A model generated the notes under the pieces. The model ran no database searches and was not told where the DNA came from. It saw nothing but the letters and a program-made list of their open reading frames with translations. From Rhizobium sp. Leaf262 (GTDB taxonomy: Bacteria; Pseudomonadota; Alphaproteobacteria; Rhizobiales; Rhizobiaceae), in assembly GCF_001422245.1 (NCBI RefSeq), contig NZ_LMMM01000004.1:62001-126000 (forward strand): 64,000 bases of DNA, written 5' to 3'. Position 1 is the first letter of the stretch; each line of letters begins with the position of its first letter. Below, one piece after another: positions 1-64,000 of the stretch. The position numbers and the translations under genes are program-made.

Positions 1-1
1 G

Positions 2-145
2 TCGCTGGCGCTGAAGGGGGATGGCGAGCATTTCGTACCGCTGGACGCCTGCATTGAAACCATGCGCCAGACCGGCAACGACATGAGTGAGAAATACAAG
101 GAAACCTCCACCGGCGGCCTTGCCGTGAATGTGGTGGAGTGTTGA
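2..145 (+). CDS. sdaA: L-serine ammonia-lyase, C-terminal end (partial)
   Basis: Only the last 47 codons lie in the window; the gene starts upstream of base 1. The family deaminates L-serine to pyruvate and ammonia with an Fe-S cluster. The reading frame ends in [10 protein letters not shown], the typical end of the alpha domain of iron-sulfur L-serine dehydratases, where a C-terminal cysteine is usual. The preceding stretch ([16 protein letters not shown]) also fits that family. No catalytic region is visible, so the assignment rests on the tail alone. The stop TGA is at 143-145, followed after 54 bases by the DUF1489 gene on the same strand. Confidence 0.8.
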
Positions 146-199
146 TCAGCGCAACCAATCCACGCTTGACGGAAGCGTCAAAACGGCCTTGATAGGCCT

Positions 200-634
200 A
201 TGGCTCTTCATCTTATCAAGCTTTGTGTCGGCGCAGATTCCATCGAGGATTTGCGCGAATGGGTTTCCCACCGTGCGCTGACTGCGATTGCGGCGGGCCT
301 TGAACCGCACAGCGTTCATACCACCCGCATGTTTCCAAAGCGGATGGAGGAGTTGCTGGATGGCGGGTCGCTCTATTGGGTGATCAAGGGGCAGGTCCAG
401 GCCCGCCAGAGCCTGCTTGATATCCGGTCTTTCAAGGGAGAGGACGGTATTTCCCGATGCGATCTGGTGCTTGGGCCGGAGGTGATCGAAACATCGCCCG
501 CGCCGAAACGACCGTTTCAGGGCTGGCGTTATCTGAACGCCGATGACGCACCTCGCGATCTCGGTGGACACGGTCTGCCCGAAGACATGCCATCCGAACT
601 GCGCCGCGAACTTGCAGAGCTTGGCCTGCTCTAG
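200..634 (+). CDS. DUF1489 family protein
   Basis: A 144-residue protein that I recognise as the DUF1489 family, a conserved small cytoplasmic protein of alphaproteobacteria without an assigned biochemical role. Features seen are the N-terminal MALHLIKLCVG, a central YWVIKGQ segment and a C-terminal GHGLPEDMP segment; no signal peptide or membrane helix. The length matches the family. The ATG at 200 has only a weak upstream AGG, but no better start lies nearby. It follows the serine ammonia-lyase gene on the same strand by 54 bases and could be read from the same transcript. Confidence 0.8.
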   Translation: MALHLIKLCVGADSIEDLREWVSHRALTAIAAGLEPHSVHTTRMFPKRMEELLDGGSLYWVIKGQVQARQSLLDIRSFKGEDGISRCDLVLGPEVIETSPAPKRPFQGWRYLNADDAPRDLGGHGLPEDMPSELRRELAELGLL

Positions 635-663
635 AACTTTTTCGTTCGACAGGAAAACGCTAG

Positions 664-706
664 AGGCAAAAAAAAAGCCGGTTCCGGGGCAATGGAACCG
701 GCTTAT
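664..706 (-). terminator. Rho-independent terminator of the BTLCP gene
   Basis: Ten-base inverted repeat AGCCGGTTCC (676-685) / GGAACCGGCT (694-703), with a run of nine A on the left that becomes a U tract on the minus strand. It lies 88 bases beyond the stop of the minus-strand protease gene. It could also slow transcripts arriving from the DUF1489 gene, but it lacks a T run in that direction. Confidence 0.8.
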
Positions 707-791
707 GGCGCGATCTGGTCTCTAAACGGGGCGACCAGACCGGCCAGTAGGGTGCACATGGGTGAGGGCAGTGCCGACCCGCCCAGTTCGA

Positions 792-1400
792 TTACTTGAT
801 GCCAGCAACGGCGTTGACGGCGCGGCCATCTTGAATTTTCACCCAGCGGCCCGGATTGGCGCTGTCTTGACGCTTCAGGTAGGTATATTCCGTTTCCGAC
901 CAGTCCATGACCTTGTTGCGCAGATTATCGAGAACGAAGTCGCCTCGATCGGTACGTATGGTCAGAACAGCGTGGCCGGAGCCGTTTGGCTGGAGAACGA
1001 CCGTAATCAGAAGGTCGGAGGGCGAGATACCCTTGTTCATCAGCATCTTGCGCTTCAGAAGAACGTAGTCCTCACAATCGCCAACTGTGGTCGGATAGGC
1101 CCAGCGCTCTTCGACGCCGTAGATTTCCATGTCCGTCATGGGCGTGATCGTGGTGTTGACCGTGTAGTTCACGTCCAGGATCATCTTCCAGTTTTCTTCC
1201 GTCAGCCGCAGCGGGCCGCGGTCACCGGATGTCGGCTGGCATTCACTCTGATAGGTCTGGCAGAATTCATAGTGACCAATAGGCGGATTTGCCTTGCCCA
1301 TGATGCGCATTGCGGCGGCTGGCGATGCTTCTGCCTGTGTTGCGAATGCACCTGCGATCATTGCCGCAATCATAAATCCGAAACGGATGGTTTTTTTCAT
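792..1400 (-). CDS. Transglutaminase-like cysteine peptidase (BTLCP/LapG-type), exported
   Basis: A 202-residue protein with a Sec signal peptide (KK, then hydrophobic residues 6-20, cleavage near ATQA-EAS). The rest matches the bacterial transglutaminase-like cysteine proteinase family. The expected triad is visible: Cys in GDCEDYVLLK, His in GSGHAVLTI and Asp in FVLDN. Known relatives such as LapG are periplasmic proteases that cut large surface adhesins under c-di-GMP control, but many rhizobial members have no known substrate. Here no adhesin, LapD or type I secretion gene is adjacent; the next minus-strand gene upstream encodes a PilZ protein. Start ATG at 1400 is preceded by a GGAG-like stretch. 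A strong terminator follows. Confidence 0.85.
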   Translation of the reverse strand: MKKTIRFGFMIAAMIAGAFATQAEASPAAAMRIMGKANPPIGHYEFCQTYQSECQPTSGDRGPLRLTEENWKMILDVNYTVNTTITPMTDMEIYGVEERWAYPTTVGDCEDYVLLKRKMLMNKGISPSDLLITVVLQPNGSGHAVLTIRTDRGDFVLDNLRNKVMDWSETEYTYLKRQDSANPGRWVKIQDGRAVNAVAGIK

Positions 1401-1894
1401 TTCTTGTCTCCCCGTTGTGAGGAGAAGAATGCCACCGATATTTTGACTGCCCGCAAATAACGGCGCTCAAATTCGACGTTAAATTTAGGAAAAACTGCGC
1501 TTTATTTGATGTTGTTTTTAGCTGTATTTGAGCAAAATTTGATTCAAATTTTATCGTTTTGGTTATCCTGTCCAGTGGTAAATACCGTTAAATTACTGAA
1601 AAATATGAGCCTATGATCGTGTCTGGTTAACGCTGCAGGGTGCCGTTCAACCTTATGCGACTGTGGAAACTATTCTTTGACTATACTTGATGCAGTCCGA
1701 CTGCATTCTGAGCGCCAGATGAACAATGATAAGGTGTAAAAATCTATCAAAGGTTGCGTTATGAGGCGCATTTTCGAGCAATTTTTTCGGATATTTTTCT
1801 GAAATTTCTTCGTTTTCCCGGGATGGCACAGTTTTTTCTGCATTTTGGCTCCAAAAAACGACGACTCAAGACCGGTAACTGGAAATTTCGGGCA
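1401..1894. other. AT-rich intergenic region
   Basis: About 490 bases without a credible gene. It is visibly richer in A/T than the flanks, especially 1440-1600 and 1750-1860, and presumably carries the promoter of the minus-strand protease gene. Short open frames here have composition unlike the neighbours and no ribosome site. The only discrete structure found is the palindrome at 1690-1706. Confidence 0.5.
1690..1706. promoter_or_regulatory. Eight-base inverted repeat, possible operator
   Basis: ATGCAGTC, one base, GACTGCAT. The arms are perfect and the one-base spacer is too short for an RNA hairpin, so a dimeric DNA-binding protein is the more natural reading. It lies about 290 bases upstream of the BTLCP start. 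No regulator can be named. Confidence 0.3.
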
Positions 1895-1932
1895 CAAAAA
1901 AACCGGCTGACGCAAGGCGTAGCCGGTTTGTT
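1895..1932 (-). terminator. Terminator of the PilZ gene
   Basis: Inverted repeat AACCGGCT (1901-1908) / AGCCGGTT (1921-1928) with an A run at 1896-1902 that gives a U tract on the minus strand. It begins just after the stop of the minus-strand PilZ gene at 1951. Confidence 0.7.
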
Positions 1933-1950
1933 AGAGCAAGGCGCGGTGGA

Positions 1951-2562
1951 TCAGAGAAATTCTATCAGCGCATCGCGCGACTGGACGGCATCGAACTCGA
2001 TGGCGACGCCTTCCATGAAGTGGCGGACAATGCGACCTGCCATGTTGCCCAGCCGCACATTGCTGCCCATTGCTGGGCGGATATCGGTTTCAACGGCGGC
2101 GCCGGACAGCGAAAGGTCGATGATGCGGCAGGGCACGATATTGCCATCGCTCAGCATCAGATCGGCACGTGGGTTACGCGGTGTCAGGCGGTCGTGACGG
2201 CGATCTTCAGGAAGTCCCAGCGCGTGGCGCTTGGCAATCCATGCCAATTGTGCGGCAAGCTTCTCACGCTTTCGCTCCGTACCCATGATAGCGATGGTAA
2301 AACCATCTGCTGTCAGAGCCTTGACGATGCCCTCGACGCGACCGATGTGCTGCAGATAAGCGATGATGCGGTCGCCGTTTCTGGGGCGAACGAAGCAGGT
2401 GATCCGCGCCGTTTCCGCTGTCATCTCGTGGGCGGCGCAATCATATTCGTCCTGCGATGGCACCATGAGCCGTCCCGTCAGCGCGACAGGCAAAACCTCG
2501 CCGACCGGCGTCTCGGTGGAGCGTGCGGCGAAAGCGACGGTGGTTGAGCGAGATGAGAACAT
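1951..2562 (-). CDS. PilZ domain protein
   Basis: A 203-residue protein whose C-terminal half is a PilZ domain, the common c-di-GMP receptor fold. Visible binding signatures are RRHDR (RxxxR) followed by DLSLSGA (D/NxSxxG) and the closing strand GVAIEF. The N-terminal half also has a beta-rich layout resembling a second, degenerate PilZ-like module without the arginine motif. There is no signal peptide or helix. I chose ATG at 2562; a GTG at 2571 adds three residues and cannot be excluded because neither has a clear ribosome site. Effector partner unknown; the next gene downstream on this strand is the LapG-like protease, an association that is suggestive only. Confidence 0.8.
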   Translation of the reverse strand: MFSSRSTTVAFAARSTETPVGEVLPVALTGRLMVPSQDEYDCAAHEMTAETARITCFVRPRNGDRIIAYLQHIGRVEGIVKALTADGFTIAIMGTERKREKLAAQLAWIAKRHALGLPEDRRHDRLTPRNPRADLMLSDGNIVPCRIIDLSLSGAAVETDIRPAMGSNVRLGNMAGRIVRHFMEGVAIEFDAVQSRDALIEFL

Positions 2563-2655
2563 GGGCGGCACTATAAAAAGGACTGGTCGTTCTTCTTTAC
2601 AGCCAGCGAGTTAACAGACCGTTTTGCGATCAGGCGCGAATATTTGCATGTCTTC

Positions 2656-3213
2656 TCATTGTGAAACGCATCGTTCCAAAGAAAATCCGAAGTCCGGGCG
2701 CTGTGCCATCAAACTTGCCGTTGACGCCTCGATCAGTCGGCTTCGGATCAAGGTCAACGGTTTGAAGGCCTGACCGAAATCGGCAAGCGGCGGATCGGAA
2801 ATGAGGGCGCCAAGAAGACGCGGCGGAAAGTGCGGCTCGGCCTCGAGCGGCAGCAGCAGCATTTCAAACTCCTGCGCCGCGTGGCCGCTGGCGCTTTCGG
2901 CCCAAATGTCAAAGATCACGGGGCGTTCGTGAAGCAGGACTCCATTTGCGATCCGGCACGCGTCTTCGGCGTCACCCGACCGCCAGATCATTGAAAACGG
3001 GGTCTCGCTCAATTCACGTTTGAACAGGTTATAGAGACGCGTTCCGGTGAGCCGAAAGATCGGTGCTTCATCACCCACGTCAGTCAGAACGAAAAGGTCG
3101 GGCAGAACGTGGCGAATATGCCCAGGCTCGATCTCGCTGCGCAACGGTGCTGCGCGCTCGCCCCGCAACTCGTCCCAATATGCATAGATTTCCAGGCTTG
3201 CATTTGTCTTCAT
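2656..3213 (-). CDS. PAS domain protein (DUF1337/PAS_5 family)
   Basis: A 185-residue protein beginning MKTNASLEIYAYWDELRG, the typical opening of the PAS_5 family, which is widespread and often duplicated in rhizobia. The PAS-like segment covers roughly residues 20-140 (IRHVLPDLFVL, FRLTGTRLYNLF). No output domain is attached, so it would act as a stand-alone sensor or be structural only; ligand unknown. ATG 3213 is preceded by GGAGA eight bases upstream. An in-frame extension to 3303 exists but is less likely, since the family begins at this methionine. Confidence 0.8.
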   Translation of the reverse strand: MKTNASLEIYAYWDELRGERAAPLRSEIEPGHIRHVLPDLFVLTDVGDEAPIFRLTGTRLYNLFKRELSETPFSMIWRSGDAEDACRIANGVLLHERPVIFDIWAESASGHAAQEFEMLLLPLEAEPHFPPRLLGALISDPPLADFGQAFKPLTLIRSRLIEASTASLMAQRPDFGFSLERCVSQ

Positions 3214-3442
3214 GACATGGTCTCCAATCCGCCGGACAGTGTGTCTTTTCGGGACACTTTCCGTCTTCATTCGCGGTGCTGAAGATGTCTGTGCGATTTC
3301 CATGCCACGCGCGTCGTCATCAAAGGCTTTTCGGGCGATTTAGTTGCAGGCGATAACAATCTGCAGTGCTTCTTTTTCCCGCAGCGTTACTATATTGCTG
3401 CCAGATAACCATAGGCAGCGCGACACGAAGGAACTGAGGCCG

Positions 3443-4219
3443 ATGACGCAGAATGATGGGGAAAGACCAGACATGGACGAGGCTGAACAGCCGGAGCCAG
3501 TGCAAAAAGCCCCCGTTTTCAACCTGCCAGGTGCCCTTGTTGCCGTTATTGCGCTGATGGTCGCTATCCATCTCGTGTCGTCCTATGTGCTCTCCGACGA
3601 TGGCTATGGCTGGTTCCTGTTCACTTTCGGCTTCATTCCGCTGCGCTATGCCACCGCTTTGTCGCAGCAGGGTCTGGAGTGGTTGTGGACACCCGTGACC
3701 TATTCGCTCCTGCATGGCGGCATAGAGCATATCCTTTTCAACAGCTTGTGGCTTATGGCATTTGGAGCTCCGGTCCTGCGCCGGATCGGCACGCTTCGTT
3801 TCATTCTGCTCTGGTGCGTGTCGGCTGCCGTCGCCGCCTTCGGCCATGCCTTTCTGCACTGGGGCGACCCGACAGTGTTGATCGGCGCATCCGGCGTGGT
3901 TTCGGCTTTGATGGGAGCGGCGTGCCGCTTCGTCTTTCCCGCCCGCGGCGGTCGTTATCACCCGTCCATCGCGCATTTGTTACCGCGCCAGAGCATCATC
4001 CAGTCCCTGTCGAACCGCACGGTTCTCATCTTCACGCTGATGTGGTTGTTCGGCAATGTGCTGATTGCCGTCGGCATTCCCCTGTTCGGTGATGCGGGCG
4101 GTGAAGTGGCATGGGACGCGCATATCTTCGGCTTCCTTCTGGGCTTTCTGTTCTTCCCCGTGTTCGATCGCGCCGTGCTGGATCGACAGGGTAGTTTGCG
4201 AACAAATACAATCGATTGA
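3443..4219 (+). CDS. Rhomboid family intramembrane serine protease
   Basis: A 258-residue polytopic membrane protein. After a polar N-terminus (1-28) come about six hydrophobic segments. The catalytic dyad is visible: Ser150 in GASG and His227 in WDAHIFGFLLG. HGGIEHILFNSLW around residue 100 matches the conserved HxxxN region of rhomboids. Such proteases cut transmembrane helices of other membrane proteins; the substrate here is unknown. ATG 3443 has GAGG five bases upstream; the in-frame extension to 3344 lacks a ribosome site. It is followed on the same strand by a CBS-domain gene after 130 bases. Confidence 0.9.
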   Translation: MTQNDGERPDMDEAEQPEPVQKAPVFNLPGALVAVIALMVAIHLVSSYVLSDDGYGWFLFTFGFIPLRYATALSQQGLEWLWTPVTYSLLHGGIEHILFNSLWLMAFGAPVLRRIGTLRFILLWCVSAAVAAFGHAFLHWGDPTVLIGASGVVSALMGAACRFVFPARGGRYHPSIAHLLPRQSIIQSLSNRTVLIFTLMWLFGNVLIAVGIPLFGDAGGEVAWDAHIFGFLLGFLFFPVFDRAVLDRQGSLRTNTID

Positions 4220-4349
4220 GGTTTTTAGACCTCGCGAAAACCTATTGCTTTCCAAAGTTCGGTGGCGCACCATCGTGTCCAGCCGGACCGTGCGACTGTG
4301 GAGGAGACGCGGCGCGCGACTTTTCGGACCGTATGAAAAGGAGGAAACT

Positions 4350-4784
4350 ATGCCTGTATTTGTGAAAGAGCTTCTCGATCTCAAGGGCCGCGACGTGGTG
4401 ACAGTCGATCCCGGCATGTCTCTGGGAGACGCCGCGGTTACCCTGCACGAGCACCGTATCGGTGCTGTCGTGGTGGTCGATGAAAAGGGTGCGATCCTCG
4501 GCATCTTCACCGAACGCGACCTCGTAAAGGCCATCGCCGCACAGGGTGGCGAGGCCCTGCAGGCACGTGTTTCAGACGTCATGACCAGGAATGTGACGCG
4601 CTGTCACGAAGGCTCGAGCACCGACGACCTCATGGAACTCATGACCGGAGGGCGCTTCCGCCACCTTCCCGTCGAAGCCGATGGCCGACTTGTCGGCATC
4701 ATCTCCATTGGTGACGTGGTCAAGGCTCGAATCAGCGAGATCGAGACCGAGGCAGAGCATATCAAGGCCTATATTGCGGGTTAA
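4350..4784 (+). CDS. CBS-domain pair protein
   Basis: A 144-residue protein made of two CBS domains (about residues 8-70 and 76-135). These modules usually bind adenine nucleotides and sense energy state. Typical elements are IGAVVVVD, GIFTERDLVKAI, VSDVMT, RHLPVE and GIISIGDVVKA. No catalytic domain is attached. The start is well supported by AGGAGGA six bases before ATG 4350. It converges on the patatin gene with a gap of only 12 bases, and I see no terminator between them. Confidence 0.9.
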   Translation: MPVFVKELLDLKGRDVVTVDPGMSLGDAAVTLHEHRIGAVVVVDEKGAILGIFTERDLVKAIAAQGGEALQARVSDVMTRNVTRCHEGSSTDDLMELMTGGRFRHLPVEADGRLVGIISIGDVVKARISEIETEAEHIKAYIAG

Positions 4785-4796
4785 TCCGCCGGTTTC

Positions 4797-5762
4797 TCAG
4801 CTTTGGAACACCTGCTGCATCCGCTTCAGTTCCGGAATGCGCGAGCGCGTCTCTTCGTAGCCGCGCTCTATCGATTCGGCGGCGCGGTGGAATTCTGAAA
4901 GACCGATGTGGTTGATGCGCGGATGAAGTGTCAAATCCGGCGGGTCACCGGCGAGGCGCGAGCGGGAAATCCGGTCCTGGATGATGTTGAACGCCTGCAC
5001 CATGACACCCGGCAATCCAACGCGCGACGGATCGGGCTGTGCCTTCGCCAGTGCATCGCTGCTGCCTTGACCCGCGCCATGCTTGACCACCGCGGAACGG
5101 CCAAAAATATCGTAGTTCAGGTTGACCGCCACGACCAGCGTCTGCTCATAGGCGCGGCAGACGGAAACGGGCACTGGGTTGACCAGCGCGCCGTCGATCA
5201 GCGTTCTGCCGTTGCAGCGTACGGGTTCGAAAATGCCGGGCAGGGCGTAGGAGGAGCGTAGTGCTGTGATCAGGTCGCCCTGATGCACCCAGACCTCGTG
5301 CCCGGTCTTCAACTCTGTCGCGACTGCGATGAACGGATGCTCCAGGTCCTCGATATTGAGCCCGACCAGATGTTCCTGCATCCGCTTGGTCAGGCGCATG
5401 CCGCCAAACAGGCCGCCACCGCCGATGGTCAGGTCCAGCAGACCGGCAATGCGACGCAATGTCAGGGAGCGTGCGAATTCTTCCAGCTCGTTCAGCTTAC
5501 CTGCAAGATAACAGCCACCAACGAGCGCGCCGATGGATGTGCCGGCAATCATGCCAATCTGAACGCCAGCCTCATCCAGCGCGCGTAATACGCCGATATG
5601 GGCCCATCCACGGGCAGCACCCCCGCCCAACGCCAGCGCAATACGGTTATTGGGAAGCTTGGGCAGGGAGGAAGGTCCCTGCTGTTCGACCTTTTCCAAC
5701 CCCGCCACTGCCGCCGAATTTTCACGATTCAGTCCCCAACCCAACATCCGTTTCACTCCCAA
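4797..5762 (-). CDS. Patatin-like phospholipase family protein
   Basis: A 321-residue protein with the bacterial patatin fold. Visible are the oxyanion loop GGGAARG (46-52), the nucleophile elbow GTSIG with Ser76, and the catalytic Asp190 in DGALVNPVPV. These proteins are acyl hydrolases of the RssA/YchK kind; the natural lipid substrate is not known. The tail (residues 240-321) is charged and likely helical. No signal peptide. An internal methionine at residue 6 is an alternative start. The gene lies upstream of the CBS gene tail and downstream of hisI on the same strand, with 95 bases between. Confidence 0.85.
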   Translation of the reverse strand: MGVKRMLGWGLNRENSAAVAGLEKVEQQGPSSLPKLPNNRIALALGGGAARGWAHIGVLRALDEAGVQIGMIAGTSIGALVGGCYLAGKLNELEEFARSLTLRRIAGLLDLTIGGGGLFGGMRLTKRMQEHLVGLNIEDLEHPFIAVATELKTGHEVWVHQGDLITALRSSYALPGIFEPVRCNGRTLIDGALVNPVPVSVCRAYEQTLVVAVNLNYDIFGRSAVVKHGAGQGSSDALAKAQPDPSRVGLPGVMVQAFNIIQDRISRSRLAGDPPDLTLHPRINHIGLSEFHRAAESIERGYEETRSRIPELKRMQQVFQS

Positions 5763-5845
5763 GCAGATGCACTAAGCCTTCAGCTTAGCGCGCCAACTCC
5801 TATAATAGTCGTAACGAAAGCGGAGGAAACGGAAAAATCTGCCGG

Positions 5846-5869
5846 TCCTCTACGATCTCAAGTAGAGGA
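5846..5869 (-). terminator. Hairpin at the hisI stop
   Basis: Inverted repeat TCCTCTAC (5846-5853) / GTAGAGGA (5862-5869) spanning the stop codon of hisI. On the minus strand a short T run (GATTTTTCC) follows about ten bases later. The distance makes it a weak terminator candidate. Confidence 0.4.
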
Positions 5870-6313
5870 GCCGTAGGTTTCCGCTGGATCGAAATGTCTG
5901 GTGTCATCAGTGATTGTGGTTACAGCCTGACCGTTTTCAAGCGTCACCGTTCTGTAGAAACAGGAGCGGCGGCCTGTGTGACACGTTGCGTCGTGGCCCG
6001 CAACGGAGACCTTCAGCCAGACGGCATCCTGATCACAGTCGGTGCGAAATTCGCGTACGCTCTGGAGATTGCCCGAGGTTTCGCCTTTTTTCCAAATCTT
6101 GTCGCGAGATCGGCTGTAATAATGCGCAATGCCGGTTTCCAGCGTCAGTTGAAGGGCCTGCGCATTCATATGCGCAACCATCAGCAACTCGCCATCCTTA
6201 ATGTCGGTCACGACTGCGGTTACGAGACCATGTGCATCGAATTTTGGCGTAAAGACGCCTGATGACTCAAGCTTTTCCTTGTCCGCAGGGGCGGGTGGAA
6301 ATGTCGACGACAT
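5858..6313 (-). CDS. hisI: Phosphoribosyl-AMP cyclohydrolase
   Basis: 151 residues, normal length for a stand-alone HisI. The enzyme opens the adenine ring of phosphoribosyl-AMP, the third step of histidine synthesis, in the cytoplasm. Signatures are [15 protein letters not shown], the metal-binding DCDQDAVW and the zinc cysteines in [14 protein letters not shown] 6313 has GAGG six bases upstream. It lies downstream of folE on the same strand with a 60-base gap containing a perfect 18-bp palindrome. There is no fused HisE domain, so the pyrophosphatase must be encoded elsewhere. Confidence 0.97.
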
Positions 6314-6341
6314 GGCAACCTCTATTTTGAATGGAAGCGGC

Positions 6342-6359
6342 GGCGGACGATCGTCCGCC
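6342..6359. repeat. Perfect 18-bp palindrome between folE and hisI
   Basis: GGCGGACGATCGTCCGCC reads the same on both strands, flanked by further GCGGC/GCCGC. It sits 15 bases after the folE stop and about 30 before hisI in the direction of transcription. There is no T run. It may be a protein site or an RNA hairpin that sets relative expression of the two genes. Confidence 0.6.
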
Positions 6360-6373
6360 TGCCGCCTGAGACG

Positions 6374-7000
6374 TCAGCGGTTATAAACCATCGTCATGAA
6401 CCGAGCCTGCTGGGCCGGTTCGGACTTGAAGACGCCGGTGAAGCTGGTCGTCAGTGTTGTCGAGCCCTGCTTCTGCACGCCGCGCATGGACATGCACATA
6501 TGTTCGGCATCGATCATCACGGCTACGCCGCGTGGCTTCAGAGTTGTTTCGATGGCCTGAGAAATCTGCGCCGTCATGGTCTCCTGCGTCTGCAGGCGGC
6601 GGCCGTAGATTTCCACCACGCGCGCTATCTTGGAGAGGCCAAGAACGCGGCCTGCAGGGAGATAGGCGACATGCGCCTTGCCGACGATCGGCACCATATG
6701 GTGTTCGCAATGAGAATAGAACGGAATGTCTCGCACCAGAATGATGTCGTCGTAGCCGCCGACTTCCTCGAATGTGGTTCCCAGTACGTCGCTGGCGTTC
6801 AGATCGTAGCCGCCAAAGAGTTCGCGGTAGGATTTGGCCACGCGTTTCGGCGTGTCGAGCAGGCCTTCACGGTTCGGGTTGTCACCGGCCCAACGGAGCA
6901 AAACACGGACGGCCTCTTCGGCCTCCGACTGCGTTGGGCGCGTGTCGACTGCACCGTTCTGTGTGCCTGCACCGGGGAAATTCTTCACGATAGCATCCAT
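6374..7000 (-). CDS. folE: GTP cyclohydrolase I
   Basis: 208 residues, the usual size of FolE. It converts GTP to dihydroneopterin triphosphate, the first step of folate synthesis. Zinc and active-site motifs are plain: [37 protein letters not shown] and [13 protein letters not shown]. The N-terminal 25 residues are variable, as is normal. ATG 7000 is preceded by a GGGAGACCC stretch. It is followed by hisI on the same strand, an arrangement I recall from other rhizobia. Confidence 0.97.
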
Positions 7001-7262
7001 CTTTTGGGTCTCCCGGTACGGTTGAAGGTCCGCACCTGAATATAGGTTACGGCTTGATCACGAAGATGCCGCGCCTGCTATCTGGTTGTTTTCAGGCAAT
7101 TTGGCAAGTCTGTCGTCGCGAAAACGGTGACGGAAGGATTAAATTCGCCGCACCTTGATGACGTTGATGTCTCATAACATATAATGATGACAGCGCGCAG
7201 AAAAGCCGTGCCACTGGTGACACAGTGTTTGAAAAACCAATCCTGCGCAAATGGACGAGTCG

Positions 7263-7703
7263 ATGGACGATATCTATAACAACCGCATTCTTGAATTTGC
7301 AGGTAACATTCCCCGGACGGGGGCGATGCCGGATGCGGACGCAAGCGCACAGAAACACTCCAAGCTTTGCGGTTCGAAGGTCAAGGTCTACATCAAGCTC
7401 AACGATGGGGTGGTGACGGATTTCTCCCATGAGGTTCGCGCTTGCGCGCTGGGGCAGGCGTCTTCCTCCATCATGGCCAATCATGTGGTTGGAGCAAGCG
7501 CGAGCGAGGTGCGTGACGCACGGGCCGATATGCTGGCCATGCTGACGGCGGGCGGCGAGGGGCCGGAGGGCCGCTTCGAGGACATGCGCGTTCTCAAGCC
7601 AGTCAAGGATTACAAGGCCCGCCACGCCTCCACCATGCTGACCTTCGACGCAATCTGCGACTGTCTCGACCAGATCGAGGCCGATCAGCCGCTTTCGGCT
7701 TAA
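7263..7703 (+). CDS. IscU/NifU-like iron-sulfur cluster scaffold protein
   Basis: 146 residues of the NifU N-terminal fold that carries nascent Fe-S clusters. Visible cysteines are in KLCGSKVKVYI, EVRACALGQASSS and AICDCLDQ. The pattern follows the alphaproteobacterial scaffold-like subfamily rather than classical IscU, which has three strictly placed cysteines, so cluster donation is inferred. I prefer ATG 7263 (MDDIYNNRI) over ATG 7251, because a GGACGAG element precedes it and family members begin there. It is followed after three bases by yidD, so the two are probably co-transcribed. Confidence 0.8.
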   Translation: MDDIYNNRILEFAGNIPRTGAMPDADASAQKHSKLCGSKVKVYIKLNDGVVTDFSHEVRACALGQASSSIMANHVVGASASEVRDARADMLAMLTAGGEGPEGRFEDMRVLKPVKDYKARHASTMLTFDAICDCLDQIEADQPLSA

Positions 7704-7706
7704 GCC

Positions 7707-8087
7707 GTGTGTAACGCGCCGAACTGCCAGCACGAAGAAAGGCCACGGCCGAACAACCGCTCCCGCAACTGGTCCGGACCGTTTCGCAAGACACCGGGCC
7801 GCCTTCTGGGCATGGCCTTTATCCGCTTTTATCAACTGGTGTTTTCGGGCTTCATCGGTAATTCCTGCCGCCATATTCCGACGTGCTCCGAATATGGCTA
7901 TGAGGCCTTTGCCCGTCACGGGTTCTGGGCAGGCGGCTGGTTGACCCTGTTTCGCGTCGCCCGCTGCGGACCGGGTGGCACGAGTGGGCTTGATCCGGTC
8001 GTGGAAAAATTGGACGATACATATGTCTGGTGGGCACCATGGTCCTACTGGAGGCGGGCCAGAAAACAAACCGACACAGGGGGATGA
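7707..8087 (+). CDS. yidD: Membrane protein insertion efficiency factor YidD
   Basis: 126 residues. YidD is a small inner-membrane-associated protein that supports insertion of proteins by YidC. The family signature is clear: SCRHIPTCSEYGYEAFARHG, then RVARCGPGGTSGLDPV. The N-terminal 30 residues form a charged extension and residues 36-50 an amphipathic helix. It starts with GTG at 7707, three bases after the stop of the scaffold gene, and its stop overlaps the DUF2267 start in an ATGA. The chain scaffold-yidD-DUF2267 therefore looks translationally coupled. Confidence 0.92.
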   Translation: MCNAPNCQHEERPRPNNRSRNWSGPFRKTPGRLLGMAFIRFYQLVFSGFIGNSCRHIPTCSEYGYEAFARHGFWAGGWLTLFRVARCGPGGTSGLDPVVEKLDDTYVWWAPWSYWRRARKQTDTGG

Positions 8088-8524
8088 AGCACATGCCTAT
8101 GCCGATGGAGTACCGCCAGGCGTCGGTGGATTTCGACCGGTTCATGGAAGACCTGAAAGAGGTTTCCATGCTGAGCACATCGCATCAGGCCTACACGATG
8201 TTACAGGCAGTGCTTCAGGTGTTTCGCCGCAGATTGACAGTGCAACAGGCGTTGGACTTTGCGAACGCATTGTCGCCGGTTCTACGCGCTATCTTCGTCA
8301 GCGATTGGGACGTCAGCGAAGAGATGCGTGCATTCGGCTCCGAAACAGAAATGATGATCGAAGTTCGAGCGCTGCGCTACAACCATAATCTCTCGACTGA
8401 TTCCGCCATTCAGGATGTCGGGGAAGCATTGAGGCGTAACGTTGACCCAGAGGCTTTCAATCGAACCCTTTCAAAGTTACCGCAGGAAGCCCGGGCCTTC
8501 TGGAGGGTCCCTGCGCTCTCTTAA
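8084..8524 (+). CDS. DUF2267 family protein
   Basis: 146 residues of the DUF2267 family, a helical domain of unknown function often found near stress genes. Typical is FDRFMEDLKE followed by AYTMLQAVLQVFRRRLT and VSDWD. The ATG at 8084 overlaps the yidD stop (ATGA) and is preceded by AGGGGG, which fixes the start. No signal or membrane segment. It is the last gene before thrS, from which it is separated by 111 bases. Confidence 0.8.
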   Translation: MKHMPMPMEYRQASVDFDRFMEDLKEVSMLSTSHQAYTMLQAVLQVFRRRLTVQQALDFANALSPVLRAIFVSDWDVSEEMRAFGSETEMMIEVRALRYNHNLSTDSAIQDVGEALRRNVDPEAFNRTLSKLPQEARAFWRVPALS

Positions 8525-8635
8525 AATTCTTTACTCAGCGGGGATTCCGCATTATCACCCGCGCGTTCACATTCCGGCGTCAGCCGGTCAACAGCACCAC
8601 CCGCATTCGTTGGCGGGACTGGACAGGAGATTATA

Positions 8636-10648
8636 ATGTCTGAAGCCGTTTCCCTTACATTTCCCGATGGCTCCGTTCGCCAGTATGCCCCCGGCACGAC
8701 TGGACGCGATATTGCCGAATCCATTTCCAAGTCGCTTGCAAAGAAGGCCGTCGCGATTGCGCTGGATGGCACTGTGCGCGACCTTTCCGACACCATCGTC
8801 GATGGCAAGATCGAGATCGTCACCCGTGATGACAAACGCGCGTTGGAACTGATCCGCCACGATGCCGCTCACGTCATGGCCGAAGCCGTGCAGGAACTTT
8901 GGCCCGGCACGCAGGTCACCATCGGTCCCGTCATCGAAAATGGCTTCTATTACGACTTCGCCAAGAACGAGCCCTTCACGCCGGAAGATCTGCCGAAGAT
9001 CGAAAAGAAGATGAAGGAAATCATCGGTCGCTCCAAGCCGTTCACACGCGAAATCTGGTCGCGCGAAAAGGCCAAGGAAGTTTTTGCCGCCAAGGGCGAA
9101 AACTACAAGGTCGAACTCGTGGATGCCATTCCCGAGGGGCAGGACCTCAAGATTTATTATCAGGGTGACTGGTTCGACCTTTGCCGTGGCCCGCATATGG
9201 CCAACACAGGACAGATCGGCACGGCCTTCAAGCTGATGAAGGTCGCCGGCGCCTATTGGCGTGGCGATAGCAACAACCCGATGCTGACCCGCATTTACGG
9301 CACTGCATGGGCCACACAGGAAGAGCTGGATCAGTATCTGCACATTCTGGCCGAAGCCGAGAAGCGCGATCACCGCAAGCTCGGCCGCGAAATGGACCTG
9401 TTCCATTTTCAGGAAGAAGGTCCGGGCGTCGTCTTCTGGCACGGCAAGGGCTGGCGCATGTTCCAGACCTTGACGACCTATATGCGCCGCAACCTTGAAG
9501 GCACTTATCAGGAAGTCAACGCGCCGCAGGTGCTGGACGCTTCGCTGTGGGAAACCTCGGGTCACTGGGGCTGGTATCAGGAAAACATGTTCGCCGTAAA
9601 ATCGGCCTATGCCTTCACCCATCCGAAGGATGAGGAGGCGGACAACCGCGTCTTCGCGCTAAAGCCGATGAACTGCCCCGGCCACGTTCAAATCTTCAAG
9701 CATGGGTTGAAGTCTTACCGCGAACTGCCTGTCCGCCTTGCAGAATTCGGCAATGTGCATCGCTACGAAGCCTCCGGTGCGCTGCACGGCCTGATGCGCG
9801 TTCGCGGCTTTACGCAGGACGACGCGCATGTCTTCTGTACGGAAGAGCAGATGGCGGCGGAGTGCCTGCGCATCAACGACCTCATCCTGTCGGTCTACAA
9901 GGATTTCGGCTTCGAGGAAATCGTCGTTAAGCTCTCTACACGCCCTGAAAAGCGCGTCGGTTCCGACGAGGTCTGGGATCGCGCCGAAAGCGTCATGACG
10001 GATGTTCTGAAATCCATCGAGGCGCAGTCCGAAGGCCGCATCAAAACCGATATTCTGCCGGGCGAGGGTGCGTTCTATGGTCCGAAGTTCGAATACACGC
10101 TGAAAGACGCTATCGGTCGTGAATGGCAGTGCGGCACCACGCAGGTGGACTTCAATCTGCCGGAACGCTTCGGTGCCTTCTACATCGATCAGGCCTCCGA
10201 AAAGCGCCAGCCGGTCATGATCCATCGCGCCATCTGCGGTTCCATGGAGCGTTTCCTCGGCATTCTCATCGAGAACTTCGCCGGTCACATGCCACTCTGG
10301 TTCGCCCCCCTGCAGGTCGTCGTTGCCACAATTACATCGGATGCTGACGATTACGGTCGCGAAGTGGCGGAAGCCCTGCGCGACGCAGGCCTTCTGGTCG
10401 AAACGGACTTCCGCAACGAAAAGATCAATTACAAGGTCCGCGAACACTCGGTCACCAAGGTCCCGGTCATCATCGTCTGCGGCAAGAAAGAAGCCGAAGA
10501 ACGCACCGTCAACATCCGCCGCCTGGGCTCGCAGGCTCAGACATCCTATGCGCTGGATGAAGCGATTGCGAACTTGGTGGATGAGGCAACACCGCCGGAC
10601 GTGAAGCGCAAGCGCGCGGCGAAGGCTGCGAAGGCGAAAGCTGCGTAA
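8636..10648 (+). CDS. thrS: Threonine--tRNA ligase
   Basis: 670 residues, full length. It charges tRNA-Thr. Domains in order are TGS (about 1-62), the SAD editing domain (about 63-240), the class II catalytic core (about 260-550) and the anticodon-binding domain (about 555-650). The zinc ligands correspond to Cys347 (MNCPGH), His398 (DDAHVFC) and His530 (MIHRAICGS). The Ala/Lys-rich tail is an extension. ATG 8636 has AGGAG seven bases before it. No T-box or other leader could be recognised in the 111 bases upstream. A strong terminator follows. Confidence 0.98.
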
Positions 10649-10683
10649 CGTCTACCGCCAGTCTCGGAATCGATATGCCAATC

Positions 10684-10719
10684 AATCACCCTCGGAACGC
10701 ATCCGGGGGTGATTTTTTT
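10684..10719 (+). terminator. Rho-independent terminator of thrS
   Basis: Stem formed by AATCACCCTCGGA and TCCGGGGGTGATT around a five-base loop, followed by seven T at 10712-10719. It lies 36 bases after the thrS stop and isolates the toxin-antitoxin genes from thrS. Confidence 0.9.
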
Positions 10720-10773
10720 ATAGTTCCTGAGGTTTATTTGTATTACAGTGAAATACAGTTTCAGGAGGATTGA

Positions 10774-11034
10774 ATGACAAAGCAAGCTCTTTCCAATCCC
10801 ATTACCCTACGCATTCCGCAGGAAGTTTTGGCGGAAATTGAAGCCATCGCCGAAACGACTGAACGGTCTCGCAGCTGGATCATCGTCCGCGCACTCAAGA
10901 CATATCTGCTGAACGAAGGTGCCGACATTCTCGCGGTGCGGAAGGGGCGGCAGGAGATCGACGATGGAGATTACGAAAACGTCGATGACGTCATCGCTGA
11001 TCTGAAAAGAGTGTCGTCCGAAAAGGCTGCCTGA
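10774..11034 (+). CDS. Antitoxin, ribbon-helix-helix (CopG/ParD type)
   Basis: 86 residues. The N-terminal 45 residues form a ribbon-helix-helix domain (ITLRIPQEVLAEIEAIAETTERSRSWIIVRAL). Such proteins bind their own promoter and neutralise a partner toxin through the C-terminal part. ATG 10774 has AGGAGG seven bases upstream. Its stop overlaps the start of the next gene in an ATGA, the normal arrangement of antitoxin before toxin. The family is clear; calling it ParD rather than another RHH antitoxin is inference from the partner. Confidence 0.88.
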   Translation: MTKQALSNPITLRIPQEVLAEIEAIAETTERSRSWIIVRALKTYLLNEGADILAVRKGRQEIDDGDYENVDDVIADLKRVSSEKAA

Positions 11035-11345
11035 TGCGCGTCATTATTTCGCGTTCGGCAGCGACATATCTGCGAAACGAAGTTCAGTATCTAAAAAGCA
11101 GAAGTCCTGCTGCTGCAGTGCGTTTTACGAACGCCTTCATCGATGCAAGGAGCAATCTGGAAACCTTTCCAGACATAGGCAAGGAAAGCGAAGAGCTTAA
11201 CGTTCCTAGATACAAGACGTGGGTGTTCGGTGACTATCTGATGGACTACGTGCGAAAAGCCGATGTCATTGAGATTGTCGCAATAAGGCATGGTCGGATG
11301 AGACCTCTCACGCCCACACAGGAGCCGGACGAAGATTTCGAATGA
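11034..11345 (+). CDS. RelE/ParE superfamily toxin
   Basis: 103 residues with the compact RelE/ParE fold: an N-terminal strand VIISRSAATYL, a helical pair ending LETFPDIGKES, then YLMDYVRKADVIEIVAIRHGRMRP. The IVAIRHGR ending is typical of ParE/plasmid stabilisation toxins, some of which target DNA gyrase. RelE catalytic residues cannot be assigned from the sequence by eye. Its ATG overlaps the antitoxin stop. It is the downstream member of a chromosomal two-gene cassette just after thrS. Activity is inferred. Confidence 0.87.
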   Translation: MRVIISRSAATYLRNEVQYLKSRSPAAAVRFTNAFIDARSNLETFPDIGKESEELNVPRYKTWVFGDYLMDYVRKADVIEIVAIRHGRMRPLTPTQEPDEDFE

Positions 11346-11356
11346 TGTGACGGGCG

Positions 11357-12352
11357 TCACTCAAAATCCCCGGTCGCATCCTCCGGAGCCTGATCTTTCA
11401 TCAGCACTTCAACATCCGAATCCTGGCCGCCAGCAACTTTGAAGTTGCGCTGATAGACCTTTTCCTTGTTGCGGGCGATGGCTGTGTATTCGCCATCTGC
11501 AAGAACCATGGTCGAAAAGGCGCTGACGCTTTCGTTGACGATGTCACCGGAGCCGGTCAGCACTGACCAGGCCGTGTCGGCAATGGCTTCGCCGCCATGT
11601 TCGGAGACGAGTTTGAGCGTGACCTGCGCTGCATGGTGCTGCAGCGTAGCTTCCGTCAGTTTGCCCGCTTCCACCTGAATATCGGCGCGCACGACGGCGT
11701 TGATGCCACCATATTCCGATACGACATGGTAGGTGCCCGCATTGAGGCGGATCACGGTATTCGGTTTGACATCGGACATCACCAGACGGCGCTCGCCATC
11801 TTCCTGTGTGTCGGACGAGTAGACGGAAAATTTCAACTGGTTGGGCGAAATACGCTTGTCCGTGCCAGCCACGGCGTTCAGCACGAAACCGCCGGCATCG
11901 AGGATCAGCACCTGCTTGTCGATCTTGCCGCTTTCGGGAACATTGAGTTTTTTGGTGACGCCCGCGCGACCGAAGGAAACGTTGACGAAATAGTCACCTG
12001 GCGACAGGTGAAACTCGGCAGAGCCGCCGTCGGAACTGGCCAGCATCGGCAGTTTTCCGTCCGGACCGGGAATGGGGCTGAACACGCGCCATGCAAGCCC
12101 TTCCATCATCGGCTGGCCGTCACTGGTCAGCTTGGCTTCCATGACGATGTCGCGGGAGGTAGTTTTTTCGGCGCCGGGCGCAGCGGGTGCGGTGAATGCG
12201 TTCAGCTTTGGCATTTTTTGCGTGCCGCCAAGCTGCTTGAAATCTTTGAAGGCGTCCTGAGAAAAAGCGATGCCGTATGGAAGAGCGATCGAAACGAGCG
12301 CCACACACAGGCCAGTCGCAATTTTGATGGACGTCATTTCTTTTAACCGCAT
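11357..12352 (-). CDS. Exported protein of unknown function
   Basis: 331 residues with a signal peptide (hydrophobic residues 11-29, likely cleavage after GIAFSQ). I do not recognise a named family. After a Pro/Ala-rich segment (about 45-65) the chain is made of repeating beta-rich units with recurring motifs LSPGDYFVNVSFG, LNAGTYHVVSEYG and LADGEYTAIARN. Such G-x-Y phrases are common in carboxypeptidase-regulatory-like or prealbumin-like beta-sandwich domains, and here are about 90-110 residues apart. It is therefore probably a periplasmic beta-sandwich protein. ATG at 12337 is an alternative start. It is convergent with the toxin gene, 11 bases apart. Confidence 0.7.
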   Translation of the reverse strand: MRLKEMTSIKIATGLCVALVSIALPYGIAFSQDAFKDFKQLGGTQKMPKLNAFTAPAAPGAEKTTSRDIVMEAKLTSDGQPMMEGLAWRVFSPIPGPDGKLPMLASSDGGSAEFHLSPGDYFVNVSFGRAGVTKKLNVPESGKIDKQVLILDAGGFVLNAVAGTDKRISPNQLKFSVYSSDTQEDGERRLVMSDVKPNTVIRLNAGTYHVVSEYGGINAVVRADIQVEAGKLTEATLQHHAAQVTLKLVSEHGGEAIADTAWSVLTGSGDIVNESVSAFSTMVLADGEYTAIARNKEKVYQRNFKVAGGQDSDVEVLMKDQAPEDATGDFE

Positions 12353-12446
12353 TGACTTCTTGTTTTTCTAGGACCACTTCAAACCCAGCGCGATGGCTAT
12401 TTCAAGGCCCTTAATTTCATATGTACGACAATGGAACGGTTATGTC

Positions 12447-13028
12447 ATGAAAGACGATACGAAGCTCATCGATTATCTCAATATTCGCCGCTCGACCCCT
12501 GCTTTGCAGCTCACGGAACCGGGTCCCGACACGGCGCAGCTCGAGGACATCCTGCGACTGACGGTGCGCGTGCCGGACCATGGAAAGATCGCTCCATGGC
12601 GTTTCATCGTTTATCGCGGCGACGAGCGCAAGCGCCTGGGAGAGGCGGGGCTTCAGCGCGCGCTCGAAAAAACGCGTGGCCTCGGACCGGACCAGCAGGA
12701 CGTGGAACGCACCCGCTTTACGCGCGCTCCCGTCGTTATTGCGGTCGTCTCGACAGCGGCGCCGCACGTCAAGATACCGGAATGGGAGCAGGTTATGTCT
12801 GCCGGTGCCGTCTGCCTCAACCTGCTCATGGCGGCCAATGCCCATGGTTTTGCGGCCAACTGGCTGACAGAATGGGTGGCCTATGACGAAGCATTCGCAC
12901 CTGAGCTCGGCATCGGTTCAGGCGAAAAGGTTGCGGGCTTTATCTATATCGGATCCACCACGTTCCCGGCCGTCGAGCGTCCGCGCCCTGACCTTGCCGA
13001 TGTTGTCACCTGGGTTGGTGCCGCCTGA
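12447..13028 (+). CDS. Nitroreductase family protein
   Basis: 193 residues of the FMN-dependent nitroreductase fold (YdjA-like). Signatures are the opening [21 protein letters not shown] for FMN binding, and the middle segment [24 protein letters not shown]. These enzymes reduce nitro groups, quinones or enones with NAD(P)H; the physiological substrate is unknown. ATG 12447 has GGAACGG eight bases upstream. Its stop overlaps the start of the flavin reductase gene (TGATG), so the two are coupled. Confidence 0.88.
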
Positions 13029-13636
13029 TGTTTTACGCAACCGACACAAATCGCCACGGTCTTGCGCATGATCCTTTCAAGGCCATTGTCGCGCCGCGGC
13101 CGATTGGCTGGATCGGTTCGAAAGGGGCGGACGGGATATTCAATCTCGCGCCCTATTCATTCTTCAACGCCGTGTCGGACACGCCGAAACTCGTCATGTT
13201 CGCGTCCAGCGGCCACAAGCACAGCGTGACCAACGTCGAACACAGCGGTGTCTTTACCGCAAGCCTCGTCAGCAGACACCTTGTCGAGCAGATGAATGCA
13301 TCATCTGCGCCTGTTGCCCATGAGGTCGACGAATTCGATCTCGCGGGACTGACCGCCAAGGCAGGCGAGCTGGTCGATGCACCCTATGTGGCAGAGGCCT
13401 ATGCTGCGCTTGAATGCCGGGTGACGCAGATCATCCGGCCGATCGGCGTGGACGGCGCAGAAGCGGAAACATGGGTGGTGTTCGGACAGGTTGTCGGCAT
13501 CCACCTCGATGAAGCGGTCATAGAGGACGGGCGTATCGATATGGCGCGGGCACGCCCCATTGCCCGCATGGGTTACCGCGATTACTGTGATGGTGGAACG
13601 GATGTCTTCCAACTGACCCGCCCGGGCCAACGCTAA
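13028..13636 (+). CDS. Flavin reductase-like domain protein
   Basis: 202 residues of the flavin reductase/flavoredoxin family, which binds FMN in a split beta-barrel. The typical beginning is IVAPRPIGWIGSKG, then NLAPYSFFNAVSDTP and FTASLVSRHLVEQMN. It may deliver reduced flavin to a partner or act as an FMN-binding redox protein. The ATG overlaps the stop of the nitroreductase gene; coupling of two flavin proteins suggests a shared reductive task, but the substrate cannot be inferred. Confidence 0.88.
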   Translation: MFYATDTNRHGLAHDPFKAIVAPRPIGWIGSKGADGIFNLAPYSFFNAVSDTPKLVMFASSGHKHSVTNVEHSGVFTASLVSRHLVEQMNASSAPVAHEVDEFDLAGLTAKAGELVDAPYVAEAYAALECRVTQIIRPIGVDGAEAETWVVFGQVVGIHLDEAVIEDGRIDMARARPIARMGYRDYCDGGTDVFQLTRPGQR

Positions 13637-13776
13637 AAGCTCGGCACCTGCAGGTTAATGAATATGGTGAACCAAACGTAAACCTTTTGTCCCTAGGTTC
13701 CGTTGGGAAGGCAGGATCGGGTTCATTGCGAATCGACCTGCCGGAACAGTCGGTATGTCTGTTGTTGGGGCGCAGG

Positions 13777-14913
13777 GTGATCGTACAAGCATTTCTTCGT
13801 TGGTCGGAAAAGGCGGGCGCTGGCGACAGGTCCAAGGCGGCAACAGCGCTCGCGCAAGCCTATGTGCAGTCCACTCTGCCGCAGGACCGGCAAGACAGCG
13901 CCTACGACGCCATGACATTTCTGTTGGACGATCCATCGCCAAAGGTGCGACTGGCACTGGCCGAAACGCTGGCGCATTCGCCTCTCGCACCACGCCCGAT
14001 CATTTTTGCGCTGGCGGAAGATCAGCCGGATATCGCCTGCACCGTCATCATTCATTCGCCTGTCCTGCGCGAGACAGATCTGGTCGATCTCGTCGGAAAT
14101 GGTGCGGCGATCACCCGGGCCATTATCGCTGCGCGTCCGCGTCTGGATGCGGGTGCCTGCGCGGCGCTGGCCGAGATAGGCGACATCCTCGAACTCTCGA
14201 TCCTGCTTGAAAATGCCAGTGCCCGCATTACGCCCTTCACACTGCGTCGCATCGCCGAACGTCATGCGCAACACGCAGAAATTCGCGATCTGCTGCTGGA
14301 GCGCGACGATCTCCCGGCAGATGTTCGCTACGCGATCGTCGGGCATGTCGGTGCAGCACTGGCGGCTTCCAGCCTTGTCTGCCATGCCATGCAGCCTGCA
14401 AGGCTCAGCGCCGTCATCCGTGATGCATCCGATGCGGCAACGGTTTTGATCGCTGGCGACGTCAGCGGCGAGGCTTTGCCTTTGCTTGCCGAACATCTGC
14501 GTGCCAATGGTGACCTTACGCCAGCTTTTCTGATGAACGTTCTATGCTCAGGAAAACTGGCCTTTTTCGCACAGGCCATGTCCAACCTGTCTGGGCTGGA
14601 AGAACGGCAGGTTCGCTCTATTCTCGTTACAGGTCGCCATCACGCCATGAAGGCGCTGTTCCAGTCCACCGGGCTTTTTGGCCCCGTGCTGGACATTTTC
14701 ATGGAGGCGACATTGCTGTGGCGCGAGGTGGCGAACGTGCCCTACGCCAACCCGGTCGCAGAACTGTCCTCCGGCCTGCTTGCAAAGTTCTCTGACAAGG
14801 CGGGTGATGCCACCATGCGCGAACTCATGCATATGGTCGAAAAAATGCAGATGGCGCAGCAGCGCGATAGGGCGCGCTCGCTGACGACAACACTGGTTGC
14901 GCAGGCCGCCTGA
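13777..14913 (+). CDS. DUF2336 family protein
   Basis: 378 residues. An all-helical protein with HEAT-like repetition, recognised as the DUF2336 family found mainly in alphaproteobacteria. Telling segments are LLDDPSPKVRLALAETLAHS near the N-terminus and ILVTGRHHAMKALFQSTGL near the C-terminus. Function unknown. I chose GTG 13777, giving MIVQAFLRW, because related proteins begin this way and a GGGGCGCAGG stretch precedes it. A frame extension to a TTG at 13687 is open but unlikely. It converges with the next gene with a one-base gap. Confidence 0.75.
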   Translation: MIVQAFLRWSEKAGAGDRSKAATALAQAYVQSTLPQDRQDSAYDAMTFLLDDPSPKVRLALAETLAHSPLAPRPIIFALAEDQPDIACTVIIHSPVLRETDLVDLVGNGAAITRAIIAARPRLDAGACAALAEIGDILELSILLENASARITPFTLRRIAERHAQHAEIRDLLLERDDLPADVRYAIVGHVGAALAASSLVCHAMQPARLSAVIRDASDAATVLIAGDVSGEALPLLAEHLRANGDLTPAFLMNVLCSGKLAFFAQAMSNLSGLEERQVRSILVTGRHHAMKALFQSTGLFGPVLDIFMEATLLWREVANVPYANPVAELSSGLLAKFSDKAGDATMRELMHMVEKMQMAQQRDRARSLTTTLVAQAA

Positions 14914-14914
14914 G

Positions 14915-15325
14915 CTAGTTCGACAGCCGACGGGCAATCCAGGAATAGCTCTCTTCCACCATTCGCACCGGCTTGCCCAGAACTTCCTTCACACCTTCGG
15001 TGGAAGGCAGGATGCGGCGCACGCGGGTAATCGCTTTCTGCGTCAATGTCTGCTCCTCCTGAGGGGCGAGGCCCGGTGCAGCAGCGGACGCATCCGGGGT
15101 CTGAGCTTCCGTCCCGGCGGTCTCGCTTTTCGGTTCTTCCGGTGTCTGGCAAACGGCCACGATCACTGGATAACTGGCATTTGCGAACTGACCCAGATTT
15201 TTCTCCGAATCGGCATCGCACAGTTCGATGCTCGTCCAGCGCTGCTGCAGCGTCGCGATGTGCTGGCAATCGGTGGCGCTGTCGTCACAGCCCAGAATAG
15301 TCATTAAAACAAGCGCTGTTCTCAT
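14915..15325 (-). CDS. Conserved hypothetical protein, small, secreted or membrane-linked
   Basis: 136 residues. The N-terminus MRTALVLMTILGCDDSATDC starts with a short hydrophobic stretch ending in a cysteine, but it is too short for a clear signal peptide or lipobox. Residues 20-60 contain three more cysteines (CQH, ELCDAD, AVCQT). Residues 65-95 are Glu/Pro/Ala-rich and likely disordered, and the tail (ITRVRRILPSTEGVKEVLG) is basic and helical. I recall similar proteins in Rhizobiaceae without a function. The stop is one base from that of the DUF2336 gene. Confidence 0.6.
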   Translation of the reverse strand: MRTALVLMTILGCDDSATDCQHIATLQQRWTSIELCDADSEKNLGQFANASYPVIVAVCQTPEEPKSETAGTEAQTPDASAAAPGLAPQEEQTLTQKAITRVRRILPSTEGVKEVLGKPVRMVEESYSWIARRLSN

Positions 15326-15439
15326 CGTCGCTCTGTTGCCTCTGAAAGGGAATTTGTCTTACACACTAGATCATCTCGCTCAATTGTAGTCTTTCTGCGA
15401 CGCGAACATCACGCGCGTCAGATAATCATGGGAACCAGT

Positions 15440-15895
15440 ATGCCAGTCGAAATCAAGCTCGAACCGCCGCGCCAGCCTGAGGTGCTGCGCCTCATGGAGA
15501 TGTCGAATGCCTATATGGCGTCGCTGTATCCTGCGGAAAGCAACCACATGGTCGACATCGATGCGCTGGAAAAGCCGACAGTTTCCTTCTTCGTGGCGCG
15601 TCATGATGGAGCGATCGTCGGCTGCTGCGCTCTGGTAGAAGCGGGCGATGGCACCGCCGAGATCAAGCGGATGTTTGTCGATCCCTCTGCGCGCGGTTTG
15701 CGAATCGGTCAGATGATGATGGACGCACTGATTGCGCGCGGGCAGGGCCTCGGCCTCTTGGCCATCAGGCTGGAGACCGGAATCAGCCAGCCTGAAGCGA
15801 TCGGGCTTTACCGCAAGGCGGGCTTTGCCGAAATCGAACCGTTCGAGCCTTACAAGCTCGATCCTCTCAGCATGTTTATGGAACTGAAGCTCTAA
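15440..15895 (+). CDS. GNAT family N-acetyltransferase
   Basis: 151 residues of the GNAT fold. The acetyl-CoA-binding motif A is visible as KRMFVDPSARGLRIGQMMMDAL (the R/Q-x-x-G-x-G/A loop being RGLRIG), followed by motif B-like EAIGLYRKAGFAEIE. The acceptor substrate is unknown. ATG 15440 is preceded by GGGAACC; ATG 15428 adds four residues but lacks a ribosome site. Its stop overlaps by four bases with the stop of the convergent AI-2E family gene. Confidence 0.85.
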   Translation: MPVEIKLEPPRQPEVLRLMEMSNAYMASLYPAESNHMVDIDALEKPTVSFFVARHDGAIVGCCALVEAGDGTAEIKRMFVDPSARGLRIGQMMMDALIARGQGLGLLAIRLETGISQPEAIGLYRKAGFAEIEPFEPYKLDPLSMFMELKL

Positions 15896-17085
15896 GACGC
15901 CGTCTTTCTCAGCGGCGGCGGCGCCTCGATGTCAGCCTCCGCCTCGATGGTCTCGCCTTCGATTGTCGAAATTTCGACTTCACGAACCCATTCGCGCCAG
16001 ACGGCAACCAACAGGGCCATCAGAACGGGACCGATGAACAGGCCGAGGAAACCCATGGTTTTCACGCCGCCAACCAGTCCGAAGAATGTCGGCAGGAAGG
16101 GTAGCTTTATCGGTCCGCCGACGAGACGAGGGCGGATGGTCTTGTCGACGATGAAGAGCTCGATTGAGCCCCACGCAAACAGACCGACGCCGGCTGCGAC
16201 AGAGCCGCTGGCCACCAGATAGACGGACACCAGCGTGAACGACAAGGGTGCGCCGCCCGGGATAAGCGCCATGACGCCTGTGAGAACGCCGAGCGTCACA
16301 GGGGAGGGTACGCCTGCGATCCAGTATGCGACGCCCAGAATGATGCCTTCGCCGATGGCGATCAGCGTCATGCCTGTGACCGTTGAACTGATGGTGGCGG
16401 GTACGACGCGGGAAATCCGCTCCCAGCGGGTTGGCAAAATACGCTCGCCCACGAGGTCGATCTGCCGGGCAAACGAAACGCCGTTGCGATAGACGAAAAA
16501 CAGCGCAATCAACATGAAGAGCAGGGTCAGGATCAGGTGGAAAGCACCGTTTCCTGCCGCCACGATGGCGCGGTAGATATTGCCGATATTGGCGCCGCTG
16601 ACGAGCTGAATGACTTCGCCGATGGCACCGGGCGTGCCGATATAGCGGATCCATTGTTCGCTGATCCACGGGCCGACGCCTGGCAGGGCAGCGATCCAGT
16701 CCGGCACCGGTGCGCCCACCTTGTTGACCTCTACGGCCCAGCCGAACCACTCGCGAATCTCGCTTGCGGTATAGGAAGCTGCGATGAAAATCGGGACGAT
16801 GAGAAAAGCGATGATGAGCAGAAGTGCGACCGTTGCGCCCACGGAATTGTTGCCGCCGACGCGGCGCAGCAATTCACGATAGACCGGCCAGCTTGCAAAA
16901 CCGATGACGAGCGCTGCCAGAACCGGCACGAGAAAGCCGTGGAAGAAGTAGATGCCGGCGGCAACGATCAGTACCAGAAGCCAGCGGGCAGCAGAGATAG
17001 GTGGCACCAGCGCGGTGCGTCCGTGGGAGGCGGGACCAAGCCATCTTGGTTCGCTGGTTTTCCTGTGATTGTCTGTGTTGCTCAA
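15892..17085 (-). CDS. AI-2E family transporter (UPF0118/PerM-like)
   Basis: 397 residues with about eight membrane segments, organised as in the AI-2E exporter/PerM family: two hydrophobic helices near residues 35-62, one at 85-105, a long extracytoplasmic loop (about 110-175), then a cluster of helices to residue 365. Conserved phrases are ALIPGGAPLSFTLVS and GFLGLFIGPVLMALL. Members include a quorum-signal exporter and Na+/H+ antiporters, so the substrate is open. The acidic tail (about 370-397) is variable. It is divergent from the ABC exporter across a 210-base AT-rich region that must hold both promoters. Confidence 0.87.
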   Translation of the reverse strand: MSNTDNHRKTSEPRWLGPASHGRTALVPPISAARWLLVLIVAAGIYFFHGFLVPVLAALVIGFASWPVYRELLRRVGGNNSVGATVALLLIIAFLIVPIFIAASYTASEIREWFGWAVEVNKVGAPVPDWIAALPGVGPWISEQWIRYIGTPGAIGEVIQLVSGANIGNIYRAIVAAGNGAFHLILTLLFMLIALFFVYRNGVSFARQIDLVGERILPTRWERISRVVPATISSTVTGMTLIAIGEGIILGVAYWIAGVPSPVTLGVLTGVMALIPGGAPLSFTLVSVYLVASGSVAAGVGLFAWGSIELFIVDKTIRPRLVGGPIKLPFLPTFFGLVGGVKTMGFLGLFIGPVLMALLVAVWREWVREVEISTIEGETIEAEADIEAPPPLRKTAS

Positions 17086-17295
17086 CCGCGTCTCTTTCGC
17101 ATTCCCCGAATATATTGCACTCTGCCATTATTTGACGGGCAGTTCACATCATATTCCATCAGCATTTCGTTTTTATATTGTCCTTCGCTTTTATTGCACG
17201 AATTTGGTAAAAATAACGCAACGTGCCTTGGCCTCCGGAAACAAATATGAGAGTTGAGTTCAAATTTTTGAGGTCTGCGGCCAAGCCGTGCCGTG

Positions 17296-19035
17296 ATGGA
17301 AAAGTTCATGCTCCGCCGTTTCTTTGCTTACTACCATCCCTACAGAGGTCTGTTCATTCTGGATTTCTCCTGCGCGATCCTCTCCGGCGTGTTGGAGCTG
17401 GGATTTCCTATGGCGGTGAAGGTCTTTGTGGACGTTCTTCTGCCCGCCGGAGAATGGCCGATCATTCTGCTCGCCTCCATCGGCCTTCTTGTCATCTATG
17501 TGCTGAACACGGGTCTCATGGCCATCGTCACCTACTGGGGACACATGCTTGGCATCAACATCGAAACCGACATGCGCAGACGGGCGTTCGATCATCTCCA
17601 GAAACTGTCTTTCCGCTTTTTCGATAACCAGAAGACAGGGCATCTTGTCGGACGTTTGACCAAGGATCTGGAGGAGATCGGTGAGGTCGCGCATCATGGG
17701 CCGGAAGATCTCTTCATTGCGGTCATGACCTTTATCGGCGCATTTCTGTTGATGCTGTCGGTCAATGTGCCGCTGGCGCTCATCACCGCCGCAATCGTGC
17801 CGATCACAGCCTGGGTCACCAGCCGTTATGGCAGCCGCATGACTAACAATTTCCGCACGCTTTATGGCCGGGTCGGCGCATTTAATGCACGAATCGAGGA
17901 GAATGTCGGCGGCATGCGCGTGGTTCAGGCCTTTGCCAACGAAGACCACGAGCGGGCCCTGTTCGAAAAAGACAATCAGCGCTATCGCCAGACGAAGCTC
18001 AACGCCTACAAGATCATGGCTGCCAGCACGTCGCTCAGCTATATGAGTATGCGTTTGACGCAGATGATCATCATGATCTGCGGTGCGTGGTTCGTGTTGA
18101 CGGGCGACCTCACTAATGGTGGCTTCGTCGGGTTCCTGCTGTTGGTCAACGTGTTCTTTCGTCCGGTGGAAAAGATCAATTCGGTTATCGAAACCTATCC
18201 CAAAGGCATTGCCGGGTTTCGGCGCTTCACCGAGTTGCTCGATACGGATCCTGATATCGCCGATGCACCTGGCGCGATCGAAGCGCCGCATCTCAGGGGC
18301 GAGATCGTCTATCGAGACGTCAGCTTCGGTTATAGCGACGGCAAGCAGGTATTGCGCAACATCGACCTTTCCATCCGGGCTGGTGAAACGGTGGCGTTCG
18401 TCGGGCCGTCAGGTGCAGGCAAGACGACGCTGTGCTCGCTTTTGCCGCGTTTCTACGAGGTGACCGGCGGCGCAATCAGCATCGATGGCATCGACATCAG
18501 GAACATGACGCTGGCATCGCTGCGCAGCCAGATCGGTATTGTTCAGCAGGATGTCTTCCTGTTCGGAGGCACCATTCGCGAAAACATCGAATATGGCCGT
18601 CTTGGTGCAAACGAAGCAGATATCTGGGACGCTGCCCGGCGGGCGCGACTGGATCGCGTTATCGAAGATATGGCTGATGGCATGGACACCGTTATCGGCG
18701 AACGCGGCGTCAAGCTATCCGGTGGACAGAAACAGCGCTTGGCGATCGCCCGCATGTTCCTGAAAAATCCCCCGATTCTCATCCTGGATGAGGCGACATC
18801 TGCACTCGATACCGAGACGGAGCGCGCTATCCAGGCGTCTCTGGCCGAACTCGCCAAGGGCCGCACGACCCTCGTCATTGCTCACCGCCTTGCCACCATT
18901 CGCGATGCTTCCCGCATCGTCGTGGTGGATGAAAGCGGCATCGTCGAAACGGGTAATCACCAGGAGTTGCTTGCTGGCAGAGGCCCCTACAGCCGCCTTT
19001 ACGAGGCTCAGTTCGGCGCTCAGTTGTTGGTATAA
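17296..19035 (+). CDS. ABC exporter, fused membrane and ATPase domains
   Basis: 579 residues, a half-size type I exporter (MsbA/lipid A or multidrug type) that should work as a homodimer. Six membrane helices lie in residues 1-315. The ATPase domain follows: Walker A GPSGAGKTT, Q-loop VQQDVFLF, signature LSGGQKQRLAIAR, Walker B ILILDEATSALD and the H-loop in VIAHRLATI. Cargo is not predictable. ATG 17296 follows a GTG codon at 17293 in the same frame; either may start. It is divergent from the AI-2E family gene. Confidence 0.93.
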   Translation: MEKFMLRRFFAYYHPYRGLFILDFSCAILSGVLELGFPMAVKVFVDVLLPAGEWPIILLASIGLLVIYVLNTGLMAIVTYWGHMLGINIETDMRRRAFDHLQKLSFRFFDNQKTGHLVGRLTKDLEEIGEVAHHGPEDLFIAVMTFIGAFLLMLSVNVPLALITAAIVPITAWVTSRYGSRMTNNFRTLYGRVGAFNARIEENVGGMRVVQAFANEDHERALFEKDNQRYRQTKLNAYKIMAASTSLSYMSMRLTQMIIMICGAWFVLTGDLTNGGFVGFLLLVNVFFRPVEKINSVIETYPKGIAGFRRFTELLDTDPDIADAPGAIEAPHLRGEIVYRDVSFGYSDGKQVLRNIDLSIRAGETVAFVGPSGAGKTTLCSLLPRFYEVTGGAISIDGIDIRNMTLASLRSQIGIVQQDVFLFGGTIRENIEYGRLGANEADIWDAARRARLDRVIEDMADGMDTVIGERGVKLSGGQKQRLAIARMFLKNPPILILDEATSALDTETERAIQASLAELAKGRTTLVIAHRLATIRDASRIVVVDESGIVETGNHQELLAGRGPYSRLYEAQFGAQLLV

Positions 19036-19047
19036 GGCGGGCTGTGT

Positions 19048-19281
19048 TTAAGGGTTGGACTGGCTTTCCAGTCCAACGTTCGGCTCTGGTTTACCCGGAT
19101 GCGACGTCACGAGATAGGTGACGGCGGTGGCGCTGGCGGCCACGATCAGCACACCGATCACGATGAATGTCAGCGTCCATGGCTTCGACTTGCGCCGTGA
19201 CCAAACGAAACGCCGACCGCGCAGACGATCCTTGTTTTTGTTGTTATGATATTCCGGTCCGAGATTTTCGGTGTTGGACAT
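19048..19281 (-). CDS. Small single-pass membrane protein
   Basis: 77 residues: a basic N-terminal part (residues 10-32, with RLRGRRFVWSRRKSK), one strong hydrophobic helix (about 35-57) and a short polar tail. The positive N-terminus predicts that it faces the cytoplasm. I do not recognise the family. ATG 19281 has GAGGAAG seven bases upstream; a longer reading to 19323 is open but has no ribosome site. It converges on the ABC exporter, whose stop is 12 bases away, and diverges from the glycerate kinase gene. Confidence 0.6.
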   Translation of the reverse strand: MSNTENLGPEYHNNKNKDRLRGRRFVWSRRKSKPWTLTFIVIGVLIVAASATAVTYLVTSHPGKPEPNVGLESQSNP

Positions 19282-19453
19282 CGGCTTCCTCGCTCTTTGA
19301 CCCTTTATGAAAACCGAACGCACGAGTGCGGCCGAAGTTCAATCGACGCGCCATTGTGCCCACTCCGTGGTCTTGTACTGCCGTGCCGCGCCCGTCATGA
19401 TATCCGCAAGGCAAGGCAAAGCTTTGCCACGCGTGACCCGATGGAGGACAGAG

Positions 19454-20713
19454 TTGATCGCCAATCCCCGTGCCTTTCTGGAAGCCCTGTTTTTTGCTGC
19501 CGTCAAAGCTGCCGATCCCTATGAGGCGATCCTGCGTCATCTGCCGCCGCCGCCAAAGGGGCGCACGGTCGTTATCGGCGCGGGAAAGGCGGCAAGCCAG
19601 ATGGCGCAGGCCTTCGAACGGGCGTGGCCACACCCTTTCGACGGTCTGGTGGTAACCCGTCATGGTCCTATCGCGGAATGCCGACACACGCGGGTTCTCC
19701 AATCGTCTCACCCGGTGCCGGATGCCGCAGGCATTGTCGCGGCCCAAGCCCTGATGGAGCATGTCAGTGGCCTGACGCAGGATGATCTGGTGATTGCCTT
19801 GATCTCCGGTGGTGGTTCCGCCCTTTTACCCGCGCCGCCGCAAGGCTTTGAACTGGCCGACGAAATCGAGCTCAATCAAGCGCTTCTTGCCTCCGGTGCG
19901 CCCATATCTGCCATGAATGTGGTGCGCAAGCACTTCTCCCGGGTGAAAGGCGGCAGGCTTGCAGCCTTGGCCTATCCGGCCCGTGTCCTGACGCTTGTGG
20001 TGTCCGATGTGCCGGGTGACAATCCCGCCTTCGTCGCATCGGGCCCCACCGTGCCGGATGAGACGGATGCGCAGGCGGCGCTGCGGGCCATCCGGGACTA
20101 TCGTATCGCCCTGCCGGAACGTGTCATCAGCAGCATCGGTCAGGCGGTGGCGCCGAATCCCGAAGACACCGTTTTCTCTAAAAACGAGGTCCATGTCATC
20201 GCCTCTGCTCGTGTGTCGCTGGAAGCTGCAGCACAGCTTGCGCGGGAGCATGGCGTGCAACCGCTCATTCTTTCCGATGCGATAGAAGGCGAGGCGAAGG
20301 ATATAGGCCGCATGCATGCGGCGCTTGCCCGGGAGTTTGCCGCAGGCAAGGCGTTCGGCAAACCCATGGTGCTGCTGTCTGGCGGCGAAACCACGGTGAC
20401 CATCGGCAATGGTGGTTATGGGAAAGGTGGCCGCAACAGCGAGTTTCTGCTTTCCGCCGCACTCGATCTGCAGGGCGTCGAAGGGGTAACCGCGCTGGCC
20501 GCCGACACCGATGGAATAGACGGCTCCGAAGACAATGCAGGCGCTTTCTGCGATGGCGACACCGTTACACGCATTCGGGCTGCGGGTGGCGATGCCCACG
20601 CGCTGCTCTCGGCGCATGATGCCTGGACCGCCTTTGATCTTGGTGGCGACCTTTTCGCCCCTGGACCGACGGGTACCAATGTCAACGACATCAGGGCCTT
20701 CCTGCTGTTGTAA
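19454..20713 (+). CDS. Glycerate 2-kinase, MOFRL family (GckA/TtuD type)
   Basis: 419 residues. The MOFRL-type enzymes phosphorylate D-glycerate to 2-phosphoglycerate, and some were named hydroxypyruvate reductase (TtuD). The N-terminal nucleotide fold contains VVIGAGKAASQMA, then ALISGGGSALLPAPP. The C-terminal MOFRL domain has VLLSGGETTVTIG, GKGGRNSEFLL, AADTDGIDG and DLFAPGPTGTNVND. I chose TTG 19454 because GGAGG sits six bases before it and the family starts near here. An upstream GTG (19433) and longer frames to 19307 exist without ribosome sites. Glycerate arises from serine or glyoxylate breakdown. Confidence 0.88.
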   Translation: MIANPRAFLEALFFAAVKAADPYEAILRHLPPPPKGRTVVIGAGKAASQMAQAFERAWPHPFDGLVVTRHGPIAECRHTRVLQSSHPVPDAAGIVAAQALMEHVSGLTQDDLVIALISGGGSALLPAPPQGFELADEIELNQALLASGAPISAMNVVRKHFSRVKGGRLAALAYPARVLTLVVSDVPGDNPAFVASGPTVPDETDAQAALRAIRDYRIALPERVISSIGQAVAPNPEDTVFSKNEVHVIASARVSLEAAAQLAREHGVQPLILSDAIEGEAKDIGRMHAALAREFAAGKAFGKPMVLLSGGETTVTIGNGGYGKGGRNSEFLLSAALDLQGVEGVTALAADTDGIDGSEDNAGAFCDGDTVTRIRAAGGDAHALLSAHDAWTAFDLGGDLFAPGPTGTNVNDIRAFLLL

Positions 20714-20803
20714 GTCGCGTAGCACGCCGAATCTTGTCGCAGCAACGGTAAAGCCTGCCTGTCGATTTCCGGTCTTCAGAGTGGCGATTCCTTTGCATAA
20801 AGA

Positions 20804-20815
20804 CATCATATGATG
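20804..20815. promoter_or_regulatory. 12-bp palindrome upstream of a small membrane gene
   Basis: CATCATATGATG, perfectly self-complementary, about 43 bases before the next start codon. Its position fits a promoter or operator; no matching regulator can be named. Confidence 0.25.
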
Positions 20816-20857
20816 ATATTCTGATCGACAGTTCACCAAGCGAAGGGAGGCGCGACA

Positions 20858-21058
20858 GTGAAGGCCAGGATCATGTTCAAGGACGATTATCTCGTCCAGC
20901 CGGATGCCACGCGCAGGTCGCGTCGGAGCGGTGCCAATGACAATTTTCGCAGTCTGGAGTTTGATACCTCAGGGCAGGAGCGTGACTGGCGGGCGGTTTG
21001 CCTCGTTGCCGCTATCGTCTGCGGTTTCTTCGCTTTTATCTTCCTGCCGTTGTGGTGA
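20858..21058 (+). CDS. Small membrane protein of unknown function
   Basis: 66 residues. A polar, basic N-terminal half (ATRRSRRSGANDNFR) is followed by one C-terminal helix (about residues 46-64, VCLVAAIVCGFFAFIFLPLW). It looks like a tail-anchored inner-membrane protein. GTG 20858 is preceded by GGGAGG nine bases upstream; ATG 20873 is an alternative with AGGA before it. The family is not recognised. It lies 90 bases before recJ on the same strand and may be co-transcribed with it. Confidence 0.55.
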   Translation: MKARIMFKDDYLVQPDATRRSRRSGANDNFRSLEFDTSGQERDWRAVCLVAAIVCGFFAFIFLPLW

Positions 21059-21148
21059 GCGCAACGACTGCGACATTTGCACTTGAAAAAGCCGGTTTCC
21101 GCCTTTAGCCCCTGTACTGACAAACGGGCTGGATGGGTAAGCTGACGC

Positions 21149-22957
21149 ATGGCAATGAATGAGACGGTCGATACTGTGTCGAGGGCTTTTCTCGGCGTGG
21201 AGCGATCGGCGACGGAGCAACGCTGGATGTCGCGGCTTGATCAGGCCGGGCAGAACCGTGCCTTGGCCATGTCCCAGGTGCACGGTATTCCGGAATTGAT
21301 TGCCCGGGTGCTTGCCGGGCGCGGCGTTGGTGTCGACGATGCCGTTGCTTTTCTTGAGCCGACCATACGCTCGCTCATGCCCGATCCTCACACACTGACC
21401 GATTGCGAAAAGGCCGCGGCACGCATCGCGACGGCCATCAGGCGCAATGAAAAAGTCGCGATTTTTGGTGACTACGATGTCGATGGCGCATCGTCATCAG
21501 CGTTGATGTACCGCTTTCTCCACCACTTCGGGCTCGATCCTGAAATCTATATTCCCGACCGTATTTTCGAAGGATATGGTCCCAACCCGGCGGCAATGCA
21601 GCAGCTGGCGGCCAATGGTGCGACGCTCATCATCACTGTCGATTGTGGCTCCACCAGTCATGAATCTCTCGCTGCGGCGCGGGACGCCAACACCGATGTA
21701 GTGGTCATCGACCACCACCAGGTCGGTACTGAGTTGCCGCCCGCCGTGGCGCTGGTCAATCCCAATCGCGAAGACGATCTTTCGGGGCAGGGGCATTTGT
21801 GCGCTGCTGGCGTGGTTTTTCTCGTGCTGGTCGCCACGTTGCGGGTGCTGAAGGACGAGCGTGATAGCCGGGCCTATACGCTCGATCTCCTCTCTTTCCT
21901 GGATATTGTCGCACTGGCGACGGTCTGCGATGTGGTGCCGCTCAAGGGTCTTAACCGTGCCTATGTCGTCAAAGGGCTGATAGCTGCCCGCCACATGAAC
22001 AATGCCGGACTGGCCGCGCTCTTCAAGAAGGCCGGGCTGGGCGGGCCGGTGACGCCTTATCACTTCGGTTTTCTGGTCGGGCCGCGTATCAATGCCGGAG
22101 GGCGGATTGGTGACGCAGCGCTCGGTAGCCGTCTGCTGACGCTGGACGATACCGCACAAGCCGAAGTAATTGCCGAAAAGCTCGATGAACTGAACCGGGA
22201 GCGGCAAGCCATGGAAGCCGCCATGCTGGCGGAGGCAGAGGCCGAAGCGCTGTTTGAATACGGCGATGGGTCTGGCGCAGGCGTTATCGTTACCGCACGG
22301 GAAAACTGGCACCCCGGCATCGTCGGCCTTCTGGCTTCGCGGCTCAAGGATCGTTTCCGTCGCCCTGCTTTCGCCATCGCTTTTGATTCGCAGGGAAAGG
22401 GCACAGGTTCCGGGCGCTCCATCAACGGTTTCGACATGGGCCGTATGGTCCGCAATGCTGTTGAGGCGGGTCTGTTGGTCAAAGGCGGTGGCCACGCCAT
22501 GGCGGCTGGTCTGACGGTAGAGCGCGCCAATCTGGGCCGCCTGCGGATATTTTTTGAAGAGGCAGCACAGAAGACCGTTTCGCAGCTGGTGGAGAACAGT
22601 GTGCTCAAAATAGACGGTGCCATCGGCGCTTCTGGCGCCACACTTGATCTGGTGGAGCAGATGGAGCAGGCCGGTCCCTATGGCTCCGGCCATTCACAAC
22701 CTATCTTCGCCGTTCCCTCCCATCGCCTGCGCGATGTTCGCATCGTTGGCACCTCGCATGTAAAAATCACGCTTGAGGCAATGGATGGTTCCAGGCTTGA
22801 TGGCATCGCCTTCCGCGCCGCCGACGCGCCGCTTGGGCAGATGTTGATGAATGCGCGAGGACGCCAGATCCACGTCGCCGGAACGCTGGGAGCCGAGCAA
22901 TGGCAGGGTCAGCGGCGTGTGCAACTGCGCATTCTGGACGCTGCTTTAGCACCGTGA
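21149..22957 (+). CDS. recJ: Single-stranded-DNA-specific exonuclease RecJ
   Basis: 602 residues, full length. RecJ degrades single-stranded DNA 5' to 3' in recombination and mismatch repair. The DHH phosphoesterase motifs are present: GDYDVDGASSSAL (motif I), TVDCGS (motif II), VIDHHQ (motif III) and GRINAGGRIG. The DHHA1 domain carries GRSINGFDMG and VKGGGHAMAAGL, and a C-terminal OB-like domain is present. ATG 21149 and ATG 21155 are both possible; the ribosome site is weak. It is followed by tRNA-Glu on the opposite strand. Confidence 0.95.
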   Translation: MAMNETVDTVSRAFLGVERSATEQRWMSRLDQAGQNRALAMSQVHGIPELIARVLAGRGVGVDDAVAFLEPTIRSLMPDPHTLTDCEKAAARIATAIRRNEKVAIFGDYDVDGASSSALMYRFLHHFGLDPEIYIPDRIFEGYGPNPAAMQQLAANGATLIITVDCGSTSHESLAAARDANTDVVVIDHHQVGTELPPAVALVNPNREDDLSGQGHLCAAGVVFLVLVATLRVLKDERDSRAYTLDLLSFLDIVALATVCDVVPLKGLNRAYVVKGLIAARHMNNAGLAALFKKAGLGGPVTPYHFGFLVGPRINAGGRIGDAALGSRLLTLDDTAQAEVIAEKLDELNRERQAMEAAMLAEAEAEALFEYGDGSGAGVIVTARENWHPGIVGLLASRLKDRFRRPAFAIAFDSQGKGTGSGRSINGFDMGRMVRNAVEAGLLVKGGGHAMAAGLTVERANLGRLRIFFEEAAQKTVSQLVENSVLKIDGAIGASGATLDLVEQMEQAGPYGSGHSQPIFAVPSHRLRDVRIVGTSHVKITLEAMDGSRLDGIAFRAADAPLGQMLMNARGRQIHVAGTLGAEQWQGQRRVQLRILDAALAP

Positions 22958-23048
22958 GACTGTTCTTCATATCGTTGAAGTTGTGGGGAAAGCTTCTTAC
23001 GTGTCTGGTTTAACCAGAAGCCGTATTGCTTTGAAATATCTGGGAGAG

Positions 23049-23123
23049 TGGTACGCCCTAGGGGAGTCGAACCCCTCTTTTCAGAATGAAAATCTGACGT
23101 CCTAACCGATAGACGAAGGGCGC
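23049..23123 (-). tRNA. tRNA-Glu (anticodon UUC)
   Basis: Cloverleaf of 75 bases including an encoded CCA. Acceptor arms are GCGCCCT and AGGGCGT (first pair G-U). The anticodon stem TCAGA/TCTGA encloses the loop TTTTCAT with anticodon TTC. The T arm is GAGGGGTTCGACTCCCC. It stands alone between recJ and the Nudix-like gene. Confidence 0.95.
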
Positions 23124-23294
23124 GTACGCTGTGTGGCGCCCTTATAGTCAGGCACCGGATTCTCCGCAAGCGCCTATTTTCACTTTTTTGCATTTCCATG
23201 ACATTTTTATTTTCCCGTACCCGCCTCTGTGGAAAAGCAGATTGCTGGCGACCTTCGAAGTCGGCGTTCACTGGTGATTGATTTTGGGAAAGGG

Positions 23295-23354
23295 GAAGCG
23301 TGGGATTACGTCGGGGATCAGGGGGCGTCCCGTTTGTGCGTAACCCCACGCTTC
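23295..23354 (-). repeat. Large hairpin downstream of the Nudix-like gene
   Basis: Sixteen-base arms at 23295-23310 and 23339-23354 (outer part GAAGCGTGGG / CCCACGCTTC). On the plus strand one A-C mismatch occurs; on the minus strand the same position is a G-U pair, so the minus RNA forms a continuous 16-bp stem. The 28-base loop has a small inner GGGACGCCCC element. It lies 65 bases beyond the stop of the minus-strand Nudix-like gene and may end or protect that transcript, or belong to a small RNA. No strong T run follows. The remaining bases of 23124-23418 hold nothing I can identify. Confidence 0.55.
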
Positions 23355-23418
23355 ATCGGGGGACGTGAAATAAACGGAGCAGAAAAGATTTGGTTCCGCC
23401 GATTTTTGCGGAAAAGAA

Positions 23419-24219
23419 TCACGTGCTTTTGGGTTCGCGAATTGCGAGGTGATGCGAGTGATTGGTGAGGAGCGGCGACAGATAGTCGACCATTTGCCCG
23501 GCATGTCTTGCGCAAAAATCCCGCACCGTTTCCGATTGCAATTCCATTAAATGGATGCGCGGTAATTCCGGATTTTCGTTCCGTGCTCTCAAAGCGGCCA
23601 GATGATCGGCAAAAGCCGATCGCGCTTCGCTCGCCGTCAAATTCAGATGGAGGCGGTAGAATACGCCGACATGGTCACCCTTGCCGCCAGTCTTGATGCA
23701 GAGTGGAGTGAAGTCTGTTGCGCTGTTCAGAAACTGTGCGCCAACTTCCTCGGTGACTTCCCGTTCGCAACATTCGCGGCTGTCTATGGTCCCATCCTTC
23801 GCGATCTCGACATTCCCGCCTACGAACTGGATACGACCGGGTGAGGATGTCGTCGACGCCATTTGGCCCAGCAGGAGATAATTGTCGCAGGTTATAATGA
23901 CCGCAGCGCAGTAGACGGCGCGGCATGGCGTGCCGAGGGGGTGAGCGTTTGAGTAGAGATAGTGCGCGTAATCGCTGGTGCTGATCCGGATTGCTGGAGC
24001 ATCGCTCAACTCGACCTGTGTGGCGGCAAGGACGGGACCGTTGAAGAAGCGGCCATCGGCGTTCACTTTCCGCCAGTGTTCCTCAATGCTGCTGCGCTCT
24101 TCATCAGGCAGGCTGAGGGGTAGGGCGTTTGTCGAAATGGCGACTTCGGTTTTGCTGAAATGAAAATGAACGGTGCTCAAAATTGTACCCGTGAATAATG
24201 TCGAATATTCTCGGACCAT
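23419..24219 (-). CDS. Divergent Nudix-like hydrolase
   Basis: 266 residues. A Nudix-type segment is seen at about residues 135-165: it begins with GG and ends REVTEEVGA, matching the REUxEExGU half of the Nudix box. The first half (GGNVEIAKDGTIDSRECCE) is longer than the canonical spacing, so the box is atypical. The N-terminal 120 residues are not recognisable. The family hydrolyses nucleoside diphosphates linked to another group; the substrate is unknown. ATG 24219 is chosen over an upstream TTG at 24234; neither has a good ribosome site. It stands alone between tRNA-Glu and DUF3126 and has less rhizobial-looking base composition by eye, so acquisition is possible. Confidence 0.6.
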   Translation of the reverse strand: MVREYSTLFTGTILSTVHFHFSKTEVAISTNALPLSLPDEERSSIEEHWRKVNADGRFFNGPVLAATQVELSDAPAIRISTSDYAHYLYSNAHPLGTPCRAVYCAAVIITCDNYLLLGQMASTTSSPGRIQFVGGNVEIAKDGTIDSRECCEREVTEEVGAQFLNSATDFTPLCIKTGGKGDHVGVFYRLHLNLTASEARSAFADHLAALRARNENPELPRIHLMELQSETVRDFCARHAGQMVDYLSPLLTNHSHHLAIREPKST

Positions 24220-24275
24220 AAGCGAAAAATTCAAGCGTACAACTCAAGCGAAGTTTGCTTTTTGCATCCGCAAAC

Positions 24276-24310
24276 AAAACCGCCCGCAGACTTACGTCGC
24301 GGGCGGTTTA
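24276..24310 (-). terminator. Terminator downstream of DUF3126
   Basis: Perfect ten-base stem AACCGCCCGC (24278-24287) / GCGGGCGGTT (24299-24308) with a T run on the minus strand. It lies 27 bases after the DUF3126 stop and just upstream of the Nudix-like gene. Confidence 0.85.
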
Positions 24311-24336
24311 GAAAAGGCGTTGTCACCAAGCGGTGA

Positions 24337-24540
24337 TCAGAGGTCGACGTCGAGGATCGCCATGGAGAAATTGTAGGAGCGATCGCCGTCTTCGTCATCG
24401 ATATAGACGACGCCGAGGAATTCTTCGCCTGCATAGACTTCTGCCGAATCGTCCTTGCGTGGACGAGCCTTTACGACCATTTTTTCGTTGAAGGTACGTT
24501 TGAAATAGGCGTCGAGCTTTTTGATTTCTTCGGCTTTCAC
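24337..24540 (-). CDS. DUF3126 family protein
   Basis: 67 residues beginning MKAEEIKKLDAYFKRTFNEK, the usual start of the DUF3126 family, a very small conserved alphaproteobacterial protein. The core VVKARPRKDDSAEVYAGEEFLGVVYIDDEDGD is a beta-hairpin-rich domain; function unknown. The start is GTG at 24540 with GGAGAATAACG just upstream; a longer reading to 24582 lacks this site. It lies downstream of cysE, separated by a terminator, and is closed by its own terminator. The cysE-DUF3126 neighbourhood recurs in related genomes as far as I recall. Confidence 0.85.
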   Translation of the reverse strand: MKAEEIKKLDAYFKRTFNEKMVVKARPRKDDSAEVYAGEEFLGVVYIDDEDGDRSYNFSMAILDVDL

Positions 24541-24609
24541 CGTTATTCTCCTGTGCGGTTCACGTTGCGCAGCTTTTGCCATGGCTTAAAGGCGAAAGTA
24601 AAGTGCGGC

Positions 24610-24643
24610 CGAAAAAACGTCCGCGTGATCCACACGGACGTTT
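24610..24643 (-). terminator. Terminator of cysE
   Basis: Nine-base stem AAACGTCCG (24615-24623) / CGGACGTTT (24635-24643); the A run on the left is a U tract for the minus strand. It starts 14 bases after the cysE stop. Confidence 0.85.
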
Positions 24644-24657
24644 AAAAACTGACGAAA

Positions 24658-25482
24658 TCAGATATCGGCACCGATGATCTGATCCATGATCCGTGAAGGT
24701 TCGCTGCAGCCTGCTTCACCCACCACGCGGGCTGGAACACCTGCCACTGTGGCTTTCGGTGGAACAGCCTTGAGAACGACCGAACCCGCAGCAATGCGCG
24801 AGCAACTGCCGATTTCGATATTGCCGAGGATTTTTGCGCCAGCACCGATCAGCACACCGCTGCGGATTTTCGGATGACGGTCAGCACCCTCTTTGCCAGT
24901 GCCTCCAAGCGTGACGCCGTGGAGAATAGAGACATTATCGCCGATGACGGCGGTTTCACCGACGACGAGGCCGGTCGCGTGATCGAGAAACAGGCCCTTG
25001 CCGATGCGTGCTGCCGGATTGATGTCGGTCTGAAAAATGCTGGATGCACGGCTTTGCAGATAAAGGGCAAAATCGCGCCTGCCGCTATTCCACAGCCAAT
25101 GCGCCAGGCGGTGGGTCTGGATTGCCTGAAAACCCTTGAAATACAGGACTGGCTCTATGAAACGCGAGCAGGCGGGATCACGATCATATACGGCCTGAAT
25201 ATCGACGCGCAGAATCGCGCCCCATTCGGGCCAGTCGTGCATCATGTCCTCGAATGTCTGGCGCAGCAGAACGGCCTGCATGTCCGGGTGATCAAGAAGC
25301 TCGCAGATACGGTATATGACGCATTCTTCCAGCGAATGATGGTTCAAAATCGTGGAGTAGAAGAAGGCGGAAAGCAACGGGTCTTGTGCCGCCGCCGCCC
25401 GGGCCTCGTTCTGAAGGCTGCCCCATATGGGATCGACCACGGACAACTGATCCTGATACCGTGCCTCATTGCGTGCGACCAT
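24658..25482 (-). CDS. cysE: Serine O-acetyltransferase
   Basis: 274 residues, normal for CysE. It acetylates L-serine with acetyl-CoA to give O-acetylserine, the cysteine precursor. The N-terminal helical domain (1-140) contains HHSLEECVIYRI. The left-handed beta-helix of hexapeptide repeats covers about 145-250, with the catalytic His region FLDHATGLVVGETAVIG and ILHGVTLGGTGK. The C-terminal tail ends in isoleucine (GADI), as is typical of CysE proteins that bind the synthase active site. ATG 25482 has GGAG 11 bases upstream. Confidence 0.96.
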   Translation of the reverse strand: MVARNEARYQDQLSVVDPIWGSLQNEARAAAAQDPLLSAFFYSTILNHHSLEECVIYRICELLDHPDMQAVLLRQTFEDMMHDWPEWGAILRVDIQAVYDRDPACSRFIEPVLYFKGFQAIQTHRLAHWLWNSGRRDFALYLQSRASSIFQTDINPAARIGKGLFLDHATGLVVGETAVIGDNVSILHGVTLGGTGKEGADRHPKIRSGVLIGAGAKILGNIEIGSCSRIAAGSVVLKAVPPKATVAGVPARVVGEAGCSEPSRIMDQIIGADI

Positions 25483-25618
25483 GGCTGGTCTCCTCGAAAT
25501 TGGTGTCGTTCATTTATACAGAAAAAAGCGTCGCCTAGAAATGGTGATTTACCAACGCGGTTAAAGACGCGAAAGCATCAGTTTTTCTGACAGCTTTTTG
25601 GAAAATGATTCTTCCTCG

Positions 25619-26407
25619 TCAGCCTTGCGCGTCGATATCCCGGTAAAACTCCAGCACCGCTGCCTTGAATACGCGATCGCCGACGGCCAGCATGTGATCG
25701 CGACCGGGAATATCGATAGCCTTCGCCTTCGGCATGAGCGCCGCGAGTTCCTGACCGGAGCCGGCAATATCGTCTTTGGTGCCAACGGCAATGAGCGTCG
25801 GCGCGTCGATTTTTGCAGCCTCTTGCCGGGTCACCAGAACGCGGGAGGTTTCGATGCAGGCGGCGAGTGCGATGCGGTCGCTTTTCGTTTGATCTGCGAA
25901 GGCGCGGAACATGCGGCCGCGTTCATGGGTGACGGTATCGAGAGAGGGTGCACGCAGCGCATCCGCAATTGGGTCCCAGTCGCCCACGCCATCCACCATG
26001 CCAATGCCAAGACCGCCGAAGACCAGCGATGTCACGCGGGAGGCGTTGGCCATGGCTAGAAAGGCCGAGATACGCGCACCCATGGAATATCCCATGACAT
26101 GGGCCTTTTCGATGCCGAGATGATCGAGCAGTCCGACTGCATCTTGCGCCATCGTTGCGGGATAATAGGCATCGGGATCGTGCGGCTTGTCGCTTGCGCC
26201 GTGGCCGCGATTGTCGAGTGCAATGACACGGTAGCCTGCGTCGCCCAGGGTCTTTAGCCAGCCGGGATGGACCCAGTTCACGGATGCGCTGGACGCAAAG
26301 CCGTGGATCAGAAGAACCGGCACACCTGCGCGGTCGCCCTCATCGAAGAAGGAGAGTTGCAGACCATCGCGGGTAAAAGTCGAATATTGCGGGACATTGA
26401 GATTCAT
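25619..26407 (-). CDS. Alpha/beta hydrolase
   Basis: 262 residues of the alpha/beta hydrolase fold. Elements seen are the oxyanion HGFAS, the strand/turn NRGHGASDKP, the nucleophile elbow GYSMGA, the acid in VGTKDDIAGSG and the base in PGRDHM. The fold and triad are clear; the ester or other substrate is not. I chose ATG 26407 (MNLNVPQ), which has AAAGGA nine bases upstream; ATG 26416 sits too close to that site. It is divergent from the small zinc-finger protein gene. Confidence 0.87.
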   Translation of the reverse strand: MNLNVPQYSTFTRDGLQLSFFDEGDRAGVPVLLIHGFASSASVNWVHPGWLKTLGDAGYRVIALDNRGHGASDKPHDPDAYYPATMAQDAVGLLDHLGIEKAHVMGYSMGARISAFLAMANASRVTSLVFGGLGIGMVDGVGDWDPIADALRAPSLDTVTHERGRMFRAFADQTKSDRIALAACIETSRVLVTRQEAAKIDAPTLIAVGTKDDIAGSGQELAALMPKAKAIDIPGRDHMLAVGDRVFKAAVLEFYRDIDAQG

Positions 26408-26558
26408 CAAGGACATCCTTTTTGCCGCACCATATGTCAGGAAATCGAATGGTTGAACATATTCGGCGATGTTTTCTGTGGAGGTGAAAAGCATTTGACG
26501 CTACATATCCGCGACAAGGCGAGCATTGGCTCAAACACGATGGCATTTGGAGACGAAC

Positions 26559-26804
26559 ATGGCCGGGCATACCATTCCCCACTTCCAGAACGATGGCGGA
26601 CACCGCGTGATCGAAATCGGCGTCAAGGAATTCATGTGCACGGGCGCATCCGTTCCTTTCGATCATCCGCATATCTTTATCGATATGGGTGACGACAACG
26701 AAAAGGTCTGTTCCTACTGCTCGACGCTCTATCGTTACGATGCGTCGCTGAAGGCAACCCAGACCAACCCGCCTGGCTGCGTTTTCCACGTGAAGGCAGC
26801 CTAA
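26559..26804 (+). CDS. Small zinc-finger protein, CHCC type
   Basis: 81 residues of the CHCC zinc-finger family, related to the NDUFS6/13-kDa accessory subunit of respiratory complex I. Zinc ligands are Cys27, His36 or His38, Cys51 and Cys54 (VCSYCSTLYRY). In alphaproteobacteria homologues are proposed complex I assembly factors; here the role is inferred. ATG 26559 has GGAG ten bases upstream. The FAD monooxygenase follows after 24 bases and is likely co-transcribed. Confidence 0.88.
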   Translation: MAGHTIPHFQNDGGHRVIEIGVKEFMCTGASVPFDHPHIFIDMGDDNEKVCSYCSTLYRYDASLKATQTNPPGCVFHVKAA

Positions 26805-26828
26805 ACCTCCTTCAGACTGGGGCTTTCC

Positions 26829-27998
26829 ATGCCCGTAAAATCCGTTGGGATCATCGGTGCCGGCATTGCCGGTCTTACCGCCGCCCTTTCTTTTGCCCGA
26901 CACGGCGTGCGTTGCGACATCTTCGAGCAGGCTGAGCAGCTTGAGGAGGTCGGCGCGGGCCTTCAGATATCACCCAATGCCGCCCGCATATTGGGGGCGC
27001 TTGGCGTCCTCGGGCAACTCGAAACGCAATGGCTCGAGCTCGATACCGTCGACCTCGCATCAGGCAGGTCGCTCAAGCGGCTGGTCTCGCTGCCCATGCG
27101 TCAGGTGGCACGGGAACGCTGGGGTGCGCCTTATGGCGTCTTGCACAGGGCCACGTTGCAGGCTGCACTTTTGGCGGCGGTGCGGAACAATCCGCTGTGC
27201 CATCTCCATCTCGGCAAACGTCTGGATGCCGTGAGCGCAGAGGCTCTGACGGCGCTAACTTCTCAGCCATACGATCTGATCGTCGGGGCTGACGGCGTCT
27301 GGTCCAGCGCCCGCTATGCCATTGCGGGTAGCCCTGCCGCAATGTTTTCGGGCAATGTCGCTTGGCGATTCAGTCTTGCTGACGGTAACGTGCCTGATTT
27401 TCTGAACCGCCGCTGTGTAACAGCCTTCCTTGGTCCATCGGCGCATCTGGTGGCTTATCCGCTTGCGGAGACGGGTGGCTTCAACGTTGTTGCGATCGCC
27501 GCAGGAGCAAATCCCGGCGATACCTGGAAGGCAGAAGCGCAGGGCAGGCAACACGCTTTCCTGATAAGCCAGTTTCGACGCTGGAACCCGGCATTTGCGA
27601 ATGTGCTGCAACACGTCGCCAAGCCGACTTTCTGGCCATTGTTTCAGGCCGGTAGCGGCAACTGGCACAATGGCCGCGATACGGTGCTGATCGGAGATGC
27701 CGCGCACGCCATGATGCCCTTTGCAGCACAGGGCGCCGCGATGGCCATCGAAGATGCTTTCGAGCTCGCAACCTTCGTCCAGCGGGATCAGTCGTTGTCA
27801 GAAACGCTCGCTGCATTCGAGGCGCATCGCGTTCCGCGGATAGAAAAGGCCCGCAAACGTGCGGCGCTCAACAAGTTCGCCTACCATGCCAGCGGTCCCT
27901 TACGGCTAGGCCGGGACATGCTCTTATCCGTGAGACCGGCGCAGGCGTTTCTGGCGGATTTCGATTGGCTTTACGGGTACCTGGCAGAAGGGCTTTAG
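26829..27998 (+). CDS. FAD-dependent monooxygenase (salicylate hydroxylase/UbiH-like)
   Basis: 389 residues of group A flavin monooxygenases. The three hallmark motifs are present: GAGIAGL near residue 10 (FAD), the DG motif DLIVGADGVWSSAR near 155, and the GD motif DTVLIGDAAHAMMP near 290. The family hydroxylates aromatic rings using NAD(P)H and O2. The sequence resembles salicylate hydroxylase-like proteins, but the substrate is not determined by motifs. ATG 26829 directly follows a CCTCC-rich gap; spacing to the zinc-finger gene suggests one operon. Confidence 0.88.
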   Translation: MPVKSVGIIGAGIAGLTAALSFARHGVRCDIFEQAEQLEEVGAGLQISPNAARILGALGVLGQLETQWLELDTVDLASGRSLKRLVSLPMRQVARERWGAPYGVLHRATLQAALLAAVRNNPLCHLHLGKRLDAVSAEALTALTSQPYDLIVGADGVWSSARYAIAGSPAAMFSGNVAWRFSLADGNVPDFLNRRCVTAFLGPSAHLVAYPLAETGGFNVVAIAAGANPGDTWKAEAQGRQHAFLISQFRRWNPAFANVLQHVAKPTFWPLFQAGSGNWHNGRDTVLIGDAAHAMMPFAAQGAAMAIEDAFELATFVQRDQSLSETLAAFEAHRVPRIEKARKRAALNKFAYHASGPLRLGRDMLLSVRPAQAFLADFDWLYGYLAEGL

Positions 27999-28068
27999 AA
28001 GGTAGCGAGCTTTTTGCGCGCGCTTGTCTTGAAACGCCAACCAGGTCGTGAGAACTGCGCCGCCGCAG

Positions 28069-28091
28069 ACCCTCGGGACCGGCCCGAGGGT
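28069..28091. terminator. Hairpin between convergent genes
   Basis: Perfect nine-base stem ACCCTCGGG / CCCGAGGGT with a five-base loop, between the monooxygenase and metC stop codons. No T run on either side, so termination is plausible from position rather than from sequence. Confidence 0.45.
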
Positions 28092-28108
28092 GGCGTTGGT
28101 CGTCTTGA

Positions 28109-29296
28109 TCAGATGGCAGCCGACGCTGCGAATCCTGCTTCCAGATCGCGTTTGATGTCTTCGACATTCTCGAGGCCGATCTGCAGACGGATAACCGGTC
28201 CTTCCGTCGGGCCTTTGGCGACGGTGCGGTCGCGCAGGGACACGGGAACGGCGAGCGATTCAAATCCACCCCAGGAAAAGCCGAGACCGAAGATGGAAAG
28301 CGCGTCGAGGAAGGCGTGCGAGTGTTCCTTGAAGCGTCCTTCCTGCGCCTTCAGAACGAAGGAGAAGACGCCGCTGGAGCCCTTGAAATCGCGCTTCCAG
28401 AGATCGTGGCTTGGGAAGCTGGGCAGGGCGGGGTGCAGGACTTGTAAGACATCATCCCGGCCTTCCAGCCATTGCGCAATCTCCAGTGCGCTTTTGCGGT
28501 GATGTTCTAGCCGAACGCCCATGCTGCGCATGCCGCGCAGCACCTGATAGGCATCGTCGGAGGTGACGCAGAGGCCGAGATCGCGGTTGGCGTCGTGCAG
28601 CTTCTTCCAATGCTTCTCGTTGGTGGAAATGAAGCCCATCAACACGTCGGAATGGCCAGCTGGATATTTTGTCGCGGCGTGGATGGAAACATCGACGCCG
28701 TGGTCCAGGGGGTTGAAATACAGCGGAGTTGCCCAGGTGTTGTCCATGGTCACGATGCAATCGTGGCGGTGGGCGATGGCGGACATCAGCGCCACATCCT
28801 GCATCTCGAAGGTGTTGGAGCCGGGAGCTTCGAGGTGCAGCAGCTTGGTGTTGGGAAGGATCAGCGCTTCGATGCCGGCACCGATGGCGGGATCGTAATA
28901 TTCGACTTCGACGCCAAGCTGTTTCAGCATGCCGTTGCAGAAGCGGCGGGTAGGAAAATAGACCGAATCGACGATCAGGGCATGATCGCCTGCACCGAGA
29001 TAGGCGAGAAACGGAATGGTGACGGCGGCAAGTCCCGACGAGACGAGAATGGTGCCAGCCGAACCTTCCAGCCTGTTGACCAAATCGCAAAGCGCGTCGG
29101 TCGTGGGGGTGCCGTGGGTGCCATAGGTGTATTTCTGGTTTTCCGTCACCATCGTCTGCGCGTCGGGAAACAGAACGGTGGAGCCACGCACGATCGGCGG
29201 ATTGACGAAGCCGTGGTAGTCTGCCGGATCGTTTCCGAGATGGGCCAGCCGCGTGTTGACGCCTGCGGCATCGAGGAAACCGTCTTTGTTTTTCAT
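28109..29296 (-). CDS. metC: Cystathionine beta-lyase
   Basis: 395 residues, the size of PLP-dependent Cys/Met metabolism enzymes. MetC splits cystathionine into homocysteine, pyruvate and ammonia. The PLP lysine is Lys210 in AATKYPAGHSD. Other motifs are YTYGTHGTPTTDAL, SSGLAAVTIP, LEAPGSNTFE and TMDNTWATP. It could be another member of the fold, but the match to proteobacterial MetC and the position next to aapJ, as known in Rhizobium, support the name. ATG 29296 lacks a strong ribosome site. It is divergent from the aap operon. Confidence 0.9.
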   Translation of the reverse strand: MKNKDGFLDAAGVNTRLAHLGNDPADYHGFVNPPIVRGSTVLFPDAQTMVTENQKYTYGTHGTPTTDALCDLVNRLEGSAGTILVSSGLAAVTIPFLAYLGAGDHALIVDSVYFPTRRFCNGMLKQLGVEVEYYDPAIGAGIEALILPNTKLLHLEAPGSNTFEMQDVALMSAIAHRHDCIVTMDNTWATPLYFNPLDHGVDVSIHAATKYPAGHSDVLMGFISTNEKHWKKLHDANRDLGLCVTSDDAYQVLRGMRSMGVRLEHHRKSALEIAQWLEGRDDVLQVLHPALPSFPSHDLWKRDFKGSSGVFSFVLKAQEGRFKEHSHAFLDALSIFGLGFSWGGFESLAVPVSLRDRTVAKGPTEGPVIRLQIGLENVEDIKRDLEAGFAASAAI

Positions 29297-29738
29297 GCTG
29301 TCTTGTCTCTCGCTGTTCGATCTGGCGAAAATGGTCTCTAAAGTCCGTCGTGGTCAAGACTTCGTTATCGGATCGTTTCATATCGCCAAATCGGAGGTCA
29401 TGGCTCATGATCCAGCCGGTCGGTTGTACGCAAGTCCTCTTTTTACACGTTCATAAAAGCTAATATTTCGCCGGATCGCAAAAATTCGGTCTACCTGCCT
29501 GACAGGATGAGCAGATTTTCATCTTTTTCCGCGTAATATTTGGACATTTGCCCATAAAAAGGTCGCTTTTTGAAAAATTCCGTTTTTTGGACACAATTCT
29601 TTGGGGTGAGACTTGACCGTGACGGCAATTGCGATTGTGATAGATGCGCGCACCGGGAGGTGAAGCGGGGGAGCCGGTCTTACGCGTTAAGATGAGTGCC
29701 TTCTTCTGATGACGAATAAGAAACAAAGGTTGGGAAAA
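29297..29738. promoter_or_regulatory. Divergent control region, metC / aapJ
   Basis: 442 bases without a gene. The aapJ-proximal part is A/T-rich with repeated T runs (29500-29600). A possible plus-strand promoter is TTGACC (29613-29618), 17 bases, TGTGAT (29636-29641), leaving a leader of about 90 bases before aapJ. In Rhizobium the aap operon answers to nitrogen status, but I found no convincing sigma-54 or NtrC site. No SAM riboswitch could be recognised before metC. Confidence 0.4.
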
Positions 29739-30761
29739 ATGAAAAAGGCAATTCTGTCAGCCGCTATTGGCGCAGCAGTTTTCGGAGCTGCATCGACTGC
29801 ATCTGCCGCCACGCTTGCAGACGTAAAATCCAAGGGCTTCGTGACCTGTGGCGTAAGCTCCGGTATTCCAGGCTTCTCGAACCCTGACGACAAGGGTGAA
29901 TGGTCGGGTATCGACGTGGACTATTGCCGTGGCATCGCTTCCGCTGTCTTCGGCGATCCGACCAAGGCGAAGTTCGTGCCTTTGACATCCAAGGACCGTT
30001 TCCCGGCGCTTCAGTCCGGTGAAGTCGACGTTCTCACACGTAACACGACCTGGACGATCAGCCGCGATACATCGCTCGGCTTCAACTTCCGCACGGTCAA
30101 CTACTATGACGGTCAGGGCTTCGTCGTGAAGAAGAGCCTGAACGTCAAGTCCGCTCTCGAGCTTTCGGGCGCTGCTATCTGCGTTCAGCAGGGCACGACG
30201 ACCGAACTCAATCTCGCTGACTACTTCAAGACCAACAACCTGCAGTACAACCCGGTCGTCTTCGAAAAGGAATCCGACGCGACTTCGGCTTATGACAGCG
30301 GCCGTTGCGACGTTTACACCACCGACCAGTCCGGTCTGTATGCTATCCGTCTGAAGATGAAGGTTCCCGACGAGAACGTCGTTCTGCCTGAAATCATCTC
30401 CAAGGAGCCACTCGGACCAGCCGTTCGTCAGGGCGACGATCAGTGGTTCGACGTTGTGAGCTGGGTTCACTACGCGATGATCAATGCCGAAGAACTCGGT
30501 ATTACCTCGAAGAACGTCGACGAGCAGAAGTCTGCTGCCAATCCTGACATCAAGCGTCTTCTCGGCACCGAAGAAGGCACGAAGATCGGCACGGATCTGG
30601 GTCTGACCAACGAGTGGGCCTACAACATCGTCAAGCAGGTCGGCAACTACGGCGAAATCTTCGACCGTAACGTCGGTGCCGGTTCTCCGCTCAAGATCGA
30701 GCGTGGCCTGAACGCCTTGTGGAACAAGGGCGGCCTTCAGTACGCTCCGCCAGTTCGCTAA
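29739..30761 (+). CDS. aapJ: General L-amino acid ABC transporter, periplasmic binding protein
   Basis: 340 residues with a clear signal peptide (MKKAILSAAIGAAVFGAAS, cleavage near ASA-ATL). The mature part is a cluster F solute-binding protein: VKSKGFVTCGVSSGIPGFS, WSGIDVDYCRGIASAVFGD and WTISRDT are typical of AapJ/BztA. It binds a broad range of L-amino acids and delivers them to AapQM. ATG 29739 has a GGG-type site nine bases upstream. It is followed by a hairpin and then aapQ, which fits the usual excess of binding protein over permease. Confidence 0.96.
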   Translation: MKKAILSAAIGAAVFGAASTASAATLADVKSKGFVTCGVSSGIPGFSNPDDKGEWSGIDVDYCRGIASAVFGDPTKAKFVPLTSKDRFPALQSGEVDVLTRNTTWTISRDTSLGFNFRTVNYYDGQGFVVKKSLNVKSALELSGAAICVQQGTTTELNLADYFKTNNLQYNPVVFEKESDATSAYDSGRCDVYTTDQSGLYAIRLKMKVPDENVVLPEIISKEPLGPAVRQGDDQWFDVVSWVHYAMINAEELGITSKNVDEQKSAANPDIKRLLGTEEGTKIGTDLGLTNEWAYNIVKQVGNYGEIFDRNVGAGSPLKIERGLNALWNKGGLQYAPPVR

Positions 30762-30782
30762 TAGCGAAACGGTATCTCTACG

Positions 30783-30812
30783 CGGGAGGCGGGGCGAACG
30801 CTCTGCCTCCCG
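30783..30812 (+). terminator. Intercistronic hairpin between aapJ and aapQ
   Basis: Stem CGGGAGGC (30783-30790) / GCCTCCCG (30805-30812) 22 bases after the aapJ stop in a 153-base gap. No T run. Such structures after binding-protein genes usually cause partial termination or protect the upstream message from 3' decay. Confidence 0.6.
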
Positions 30813-30914
30813 ACTGGCTTTCTGCCGGAAGCTCGAAAAACGACGCTCTGGCCGAATGATGCCAATGAAGAAGTAAAAGAAGCTCGCAAAGAGCACACAG
30901 AGGGAAAGGTGCCG

Positions 30915-32108
30915 ATGGCAGGCAAAGCGCTCCACCCGGAGTCCAGCTCAAAAAGCGCGACATCCATCATTTACGATCCGCAAGCGCGATCCATTTTTTA
31001 TCAAGTCGTTACAGTCATCCTCTTGGTGCTGTTTGTCTGGATGATTGCATCCAACACCGTTCATAATCTTCAGCGCGCCAATATCTCGTCCGGCTTCGGC
31101 TTCCTCAATGGCAGAGCGGGCTTCGATATCGGCCAGTCGCTGATCGCCTACAGCAACGACAGCACCTTCGGTCGGGCACTGGTCGTCGGTATCATGAACA
31201 CGCTGCAGGTGGCGTTCCTCGGTATCATCACCGCGTCCATCATCGGCTTTATCGTCGGTATCGCGCGGTTGTCGAATAACTGGCTGGTGTCCAAGCTGGC
31301 GCAGGCCTATGTCGAAATCTTCCGCAACATCCCGCCACTGCTGGTGATCTTCTTCTGGTACAAGGGCGTGATCACCATTCTGCCGCAGGCGCGTGACTCG
31401 CTGCAACTGCCGCTCGGCACCGTTCTGAACAACCGTGGCTTCTTCTATCCGAAGCAGGTATGGGGTGAGGGTTCCTGGCTTATTCCGGTGGCGTTCCTTG
31501 TCGGCATCGTCATCACCTATTTCGTCTATCGATGGGCCAAGGCCCGCCAGATGCGTACGGGTCAGCCCTTCCGCACCGGTATCGTCGGCACCGCCATCAT
31601 CATCGGGCTGCCTGTCCTGGCGTTTCTTGCGCTCGGCGCTCCGCTGACCTTCGATTATCCGGTTGCCGGCCGCTTCAACCTTAGCGGCGGATCGGTCATC
31701 GCGCCTGAATTCTTGTCGCTCTATCTGTCGCTGTCCTTCTATACCGCGTCCTTCATCGCCGAAATCGTTCGCGGCGGTATCAAGGCTGTGGCGAAGGGGC
31801 AAACGGAAGCGGCCAGTGCACTCGGTCTGCGTGGCAACAACATCACGCGGCTCATCGTCGTGCCGCAGGCCATGCGCATCATCATCCCGCCGCTGACGAG
31901 CCAGTATCTCAACCTGACCAAGAACTCCTCGCTGGCCGTGGCCGTCGGCTTCTCGGATCTCGTTGCGGTTGGCGGTACCATCCTCAACCAGACAGGGCAG
32001 GCCGTCGAGGTCGTGGCCATCTGGCTTGCGGTTTACCTGACATTGTCGCTGACGACTGCGCTGATCATGAACTGGTTCAACGCGAAAATGGCGCTGGTGG
32101 AGAGATAA
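30915..32108 (+). CDS. aapQ: General L-amino acid ABC transporter, permease
   Basis: 397 residues, longer than simple polar amino-acid permeases, as is known for AapQ/BztB. About eight membrane segments are seen. The permease core has [40 protein letters not shown], and the ATPase-contact loop [23 protein letters not shown]. It forms a heterodimer channel with AapM in the inner membrane. ATG 30915 is preceded by AAAGG; a GTG at 30909 is an alternative. The aapM start follows one base after the stop. Confidence 0.95.
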
Positions 32109-32109
32109 T

Positions 32110-33267
32110 ATGACAACACATCAAATCTCCTATGTCCGCGCCAATATGGTTCAGCCGGAGCCCGCTCCTTCCAGCCAGGTGGGCATCACCCACTGGCTGA
32201 GAACCAAGCTGTTCGCCACGCCGAAAGACGTCGTCCTGACCGTGCTGGCGATCGCGTTGCTGGTCTACATCATCCCGCCGCTCGTGCAGTGGCTGTTCAT
32301 CCATGCCACATGGACGGGCACGGACCGCACGGCCTGCCTGACGCAGGAGCAGGGCGGCGCGCTGCCGAACGGGCAGTCCGGCGCATGCTGGGCCTTCGTC
32401 AATGCGAAGTTCGCGCAGTTCATGTTCGGTCGGTATCCATCTTCGGAATACTGGCGCCCGCTTCTGGTTCTGGCAGCCTTCACGGCGCTGCTCATCCCGA
32501 TGCTTATTCCAAAGGCACCGTTCAAGGGTCTGAACGCGCTTTTGGTGTTCATCGTCCTGCCTGTGGTGGCGTTCTTCCTGCTGGTCGGCGGTCATTTCGG
32601 TCTGTCGCATGTCGAAACGCCGCTGTGGGGCGGATTGATGGTAACGCTGATCCTGTCGTTTTGCGGGATCGTCGTCTCCTTGCCGTTCGGCATTCTGCTG
32701 GCGCTGGGCCGTCGCTCGAACATGCCCGTCATCAAGATGCTGTGCACAACCTTCATCGAGGTTATCAGAGGCATTCCGCTGATCACCATCCTGTTCTTCG
32801 CCAGCATCATGCTGCCGCTGTTCCTGCCAGATGGCTGGACCTTCGACAAGTTCCTGCGCGCACTTGTGGGTGTGGCGCTCTTTGCTTCGGCCTATATGGC
32901 GGAAGTCATTCGCGGCGGTTTGCAGGCCATTCCGAAGGGTCAGTACGAGGGTGCGGATTCGCTGGGCCTGAACTACTGGCAGAAGACACGTCTGATCGTT
33001 CTGCCGCAGGCGTTGAAGCTGGTCATTCCCGGCATCGTCAACACCTTCATCGGCTTGTTCAAGGATACGTCGCTGGTCTATATCATCGGCATGTTCGATC
33101 TTCTCGGCATCGTCAATCTCAACCAGTCGGATGCCAACTGGTCGACACCTGTGACACCTATGACCGGTTACATCTTCGCCGGCTTCATATTCTGGATCTT
33201 CTGCTTCGGCATGTCGCGCTACTCGCTGTTCATGGAACGGCATCTCGACACCGGACATAAAAAATAA
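32110..33267 (+). CDS. aapM: General L-amino acid ABC transporter, permease
   Basis: 385 residues, the AapM/BztC partner. Membrane helices occur at about 37-60, 115-165 and through the conserved permease core in the C-terminal half. Motifs are [18 protein letters not shown] and the EAA-type loop [24 protein letters not shown] large periplasmic loop (about 60-110) precedes the core and contains two cysteines. Spacing of one base to aapQ and 11 bases to aapP shows a tight operon. Confidence 0.95.
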
Positions 33268-33278
33268 GGGGAAAAATC

Positions 33279-34052
33279 ATGGCAGAAACCCAAGTCAAAA
33301 AGCTGGACGTGTCTGCGACCGACGTCGCGATCGAAATCACCGGCATGAACAAGTGGTACGGCGATTTTCACGTGCTGCGCGACATCAACCTCAAGGTCAT
33401 GAAGGGCGAGCGCATCGTCGTGGCCGGTCCTTCGGGATCGGGTAAATCCACGATGATCCGCTGCATCAACCGCCTGGAAGAGCATCAGTCGGGCAAGATC
33501 GAGGTCGATGGCATCGAACTCACCAACGACCTGAAGAAGATTGACGAAGTGCGCCGCGAAGTCGGCATGGTGTTCCAGCACTTCAACCTCTTCCCGCATC
33601 TGACCATTTTGGAAAACTGCACGCTGGCACCAATCTGGGTTCGCAAGACGCCCAAGAAGGAAGCCGAGGAAATCGCGATGCACTATTTGAAGCGCGTCAA
33701 GATCCCCGAGCAGGCGAACAAATATCCTGGTCAGCTTTCCGGCGGTCAGCAGCAGCGTGTGGCGATTGCACGCTCGCTGTGCATGAAGCCGAAGATCATG
33801 CTGTTCGATGAGCCGACATCGGCGCTCGACCCTGAAATGGTCAAGGAAGTTCTGGATACGATGGTGGGCCTTGCCGAAGACGGCATGACCATGATCTGCG
33901 TCACCCACGAAATGGGCTTCGCCCGCCAGGTTGCCAACCGCGTGATCTTCATGGACCAGGGCCAGATCGTCGAACAGAATTCGCCAGCCGAATTCTTCGA
34001 CAACCCGCAGCACGAGCGCACGCGTCTGTTCCTGAGCCAGATCCTGCATTGA
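33279..34052 (+). CDS. aapP: General L-amino acid ABC transporter, ATP-binding protein
   Basis: 257 residues, standard size. It hydrolyses ATP to drive the AapQM channel. Walker A is GPSGSGKST, the Q-loop [15 protein letters not shown], the signature [15 protein letters not shown], Walker [15 protein letters not shown] and the H-loop [14 protein letters not shown] 33279 has AGGGG eight bases upstream. It is the last gene of the operon and is followed by a strong bidirectional terminator. Confidence 0.97.
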
Positions 34053-34125
34053 TGGGTTCTCAGCTGGCAGCGGGAACCATGCTGTCAGTCTGCACACACG
34101 CATAGCAAAAGCGAAAAGCTGAAAT

Positions 34126-34162
34126 TGAAAAACCCGCCAATGTGATTGGCGGGTTTTGTCAT
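34126..34162. terminator. Bidirectional terminator, aapP / uspA
   Basis: Eleven-base stem AAACCCGCCAA (34131-34141) / TTGGCGGGTTT (34147-34157) with T-rich flanks in both directions. It separates two convergent genes. Confidence 0.9.
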
Positions 34163-34185
34163 TTGCGTCTTTCGATCCGACAGCG

Positions 34186-35034
34186 TTATCGCGACAGCAG
34201 GGTCATCGCCGTCATCTTGTCCAGTAGAGTGCGGGTAACACCCCCGAACAGCATTTCCCACCAGCGGGAGTGGCCGTAGGCGCCCATGACCAGAAGATCG
34301 ATGCTGTTGTCGGACAGGCGTTTCTCGATCGCTTTTTCGGCCGATAATCCGTGGCTTTTTTCTGCTGACGTGACAGTCACGTTGACACCGTGCCGTGCGA
34401 GGGTGGAGGCGATTTCCGACCCGGCAAGCGCGGCAGATTGCTTGTCGTCTTCGTCGTCCGCGCCGACGGAGAAGATTTCTACGGATTCAGCCGCTATCAG
34501 GAAGGGCAGGGCATCGAATGTCGCCCGCGTCGCCTCACGTGAGCCATTCCAGGCGACGAGAACCCGCTGTATGGCCTTGGGTTGTGTAAGGACATGAGGC
34601 ACCAGAAGGATCGGACGACCGCTTTCATAGAGAAAATTATCGAGATCGGCGCGGCTATCCGACATGGACGAGGATGTCGTCTGGCGGGCAATGACCAGAT
34701 CCGAGCAGCGAACGCTTTGAATAGCCGTGCTGGACGAGTAGCCCACCGAGGAAACAAAACTGCGCCACTCGCTGGAAATGCCTTCCTGCTCCATTTTTCG
34801 GTTGAAGATTGCGGCCACATCGGTGGTTTCCTGATGCGCGACATCCTGCACGGCCTGAACGGTTGCGGGATCTGGCATTTCCATCGGCGCAACCAGCGGA
34901 ACGGTCGCGAAGGCTTCCATGTGCAGGCCGACAACATGCGACGAAAAGGTTTTTGCCAGAAAGGCTGTGAAATCGCCCAGCCTATGGGCGTTTTCCGCAT
35001 GGTCCAGAACGGCCAGTATTGTTTTATAACCCAT
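34186..35034 (-). CDS. Universal stress protein, two-domain
   Basis: 282 residues with two UspA-like domains in tandem. The second (about 150-282) has the nucleotide-binding signature GAYGHSRWWEMLFGGVTRTLL and the strand VLVAWNGSREA. The first (1-140) keeps the fold (YKTILAVLDHAENA, HVVGLHME) but lacks the GxxG(9x)S/T motif, so only one ATP site is expected. Such proteins bind ATP and help under stress; no partner is indicated. ATG 35034 has GAGGAGA seven bases upstream; ATG 35040 lies too close to it. Confidence 0.9.
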   Translation of the reverse strand: MGYKTILAVLDHAENAHRLGDFTAFLAKTFSSHVVGLHMEAFATVPLVAPMEMPDPATVQAVQDVAHQETTDVAAIFNRKMEQEGISSEWRSFVSSVGYSSSTAIQSVRCSDLVIARQTTSSSMSDSRADLDNFLYESGRPILLVPHVLTQPKAIQRVLVAWNGSREATRATFDALPFLIAAESVEIFSVGADDEDDKQSAALAGSEIASTLARHGVNVTVTSAEKSHGLSAEKAIEKRLSDNSIDLLVMGAYGHSRWWEMLFGGVTRTLLDKMTAMTLLSR

Positions 35035-35159
35035 GATCATTCTCCTCATCCTGTCCGGCATCGCTCAGCGATATCGATAAGAGAGCCGGAGGTCAGATCA
35101 TCAGACTGCGCCTGATGGTTCTTTAAAACCTTGATAGCGATCAACCCGACTGCGCAGGC

Positions 35160-35933
35160 TTACGCTGGTTGCCCCGCTTTTTCCCGGGTGATCGCGTCGA
35201 TCATGGCGACAACGTCCTGCGCTGCGGCCTCAAGGGCAGCGTTGTCGCGGGCGCGCACGACGATCTCTGTGGAGAAACGCTGTCCATCATATTTCGGATA
35301 GGAGCCGATGCTGGTTTCGGGGTGCGATTTCTGCACGCCAGTCAAAAGTGTGCCGATGTCCCCCTCGCCAAAGGGCGAACGGACTGCACGCGACAAAATC
35401 TTGGACCCGGTTTTCAATGTCGGAATCACATTGTCGAGCATGGCCTGAAACACCTGCGGAACGCCCGCCATGACATAGACATTCTCAACGATAAAGCCGG
35501 GCGCGACCGAGACAGGATTGGTGATGTGCCTGGCACCGCGCGGCATGCGGGCCATCCGCTTTCGCGCATCGGTAAATTCCATTTCGCGCACCCGGTACAT
35601 ATCGCCTAAAAGCCGCATGGCGTCGGCGTCGTGCTCGCATGGCAAGCCAAAGGCGGCAGACACCGCATCCGCGGTGATATCATCATGCGTGGGTCCGATG
35701 CCGCCGGAGGTAAAGACATAGTCATAACGCTGCCGCAGCGCATTCAACGCTTCGACGATGTCCTGCTCTTCGTCTGCAACGATGCGGACTTCCTTGAGGT
35801 CGATGCCGGACATGGTCATCACATCGGCCAGATGTCCGATATTCTTGTCTTTGGTACGTCCGGACAAAAGCTCGTCTCCAATGGCGAGCATGGCAGCGGT
35901 AACGATGGATGCGGGGGAGGTAGGTGCGGACAT
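35160..35933 (-). CDS. Molybdopterin-binding (MoaB/CinA-N-like) protein
   Basis: 257 residues. The N-terminal half is a MoaB/Mog fold: AAMLAIGDELLSGRTKDKN, FTSGGIGPTHDDITADAVS and PGFIVENVYVMAGVP. This resembles the N-terminal part of CinA without its nicotinamide-nucleotide deamidase domain. The C-terminal third is a separate alpha-beta segment. Relatives are linked to molybdenum cofactor synthesis or to ADP-ribose hydrolysis, and which applies is open. ATG 35933 was chosen over a GTG at 35942. The 390 bases upstream contain no gene. Confidence 0.85.
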   Translation of the reverse strand: MSAPTSPASIVTAAMLAIGDELLSGRTKDKNIGHLADVMTMSGIDLKEVRIVADEEQDIVEALNALRQRYDYVFTSGGIGPTHDDITADAVSAAFGLPCEHDADAMRLLGDMYRVREMEFTDARKRMARMPRGARHITNPVSVAPGFIVENVYVMAGVPQVFQAMLDNVIPTLKTGSKILSRAVRSPFGEGDIGTLLTGVQKSHPETSIGSYPKYDGQRFSTEIVVRARDNAALEAAAQDVVAMIDAITREKAGQPA

Positions 35934-36251
35934 TGAGGTCACTCACAACGGATTATCTGCTGACGTTAGCGCCCCCAGCGCCGAATGCAAGAAGTCAAAG
36001 CGGGAAAAAGCAACGAGCTTAACGCGCCTGCCATGGAACGAGTTGCCGCGGATCGGGCGATGTGCGCCACTATACCTTTCCTCTGACCCTGTGGATCGAG
36101 CCATCGGTTCCAAGCCACGCGCAGCCGGTCTTTTTCGAACCGGCGAACTGGCTAAAGAGGCCCTATCGGATATTCGCGGTAATGTGTCACCCTTGTATCG
36201 AGGTGATTTCACACGAAAGAGATGAACCAAGAAAACTTGGACTTTAAAAGC
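35934..36251. other. Intergenic region without an evident gene
   Basis: About 320 bases. Short open frames exist on both strands, but they have no ribosome sites or recognisable products. The only structure noted is a small hairpin, GCCGGT/ACCGGC at 36124-36144. It presumably holds the promoter of the minus-strand MoaB-like gene. Confidence 0.4.
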
Positions 36252-36282
36252 AAAATGCGACCAGAAGGCCGCATTTTTGATG
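36250..36282 (-). terminator. Terminator downstream of a 29-residue ORF
   Basis: Stem AAAATGCG (36252-36259) / CGCATTTT (36270-36277) with T runs on both sides. It lies about 50 bases after the small ORF at 36326-36415. Confidence 0.7.
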
Positions 36283-36325
36283 CTGCGGTTTTGTAACCGA
36301 AGCTCAGATGATGCCTGTATAAATA

Positions 36326-36415
36326 TCAGATGATCGGGTTAACCATCATCAGGCAAGTAATAACCACAAAACCAAGCAGTGAAACTTCAAGCAGACTGTT
36401 GAGACCGTCACGCAT
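36326..36415 (-). CDS. Very small single-pass membrane peptide (29 aa)
   Basis: MRDGLNSLLEV followed by a strongly hydrophobic stretch to the end (SLLGFVVITCLMMVNPII). GGAGGG lies eight bases before ATG 36415 and a terminator follows, which together support a real gene. The peptide would form one membrane helix with a short charged cytoplasmic or periplasmic head. No function can be given. It is too short for routine gene calls and needs translation evidence. Confidence 0.5.
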   Translation of the reverse strand: MRDGLNSLLEVSLLGFVVITCLMMVNPII

Positions 36416-36523
36416 CGCTTTACCCTCCATGTTCGTGGAAGAAGAACGTGCAAATCTTAACGCGGTTCCGTGACAGGGTCGTGAATTATGAAGATTTCAG
36501 GGCTATCGCGCTGTCTTGCTATG

Positions 36524-36610
36524 TCAGACCACGACGAGCGCGAAAATCCAGTGGCCGATGATGCTCAGCACGAGGCAAGCGAGAATGAGGATGAAAATGA
36601 ACTTCTTCAT
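36524..36610 (-). CDS. Very small hydrophobic peptide (28 aa)
   Basis: Starts MKKFIFILILACLVL and continues SIIGHWIFALVVV: two lysines then a single hydrophobic helix broken by GHW. The ribosome site is weak (GGATTT about ten bases upstream). It is on the same strand as the 29-residue ORF, 108 bases away, and both are of the same kind. A 70-codon plus-strand frame covers the same bases but has very acidic, low-complexity content and no ribosome site. Confidence 0.45.
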   Translation of the reverse strand: MKKFIFILILACLVLSIIGHWIFALVVV

Positions 36611-36694
36611 GGAAACGGAAATCCCGGTCTTTCTGATTGCCCTGTCTTAGCGAGGGCAGGTGCGCAGTTTAAGGCGAAAAATCGCGCTGCGTCA

Positions 36695-36940
36695 CTATGA
36701 CTTGATGTCGAGGCCAGCTTCAATGGCAGCCTCGATGAAAGCCTGCCGCGCGTCTTCAGGCTTTTTTTTGCCCGCATCGACAGCAGCGAAAACGAGGAGC
36801 GCGCGGTCCAGCATCTCGCCGTCTTCTTCAGGCCAGTCCTCGATCAGAGCCCAGGAGGCGGCCTGGGTGGATTCGATGCTGACATAGACGCCGGGCTCTT
36901 CCAAGGCGACGAGAACGGGCTTTTTCCAAGGCGTCTGCAT
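36695..36940 (-). CDS. DUF982 family protein
   Basis: 81 residues of DUF982, a small family expanded in rhizobia with no assigned function. Recognised from the opening WKKPVLVALEEPGVYVSIES, WALIEDWPEEDGEMLDRALLV and the C-terminal ARQAFIEAAIEAG. Soluble, no signal. ATG 36940 is preceded by AGGAACC; a longer frame to 37003 exists without a ribosome site. Confidence 0.85.
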   Translation of the reverse strand: MQTPWKKPVLVALEEPGVYVSIESTQAASWALIEDWPEEDGEMLDRALLVFAAVDAGKKKPEDARQAFIEAAIEAGLDIKS

Positions 36941-37028
36941 GATGGTTCCTGATATCCGCGATAACAGGCGTTTAGAAGGTTCGGCGTTGCAGTTCAACGC
37001 CAATCTTCGATAGCTCCGTCGATAGGGG

Positions 37029-37334
37029 TCAATCGTCTCGACCGAAGAACGACCAGTTACGTATGATGCGTCGATCGATGATTTTCAACGAGCGATCAGG
37101 CTGGATCTGGTAGGTCTCGACCACCCGGTCATCGAACCGGCGGAAATTGTGGGTGAATGTGCTGCCGATGGGCGATTTCGTCAGCTTGGTGCGTGGTTGC
37201 CCGCCATAGGTGATGCTGCCGGGGATGGGCTCGAGGCTGTAGGACGAAATGGATGTGGCCGTAAACCCGCCAGCGGTGCATCCCGCCAATCCGAGGGCAA
37301 GTGAGGCAGTCATTAAACCGACGGTGAGTTTCAT
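37029..37334 (-). CDS. Small lipoprotein of unknown function
   Basis: 101 residues with a lipoprotein signal: MKLTVGLMTASLALGLAGC, the acylated Cys being residue 19. The mature part (about 82 residues) is basic and likely beta-rich (GSTFTHNFRRFDDRVVETYQI). The residue after Cys is Thr, so transport to the outer membrane is possible. ATG 37334 has GGGAGA seven bases upstream. No known family. It is next to the DUF982 gene on the same strand. Confidence 0.7.
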   Translation of the reverse strand: MKLTVGLMTASLALGLAGCTAGGFTATSISSYSLEPIPGSITYGGQPRTKLTKSPIGSTFTHNFRRFDDRVVETYQIQPDRSLKIIDRRIIRNWSFFGRDD

Positions 37335-37423
37335 GGCAATCTCCCGGGAAACATGATGGGTTGCATTTGCTGCGCAGTGTTAACTATCAGGCATGCGCGA
37401 TGTTCCAGTGCCTGCACAAGACG

Positions 37424-37702
37424 CTATTCACCCGGCTTTTTGGCGTGATCATGCCCGCATTGAGGGCAGGTTTTGTTCGGCCATGGATGATAAATGTAAA
37501 AGAACTTCATGTCGGTTCTGAAAAGCGGCGCCCGGCATCTCGGGCAGACGATCACCAGAAATAGCATCGTGGTGAATACAAGCGTGATAATGACGGGCGC
37601 ATTGGGCAATTCCAGCCCTATTGCATCGCCCCAGCCCGGTGAGGTTATCAACGCCGTTATGAAAACTGCGAGAAATAACCATGCCTTTACGTAGAGAGAC
37701 AT
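37424..37702 (-). CDS. Small membrane protein with C-terminal zinc ribbon
   Basis: 92 residues: two hydrophobic helices (about 3-20 and 30-52) followed by a soluble tail with CPRC and CPQCGHDH, which could bind one zinc ion. The linker FFYIYHPWPNK between the cysteine pairs is aromatic. Similar short proteins occur in rhizobia without known roles. ATG 37702 is the natural start before the first helix; a longer frame to 37858 would add 52 residues without support. It is the last gene before the tRNA-Cys element. Confidence 0.6.
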   Translation of the reverse strand: MSLYVKAWLFLAVFITALITSPGWGDAIGLELPNAPVIITLVFTTMLFLVIVCPRCRAPLFRTDMKFFYIYHPWPNKTCPQCGHDHAKKPGE

Positions 37703-37911
37703 TTTGAATTCTTCCCAAAGTTGAATCGGGAGGACGTAATCGCAACGAAATTGGCTTGGCAAGCAATTTTTGATCACTGTGCCAGCGACGTAAGATCGGA
37801 CCGCTACCTTCAAAACTAAGCTGGAGTGCTTGCGTCGGATAACACTTGGAACTGCCACTACAGTGCCGGCAAGAGCGTGAAATCAAACGAAGATGGAGCG
37901 GCTTGAAAAGC

Positions 37912-37957
37912 TTTGGAGGCCTCGCCCGGAATTGAACCGGGGTACAAGGATTTGCAG
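37912..37957 (-). repeat. att copy: 3' fragment of tRNA-Cys
   Basis: 46 bases matching the tRNA-Cys gene from the anticodon loop to beyond the CCA end, with one change (A for G at 37946). Upstream tRNA arms are missing, so it cannot be a working tRNA. Its inner edge starts a ten-base inverted repeat, GCAGGCTTAT (37954-37963) / ATAAGCCTGC (37992-38001), possibly the terminator of the integrase gene. Confidence 0.9.
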
Positions 37958-38017
37958 GCTTATCTCCGGCACTGAAATCATTGACGAATTTATAAGCCTG
38001 CTGCATCCATGTCGCGT

Positions 38018-38731
38018 TCAGTTGAGCAAAACGTTCGCTGCTTGTGCTAGTTCTGTCCCATCGTCAGTCCTTGGGAATAGGTGTCCGTATGTGTCCATCG
38101 TCATAACGATCGATGAATGGCCCATGCGCTCTTGAACCATTTTCACGGGCAAGCCCAGGCCGCCATCTTCCTTTCGATTGATGAGCCAACTGGCATAGAA
38201 GTGTCGAAGCGCATGCAGGCCTGTGTACTTGGCTTTCATGATTGGCTTGCCTCTGACTCTTACCTTTCCGGTATCGATCGAGATGCCAGCTCGAATCATT
38301 GTCGGTTGGAGCCCTCTGTTCACTAGGTTGACGTGGGTCCTGGTGGTCCCGGATGGATTAGCAAACACAATCTCGGAAATGCTTGCCTGCTTCAGTTTCA
38401 AAGCTTTCAGAGAGTTGATGACCATTGGCGGGATCGGGATTGTGCGTATCCCGGCCTTTGATTTCGGCTTGCCGATCTTCTTCCACCGATCCACTCGCTG
38501 CCGAACCGACACCTCGCCGCGCTTCAGATCCACGTCCTGCCATCTTAACCCGCGGACTTCAGACGAGCGCATCCCCGTAAAGATCAGCGTGAGGAACAAG
38601 GGGCGCCAGTGATCATCCAGCGCTGCGACGAAGGCTTTGATTTCTTCGCGAGTAGAGGGCCTCGGTTCTGTCGGTGACGGTAATCGATGGATGGTTTGCG
38701 AGGGCGGCTTAACTTGTGGACGATTGTCCAC
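38018..38731 (-). pseudogene. Tyrosine recombinase (integrase), N-terminally truncated
   Basis: 237 residues covering only the catalytic domain. The catalytic set is complete: Arg55 (TGMRSSEVRGL), Lys near 90-92, His173 and Arg176 (HALRH), His205 (GHSS) and Tyr215 (TMDTYGH). The usual N-terminal SAM-like arm/core-binding domain (about 100-150 residues) is missing. The protein starts in the interdomain linker (VKPPSQTIHR) at GTG 38731, and an in-frame TGA lies two codons upstream. The next 40 bases lead into another gene, so a deletion is likely. Whether the remnant still cuts DNA is unknown; alone it would be expected to be inactive on arm sites. Confidence 0.8.
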
Positions 38732-38754
38732 AAGTCACCTTTCGCCAATTGGCG
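38713..38754. repeat. Two palindromes at the integrase 5' end
   Basis: First: nine-base arms CTTGTGGAC (38713-38721) and GTCCACAAG (38726-38734) around GATT. Second: CGCCAATTGGCG (38743-38754), perfectly self-complementary. They lie between the four-cysteine gene and the integrase remnant, overlapping the start codon of the latter. They could be operator or directionality-factor sites left from the original element. Confidence 0.6.
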
Positions 38755-38772
38755 GGAGGTTCAGGAGACGGC

Positions 38773-39069
38773 TTAGATAATGTCGAGGACGAACTTGTAA
38801 TCTCGATGAGGAATCTCTGTCCCAGAGTAAGTCATAGTGATGAACTTACCCTTCTTGGCCATACCCTTCATTTGGTTCTGGAGCGCACGAGAAGCCTGAT
38901 CCTGGTAGTAAGCCTGGCATTCCGCGTGAACATTTTCATATGTGTCAGAGTTGCCGCAATCTGCATTAGAGCATGTGATTATGTCACCGGCCTCCGGCGC
39001 GGTTGGTCCCTGCACAGAAGACCGGCACTTCCCGCAGAGCACTTTCGCATTTTGTAATTCGTCAGACAC
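38773..39069 (-). CDS. Small protein with two cysteine pairs (element cargo)
   Basis: 98 residues. Cys12 and Cys15 (LCGKC) with Cys33 and Cys38 (CSNADC) suggest a zinc ribbon in the N-terminal half. The rest is a helical segment (ECQAYYQDQASRALQNQMKG) and a strand-rich end (FITMTYSGTEIP). I do not recognise the family. GTG 39069 has AAGGAG seven bases upstream; an ATG at 39114 is possible. It is divergent from the Myb-like gene with a 164-base shared promoter region. It may be a regulator or a cargo of unknown use. Confidence 0.65.
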   Translation of the reverse strand: MSDELQNAKVLCGKCRSSVQGPTAPEAGDIITCSNADCGNSDTYENVHAECQAYYQDQASRALQNQMKGMAKKGKFITMTYSGTEIPHRDYKFVLDII

Positions 39070-39233
39070 TGTTCTCTCCTTCACATCCCAAGAGTGCAAC
39101 GTGCCAGACTGCATGCAACTGTCAAGGCGTGTGTGAATTATGGGGAAAAGCAGCCGGGATATTGGGGATAACTTTTTGCGGTCTTCGTGATGTCATCGAG
39201 TCCGTCTTGCATGTCTCCGATGGGAGATCAGCG

Positions 39234-39830
39234 ATGAACCTAACGCAAATCAGCAGAAGCGAGATCATCGGACAACAAACCAAAGCTCGAATGCTCAGGG
39301 CAGGCAGGACACTGAAAGGCGACAAGCTTTGGACCGATGAAGAGGACAAAGTGCTGCGCGTGAGTTATCCCGATTATCGGCAGATGCAAGTCAAATTACC
39401 TCATCGAACCAAGGTCGCAGTCTATCGGCGTTGTGCAAAACTCGGGATGAAGCGAGATCGGCACGAATGGAAAGCGTCAGAATTGAGCAGGCTTCGGCGG
39501 CTCTACCACCGTAAGGCCACTCGCCAGGAGATCATGACGGAGTTTCCGGAGTTAACCTGGGCGTCTATCTCAACGCGCGCCAGATATCATGGAATTAGCG
39601 GACCCTACCGGCACAAGTACGTCAAAACAGGAAAGCCAGTGATAGACGCGATTCTGGCCCGGCTTGAAGAGATAGACTGGAAGCTTCTGGACCTGGACGA
39701 AGCCAGCAAGTCAGGTAAGTATTTTCGAAATCAATGCTGGCGCAGGTGGAAGCCCAATATGAAGTTCGTGCAACGAGCGGTGCAAGCAATGGACGGTGAA
39801 CTGAAGGCTTCGTGGAAAGAATACAACTGA
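39234..39830 (+). CDS. Protein with two Myb/SANT-like repeats (element cargo)
   Basis: 198 residues. Two tandem helical repeats resemble Myb/SANT DNA-binding units: residues 32-73 (WTDEEDKVL ... YRRCAKLGM) and 79-122 (WKASELSRL ... RARYHGI). Each has an early Trp and a basic third helix. The C-terminal part (140-198) is helical and rich in Trp, Lys and Arg, so it may also touch DNA. Similar proteins are found in phages and integrative elements of proteobacteria. Function is inferred as a DNA-binding regulator. ATG 39234 has GGGAGA nine bases upstream. Confidence 0.7.
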   Translation: MNLTQISRSEIIGQQTKARMLRAGRTLKGDKLWTDEEDKVLRVSYPDYRQMQVKLPHRTKVAVYRRCAKLGMKRDRHEWKASELSRLRRLYHRKATRQEIMTEFPELTWASISTRARYHGISGPYRHKYVKTGKPVIDAILARLEEIDWKLLDLDEASKSGKYFRNQCWRRWKPNMKFVQRAVQAMDGELKASWKEYN

Positions 39831-39842
39831 AGGATTCGACCA

Positions 39843-39935
39843 TGTCACGTGTTGCAATTCATGTCGCGTGGACTAGCCACGCTTGAATGGAACTGCCCGG
39901 AAACCAAGGGAATCAGACTGCAACACGACGCGACA
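39843..39935. repeat. Inverted-repeat cluster beside tRNA-Cys
   Basis: CGTGTTGCA (39848-39856) pairs with TGCAACACG (39919-39927). TGTCGCG (39862-39868) pairs with CGCGACA (39929-39935). Between them is a short hairpin, GCGTGG/CCACGC (39866-39882). They lie 60-150 bases from the tRNA crossover region, where arm-type integrase sites would be expected. No gene is present at 39831-39995. Confidence 0.5.
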
Positions 39936-39993
39936 CAAAACCCTGACTGCAAAAGGGCCTGTTCGCGTAACACATTGAATTAATTGGTGAATT

Positions 39994-40039
39994 TTTGGAG
40001 GCCTCGCCCGGAATTGAACCGGGGTACGAGGATTTGCAG
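39994..40039 (-). repeat. att copy within intact tRNA-Cys
   Basis: The second copy of the 46-bp direct repeat. It begins two bases outside the encoded CCA and ends in the anticodon loop, so this side of the element reconstitutes the complete tRNA. Confidence 0.9.
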
Positions 40040-40069
40040 TCCTCTGCGTCACCACTCCGCCACGAGGCC
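39996..40069 (-). tRNA. tRNA-Cys (anticodon GCA)
   Basis: 74 bases including encoded CCA. Acceptor GGCCTCG/CGAGGCC, anticodon stem GAGGA/TCCTC with loop CTGCAAA, T arm CCCCGGTTCAATTCCGGG. It is the attachment site of the neighbouring element and remains intact. Confidence 0.96.
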
Positions 40070-40162
40070 TCACGAACCCGAGTGATCGGGCTATGGCGGG
40101 GATTTAGAACGAATCCATTTTCCACGCAATAGGGTAGGTTTGAAAAAGGCCAAGAAGTTATG

Positions 40163-40204
40163 TGGAAAAGCCGCATCCTTTCTTTTGAAAGAACGCGGCT
40201 CTTT
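40163..40204 (-). terminator. Terminator of the DUF3309 gene
   Basis: Stem AGCCGC (40169-40174) / GCGGCT (40195-40200) with an inner TTTC/GAAA pairing; T-rich after the stem on the minus strand. It starts 28 bases after the DUF3309 stop. Confidence 0.6.
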
Positions 40205-40227
40205 AAATCCGGCATAACACGGGTGGA

Positions 40228-40380
40228 TCAGATGCGACCCAGCAAAACAAGGATCAGCACGATGACGAGAACGAGGCCGAGACCGCCCGAAAGACCGTAT
40301 CCGTAATTGTGGTATCCCCAGTTTGGCAGAGCGCCGATGAGGAAGAGGATGAGGAGGATGACGAGAATTGTGCCGAGCAT
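40228..40380 (-). CDS. DUF3309 family small membrane protein
   Basis: 50 residues. Two hydrophobic helices (residues 3-18 and 33-48) flank a short aromatic turn, PNWGYHNYGYG, the hallmark of the DUF3309 family. Function unknown; these are very short inner-membrane proteins. ATG 40380 has GGAGG eight bases upstream and a terminator follows, so the gene is well supported despite its size. Confidence 0.88.
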   Translation of the reverse strand: MLGTILVILLILFLIGALPNWGYHNYGYGLSGGLGLVLVIVLILVLLGRI

Positions 40381-40627
40381 GCTGGCCTCCGAATGTTGTT
40401 GAGCGTTTCCAGTCCTTTATGAATGATTAGGCGGATAAAAAGTTCCTCCGGGGGCTGCGCTTTTGTATAGGGGGCAGCGGCCTGATGCTCGCGGAAGTCA
40501 CAATGCCGCTTTTTAACGTCGCGTGTGTCTGCTTCTGCTTGAAAGCAGAGGCGCAGGCAATTAAGACGGTATCAACGGCAGTCGGAATTTCAGGCTGCTC
40601 TTCAGCTTGTATTGAGGCGAAAACGAC

Positions 40628-41299
40628 ATGATGGACTTCGAAACCGCACGCGGCAAGATGGTGGACAGCCAGTTGCGCACCACCGATGTGACCTCGCATT
40701 CCGTGTTGAAGGCATTTCTTGCTGTGCCGCGCGAGGCGTTCGTTCCTGCCGGCGTGAAACAGATCGCCTATGCCGACGAGGATTTGCAAATCTGTCCCGC
40801 AAAAGATGGCCGCCCGGCACGCTATGTGATGAAGGCATCGCCGCTGGCGAAAATGCTGCAGCTTGCCGCGATCAACAAGACTGATGTCGTACTGGAAATC
40901 GGCAGCGGCAGCGGCTACGTCTCGGCCATTCTGTCCCAACTGGCGGGTTCTGTGGTTTCCCTCGAGTCCGATGAAGAATTGAGTGCCGTTGCCACTGCTG
41001 CTCTTTCAACGCTCGGTTACGACAATGTCGCGACCGTCAATGGCGAGTTGGCCCAAGGCTACGCTGCTGAAGCGCCCTATGACGTGATTTTCATCAATGG
41101 CTCCGTCGAGGAGGTTCCGGCGACACTTCTCGAACAGCTTCGGGATGGCGGGCGTCTGGTGGCCGTTGTCGGTTACGGCAATTCGGCCAAGGCAACTGTT
41201 TACCGCCGGGACGGCAAGGGCACGTCCTCTACCGGTTTCTTCAACGCTTCGGTCAAGCCCGTTCCGGGCTTCACCAAGGCGCGCGAATTCGTTTTCTGA
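40628..41299 (+). CDS. Protein-L-isoaspartate O-methyltransferase family protein
   Basis: 223 residues of the Pcm family, which methylates isoaspartyl residues with S-adenosylmethionine to start repair of aged proteins. Seen are the N-terminal RGKMVDSQLRTTDVTSHSVL, motif I VVLEIGSGSGYVSAIL and YDVIFINGSVEEVP. It belongs to the alphaproteobacterial branch often found before tolC, whose activity is less certain than that of E. coli Pcm; here tolC is absent and popZ follows. ATG 40628 or 40631 may start. A terminator follows the stop. Confidence 0.85.
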   Translation: MMDFETARGKMVDSQLRTTDVTSHSVLKAFLAVPREAFVPAGVKQIAYADEDLQICPAKDGRPARYVMKASPLAKMLQLAAINKTDVVLEIGSGSGYVSAILSQLAGSVVSLESDEELSAVATAALSTLGYDNVATVNGELAQGYAAEAPYDVIFINGSVEEVPATLLEQLRDGGRLVAVVGYGNSAKATVYRRDGKGTSSTGFFNASVKPVPGFTKAREFVF

Positions 41300-41323
41300 T
41301 CTTAATCGCCGTAAAGTCGGTCT

Positions 41324-41360
41324 TCAAAATGCCGGGCCTAGCAGGTCCGGCATTTTTGTT
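41324..41360 (+). terminator. Terminator of the methyltransferase gene
   Basis: Ten-base stem AAAATGCCGG (41326-41335) / CCGGCATTTT (41347-41356) followed by T residues, 25 bases after the stop. Confidence 0.88.
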
Positions 41361-41515
41361 CTGAAGAGGCGTGACGTGAAATAAAGCTGTGTAACAAGCA
41401 GCTTACTGCAATCTGGTGGATTCATTTATCGGCGACGGTGGCCTACACTGAGGGTGATTCGGAGTGTGGCGAACAGCGTTCGTTCCGGCATGAAGGTGTA
41501 AATCGGGGATTAAGA

Positions 41516-42445
41516 ATGGCTCAGCCCAGCGTCGCGCGCGAACCATCCATGGAAGAAATTCTGGCGTCCATCCGCCGAATTATCGAGAGCAACGAGCCCA
41601 CTTCTGCCGACGGTTTCTCCGCGCAGCTGCCTCCCGTCTATGACGAGGAGGATGAGGCAGGCGAGTCTTTCTCAGCCGAGCCCGTAAGTCCGCCCGCGCA
41701 TGTGCCACCAGCCGCCAATCAGGGTTACGGCGCGCGTCAGGCGCATGAGCCGAGCTTGATGGAAGCGGGTGGAATGACGATGCCGGATACTGCAGAAAAG
41801 ACGATGTCGCTGGCGGATGTCGCAGCGCGTGTGCGCGCAGCCGCTGATCGCAATGCATCTCTTGGTCCTCAGGGGCTCGCAGCGCAGCGGCTTGTCGAGC
41901 CCGCACCGGCGGCTGTACAGCCTGCAGCACCCGCGCCACAGCCGACGTTCCAGCAGGAGCGATCCGTGCCGAGCCAACGTCCCACCGATATGCGGCCTCT
42001 GCTGAACGCTGCCCCGGCCCCTGCAAGGCCACAGCCTGTGCCGACTTATGAACAGCCCGCAGCATCAGCACCCGCGATGACGCAGCGTCCCCTGCCGGTT
42101 TGGGAAACACTGGAGCTTCGTGGCCCGGTGGAGCCGGAGCAGGCAAGATCCCCCCTTCCTGAAATCGCGCCGCAACAGCCTGTTGCTGTAGAACCCGAGA
42201 AGAAGCAGGAAGACAGCGCTTTGTCGCTCAATCTCATCTCTGCGGCCGCTGGTGCGCAGATTGCACAGTCCTTCGGTGAACTTGCCGACCTGTTCGACGG
42301 TGTCGAGCGCCCGTCGGTCGAGCAGATGGCGCAGGATATGCTGCGTCCGATGTTGCAGGACTGGCTGGAAGACAACCTTCCCACGCTGGTCGAGCGTCTG
42401 GTGCGTGAAGAAATCGAACGCGTGGCTCGCGGTCCGCGCCGCTGA
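41516..42445 (+). CDS. popZ: Cell-pole organising protein PopZ (DUF2497)
   Basis: 309 residues. PopZ self-assembles at the cell pole; in Agrobacterium it marks the growing pole and supports chromosome segregation and division. The conserved N-terminal helix is MEEILASIRRIIESNE, the middle (30-215) is Pro/Ala/Gln-rich and disordered, and the C-terminal oligomerisation segment is MLRPMLQDWLEDNLPTLVERL followed by VREEIERVA. The acidic early region is also typical. ATG 41516 was chosen because the N-terminal motif follows it directly; upstream frame to 41438 lacks support. A terminator follows. valS, a common neighbour, is not next to it. Confidence 0.92.
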   Translation: MAQPSVAREPSMEEILASIRRIIESNEPTSADGFSAQLPPVYDEEDEAGESFSAEPVSPPAHVPPAANQGYGARQAHEPSLMEAGGMTMPDTAEKTMSLADVAARVRAAADRNASLGPQGLAAQRLVEPAPAAVQPAAPAPQPTFQQERSVPSQRPTDMRPLLNAAPAPARPQPVPTYEQPAASAPAMTQRPLPVWETLELRGPVEPEQARSPLPEIAPQQPVAVEPEKKQEDSALSLNLISAAAGAQIAQSFGELADLFDGVERPSVEQMAQDMLRPMLQDWLEDNLPTLVERLVREEIERVARGPRR

Positions 42446-42479
42446 GACAAGAGTTGCTGAGAGGTTAACTTGAATTTGG

Positions 42480-42520
42480 AGACCCGGAGGTTAAAGACGA
42501 CCTTCGGGTTTTTGCTTTTT
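42480..42520 (+). terminator. Terminator of popZ
   Basis: Stem ACCCGGAGGT (42482-42491) / ACCTTCGGGT (42500-42509), with one mismatch or G-U position, followed by a T-rich tail. The rest of 42521-42720 shows no gene; a small hairpin, TCGGG/CCCGA at 42582-42596, is the only other structure. Confidence 0.8.
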
Positions 42521-42717
42521 TGGGTGTGGGGGGGCTGCTCTTGGTTTGTTACGTCGCACCCGCGGGAGCGTGGTTAGGTGCTCGGGACGAGCCCGAAGAT
42601 GACGGCAGAGAGAGTCGCCAGGTTTATTATCGCCTGAGTCGTGTTGTCTGATCGGGCCACGTAGGCGCGAAATTCTGATACGTGTGCACAGCCCGAACAC
42701 AATATTCAGTCAAAATC

Positions 42718-42756
42718 AAGAAAGCCGCGCCAGGTGCAAATACCAGACGCGGCTCA
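42718..42756 (-). terminator. Terminator of the alcohol dehydrogenase gene
   Basis: Seven-base stem AGCCGCG (42723-42729) / CGCGGCT (42748-42754), partly extended inside by CCAGG/CCAGA bases, then TTTCTT on the minus strand. It is 25 bases after the stop. Confidence 0.75.
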
Positions 42757-42778
42757 CCTCATTGTTTGGCCCGCAGAA

Positions 42779-43843
42779 TCACGCAGCCTGTTTGGGCAGG
42801 CTGTTCATGTCGATCACGAAGCGATAGCGCACGTCGCTCTTGATCATCCGCTCATAGGCTTCGTTGATCTGGTCCATATCGATCATCTCGATTTCGGCGG
42901 TGATTCCCTTTTCGGCGCAGAAATCCAGCATCTCCTGTGTCTCGGCAATGCCGCCGATCATGGAGCCGGCAAAGGTCTTGCGGCCCGGGATGAGGCTGAA
43001 GGCGTGGACGGAAAGCGGCTTTTCCGGCGCGCCGACCTGAACGAGTGCGCCATCACGCTTCAACAGAGCCAGATAGGAATCGATGTCATGGTCAGCAGCG
43101 ACCGCATCGATGATGAGGTCGAGGCTGGAGGCAGCCTTCTTCATCTGTTCGGCGTCCTTCGACACGATGACTTCGTGCGCGCCGAGCTTCTTGGCGTCAT
43201 CCGCCTTGCCGGGAGAGGTAGTGATCATGACGACGGTGGCACCCATGGCGCTGGCGATTTTCACGGCCATATGGCCGAGACCGCCGAGGCCGACCACGCC
43301 GACGCGGGTGCCGGGACCGGCATTCCAGTGGCGGAGCGGTGAATAGGTGGTGATGCCAGCGCACAGCAGAGGGGCTGCGGCTGCTGCATCCAGTCCTTCG
43401 GGGATGTTCAGCACATAGCGGTCGTCAACGACCACATGCGAAGAATAACCACCGAGCGTGTGAGCACCGCCACCCATGGCCTTATCGGGCGAGTTGTACG
43501 TGCCGGTCATGCCGTTTTCGCAATATTGCTCGAGGCCTTCCGCGCAGCTGTCGCAGCCACGGCAGCTATCCACGATGCAGCCGACGCCGACGCGATCGCC
43601 TGCCTTGAACTTGGTGACTTCGGCGCCGACGCGGCCAACGCGACCGACGATTTCGTGGCCGGGAACGCATGGATAGAGCGAGCCGGCCCATTCGCCTCGG
43701 GCCGTGTGAATATCGGAGTGGCAAACGCCACAGAATTCAATTTCGATTTCTACATCGCGGGGACCAGGATCGCGCCGTTTGATGGAGGCGAGTTTCAGCG
43801 GGGAAGAGCCATCGTCGCAGGCATAGGCTGATGTCGTGAACAT
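42779..43843 (-). CDS. Zinc-type NAD(P)-dependent alcohol dehydrogenase (YahK/CAD-like)
   Basis: 354 residues of the medium-chain dehydrogenase family. The catalytic zinc region is CGVCHSDIHTARGEW with VPGHEIVGRV. The structural zinc site is the four-cysteine loop CRGCDSCAEGLEQYC. The cofactor fold starts VGVVGLGGLGHMAVKIA. The layout matches NADP-preferring YahK/cinnamyl alcohol dehydrogenase-like enzymes that reduce a wide set of aldehydes. Substrate not predictable. ATG 43843 was taken. It stands between popZ and lipB without operon links. Confidence 0.93.
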   Translation of the reverse strand: MFTTSAYACDDGSSPLKLASIKRRDPGPRDVEIEIEFCGVCHSDIHTARGEWAGSLYPCVPGHEIVGRVGRVGAEVTKFKAGDRVGVGCIVDSCRGCDSCAEGLEQYCENGMTGTYNSPDKAMGGGAHTLGGYSSHVVVDDRYVLNIPEGLDAAAAAPLLCAGITTYSPLRHWNAGPGTRVGVVGLGGLGHMAVKIASAMGATVVMITTSPGKADDAKKLGAHEVIVSKDAEQMKKAASSLDLIIDAVAADHDIDSYLALLKRDGALVQVGAPEKPLSVHAFSLIPGRKTFAGSMIGGIAETQEMLDFCAEKGITAEIEMIDMDQINEAYERMIKSDVRYRFVIDMNSLPKQAA

Positions 43844-43952
43844 ATGATGTCACCTGTTGTTCTGGTTTATCGGATGAAAACAGACGGATGGAAGGATATC
43901 CAGGTCTGTGTGTTTGGAAACGTCGGTCGATACGGAAGGTTGCGGACGGGCA

Positions 43953-44687
43953 TTAGCCCGTTTGCTGAAGAGCTTCTTTTTCCGTTGCACCAAAGACCTC
44001 TTCGAAGGACTGGCGCAAGAGAACATCGACATCGTCGATCATAACCAGCAATCCCAAATCGACAAGGCTGGTCACGCCATATTGTGTGATGCCGCAGGGC
44101 ACGATGCCGGTGAAATGCGACAGGTCGGGATCGACATTGATCGACAGGCCGTGAAAGCTCACCCATTTGCGCAGGCGTATGCCGAGAGCGGCGATCTTGT
44201 CTTCGCTCATGGTGCCATCGGGCAAAAGCGGTTTTTCCGGGCGGCGCACCCAGACGCCAACGCGGTCCTCGCGGCGCTCGCCCCGCACATTCATCTTGTC
44301 CAGCGTGCGGATGATGACATCTTCCAGCGCGGCCACATAGGCGCGGACATCCTGCTTGCGGCGCTTGAGGTCCAGCATCACATAGACCACGCGCTGGCCG
44401 GGGCCGTGATAGGTGTATTCCCCGCCACGACCGGTGGCAAAGACCGGGAAACGGTCGGGCTCGATCAGGTCGCTGGCATCGGCGCTGGTGCCTGCGGTGT
44501 AGAGAGGAGGGTGCTCCAGAAGCCAGACGAGCTCGTCGGCTTCACCAGCCGCAATGGCTGCGACCTGGCGTTCCATCTCTGCACTTGCCTCTTCGTAAGG
44601 CACCGGAGCATCGGAGATTCGCCAGCGTATGGGCGGCGAGCCTTCCGAAGGGAACATATCTGTCTGGATATCGGTGCGTGTCAGCAT
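43953..44687 (-). CDS. lipB: Octanoyl-[acyl-carrier-protein]:protein octanoyltransferase
   Basis: 244 residues. LipB moves octanoate from acyl carrier protein to lipoate-dependent enzymes, the first step of lipoate synthesis. Signatures are [14 protein letters not shown], the [21 protein letters not shown] block, [16 protein letters not shown] and FTGIVPCGI with the catalytic Cys. ATG 44687 has AAGGA seven bases upstream; the frame is open to 44744 without support. Confidence 0.96.
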
Positions 44688-44875
44688 GAAAAGTCCTTTC
44701 CACAGCCTTCTCGCAGAATGAATTCCGGGCTGCAAGCCCGGCATTTGCGGGCTTCTTTCATATAGGATCGACGCGGCTGATTTTTAATTTCAAAAATCTG
44801 TCATGACGCACTTGTGCACCCAAAATCCTTTTGCTACATGCACCTCCGTCGGCGCAAGTCGGCATCTACCACGAT

Positions 44876-44960
44876 GCGGTCGTGGCGGAATTGGTAGACG
44901 CGCAGCGTTGAGGTCGCTGTGGGGCAACCCGTGGAAGTTCGAGTCTTCTCGACCGCACCA
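44876..44960 (+). tRNA. tRNA-Leu (anticodon GAG)
   Basis: 85 bases including encoded CCA, class II with a long variable arm (TGTGGGGCAACCCGTG). Acceptor GCGGTCG/CGACCGC, anticodon stem CAGCG/CGCTG with loop TTGAGGT. A terminator follows four bases later. No att-like copy of its 3' end was found nearby. Confidence 0.96.
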
Positions 44961-44963
44961 AAG

Positions 44964-44992
44964 AAACCCGCTTCGGCGGGTTTTTTCTTTTT
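44964..44992 (+). terminator. Terminator of tRNA-Leu
   Basis: Stem AAACCCGC (44964-44971) / GCGGGTTT (44976-44983) with a TTCG loop and a run of T. A textbook structure. Confidence 0.95.
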
Positions 44993-45099
44993 TACCAGTA
45001 TTTTCTGCGCGTTTGTTAAAGTGGAAATCCAGCGCGTTCGCCGCTCTCGATCGACCTCTCACACCTCACGCAGTGGTTATCTGGCAAATGCCAGCGCTT

Positions 45100-45357
45100 T
45101 CAACGCTGGCGGCTTCTGGCAGCGGCAGTGCGGCGTTTGCTGACCTGTTTCTTGGCTGGACGTGCCCTCGTGGTACGAGTGGTTTTCTTGCCGAGCGCTG
45201 CTTCGAGGATGCCGCCTAGAATACCGCCTGCGACTGATGTGCTGGCCTTTGCGCGGCGCTTGGTGCGTCTGGTCTGTCGCACACCGGTCTTCTTGAGAAT
45301 TTCCGACATTGCGCCTTTGACGACGCCACTGATAAGCTGGTCAACTATTTTTGACAA
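45100..45357 (-). CDS. Small, very basic protein of unknown function
   Basis: 85 residues with about a quarter Lys/Arg, mainly in two blocks (about residues 24-38 and 56-85, the latter RARPAKKQVSKRRTAAARSR). In between is a Gly-rich hydrophobic segment, SVAGGILGGILEAALG. The blocks resemble histone H1-like or nucleic-acid-binding tails. I do not recognise a family. ATG 45357 has AGGGGCC-like bases upstream. It is divergent from the membrane hydrolase gene. Confidence 0.55.
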   Translation of the reverse strand: MSKIVDQLISGVVKGAMSEILKKTGVRQTRRTKRRAKASTSVAGGILGGILEAALGKKTTRTTRARPAKKQVSKRRTAAARSRQR

Positions 45358-45469
45358 TGGGGCCTCTTATGCTAATGGCTGCCTATAAAATGTCACCATT
45401 TATAATATAGCTGCGGCGCTCAACGTATCAAGCGATCCTTTCGTGGTTGCCGGTTAAGGATTGCTTCTG

Positions 45470-46624
45470 ATGGCGAAGGTTTCGTCGCGACTCGTCTTCT
45501 ATTTTCCCGGCTTCGATCCGCTGGATGCGGCTGCGCATCATCGCCGGTATCAGCGCAGTGCTGCGCAATCCGCAAAAACCTTCGGCCTCGATTTCACCGT
45601 GGGCGATGTGGTGGCGACGGAGGCGGGGCACCGGGTCGATATCGCAGCGGTGCATGGTGCCGATGCCACGCAGACTGCGCTCTATATCCACGATCATAAC
45701 ACGCTGATCTCGCAGCTTCGCGCCGCATCGCTCTGGAAACAGATTGCACTGGGTTTCCAGGCGGGGGCGGGGATCATCCGCGAAGGCGGTGCACTGGCCT
45801 ATTTTCGCCATGCCTGGCGGTTTGGGCTGTTTTTTCTGTTTCCGTTTTTGCTGATTGCCCTGGGCGTGGCCGGTGCTGCGCTCATTGCGGCACTTCCCTT
45901 GCTCTTGGATGTTTCAGCGTTTTTGTGTCTTCTCACCGTTCCGCTCGGATATTTTTTCTTCGTGAAGGGCGTCATGCCATTTTCGGAGCGGTTTCATACG
46001 CTGCATCTGTTTGCCGACTGGCGCTTTGCACTGGCCGTGGGGCGCGATGAGCGAATCGCGCGGGACTGGATCGAGGCGGTGGCCGCAAAGGTCCTTCTCG
46101 CCCTCCAGCAGCCTTCCCAGGAGGTTCTGTTCGTGTCCCACAGCATGGGCGCAAGTCTGGCGCTTGCCGTCGCTGGCCGGGTGCTGGAGCTGAAACCGGA
46201 TGCCTTCGATGGGCGCTCTGTTTCCTTCGTCACGCTGGGCGGCGCGGCGCTGCAATGCGGCCTGCTTTCCAGCGCATCACGCCTGCGCCAGAGCATTGGC
46301 GTGATGGCGCGGCATGCGGATGTGAAGTGGTTCGACATCCAGTGCCTGACCGATCCCATCCATCTTTACAAGTGCCACACGGCAAAGCTGACCGGGCATG
46401 GCGATGCCATCCAGCCGAAGATCGTGCCAATCCGTTTCAAACACTCGCTATCCACCGAACGCTACCGGAAAAACAAGACGAATTTCCTGCGCATGCACCG
46501 GCAATATGTACTTGGTTCGGATCGCAAATCCGGTTTTGATTTTACGCTGCTGACGGCTGGGCCACTGCCTGCGGCATCCTTTGCGGAGTTGCGCTCCGAC
46601 AAGCCACCGGACATGTTTCGATAA
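45470..46624 (+). CDS. Membrane protein with alpha/beta-hydrolase-like elements
   Basis: 384 residues. It starts with a hydrolase-like strand and loop (FYFPGFDPLDAAAHH), has a hydrophobic double helix at about residues 110-170 (FGLFFLFPFLLIALGV, LLLDVSAFLCLLTVPLG), and then a nucleophile-elbow motif VLFVSHSMGASLAL near residue 225. The pattern suggests an alpha/beta hydrolase with a membrane hairpin inserted before the nucleophile. A catalytic acid and base cannot be named with certainty. I recall similar hypothetical proteins in rhizobia. ATG 45470 has AAGGA about 11 bases upstream; an earlier frame start at 45461 is possible. Confidence 0.65.
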   Translation: MAKVSSRLVFYFPGFDPLDAAAHHRRYQRSAAQSAKTFGLDFTVGDVVATEAGHRVDIAAVHGADATQTALYIHDHNTLISQLRAASLWKQIALGFQAGAGIIREGGALAYFRHAWRFGLFFLFPFLLIALGVAGAALIAALPLLLDVSAFLCLLTVPLGYFFFVKGVMPFSERFHTLHLFADWRFALAVGRDERIARDWIEAVAAKVLLALQQPSQEVLFVSHSMGASLALAVAGRVLELKPDAFDGRSVSFVTLGGAALQCGLLSSASRLRQSIGVMARHADVKWFDIQCLTDPIHLYKCHTAKLTGHGDAIQPKIVPIRFKHSLSTERYRKNKTNFLRMHRQYVLGSDRKSGFDFTLLTAGPLPAASFAELRSDKPPDMFR

Positions 46625-46646
46625 AGCAATTCAGGTTGCCACTCAC

Positions 46647-46763
46647 TCCGTCATTTCGGCCTTGAGCCGGAATCCAGTCAGCCCAAGTCATTTGGCCGAA
46701 GAGACCTTTATCGCCGCGCAGACGCGCGGCGGCTGGATACCGGCTCAAGGCCGGTATGACGGA
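46647..46763. repeat. Dispersed palindromic repeat, copy 1
   Basis: 117 bp with imperfect terminal inverted arms of about 31 bases (TCCGTCATTTCGGCCTTGAG ... ending ATGACGGA). A second copy occurs at 57290-57405 with the same arms and similar inner parts (CAAGTC, GCAGACGCG). It lies after the membrane hydrolase stop and before the bolA terminator, between convergent genes. Confidence 0.85.
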
Positions 46764-46775
46764 GATTAACTGGAC

Positions 46776-46818
46776 AATAAATAAAAGGCCTGCGCGAGGG
46801 CTTCGCGCAGGCCTTTGA
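46776..46818 (-). terminator. Terminator of bolA
   Basis: Perfect 14-base stem AAAGGCCTGCGCGA (46784-46797) / TCGCGCAGGCCTTT (46803-46816) followed on the minus strand by TTATTTATT. It starts 24 bases after the bolA stop. Confidence 0.9.
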
Positions 46819-46839
46819 TCTTGAATGCAGGCGGTCGGA

Positions 46840-47073
46840 TTATTCCGGCGCTGATGTCTGCAAGGCGAGGGCGTGCAGGACGCCGCCCATATTGCCCTTC
46901 AGTGCGTCATAGACCATCTGGTGCTGCTGCACGCGGCTTTTGCCCTTGAAGGCTTCGGCCACGACTTCTGCCGCATAGTGATCGCCGTCACCGGCGAGAT
47001 CACGGATGGTTACCTTCGCGCCGGGAATTCCGGCCTTAATCATGTCCTCGATGTCGCCAGGCTTCATGGGCAT
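46840..47073 (-). CDS. BolA family protein
   Basis: 77 residues of the BolA family, small proteins that pair with monothiol glutaredoxins in Fe-S cluster handling. Visible are the opening DIEDMIKAGIPGAKVTIRDL, HYAAEVVAEAFKGKSRVQQHQMVY and the C-terminal LHALAL with the conserved His. ATG 47073 has GGAG nine bases upstream; a GTG at 47082 is possible. It follows purL by 19 bases and should be on the same transcript. In many relatives a glutaredoxin gene comes next; here a terminator does. Confidence 0.93.
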   Translation of the reverse strand: MPMKPGDIEDMIKAGIPGAKVTIRDLAGDGDHYAAEVVAEAFKGKSRVQQHQMVYDALKGNMGGVLHALALQTSAPE

Positions 47074-47092
47074 GGTGTTCACTCCTCAATTC

Positions 47093-49327
47093 TTATTCTG
47101 CAGCAGCGAGAAACTCGCCATCCATGAACTGAGGGAACCATGATTCATGGGCCGAGCGCAATTCATTAATCTCGACGGCGCGAGCGTTGCCCAGCTTAAC
47201 TGTGGAGCCTCCGGTCTTGCCGATTGCGACCAGCGAAACGCCTGCCTTGGCGGCCTGCGTGGTGACGGTTTCGAGATTGGACTGGCTGACGGCCAGCACA
47301 TAGCGACCCTGATCTTCGCCATAGAATGTCAGCACCGGATTGTGGCCTTCGACCGCATTCACCGTCGCTCCAATGTCGGATGCCATCGCCATTTCGGCAA
47401 CGGCAAGGGCAAGACCACCCGACGAGCAATCGTGGACGGCGCTGGTCAGGCCATCGGTGATGATGGCGCGGACGAAATCGCCAGTCTTCTTTTCGTGGGC
47501 CAGATCCACATGCGGGGCAGGGCCATCGGTGCGGCCGTGGACATCGCGCATGTAGACGGACTGGGCGATATGTTTGCCCAGACCTTCCGGTGCGCCTGCG
47601 AGAAGAATGACCTCATCGCTGGCCGCAAAGCGGATGCGCGCCATCTTGCCCCAATCGGCCATCAGGCCAACGCCGCCAATGGTTGGCGTCGGCAGGATCG
47701 CCTGACCGTTGGTCTCGTTGTAGAGCGAGACGTTGCCGGAAACGATCGGGAATTCGAGAGCAAGGCAGGCTTCGCCGATGCCCTTGATGGCATGAACCAG
47801 CTGGCTCATGATCTCAGGCTTTTCAGGGTTGCCGAAGTTGAGATTATCGGTCGCGGCCAGCGGAAGAGCGCCGGTTGCGGTGATGTTGCGCCAGCATTCG
47901 GCAACGGCCTGCTTGCCGCCTTCGAAGGCGTCTGCTTCGACGTAACGCGGGGTGACGTCGGAGGAGAAGGCGAGGGCCTTCTTGTCATGGCCTTCGACGC
48001 GCACGACACCGGCGTCACCGCCCGGTAGCTGCAAGGAATTGCCCTGAATCAGCGTGTCATACTGCTCGTAAACCCAGCGGCGCGAGGAATTGTTGGCGGA
48101 ACCGACCAGCTTCAGCAGAGCATCGGCAATGTCTGCGTCCGGCACGTCGTTTGCTGCCAGCGGTGCAGGCACTTTGGCTGGTGTCCATGGACGGTCGTAT
48201 TCCGGGGCTTCGTCGCCCAGTTCCTTGATCGGCAGGTTGGCGACTTCCTCGCCATTGTGCAGAACGCGGAAGCGCAGATCATCGGTCGTCTTGCCGACGA
48301 TGGCGAAATCCAGACCCCATTTCACGAAGATCGCCTTGGCGACATCTTCCTTGGAGGGTTCCAGAACCATGAGCATACGCTCCTGGCTTTCCGACAGCAT
48401 CATTTCGTAAGCGGTCATGCGCTCTTCGCGAACCGGAACCTGATCGAGGTTCAGTTCGATGCCAAGGTCGCCCTTGGCGCCCATTTCGACGGCGGAGCAG
48501 GTGAGGCCTGCGGCACCCATATCCTGAATGGCGATTACGGCACCCGTCTTCATCAGTTCAAGGCAGGCTTCCAGCAGGCACTTTTCGGTGAAGGGGTCGC
48601 CGACCTGAACGGTGGGGCGCTTTTCCTCGATGGATTCGTCGAATTCGGCAGATGCCATGGTCGCGCCACCAACGCCATCACGGCCTGTCTTTGCGCCGAG
48701 GTAAACGACTGGCAGGCCAACGCCCTTGGCTTCGGACAGGAAGATGGCGTCGGACTTGGTAAGCCCGGCTGCGAAGGCGTTGACGAGGATGTTGCCGTTG
48801 TAACGTGCATCGAACTCAACTTCGCCGCCGACTGTCGGAACGCCGAAGGAGTTGCCGTAACCGCCGACACCGGCGACGACGCCAGCCACGAGGTGGCGGG
48901 TCTTCGGGTGATCCGGCGCGCCGAAGCGCAGGGCGTTCATGGCAGCGATGGGACGCGCACCCATGGTGAAGACGTCACGCAAAATGCCGCCGACGCCGGT
49001 TGCCGCACCCTGATAGGGCTCGATATAGGACGGGTGGTTGTGGCTTTCCATCTTGAAGACGACGACATCGCCATCATCGATATCCACAACGCCTGCGTTT
49101 TCACCGGGGCCTTGAACAACGCGCGGGCCTGTGGTCGGCAGGGTCTTCAGCCACTTTTTGGAAGATTTGTAAGAGCAGTGCTCGTTCCACATGGCGGAGA
49201 AAATGCCAAGCTCTGTAAAGCTTGGTTCGCGACCGATAAGATCGAGGATGCGCTGGTATTCATCGGGCTTGAGCCCATGGGATGCAATGAGTTCCGGGGT
49301 GATCTGGATATGATTTGGAAGTGTCAT
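47093..49327 (-). CDS. purL: Phosphoribosylformylglycinamidine synthase, large subunit
   Basis: 744 residues, the small-type PurL of Gram-positive bacteria and rhizobia, which works with PurS and PurQ. It converts FGAR to FGAM with ATP and ammonia. Recognised from [18 protein letters not shown], the [20 protein letters not shown] block, [18 protein letters not shown] and the second-half [20 protein letters not shown] 49327 was chosen over GTG 49336. purS and purQ lie about 3 kb away on the same strand, separated by the MocR and DUF1127 genes. Confidence 0.97.
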
Positions 49328-49460
49328 AGGTCTCACGGGGTTCGAGCCGGTACGGGAGTTTCCGGTTCTTTACCGCAAGAGACGGGACGGTGCGACAGGA
49401 AAATGTCCTGACGCCCCGGCAAAATCGCTCTTAATCCCAGTTTTCAGACCCGGCTTGCGA

Positions 49461-50879
49461 TCACGCCACGCCTTCATAGCCAGCAGAGCCGTTGTCCAGC
49501 AGTTGCCGCAGAATGCCAAAGGCTTCCGTAAGCTCCGCGCGGGTTCTGGGTGCGGAAAAACTGATGCGGACGCGGTGGAAAACTTTTTCCGAGCGTCCGG
49601 CTTTGAACTCATCCTCGTCATCGATGAGAATGCCTTCCTTCATGGCCGCGCTGCGGAAGGTGCCCGATAGCCATGGCTCCGGCAGCTTGAGCCAGAGGAA
49701 TGGAATGTCCGGCATCGAATTGAACTCAATATTGGCAAAGGCTTTGCGGGCGATCTGTTCGCGGGCATTGATTTCTGCGGTCACATCCCTGCGGATGTCA
49801 TGCGCATCGCCGCTATTGACCATGCGAGCGCAGAGTTCTGCCAGCAGGAAGGGCAGGCCGCCGGTCATCATGGCGTGGGAAATGCGGATGCGCGAGGCGA
49901 AATTCGAGGGGCAGGCGACCCAGCCGCCGCGCACGCCAGCCGAAACGGATTTCGACAGGCCGCCGACAACGAAGGTGAGATCAGGCGCAAACTGCGCAAT
50001 CATCGGCGGCTGGTTGCTGACAAGCGCGCCATAGAGATTATCCTCAATGATCCAGACATTGTATCGATGGGCAATATCGGCAATAGCGCGGCGGCGATCC
50101 TCCGGCAGCACGGCGCAGGTCGGGTTCTGGCCGGTTGGCATGAGAAAGACCATCTTCGGGTGCTGCTGGGCGCAGACCCGCTCGAAATCCTCGGGGATAA
50201 TCCCCTGCGCGTCGCTCTCCACCACGGATGCGCGGCGACCGGCCAGAATGGCGGCGCGGGCGATCTGGGAATAGGTGACGGGCTCGAAGACGATCCGATC
50301 GCCCGGAGACGTCATGGCCGTAATGACACTCATGATGGCCGCGTGAGCGCCGAGCGTGGGGACAATATTGTCTGCCATGGGTGACCAGTCGCCCTGGCTC
50401 AGCCAGCGAACACCGGCTTGCGTCCACTCATGTGGAAATGCGCGCGCGTAGTCCGTGATCTGCAACGAGCATTCCCTGACGATATCGGCGATGTGGCCGT
50501 CGATCAGCAGGTTCTGGCCGATATCCGGGGCGGCTGTCGTGTTCAGCCGATGTTTATTGGGCGTATCGGAAGTGGGGCGCGTACCACCGAAGGAAGTGAC
50601 TGCGCGTTCAAGCTTGGCCGCGGGGCTGGGCGTGACGCTCGTATTCACATAGGTGCCGCGACCGACTTCACCGCTGACGAGCCCACGCTCATGGATCAGC
50701 GCATAGGCACGGCTGATCGTGCCAATTGTCACCCCCAGATCGAAGGCAAGATTTCTCTGCGGCGGCAGCTTTGTGCCCGCGGGCAGGGTGCCATCGGAAA
50801 TCGCCGTTTCGATGCTGTCCGCCAACTTGATGTAGAGCGGGCCTGTGCCGGCCGAGAGGTCTGGAATCCAATTTGTCAT
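49461..50879 (-). CDS. MocR-type transcriptional regulator (GntR HTH plus aminotransferase domain)
   Basis: 472 residues. The N-terminal GntR winged helix (about 1-75) has YIKLADSIETAISDGTLPAG and QRNLAFDLGVTIGTISRAYALIHERGLV. The C-terminal domain is a class I aminotransferase fold that binds PLP; the Schiff-base lysine is in VGGLSKSVSAGVRGGW. MocR proteins use PLP and an amino compound as effectors, usually controlling a divergent gene. The divergent gene here encodes a DUF1127 protein. Effector and targets beyond that are unknown. ATG 50879. Confidence 0.93.
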   Translation of the reverse strand: MTNWIPDLSAGTGPLYIKLADSIETAISDGTLPAGTKLPPQRNLAFDLGVTIGTISRAYALIHERGLVSGEVGRGTYVNTSVTPSPAAKLERAVTSFGGTRPTSDTPNKHRLNTTAAPDIGQNLLIDGHIADIVRECSLQITDYARAFPHEWTQAGVRWLSQGDWSPMADNIVPTLGAHAAIMSVITAMTSPGDRIVFEPVTYSQIARAAILAGRRASVVESDAQGIIPEDFERVCAQQHPKMVFLMPTGQNPTCAVLPEDRRRAIADIAHRYNVWIIEDNLYGALVSNQPPMIAQFAPDLTFVVGGLSKSVSAGVRGGWVACPSNFASRIRISHAMMTGGLPFLLAELCARMVNSGDAHDIRRDVTAEINAREQIARKAFANIEFNSMPDIPFLWLKLPEPWLSGTFRSAAMKEGILIDDEDEFKAGRSEKVFHRVRISFSAPRTRAELTEAFGILRQLLDNGSAGYEGVA

Positions 50880-51015
50880 GGTGACAATATATGCATTGTA
50901 TTCATTGATCTGTCAATTGTATCTGTAGTGAAGCAACCAGATGAAAGGCGCTTTTGCGGTGACGGGTACAATATGCTCAAGATGGATCAATACAATCAGA
51001 CAATAGATACAATCT
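50880..51015. promoter_or_regulatory. Divergent operator region with repeated ATACAA motifs
   Basis: TTGTAT occurs at 50896-50901 and 50917-50922 (21 bases apart, direct), and ATACAA at 50990-50995 and 51007-51012 (17 apart, direct, inverted relative to the first pair). Near matches occur at 50882 (ACAATATA) and 50967 (TACAATAT). MocR regulators bind direct repeats, so these are likely sites for the adjacent regulator. The last two lie inside the DUF1127 reading frame as annotated. Confidence 0.6.
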
Positions 51016-51272
51016 ACCCCGATGGCTATCAGCGTGAGCGCATTTTTCGGGATAGCGGCGATATGCTCGACCCAAAAATGGTCCCTGCTGCGCGTGGTTT
51101 TTTCGGACGGTTGATCGAAGTGATTGTGTCCTGGCAGAGCAAGCGGGCTGGGAGGCTGGCGCTTCGGGAACTGTCCGACGAACAATTGCTGGATATTGGC
51201 GTGACACGCGAACAGGCAATGAAGGAAGCGCGCAAGTCGCTGTTTTGGTCTATGCCTCCGCGATCTTTCTGA
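50973..51272 (+). CDS. DUF1127 family small protein
   Basis: 99 residues. The C-terminal half contains the DUF1127 segment: SWQSKRAGRLALRELSDEQLLDIGVTREQA (about 56-85 broken into WQSKRAGRLALREL and LLDIGVT). These proteins, common in rhizobia, are small, basic, arginine-rich in the helix and some bind RNA; for this one the role is unknown. The N-terminal 40 residues are variable. Start is uncertain: ATG 50973 or 50982 both lack a strong ribosome site. It is divergent from the MocR gene and is its likely target. Confidence 0.75.
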   Translation: MLKMDQYNQTIDTIYPDGYQRERIFRDSGDMLDPKMVPAARGFFGRLIEVIVSWQSKRAGRLALRELSDEQLLDIGVTREQAMKEARKSLFWSMPPRSF

Positions 51273-51300
51273 ACATCGTGGCTTTTCCTGCCGCAATGTG

Positions 51301-51384
51301 AGGCCGAGTTCCCCCGGCCTTTGCCCAAAATTGTCGGCAGAGCCCGTCGCGCCAGTCCCAACCGGTGCTGGCGGGTTTTCTTTT
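51301..51384 (+). terminator. Hairpins after the DUF1127 gene
   Basis: Two structures: AGGCCG/CGGCCT (51301-51306 and 51315-51320) followed by TTT, and CGCCAG/CTGGCG (51350-51355 and 51368-51373) followed by GGTTTTCTTTT. The second, with the longer T run, is the stronger terminator. Confidence 0.65.
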
Positions 51385-51793
51385 ACGAGCAGCCCTTGCC
51401 ACCATTGGCCCAGCGCTTCACGTCGGTAGCGATGCGGGCGGCGTGGGGTTCGTTCATGGCGGGGCCGAAGGCGTCCAGCTTGGCCGGGTTGCCTTCCGCC
51501 TGCACGACGAGCATGGGGCGTGATTCCGGGCTGTTGCGCGGCACCAGAAGAATGCGCGGACGACCGGAGAAGGAGTTGAGTTCTGGCGCAAGGCGATAAG
51601 CCTTGAAAGCCGGGTCGCCCGACTTGAACCAGCAGGCATTGGCGCCCAGCGCAACGCGCTCCATGGTTGGCAGAGCTGCCTGCGATGTGGAGGATGCCGC
51701 CGGCTTTCTCTCGGATTGGCATGCCGCCAGAGACAGCGCGACGAGGCCAAGGCCTGCAATGTTCAATGCTTTACGAAGGGGCAGGCGGTTCAT
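51383..51793 (-). CDS. Lipoprotein of unknown function
   Basis: 136 residues with a lipoprotein signal peptide (hydrophobic NIAGLGLVALSLAAC, acylated Cys25). The mature part starts QSERKPAAS, so an outer-membrane location is possible. The conserved-looking core GANACWFKSGDPAFKAYRLAPELN and the C-terminal KRWANGGKGC keep two cysteines that might pair. I recall it in rhizobia only as a hypothetical. It lies downstream of purQ, separated by a strong hairpin. Confidence 0.7.
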   Translation of the reverse strand: MNRLPLRKALNIAGLGLVALSLAACQSERKPAASSTSQAALPTMERVALGANACWFKSGDPAFKAYRLAPELNSFSGRPRILLVPRNSPESRPMLVVQAEGNPAKLDAFGPAMNEPHAARIATDVKRWANGGKGCS

Positions 51794-51817
51794 CGCTTCA
51801 ATCCATGAAAGGGAAAT

Positions 51818-51849
51818 ACAACAAAGCCGGTGTAAACCGGCTTTGTTAA
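51818..51849 (-). terminator. Terminator of the purCSQ operon
   Basis: Perfect 12-base stem AACAAAGCCGGT (51820-51831) / ACCGGCTTTGTT (51836-51847) with a four-base loop, six bases past the purQ stop. T residues follow on the minus strand as TTGTATTT. Confidence 0.85.
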
Positions 51850-51852
51850 TAT

Positions 51853-52524
51853 TTACGCTGCGATGACGCCGAGGGCGGAGGCAAATATGCTGCGGCCATC
51901 ATTGCCGCCATGCGCGGCTTCAATGAGATTTTCCGGGTGCGGCATCATGCCAAGAACATTGCCCTTGGCGTTGATGACACCTGCGATATCGTTGAGCGAA
52001 CCGTTCGGGTTCGTGCCTTCGGCATAACGGAACACGACCTGGCCGTTATCTTCGATGGATTTCAGCTCTTCCGGCTCCACGAAATAGTTGCCGTCATGGT
52101 GGGCAACGGGCGAGCGGATGATCTGGCCCTTGTCGTAAGCGCGGGTGAATTCGGTGTCGTTGTTGACGACTTCGAGCTTCACTTCGCGGCAAACGAATTT
52201 CAGCGATGCGTTGCGCATCAGAGCGCCCGGCAACATGCCTGCTTCCACCAGAATCTGGAAACCGTTGCAGACACCGAGAACCTTCACGCCCTGTTCGGCC
52301 TTTTCGCGAATGGCCTGCATCACCGGCATGCGCGCGGCAATGGCACCGCAGCGCAGGTAATCGCCATAGGAAAAGCCGCCGGGAATGACGATGAGATCGA
52401 CATCGGGGATTTCGGTTTCGGTCTGCCAGATGGTAACCGGTGCCTTGCCGGAAATCCGTGTCAAAGCCGCGATCATGTCACGGTCGCGATTGAGGCCCGG
52501 AAGCTGGACGACTGCGGATTTCAT
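51853..52524 (-). CDS. purQ: Phosphoribosylformylglycinamidine synthase, glutaminase subunit
   Basis: 223 residues, class I glutamine amidotransferase. It releases ammonia from glutamine for PurL. The nucleophile is Cys86 (GVCNGFQIL) and the His/Glu pair lies in MPHPENL. Other typical parts are [13 protein letters not shown] and [20 protein letters not shown] 52524 follows purS by 17 bases and fits the family start; the frame is open to 52599. It is the last gene of the purC-purS-purQ operon. Confidence 0.97.
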
Positions 52525-52541
52525 GGGGCGGCTCCTTGGTA

Positions 52542-52784
52542 TCAGAGGATAGCGATAGAGTAGTTTTCGATCACCGTGTTGGCGAGGAGCTTTTCGCACA
52601 TCGCCTTCAGGTCGGCTTCGGCTTTCGCCTTGTCGCTTGCGTTCAGTTCCAGATCGAAAACCTTGCCCTGACGGACCTGGCCGACGCCATCGAAACCGAG
52701 GCTGCCGAGCGCGCCTTCGATTGCCTTACCCTGCGGATCGAGAACGCCGTTCTTCAGCGTAACAGTCACCCGTGCCTTGATCAC
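52542..52784 (-). CDS. purS: Phosphoribosylformylglycinamidine synthase, PurS subunit
   Basis: 80 residues, standard size. PurS bridges PurL and PurQ in the FGAM synthase complex. It starts [22 protein letters not shown] and has [19 protein letters not shown], both typical. ATG 52784 has AGGAGAG seven bases upstream. It is 17 bases from purC and 17 from purQ. Confidence 0.96.
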
Positions 52785-52801
52785 CTGTTGCTCTCCTGAA
52801 T

Positions 52802-53566
52802 TTACTTGACCAGAACCGGGCCGGTGCCGCGGATCGGTTCATTTTCGTTGATGATGCCGAGACGGCGCGCGACTTCCGAATAGGCTTCCAGCAGTCCACC
52901 CATATCGCGGCGAAAACGGTCCTTGTCCATCTTTTCCTGCGTCTCGATGTCCCACAGGCGGCAGCTATCCGGGGAAATCTCGTCGGCCAGAACGATGCGC
53001 ATCATATCGCCTTCGAAAAGGCGGCCGCATTCGATCTTGAAATCGACCAGCTGAATGCCGACACCGAGGAACAGGCCAGAGAGGAAGTCGTTGACGCGAA
53101 TGGCAAGCGCCATGATGTCATCGAGTTCGGCAGGGTTGGCCCAGCCGAAAGCGGTGATGTGCTCTTCGGACACCATGGGGTCTTCGAGCGCATCCGACTT
53201 GTAATAGAACTCGATGATGGAGCGCGGCAGAACCACACCTTCATCGATGCCCAACCGCTTGGAGAGTGAGCCAGCGGCGACATTGCGCACGACGATCTCA
53301 AGCGGGATCATCTCCACTTCCTTGATCAACTGCTCGCGCATGTTGAGGCGGCGGATGAAGTGCGTGGGGATCCCGATCTTGTTAAGGTGGGTGAACACAT
53401 ATTCGCAGATACGATTGTTCAGCACACCCTTGCCGTCGATGACTTCGTGCTTTTTCTTGTTGAAGGCGGTTGCGTCGTCCTTGAAGAACTGGATGAGAGT
53501 TCCCGGCTCTGGACCCTCATAAAGGATCTTGGCCTTGCCTTCGTAAATACGGCGGCGACGGTTCAT
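52802..53566 (-). CDS. purC: Phosphoribosylaminoimidazole-succinocarboxamide synthase
   Basis: 254 residues. SAICAR synthetase joins CAIR and aspartate using ATP, step 8 of purine synthesis. Signatures are [24 protein letters not shown], the [19 protein letters not shown] block, VDFKIECGR and [17 protein letters not shown] 53566 fits the family start ([10 protein letters not shown]); the longer frame to 53680 has no support. First gene of the operon with purS and purQ. Confidence 0.97.
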
Positions 53567-53954
53567 ATTGACAAATCTCTTGGTTGGCGCCGGATGGGCG
53601 GCGTTCGTTTCGTGTCTTGAAGCGGTCCCATAACGGAAAAGAAGCAATTCCACAATGAGGCTATAGCGCGTTCGCTCCAATTCTGGACTGTGCGTGTTGC
53701 TTCTGCGAGGTGGTGGTCGACTGATGAAGCCTTTTCAACAGCTTTCTTTTACCGGAGACGGGCCCGGAGAAGAGCACGCCAATAATATAGAGCAAAACCC
53801 GGCTGAAATTATGATTATGACCAAAATAAAAGCGGATTTTATAACACGATAAACTTTGTCTGAAAGGCGTGGATTAATCGCTGGTCTATCGTCAAACGGC
53901 GGATCATCATGCGCTTGCATACCGATGCGGTCGGACGATGTGCGGAAAACTTTC
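53567..53954. other. Intergenic region upstream of purC
   Basis: About 390 bases between the GGDEF-EAL stop and purC. AT-rich around 53785-53860. No gene, T-box or purine riboswitch is recognisable. It must contain the purC promoter and the end of the upstream gene; no clear terminator was found for the latter. Confidence 0.4.
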
Positions 53955-56480
53955 TCATTTCGAAAGCAGTGCGACCCCCGCGGCGCTCCTTGCCGGTCTT
54001 AGGCTCTGGAAAGGTGCCGTTCTCCACGCTTGTGCCGCAACGAAGGGCGCGACCTGATCGGCAGCGAGCGGTCGACAGAGGGCGTAACCCTGCAGCGAGT
54101 CGCAACCCATGTCCTGCAGCACATGAATATGTTCCGCTGTCTCGACTCCTTCCGCGACGACCTTGATGCCGAGCGAATGGCCGATATCGATGATGGAACT
54201 CAGCAATTTGCGCTGCTCGTTTGATTTGGGAATGAGGCGAACCAGTTCTCGATCGATTTTCAGCGTGTGTGGGCTCACCTTCAGAAGGCTGATGATGGAG
54301 GCGTGGCCCGTGCCGAAATCGTCTATTTCAATGTCGATCCCGAGAGCGCGCAGCCTCCGCATGTTGTCGACGGCGATGTCGTTGCTGTCATCGAGGAAAA
54401 TCGATTCCAGAAGCTCGAACGACAGGGTGCCTGGTTCTATGTCCAGCCCGTCCAGCGTCTCGGTTAGTGCCGGATCGTGCAGACGCCGCGCTGACACGTT
54501 GACGGAGAGCTTGGGAATGGCGATGCCCTGTGCTTTCCACGCTTTGAAATCCGCCATTGCTTTCTTCAGGATCATGCCATCGATCGTGGAAACGGCATCG
54601 AGATCTTCTGCAATGGCCAGAAACTTGTCGGGTGTCAGTATGCCCTCGGCGCTATGGTTCCAGCGCGCCAACGTTTCCACGCCGGAGATGTCGAGCGTCC
54701 GCGCATCGAACTGGAACTGGTAGTAGGGAATGAACTCGTCACGCTCCAGCGCAGTCAGGATTTCGTCCGACACGCGCTTGGTGTTGATGAGCCAGTCCTG
54801 TGTATCGGCGGAGAAGAACTCATAGCGGTTACGACCGCGCTTCTTGGCGTTGTAGAGCGCGATGTCGGCATTGAGCAGTACCTGCTTGTCGTCGACGGCT
54901 GCACCGATGCCGCAGGCAATGCCGATGCTCGCCCCGAACCGGCATTCATGGCCCTCGTGCAGGACCGGCTGGCGCAACTCCTTGATCAGGCGGTCAGCAA
55001 GAGCGGCAATCTTTCGGGTATTGCCGTTGAATGGCGAGACGAATACGAATTCGTCACCGCCGATCCGCGCGACGAAATCCTTCTTCTTGCGGGCCTTGCA
55101 CAGAAGTGTGGCGACATGTTTCAGCATGACGTCGCCGGTGCGGTGGCCGAGCGTATCGTTGATCTGTTTGAAGCGGTCCAGGTCGATATGGAGAATGGCG
55201 ATGCCCTGGCTGTTCTTGTCGCTGGAAAGCTTACGCCGTTCCAGGACCTCGTCCAGATAGCGGCGGTTGGGCAGATCGGTGAGATAGTCGTGCAGCGCAT
55301 TGTGCTCGATGCTGATGCGGGCTTCTTCGAGCTCGATGTTGCGTGCTTCCGCTAGGGTCTTGGCGCGCTCCAACTCGTTTCGCAGCGTCACATCCGCTGT
55401 GACATCCCAGTTGACGCCGATCATCTTGCGCTTGCCGTCGATATCGATGAAGGGCAGCGAGCGGGCGCGGACGTAGCGCACGGACCCATCGGGCATGACT
55501 GCGCGGTAGTCTTCGGAAAAAAGCTGAAGCTGTTCGATCTTCTTCGAAACATTGCCGGATACCCGCTCCAGATCATCCGGGTGAATGCGGCTTTCCCACA
55601 AGCCGCCGATCTTGATCGGCGTATTCTTGTCGATGTTGAAAATCTCGTACATCCGGTCGTCCCAGATGGTCATGCCCGCCTCGAAGTCTACTTCGAACAC
55701 GCCGACCTGCGAAGCTTCCAGTGCCAGTTTCAGGTGCCGCGAGATGCGTTCCATCTCGTGTTCGGTCGCCTTGCGCTCTGATACGTCGGTATCAGTACCC
55801 ACGATCCGCACCGGCTTGCCGGAAAGGTCGCGCTCGACGCATGCGCCACGACATTCGATCCAGATGTAGTGGCCCTGTCTGTGGCGCTCCCGATACTGGA
55901 AGGTCATATAGGCGGGATCACCGGAGTTCTGCCGCTCGATACAATGCAGCGTGTGTTCGCGATCATCCGGGTGCAGCAGCGCTACCCATTTATCGAAATC
56001 GCCCTCGATCTCTTCATCGGGGGTGATACCCCGGATGGCGCGCCAGGTGTCGGATCCATACATTTCGCCGGTTACGAGATTTTGGTCCCAGACGCCGGAG
56101 AGAGAGCTGACGAGGGCGTTGTTCCACCGGCTTTCCCGCTGCTCGATGTCTTGCGCGCGTGCGCGCCGCTCGCTGATATCGGTAAATTGAGCAATACGGA
56201 TACTGGCCTTGACGCCGCCGAGAGACAGGATCGCGTAACGCTCGATCGTCTCGTCGCCGTTCAACCGAACTTCAAGGGATGACGCGTCTTCTCCAAGCGC
56301 CACGCGGACCGCCGGATGGTCGGCGGCGTGTATGAAGTCTAGAAGATGCGTCGGCGGCGTTTGCGACGCGCAGAGCGTGTAACGGGTAGGGCGCTCAAGG
56401 ATATCACCGCTCGGCCCGATGTGAAACGCGGGTAGAGGCAGGGCGTCGATAACGGCTGTTAGCGAAAGATCTTGATTCAC
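53955..56480 (-). CDS. PAS-GGDEF-EAL bifunctional c-di-GMP protein
   Basis: 841 residues. Order: a PAS-like segment (about 1-110), two further PAS/PAC units (about 115-240 and 250-375), a linking helix, a GGDEF domain (about 400-565) with intact RIGGDEF at 474-478, and an EAL domain (about 575-825). EAL key residues: Glu602 in ETLARW (the middle Ala of EAL is Thr), NVSARRL, IDDFGTGHASI and VAEGVET. The synthase site looks active; the phosphodiesterase site retains its metal ligands and the change from A to T is tolerated in some active members. No membrane helix or signal peptide, so it is a cytoplasmic sensor. Ligand unknown. Confidence 0.92.
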   Translation of the reverse strand: MNQDLSLTAVIDALPLPAFHIGPSGDILERPTRYTLCASQTPPTHLLDFIHAADHPAVRVALGEDASSLEVRLNGDETIERYAILSLGGVKASIRIAQFTDISERRARAQDIEQRESRWNNALVSSLSGVWDQNLVTGEMYGSDTWRAIRGITPDEEIEGDFDKWVALLHPDDREHTLHCIERQNSGDPAYMTFQYRERHRQGHYIWIECRGACVERDLSGKPVRIVGTDTDVSERKATEHEMERISRHLKLALEASQVGVFEVDFEAGMTIWDDRMYEIFNIDKNTPIKIGGLWESRIHPDDLERVSGNVSKKIEQLQLFSEDYRAVMPDGSVRYVRARSLPFIDIDGKRKMIGVNWDVTADVTLRNELERAKTLAEARNIELEEARISIEHNALHDYLTDLPNRRYLDEVLERRKLSSDKNSQGIAILHIDLDRFKQINDTLGHRTGDVMLKHVATLLCKARKKKDFVARIGGDEFVFVSPFNGNTRKIAALADRLIKELRQPVLHEGHECRFGASIGIACGIGAAVDDKQVLLNADIALYNAKKRGRNRYEFFSADTQDWLINTKRVSDEILTALERDEFIPYYQFQFDARTLDISGVETLARWNHSAEGILTPDKFLAIAEDLDAVSTIDGMILKKAMADFKAWKAQGIAIPKLSVNVSARRLHDPALTETLDGLDIEPGTLSFELLESIFLDDSNDIAVDNMRRLRALGIDIEIDDFGTGHASIISLLKVSPHTLKIDRELVRLIPKSNEQRKLLSSIIDIGHSLGIKVVAEGVETAEHIHVLQDMGCDSLQGYALCRPLAADQVAPFVAAQAWRTAPFQSLRPARSAAGVALLSK

Positions 56481-56629
56481 GCGATCCTGCCAATATGTCT
56501 AACCGATTAAAATCGCGCACACGCGCTCGATTTACACACTATTGTCGCAGAATTAATCCGTCGTTAATAGAGACGTGCAGGAAATCCCCCTCCCTATTTA
56601 TCGCTAATTCTAAAAAAGAACCCTCTAAA

Positions 56630-57202
56630 TCAGCTTTCGAAAGCGGCAGGTGGTTTGAGCTTGCTCAGAAACTGCGCAAATACCATCGTGCCTTCCGGCC
56701 ACGGACCATGTCCCGACTCGGTGTTGATATGACCCGACATGCCGGCATCAATCAGCAGCGAACCCCAGGCATTGGCGATATCGCCCGCATGTTCATAGCT
56801 GCCAAAGGGGTCGTTCTGGCTGGCGATGGTGATGGCGGGAAAGGGCAATGGATCGCGCGGGTAGGGACCGAACGTCATGAGATGCTTGGGCCGGATATCC
56901 GGGTTGGCGACATCCGGCGGGGCCACGAACATCGCACCGGCGATCTTGTCCTTGATCTGAGGCAAAGCATGGATGACCGTGGGCACGCCGAGCGAATGCG
57001 CGACCAGCACGACGGGTTTCGTGCAAGCATTCACCTCTTCGACCAGCTTTGCCACCCAGTCGTCCTTGACCGGTTTCGACCACTCGGTCTGCTCGACACG
57101 GCGGGCCGTCGACAGCTTCTCCTGCCAGCGGCTTTGCCAGTGTTCAGGGCCGGAATTGGTGTAACCGGGAACGATGAGGATATCTGCTTCAGATGCTTTC
57201 AT
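56630..57202 (-). CDS. RBBP9/YdeN-type serine hydrolase
   Basis: 190 residues of the small alpha/beta-hydrolase family represented by RBBP9 and YdeN. Features are the opening ILIVPGYTNSGPEHWQSRW, nucleophile AHSLGVPTV, the acid in ASQNDPFGS and the base in SGHGPWPEG. Substrates are unknown. ATG 57202 is the only sensible start. It follows purB on the same strand with the palindromic repeat between them. Confidence 0.9.
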   Translation of the reverse strand: MKASEADILIVPGYTNSGPEHWQSRWQEKLSTARRVEQTEWSKPVKDDWVAKLVEEVNACTKPVVLVAHSLGVPTVIHALPQIKDKIAGAMFVAPPDVANPDIRPKHLMTFGPYPRDPLPFPAITIASQNDPFGSYEHAGDIANAWGSLLIDAGMSGHINTESGHGPWPEGTMVFAQFLSKLKPPAAFES

Positions 57203-57289
57203 GCCGCATATCTCGGTGTAGCGGCCGCCCTATTCAAGACATGGCCGCAGATTGGTGATGAGGATGACAAAGCATTGGTGCCTTTTGCT

Positions 57290-57405
57290 TCCGTCATCCC
57301 GGCCTTGAGCCGGGATCCAGTGCGGTCAAGTCCTTGACAGCAAAAGACCCTTTTGCACCGCAGACGCGGCGCTGCTGGATTCCGGCTCAAGGCCGGAATG
57401 ACGGA
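57290..57405. repeat. Dispersed palindromic repeat, copy 2
   Basis: 116 bp with terminal arms like copy 1 (TCCGTCATCCCGGCCTTGAG ... TCAAGGCCGGAATGACGGA), able to form a long hairpin. It starts ten bases beyond the purB stop in the direction of transcription and may serve as its 3' end structure. Confidence 0.85.
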
Positions 57406-57415
57406 GGCAACAGGG

Positions 57416-58723
57416 TCAAGCCTTACCGAACACACGATTGAAAATCGTGTCGACATGCTTGGTGTGATAGCCGAGATCGAACTTTTCGCGGATCGTTTCT
57501 TCCGGCAGGGCTGCGCGGACTTCTTCGTCGGCGAGCAGTTCCTCCAGGAAGTCAGCGCCGTGTTCCCAAACCTTCATGGCATTGCGCTGCACCAGACGGT
57601 AGCTGTCTTCGCGAGAAACGCCAGCCTGCGTCAGCGCCAGCAGAACGCGCTGGGAGTGCACGAGACCGCGGAACTTGTTCATATTCTTGAGCATGTTGTC
57701 CGGGTAGATCACCAGCTTTTCGATGACGCCAGCCAGACGGTTCAGTGCGAAATCGAGCGTAATCGTCGTATCGGGGCCGATGGCGCGCTCGACGGAGGAA
57801 TGGCTGATATCGCGTTCGTGCCAGAGAGCAACATTTTCCATAGCCGGAACGACAGACATGCGCACAAGACGCGCAAGGCCGGTGAGGTTTTCGGTCAGCA
57901 CGGGGTTGCGCTTGTGCGGCATGGCGGACGAGCCCTTCTGGCCCGGAGAGAAGAACTCTTCGGCTTCCAGAACTTCCGTGCGCTGCATGTGACGGATTTC
58001 GATGGCGACGTTTTCGATGGAGGATGCGATGACGCCGAGTGTGGCGAAGAACATCGCGTGACGGTCACGCGGGATGACCTGCGTGGAGACGGGCTCTGGC
58101 GCGAGACCCAGCGCTTTGCAGACGTGTTCTTCGACGGATGGGTCGATATTGGCGAAGGTGCCGACGGCGCCGGAAATGGCACCGGTTGCGATTTCTGCGC
58201 GGGCGGCGACGAGGCGGGCGCGGTTACGATCCATCTCGGCATAGAAGCGAGCGAAGGTCAGGCCCATCGTCGTCGGCTCGGCGTGAATGCCGTGGCTGCG
58301 ACCGATGCGGACAGTGTCCTTGTGTTCGAAAGCGCGGGTCTTGAGGGCTGCAAGCACCCGGTCCATATCCGCAATCAAAAGATCGGCGGCGCGCACAAGC
58401 TGGATGTTCAGCGTTGTGTCCAGCACGTCCGATGATGTCATGCCCTGGTGGATGAAGCGGCTGTCTGGGCCGACGAATTCCGCCAGATGGGTCAGGAAGG
58501 CGATGACGTCATGCTTGGTGACGGCTTCGATCTCATCGATGCGGGCGACGTCGAATTCCGCGGCGCCGCCCTTTTCCCAGATGGTCTTGGCTGCATCCTT
58601 GGGGATGACGCCGATTTCGGCGAGAGCATCACAGGCATGTGCCTCGATTTCGAACCAGATGCGGAACTTGGTTTCCGGCGACCAGATTGCGACCATTTCC
58701 GGCCGGGAATAACGAGGGATCAT
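57416..58723 (-). CDS. purB: Adenylosuccinate lyase
   Basis: 435 residues. PurB works twice: on SAICAR in de novo synthesis and on adenylosuccinate to give AMP. It belongs to the fumarase/aspartase superfamily; the signature loop is GSSAMPHKRNPV. Other motifs are MIPRYSRPEM at the start, FIHQGMTSSDVLDT and GRSHGIHAEPTTMG. ATG 58723 has GAGAGAAAG-type bases upstream. It is apart from the other pur genes of this window. Confidence 0.97.
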   Translation of the reverse strand: MIPRYSRPEMVAIWSPETKFRIWFEIEAHACDALAEIGVIPKDAAKTIWEKGGAAEFDVARIDEIEAVTKHDVIAFLTHLAEFVGPDSRFIHQGMTSSDVLDTTLNIQLVRAADLLIADMDRVLAALKTRAFEHKDTVRIGRSHGIHAEPTTMGLTFARFYAEMDRNRARLVAARAEIATGAISGAVGTFANIDPSVEEHVCKALGLAPEPVSTQVIPRDRHAMFFATLGVIASSIENVAIEIRHMQRTEVLEAEEFFSPGQKGSSAMPHKRNPVLTENLTGLARLVRMSVVPAMENVALWHERDISHSSVERAIGPDTTITLDFALNRLAGVIEKLVIYPDNMLKNMNKFRGLVHSQRVLLALTQAGVSREDSYRLVQRNAMKVWEHGADFLEELLADEEVRAALPEETIREKFDLGYHTKHVDTIFNRVFGKA

Positions 58724-58843
58724 GGCAATGACTTTCTCTCAGGAAGGAATATTTCTGCCCCTTTAGCAAAGTGTTCCGGCAATCTCAACGCATTCGAGGT
58801 CGAGACGATGTCGCGAGGGGGCAGGGCTTGAATTGGCAGTGGC

Positions 58844-59521
58844 CTAGCTGCGGCCCTGTTCTGCCGAAGCGCGCACGGCATTGACCATGGTGCGGTAGTC
58901 TTCGATGCCGTCACCCTTGAAGATGGCAGAACCGGCAACGAGCACGTTGGCACCGGCGGCAATCGCGCTGCCAGCCGTCGCAATGGTGATACCACCATCG
59001 ACTTCGAGCTCTATCGGCCTGTCACCGATCAGCGACTTGGCGGCGCGGATCTTGTCCAGCATGGCGGGGATGAATTTCTGGCCGCCAAAACCTGGATTGA
59101 CGCTCATGATGAGAATGAGGTCGACATCGTCAAGCACGTTTTCCAGAACCGACAGCGGGGTGGCCGGGTTGAGCGTAACGCCGACCTTCTTGCCCAGCGA
59201 GCGGATGGTTTGCAGCGAGCGGTGAAGGTGAGGGCCTGCTTCGGCGTGAACCGTGATGCCATCGCAACCGGCCTTGGCGAAGGCTTCAAGATAGGGATCG
59301 GCAGGCGCGATCATCAGATGGCAGTCGAAGAAAGCCTCGCTGTGTGGGCGCAGTGCCTTGATGACATCTGGACCGAACGAGATGTTGGGCACGAAATGGC
59401 CGTCCATGACATCAAGGTGAATCCAGTCCGCGCCCGCTGCCGTCACATCCGAGACTTCCTGTCCGAGTTTGGCGAAATTGGCGGCGAGGATGGAAGGGGC
59501 GATCCGTACGGGTAGGGTCAT
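58844..59521 (-). CDS. rpe: Ribulose-phosphate 3-epimerase
   Basis: 225 residues of a TIM-barrel epimerase that interconverts ribulose 5-phosphate and xylulose 5-phosphate. Signatures are [43 protein letters not shown] and VDGGI. ATG 59521. It lies between the solute-binding protein and purB on the same strand, 120 bases from purB. Confidence 0.96.
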
Positions 59522-59605
59522 GGCTCAAGGCTCCTGAAACAACGGCTTTGCGCGCCTTTACCACTGATGCGCCGCATCAACAATCGCCGGGCTGCAGCAA
59601 TCTGG

Positions 59606-60679
59606 TCAGCGTTCGGCGCGGTCCACAGGTACGAAGGCCGTGCCATCCCATTTTTGCAGCCGATAGGGGTTGGTTTGCAGCTCGTGACGATCGTTGAAGA
59701 CGATCTGGCCGATTGCCGTGTCGAATGCGGTGCCGATCATCAATGTGGGTGCTGGTTTGTCTTGGGCGTCCACGAGTTCGATGAGCTTTGCGCTGATCTG
59801 CGTGGCGGCAAAGGCAGGCAGGCTGTAGCCCTCCGGCTCGATGTTGGCTGCACGCAATTCCTTTACCGCTTCGGCTGCGAAGGGAAGTGTTGCGTAGTCT
59901 GGTGTGGTGATGGCAAGGACGCCGGGCTGCAACGGTACGGGGGCGTTGGCGGCGCGCATCGTATCGCCCGACAGAATAGTGATCGCCACCTTCTCGGCGA
60001 CTGCGTCGCGCGCGATGATCGAGACGTCATTGCGCTCTGCCGCAATGAAAACATGGGTTATTCCGGTTCGGCTCAAACGCCTGACGAGAGCCACCTGCTG
60101 TTCCTGCGCTGGACGCATCGTATCCGTGAAGGTTGGCTTCAGACCGGACTCCTCCAGCTTGGATCGAATGCGGTCCACCAGTTCGCGACTGTATATCGTG
60201 CCGTCATCGATGAGACCGAAGGAATGCCCTTTCCAGTCGCGCAGCATGATGTCCGTCGCCGCCTGCGACTCGCCACCCTCGGAAGGGCCGAGGCGAAACA
60301 GCGGCCAACCACGTTTCAGCGTATCTTCCATAAGACCTGGTGCGCGGCTGGACAATGTGATGGCCGGAATGGCCGAATTCTTGAGAGTTGGCAGAGCGTC
60401 CTGAAGCGTTTCCGTGCACAGAAACCCAACCACGACGCTGACCTTGGCTGCCACCAGCCCATCAGCAATCGCGCCACCGCTGCCTTCTTCGCAGCTTTCG
60501 TGGATTTCCATGACATCGAGGCCAGCCTTGGCAGCAGCAATCTTGACGCCCTGACGGATTTGCGTGCCCAGCATTTCGTAAGCACCGTTTTGCGGCGCGA
60601 CGACGCCGATGGTTGCGGCGCTTGCCGTGCCGGCGAAACCAGCACAGGCAACAATGGTGAGCAGGCGAAATAAATACAT
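59606..60679 (-). CDS. ABC transporter substrate-binding protein (branched-chain amino-acid type)
   Basis: 357 residues with a signal peptide (MYLFRLLTIVACAGFAGTAS, cleavage near ASA-ATI). The mature protein has the type I periplasmic-binding fold of LivJ-like proteins: IGVVAPQNGAYEMLGTQIRQGVKIA and SVVVGFLCTETLQDALPTL. No permease or ATPase genes are adjacent, so it is an orphan or serves a transporter encoded elsewhere. Ligand unknown. ATG 60679 precedes the signal peptide directly; a GTG at 60724 would add 15 polar residues. Confidence 0.85.
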   Translation of the reverse strand: MYLFRLLTIVACAGFAGTASAATIGVVAPQNGAYEMLGTQIRQGVKIAAAKAGLDVMEIHESCEEGSGGAIADGLVAAKVSVVVGFLCTETLQDALPTLKNSAIPAITLSSRAPGLMEDTLKRGWPLFRLGPSEGGESQAATDIMLRDWKGHSFGLIDDGTIYSRELVDRIRSKLEESGLKPTFTDTMRPAQEQQVALVRRLSRTGITHVFIAAERNDVSIIARDAVAEKVAITILSGDTMRAANAPVPLQPGVLAITTPDYATLPFAAEAVKELRAANIEPEGYSLPAFAATQISAKLIELVDAQDKPAPTLMIGTAFDTAIGQIVFNDRHELQTNPYRLQKWDGTAFVPVDRAER

Positions 60680-60815
60680 CGGGCGGCTGTTGTCCTCTTC
60701 CTGTCCTGCGATGTTTATCGACACGGAACGGTTTACAAAAGAGGCAATGTTTTCGAAAACGCGTCTGCCCGACGAATTTTAGCGTATTTTCAGCAATCTA
60801 GCTGATTTGGTGCAG

Positions 60816-61232
60816 TCAGAAACGCTGCTTGCGTAAATGCCTGAAGGCGTCCTGCGCAAAAAGCGACAGGGGCTGCGGGGCGTCATCGATGTCGAACCAG
60901 CCTAGATCCGACAATTTGTCGGGCTCTGTCAGGCTTGGCTCACCCTTCACGTCTCCGGCAGTATAAATCAGCGACAGCCAGTGATGGCCATCCAATGGCA
61001 GGATTTGTTCGCTGATGCACAGAAACTCGACATCGCCGATGGACAGGCCGGTTTCTTCTTCGGCCTCACGTTTCGCGGCTATGGCGGCAGACTCCATGTG
61101 GTCCACCTTGCCACCCACAATGCTCCAGTGTCCGGCCTCGGGTGGTTTCACCCGCTTGTAGAGCAGGACCTTTCGGTCCCGCATAATCACGAGACCTGCG
61201 CCAACGCCCGGAAAGTCGGTGCGGGGGGCCAT
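60816..61232 (-). CDS. Nudix hydrolase
   Basis: 138 residues with a complete Nudix box, GKVDHMESAAIAAKREAEEE continuing TGL (pattern Gx5Ex7REUxEExGU). Family members hydrolyse nucleotide derivatives such as dNTPs or sugar nucleotides; no extra motif tells which. It starts one base after the rhlE stop (TGACATG), so the two genes are translationally coupled. Confidence 0.92.
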   Translation of the reverse strand: MAPRTDFPGVGAGLVIMRDRKVLLYKRVKPPEAGHWSIVGGKVDHMESAAIAAKREAEEETGLSIGDVEFLCISEQILPLDGHHWLSLIYTAGDVKGEPSLTEPDKLSDLGWFDIDDAPQPLSLFAQDAFRHLRKQRF

Positions 61233-61233
61233 G

Positions 61234-62727
61234 TCAGGCCTTCGCGTTCGCCACGATCAGCATGAAGGCGGGGATGTCGTCGCCGAAACCGACTGGTGTC
61301 GGGCCATCGTCATAGTCGCGATAATGGCGGCGGCGATTGTCGTCATTTGCGGGCGACGTATTGTGGTTCCGCTCGAAATTGCGAGGTGCCTTTTCGTGCT
61401 TGCGCTCTGCCTTCACCTTTTCGCCTCCGTTTGCAGCAACATCGATGATAGTGGCTGGCTGAGTGATTTTTTCTTCGACTTCGATCTGCGGTGCAGCATC
61501 GCGACGATTTCTGTCGCGACCACGGCCGCGTTGTTCCTTTTCCTTGCCACGACGTGGACGCTCCGAAGAGAAGCTTTCCATTGCCGCAGGCAATTCCGAC
61601 AGGTCACCGCTCAGCCATTCGATCTTTTCGCCAATCAGCTTTTCGATGGCGTCCAGATACTTCGTGTCGCGGCGGTTGACGAGTGTAAACGCAGCGCCGG
61701 AGCGGCCTGCGCGGCCTGTACGACCGATGCGGTGAACATAGTCTTCCGCATGGATCGGAACGTCGAAATTGAAGACGTGGCTGACATCGGGAATATCGAG
61801 ACCGCGAGCGGCAACGTCCGATGCAACGAGCAGGGTGATCTGGTTATCCTTGAAACCCGCCAGCATCTTGGTGCGCGAGTTCTGGTCCATGTCGCCATGC
61901 AGCGCGCCAACTGAGAAACCATGACGCTCAAGAGAGCGGAACAGGTCAGCGACATCCTTCTTGCGATTGCAGAAGATGATCGCGTTTTTCAGGTCGGTCT
62001 GGGCATTGATGAGATCACGCAAGACCGCGCGCTTCTCATAATCTTTGTCATGCGTGGCGACGATGCGCTGCGTGACGGTCTTTGCCGTGGACGATGGCTT
62101 TGCCACTTCGATGCGAACCGGGTTCTGCAGGAAGCGGTCGGCCAGCTTCTGAATTTCCGGCGGCATGGTGGCCGAGAAGAACAGCGTCTGACGCGTAAAG
62201 GGGATCATCTTCGCGATACGTTCGATATCCGGGATGAAACCCATGTCGAGCATGCGGTCGGCTTCGTCGATGACGAGGATTTCGACGCCGGTCATCAAAA
62301 GCTTGCCGCGTTCGCAATGGTCGAGCAGACGACCGGGGGTGCAGATGAGAACATCCGCGCCGCGTTCAAGCTTGCGGTCCTGTTCATCGAAGGACACGCC
62401 GCCGATGAGCAGGGCAACGTTGAGCTTGTGGTTCTTGCCGTATTTCTCGAAGTTCTCGGCCACCTGTGCGGCGAGTTCGCGGGTCGGCTCCAGAATGAGG
62501 GTTCGCGGCATTCTTGCGCGCGCACGGCCTTTTTCCAGAAGTGTCAGCATCGGCAGCACGAAGGATGCCGTCTTGCCGGTGCCCGTCTGCGCGATGCCGC
62601 AAATGTCGCGTCGCTCCAGCGCTGGTGGAATCGCACCTTCTTGAATAGGCGTCGGCGTGGAATAGCCGGCACTTTCAATAGCGGAAAGAACTTTTTGGCT
62701 CAGGCCAAGATCAGAGAATGTTGTCAA
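61234..62727 (-). CDS. rhlE: DEAD-box RNA helicase (RhlE type)
   Basis: 497 residues. Helicase core motifs in order: Q motif PTPIQ, Walker A AQTGTGKT, PTRELAAQ, DEAD, SAT, ASDVAARGLDIPDV and HRIGRTGRAGR. The C-terminal part (about 380-497) is charged, with RGKEKEQRGRGRDRNRR, typical of RhlE tails. It unwinds RNA in ribosome assembly or decay. I took TTG 62727 because the family starts TTFSDLGLSQKVL there; a GTG at 62775 would add 16 residues. The Nudix gene follows after one base. Confidence 0.95.
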   Translation of the reverse strand: MTTFSDLGLSQKVLSAIESAGYSTPTPIQEGAIPPALERRDICGIAQTGTGKTASFVLPMLTLLEKGRARARMPRTLILEPTRELAAQVAENFEKYGKNHKLNVALLIGGVSFDEQDRKLERGADVLICTPGRLLDHCERGKLLMTGVEILVIDEADRMLDMGFIPDIERIAKMIPFTRQTLFFSATMPPEIQKLADRFLQNPVRIEVAKPSSTAKTVTQRIVATHDKDYEKRAVLRDLINAQTDLKNAIIFCNRKKDVADLFRSLERHGFSVGALHGDMDQNSRTKMLAGFKDNQITLLVASDVAARGLDIPDVSHVFNFDVPIHAEDYVHRIGRTGRAGRSGAAFTLVNRRDTKYLDAIEKLIGEKIEWLSGDLSELPAAMESFSSERPRRGKEKEQRGRGRDRNRRDAAPQIEVEEKITQPATIIDVAANGGEKVKAERKHEKAPRNFERNHNTSPANDDNRRRHYRDYDDGPTPVGFGDDIPAFMLIVANAKA

Positions 62728-62927
62728 AGGAAAAACTGTTTCCGTGTTGGTTCGAAAAGAACACTTAGCTGTCACAGCGGCGACGCCGCAGACCGTAGCG
62801 GCGAGATAGGCCGAAATTGCTGTAAAGTCAAGGAAACAGGGATTTATCCCAAAATGGCACGGCTTTATGCCTGCGTAAGCGCTTTATTGGCCATAAGACC
62901 AGCAGTCAGGGGTAACGAAAGCTCTTA

Positions 62928-64000
62928 TTACTGCAAGTATGTCTTCAGTTCGGTTCCGGCCACGAGAAAGCGCATCGGATCGACAGGATTGTCATTCAGG
63001 CGTACTTCATAATGGACGTGCGGACCTGTAGAGCGTCCGGTGCTGCCAGCCTTGCCGATGACATCGCCCAAGGCCACCTTGTCGCCTTCCTTGACCAGAA
63101 TTTGCGACATATGACCGTAGCGGGTGGTGATGCCTTTGCCGTGGTCGATCTCGACCATATTGCCGTAACCACCTGAAAAACCGGCACTTGTGACCGTTCC
63201 AGCACCTGTCGTGTGGATATCCGATCCGGTTTCCGCCACGAAATCAACTCCGGCATGCAAGGCCAGACGTCCGAGAAACGGGTCCATACGGTTTCCGAAT
63301 CGGCTGGAGATGTCACGCCCGGGTGCCGGGTTGCCGAAGGGCAGGGTAACAGCCGCGCCGCGAACGCTCTCCAGACGGTTGAGCGCATTGTCGAGATTGC
63401 TAAGCGACGTTTCGAAGCTTTCCGTGCCATCCGTCATCGGCTCGAGGAACGGACCGCCAATGGCGTCTTCCTGCTTGTCGTCGATCTTGATGCCGGTTCT
63501 GCGAATGATTCCCGCCATCGCATCGGCCTTGTTTGCAGCGCCAATGGTCAGGGAAGCGATTCGGCTCAACTGTTCGTTTTCGACCTTGCTCAGAGAGGCC
63601 ACCATTCGCGCAAGGCTACGTTCCGAAACTTTGTCGCTGGTTGCGCCATATCCCAGGCTGCCCTTGAGCGCGGTAGCAGGTGAGCTGGGTGTCATCAGGT
63701 GCTCGATGGCGCTGGAAGCGCCCGAAAGGCTTGCCCTCTTGTCGGCGGAATAAGCGTTGACGGGGCGGCTTTCGACCGGGGTTTCGGACAGGCCTGATTT
63801 TTCGGCGCGATCCAGCAGTTCCGTCATGCGGCCATGGCGGGAGGTGAGGGCGCTCTGGCGCTCCAAAAGCGTTTCGACTTTGCGCTCAACCACCTGCTGG
63901 TCCAGCAACTGCTTGGATGTGACGCGATCTACCTGCGCACGAAGCGCTGCTATCCTGTCTTCGTATTCGCGCTGGATGCGAGACTGGCGGGCGATGGTTG
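62928..64000 (-). CDS. M23 family metallopeptidase, C-terminal part (partial)
   Basis: At least 357 residues; the 5' end lies beyond the window. The visible N-terminal part is coiled coil (QSRIQREYEDRIAALRAQ, ERKVETLLERQSALTSRHGR), then a linker, then the LytM/M23 domain in the last 130 residues: SRFGNRMDPFLG, HAGVDFVAETG and the HxH in GPHVHYEV. The zinc ligands H, D and HxH are all present, so it may be an active murein endopeptidase. Coiled-coil M23 proteins often act in cell separation; here the role is inferred. Confidence 0.9.
   Translation of the reverse strand, partial: TIARQSRIQREYEDRIAALRAQVDRVTSKQLLDQQVVERKVETLLERQSALTSRHGRMTELLDRAEKSGLSETPVESRPVNAYSADKRASLSGASSAIEHLMTPSSPATALKGSLGYGATSDKVSERSLARMVASLSKVENEQLSRIASLTIGAANKADAMAGIIRRTGIKIDDKQEDAIGGPFLEPMTDGTESFETSLSNLDNALNRLESVRGAAVTLPFGNPAPGRDISSRFGNRMDPFLGRLALHAGVDFVAETGSDIHTTGAGTVTSAGFSGGYGNMVEIDHGKGITTRYGHMSQILVKEGDKVALGDVIGKAGSTGRSTGPHVHYEVRLNDNPVDPMRFLVAGTELKTYLQ

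What the first reader, a model, noticed from the sequence alone, without database searches (positions are those of the whole stretch)
37912..40039. Tiny tRNA-Cys integrative element relic with intact ends
Two direct copies of 46 bp (45 identical) bound 2.1 kb. The right copy lies in an intact tRNA-Cys; the left is only the 3' part from the anticodon loop on. Integrase, two cargo genes and palindromes lie inside. Typical islands are far larger, so this may be a remnant after deletion or a miniature element mobilised by another integrase.
Basis: partly seen in the sequence, partly recalled or inferred. Interest (0 to 1): 0.75.

Follow-up and report, generated by a model that had tools for sequence, protein, structure and literature searches.

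The report
Tiny prophage remnant in tRNA-Cys gene
A 2.1-kb scar of a virus that once inserted into a bacterial tRNA gene: nearly everything between its two ends has been deleted, including half of the enzyme that would cut it out, while both ends still look complete; it is a clear example of a known kind of leftover.

Summary
Two direct copies of 46 bp (45 identical) lie at 37912-37957 and 39994-40039; the right copy is inside an intact tRNA-Cys. The genome belongs to Agrobacterium. Of 39 genus genomes, 36 have one copy of the att sequence and three have two: this one, G013 and G020. G019 aligns across the joined flanks and serves as the empty site. Six elements of 11.6-39.8 kb with the same ends and a full integrase sit in tRNA-Cys in G013, A. 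salinitolerans, two Rhizobium, Shinella and Arsenicitalea. All six carry phage head, packaging or tail genes. The window integrase keeps only the catalytic half (residues 187-390 of 390) and lacks the DNA-binding half. At the break it abuts what looks like the 3' end of the last gene of the G013 prophage. One internal deletion explains this most simply. Both ends keep the att core and six putative arm sites. Best reading: a grounded prophage remnant, complete in cis, deficient in trans. No related integrase was found elsewhere in this genome. Mobilisation by another phage is possible but unshown. Ordinary in kind, unusually small and legible.

The parts
37912..37957 (-). distal attachment-site copy (partial 3' half of tRNA-Cys)
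   Evidence: 46 nt, 45 identical to 39994-40039; carries A where the intact tRNA has G
37999..38016 (+). left-end pair of putative integrase arm sites (37999-38005, 38010-38016), motif TGYYGCR
   Evidence: same offsets (+41, +52 from the core) in 7 of 7 aligned elements and in 5 of 8 further left ends; coordinates
38018..38731 (-). truncated tyrosine-recombinase integrase frame, 237 aa; residues 27-237 match residues 187-390 of the 390-aa relatives, residues 1-26 are not integrase
   Evidence: Pfam PF00589 only, against PF00589 plus central domain PF22022 in full relatives; alignment
38654..38678 (.). stretch that holds the deletion junction (integrase similarity ends at 38653; similarity to the terminal prophage gene begins at 38679)
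38679..38712 (+). likely 3' end of the last gene of the lost prophage (...DGWFARAA stop; in G013 ...DGWFMRAA stop)
   Evidence: 38679-38711: 33 nt, 88% identical, collinear with the G013 prophage right end, E 3e-5 against the other loci held
38712..38735 (.). inverted repeat ACTTGTGGAC-GATT-GTCCACAAGT between two converging frames (inferred terminator)
   Evidence: read from the sequence; not among the T-tailed terminator-like sites
38773..39114 (-). 113-aa zinc-ribbon-like protein, accessory gene
   Evidence: open frame; PF17207 at 22.3 bits, below its cut-off of 24.8; matches in 5 of 297 family genomes, own included
39234..39830 (+). 198-aa putative phage transcription regulator, accessory gene
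   Evidence: phrog_323, E 1.1e-10; matches in 20 of 297 family genomes, own included; one relative lies beside a tRNA-Cys integrase in G143
39850..39935 (.). right-end set of four putative arm sites (39850 and 39862 on +; 39919 and 39929 on -)
   Evidence: spacing 12/57/10 in 6 of 7 aligned elements, 12/57/11 in the seventh; similar sets in 5 of 8 further right ends
39994..40039 (-). proximal attachment-site copy, inside tRNA-Cys
39996..40069 (-). intact tRNA-Cys (GCA), integration target

Best explanation
A temperate phage of a family spread through several Rhizobiales genera integrated into the 3' half of tRNA-Cys and duplicated about 46 bp, rebuilding the tRNA. A later internal deletion removed everything from codon ~187 of the integrase gene to the last codons of the prophage's last gene. 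Left behind: both att ends with their putative arm sites, the catalytic half of the integrase, and two small accessory genes next to the right end. Without its DNA-binding half the integrase should be unable to excise the element, so the remnant is grounded. Shown: the empty site, the full-size relatives with the same ends, the truncation. Supported by one relative: the gene fragment at the break. Inferred: loss of excision, and a single deletion rather than several.
For: Empty sites: 36 of 39 genus genomes have a single copy of the att sequence; G019 aligns across the joined flanks with one copy; in seven fetched collinear genomes the left flank lies 0.16 to 1.08 kb from the tRNA. Same ends in larger elements: 18.8 kb (G013), 16.4 kb (G020 = A. 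salinitolerans YIC 5082), 11.6 kb (G330), 18.1 kb (G333), 39.8 kb (G331), 39.2 kb (G334). Phage genes: head, packaging or tail matches in six of six elements, 20 chosen proteins scanned against PHROGs. Integrase: 56-75% identical to the catalytic half of full enzymes of 390-444 aa in six elements; central domain PF22022 matched in 5 of 5 full relatives scanned, 4 of them above its cut-off, and not in the window protein (in the sixth, G334, it matched below cut-off). Junction: 33 nt, 88% identical to the 3' end of the terminal gene of G013, same order and orientation. Arm sites.
Against: No near-identical parent prophage was found, so the deleted content is inferred from relatives about 70% identical. 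The fragment at the break matches one relative only (G013); a 36% relative of that gene near the tRNA in G332 does not reach its last residues. In G143 a relative of the regulator lies beside the integrase, not beside the right end, so two deletions or a rearrangement are not excluded. Neither accessory gene was found in the six full elements (tblastn; the best regulator matches there had E 0.09 and 0.32). The integrase half has no stop or frameshift. It departs at 10 of 102 positions invariant in the other six (0 to 6 of 92-98 for the five nearer intact enzymes, 31 of 123 for G334), mostly conservatively: neither clear decay nor clear constraint.
Confidence: 0.88

Rival explanations
1. A non-autonomous miniature element: its complete ends are recognised by the full integrase of a related tRNA-Cys phage that infects the same cell, which excises and moves it with its two cargo genes.
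For: Both cores and all six putative arm sites are kept in register. Integrases 69-75% identical to the window's share tRNA-Cys and the same arm pattern. In V. cholerae the small Aux3 module still circularised with both its recombinases deleted, and its authors suggest an outside recombinase (PMC7721734, passage).
Against: No second copy of the mini-element in the 39 genus genomes. In the family sample no other same-strand pair on one contig is below 13 kb, four two-copy genomes being unmeasured. No other integrase of the family in this genome at E<=0.001. The gene pieces at the break look like those of a chance deletion.
Confidence: 0.07
2. A domesticated remnant (compatible with the deletion origin): the two accessory genes were kept by selection, and the deletion locked them into the chromosome, as proposed for the small Aux3 module of Vibrio cholerae.
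For: Both frames are intact. The regulator has matches in 20 of 297 family genomes, own included. A precedent exists for a large prophage-like element shrinking to a small att-flanked module (PMC7721734, passages).
Against: No relative was close enough to test selection. PADLOC gave only two weak matches to the zinc-ribbon protein (E 0.0099 and 0.033) and none to the regulator. A recent deletion would leave intact frames without selection.
Confidence: 0.2
3. An old tandem or accretion of two different elements, not one deleted prophage.
For: The regulator's relative in G143 lies at the integrase side, and neither accessory gene was found in the six full elements. Prophages of this site differ in content.
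Against: Only two att copies and no internal third copy; both ends are of the same family and in register.
Confidence: 0.05

Closest known systems
Grounded (cryptic, defective) prophages, reviewed in PMC6379469 (passages seen)
   Same: Integrated phage that lost what excision needs; here the att ends are kept and accessory frames remain
   Different: Far smaller than the full elements; almost all phage genes gone while both ends remain complete
Aux3 of pandemic Vibrio cholerae (PMC7721734, passages seen)
   Same: Att-flanked module of ~6 kb thought to derive from a ~40-kb prophage-like element by a large deletion, with reduced excision
   Different: Aux3 has a known T6SS cargo and still circularises; no function is known for the cargo here and excision was not tested
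CIME, cis-mobilizable element (PMC5704250, passage seen)
   Same: Lost its integration genes but kept attL and attR
   Different: CIMEs derive from conjugative or mobilizable elements; this one derives from a prophage
Rhizoviticin locus of Allorhizobium vitis (PMC10811719, passages seen)
   Same: Prophage-derived locus downstream of tRNA-Cys with a truncated integrase, explained by deletions
   Different: A tailocin locus with no att repeats detected; here the att repeats are intact and no tail genes remain. Whether its integrase is of this family was not tested

Membership tests
Prophage remnant (grounded prophage) | Integration at a site that is empty in relatives, with att duplication | tested here: met
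   36 of 39 genomes with one copy; empty locus in G019
Prophage remnant (grounded prophage) | Descent from elements with phage structural genes | tested here: met
   Six of six same-ended relatives carry head, packaging or tail genes; the window element itself carries none that was recognised
Prophage remnant (grounded prophage) | Loss of genes needed for excision | tested here: met
   N-terminal half of the integrase absent; loss of activity is inferred, not measured
Cis-mobilizable element (CIME) | attL and attR retained | tested here: met
Cis-mobilizable element (CIME) | Derived from an ICE or IME | tested here: not met
   Relatives are prophages
Cis-mobilizable element (CIME) | Excision in trans | not testable with these tools
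   needs the bench or raw reads
Phage satellite (as recalled: own complete integrase, borrowed capsid) | Own complete integrase | tested here: not met

The most novel reading that the evidence does not exclude
A prophage counterpart of a miniature transposable element: 2.1 kb with both complete phage att ends (core plus six arm sites) and no working integrase, which any infecting tRNA-Cys phage of the family could excise and carry, with a putative phage regulator as cargo that might interfere with that phage.
Probability: 0.07. Interest if true: 0.6.

Novelty: new member of a known kind. Interest (0 to 1): 0.27.

Why it matters
It is an unusually readable fossil: empty site, full-size relatives, both ends and the likely break can all be named. 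The comparison also outlines a tRNA-Cys prophage family across several Rhizobiales genera with a conserved att architecture (six arm-like sites at fixed spacing), at a site that repeatedly collects relics; a published A. vitis tailocin locus sits downstream of tRNA-Cys too. If the ends are still usable, such scars would be cargo that other phages could move.

Tried and rejected
Considered and set aside. Chance repeat: rejected. Ancient tRNA duplication without an element: rejected by the empty sites and the element ends. Fully functional mini-element: set aside because the integrase lacks its DNA-binding half. Helper integrase in the same genome: none of this family at E<=0.001.

Led nowhere. 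Viral-contig scans with the two accessory proteins found no relative. The phage-record search matched only the tRNA stretch, at most 3% of the query, in 4 records. NCBIfam gave no family for the accessory proteins; PADLOC gave two weak matches to the zinc-ribbon protein (E 0.0099 and 0.033) and none to the regulator. Single-sequence structure models were poor (mean pLDDT 48.7 and 41.7), so no fold search was run. The sequence search of solved structures gave two hits at E>0.7 for the regulator and recombinase structures for the truncated frame. The promoter and terminator scan found no more than its shuffles, and base composition does not set the element apart. A test for decay of the integrase half was not decisive. 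The arm-site motif was chosen after looking at the ends; searches are therefore not blind, and one search is the check on ends not used to choose it. Contexts of regulator and zinc-ribbon relatives (15 loci) showed only a few genes shared with the prophages.

Papers: passages were read of PMC10811719, PMC5537653, PMC5704250, PMC7721734 and PMC6379469; all others were seen only as titles and abstract starts in search listings. None of the listings shows a paper on this element; the library holds open-licence papers only.

Palindrome and gene-end coordinates, the counts and the wording on absence were mended.

Full report
What is there. The window lies in contig C4 of a 5.05-Mb genome in 21 contigs. 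Its genus is Agrobacterium by this link: genus member G020 has a contig C37 of 1,161,597 bases, the length of the A. salinitolerans YIC 5082 contig that holds the matching integrase locus. Two direct copies of 46 bp, 45 identical, lie at 37912-37957 and 39994-40039. They hold the only exact 20-mers repeated directly in 64 kb. The right copy is the 3' half of an intact tRNA-Cys.

The empty site. A degenerate 44-base att pattern with up to 3 mismatches finds two copies in 3 of 39 genus genomes (this one, G013, G020) and exactly one in the other 36. One of those 36, G036, seems to carry a scar of the right end, so one copy need not mean never occupied. In G019 the two flanks of the window, joined at the repeat, align as one locus with small gaps left of the repeat: a relative of the small zinc-ribbon gene on the left (window 37424-37858; 48% identical over 91 residues), then tRNA-Cys, then the right flank. 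So the left gene is host DNA and what lies between the copies was inserted. In seven fetched collinear genomes (G038, G018, G030, G036, G029, G002, G008) the left flank lies 0.16 to 1.08 kb from the tRNA. The single mismatch between the copies is a natural tRNA variant: G in the tRNA of 5 of 39 genus genomes including this one, A in the rest. The distal copy carries A. This fits a phage-borne copy in a G-type host with the crossover on the 3' side of that base, but a later mutation would look the same.

The family. The best integrase relatives in named genomes (69-75% identical) are Rhizobium sp. ASV8, R. hainanense, an unnamed Rhizobiales isolate, Shinella fusca and A. salinitolerans (80 of 83 relatives kept). 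In all five, and in Arsenicitalea aurantiaca (56%), a tRNA-Cys-like copy lies just past the integrase gene: 6 of the 80 loci tested. A tRNA-Cys was found in all five genomes then searched, and the adjoining right end in four of the five; the fifth, G332, has its two att copies on different contigs. A. salinitolerans was already held as G020. Six complete pairs of ends give elements of 11,563, 16,439, 18,092, 18,817, 39,195 and 39,826 bp. In a sample of 394 family genomes, 10 have two copies by my reading of the table. Pairs on one contig and strand are 2.1 kb (this one), 13.1, 20.6, 23.8 and 41.9 kb; four genomes have copies on different contigs and could not be measured, and G039 has two copies 1.25 kb apart in opposite orientation (not followed). 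The 41.9-kb element (G362) and G366 show no related integrase beside their att copies and no arm pattern, so they are probably other elements using the same tRNA. Copies with more than 3 mismatches would be missed.

Parents are prophages. Of 20 chosen proteins scanned against PHROGs, matches include terminase and portal (G331), terminase, portal, head protease, major head protein and tape measure (G013), head protease (G020), a head-and-protease protein (G330), terminase and tape measure (G333), terminase and tail fibre (G334). That is six of six elements. Only selected proteins were scanned, so absences mean little.

The integrase is half a gene. The six full relatives are 390-444 aa. Window residues 27-237 align from residue 187 of the 390-aa form onward, with the catalytic residues (assigned by recall of the family: R, K, HxxR, H, Y) in place; residues 1-26 do not align sensibly. 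Pfam matches the central domain PF22022 in 5 of 5 full relatives scanned (4 above the curated cut-off) and only the catalytic domain in the window. By established knowledge of tyrosine recombinases the missing half holds the arm-binding and core-binding domains, so excision by this protein alone is unlikely. That is inferred.

The break. Integrase similarity stops at 38653. From 38679 to 38711, on the other strand, the window reads as the end of a gene (...DGWFARAA, stop at 38710-38712) that matches the end of the last gene of the G013 prophage (...DGWFMRAA stop): 33 nt, 88% identical, E 3e-5 against the other loci held, in the same order and orientation relative to the right end. Only G013 shows this match. 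A 36% relative of that gene lies near the tRNA in G332, but its match does not reach the last residues. The junction thus lies within about 25 bp. On the G013 map, roughly 17 kb would be missing.

The ends are complete. Alignment of the seven elements shows six TGYYGCR sites. Two lie at +41 and +52 from the core on the left in 7 of 7. Four lie on the right with spacing 12/57/10 in six and 12/57/11 in G334. The density inside the larger elements is 0.29 per 200 nt; in the window it is 0.77 per 290 nt, and 2 of 20,000 random placements there have as many. The motif was chosen after seeing the ends, so ends not used before were checked (eight left and eight right ends). Both left sites are present in 5 of 8 (G139, G424, G143, G289, G247); G199 shows only the second; G362 and G366 neither. 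The four right sites, at spacings of 11-12/56-57/10-11, are present in 5 of 8 (G289, G247, G199, G139, G143); G362 and G366 have one site each and G424 none. The two genomes without either set are those without the related integrase beside their att copies. That these are integrase arm sites is inferred.

Cargo. The 198-aa protein matches phrog_323, a phage transcription regulator (E 1.1e-10), and has matches in 20 of 297 family genomes, own included. One of them, in G143, stands beside a tRNA-Cys integrase. The 113-aa protein looks like a zinc ribbon (cysteine pairs, read by eye) and has distant matches in 5 of 297 genomes, own included. Neither was found in the six full elements. Both would fit accessory genes near a prophage end. 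Their function is unknown and their retention by selection is untested.

How it works now. Most likely it does nothing as an element: integrated, rebuilt tRNA-Cys in use, no excision. The genome has no other integrase of the family at E<=0.001. In cis it seems ready for a cognate integrase. That is the interesting possibility and it is unproven.

Compared with what is known. It fits grounded prophages (PMC6379469, passages). It resembles the proposed shrinking of Aux3 in V. cholerae from ~40 to 6 kb (PMC7721734, passages), and in logic the CIME concept (PMC5704250, passage), though CIMEs come from conjugative or mobilizable elements. A published Allorhizobium vitis locus shows the same site and theme: a prophage in tRNA-Cys, truncated integrase, deletions (PMC10811719, passages). 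A Sinorhizobium prophage in tRNA-Cys is also on record (PMC5537653, table passage). Hence: new member of a known kind.

Noticed in passing
L047 (G036), about 40 nt past tRNA-Cys: About 25 nt identical to the window's right element end at the same distance from the tRNA, without a second att copy: probably the scar of a further, more complete loss.
   Followed up: partly
L185 (G424), 1501-2457: Orphan left end: att core and both arm sites, but no integrase found behind it; instead unrelated frames (one looks like an outer-membrane protein, judged by eye) up to the contig end.
   Followed up: partly
L071 / L187 (G143): A tRNA-Cys integrase matching from residue 38 on, with a relative of the window regulator divergent from it; possibly another decayed element.
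   Followed up: partly
L191 (G199): A related integrase lies at the tRNA-proximal end instead of the distal end; unexplained, perhaps a tandem or inversion.
   Followed up: no
L040-L041 (G013): An 18.8-kb element with terminase, portal, head protease, major head and tape-measure genes: a very compact prophage or a satellite with its own capsid genes.
   Followed up: no
L055, L052, L040-L043 (G007, G012, G013, G020): The tRNA-Cys segment is inverted relative to its flanks compared with the window.
   Followed up: no
G039:C81:11515-12808: Two copies of the att pattern 1.25 kb apart in opposite orientation.
   Followed up: no
window 46657-46677 and 57375-57395: The only inverted pair of exact 20-mers in the window, 10.7 kb apart.
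   Followed up: no
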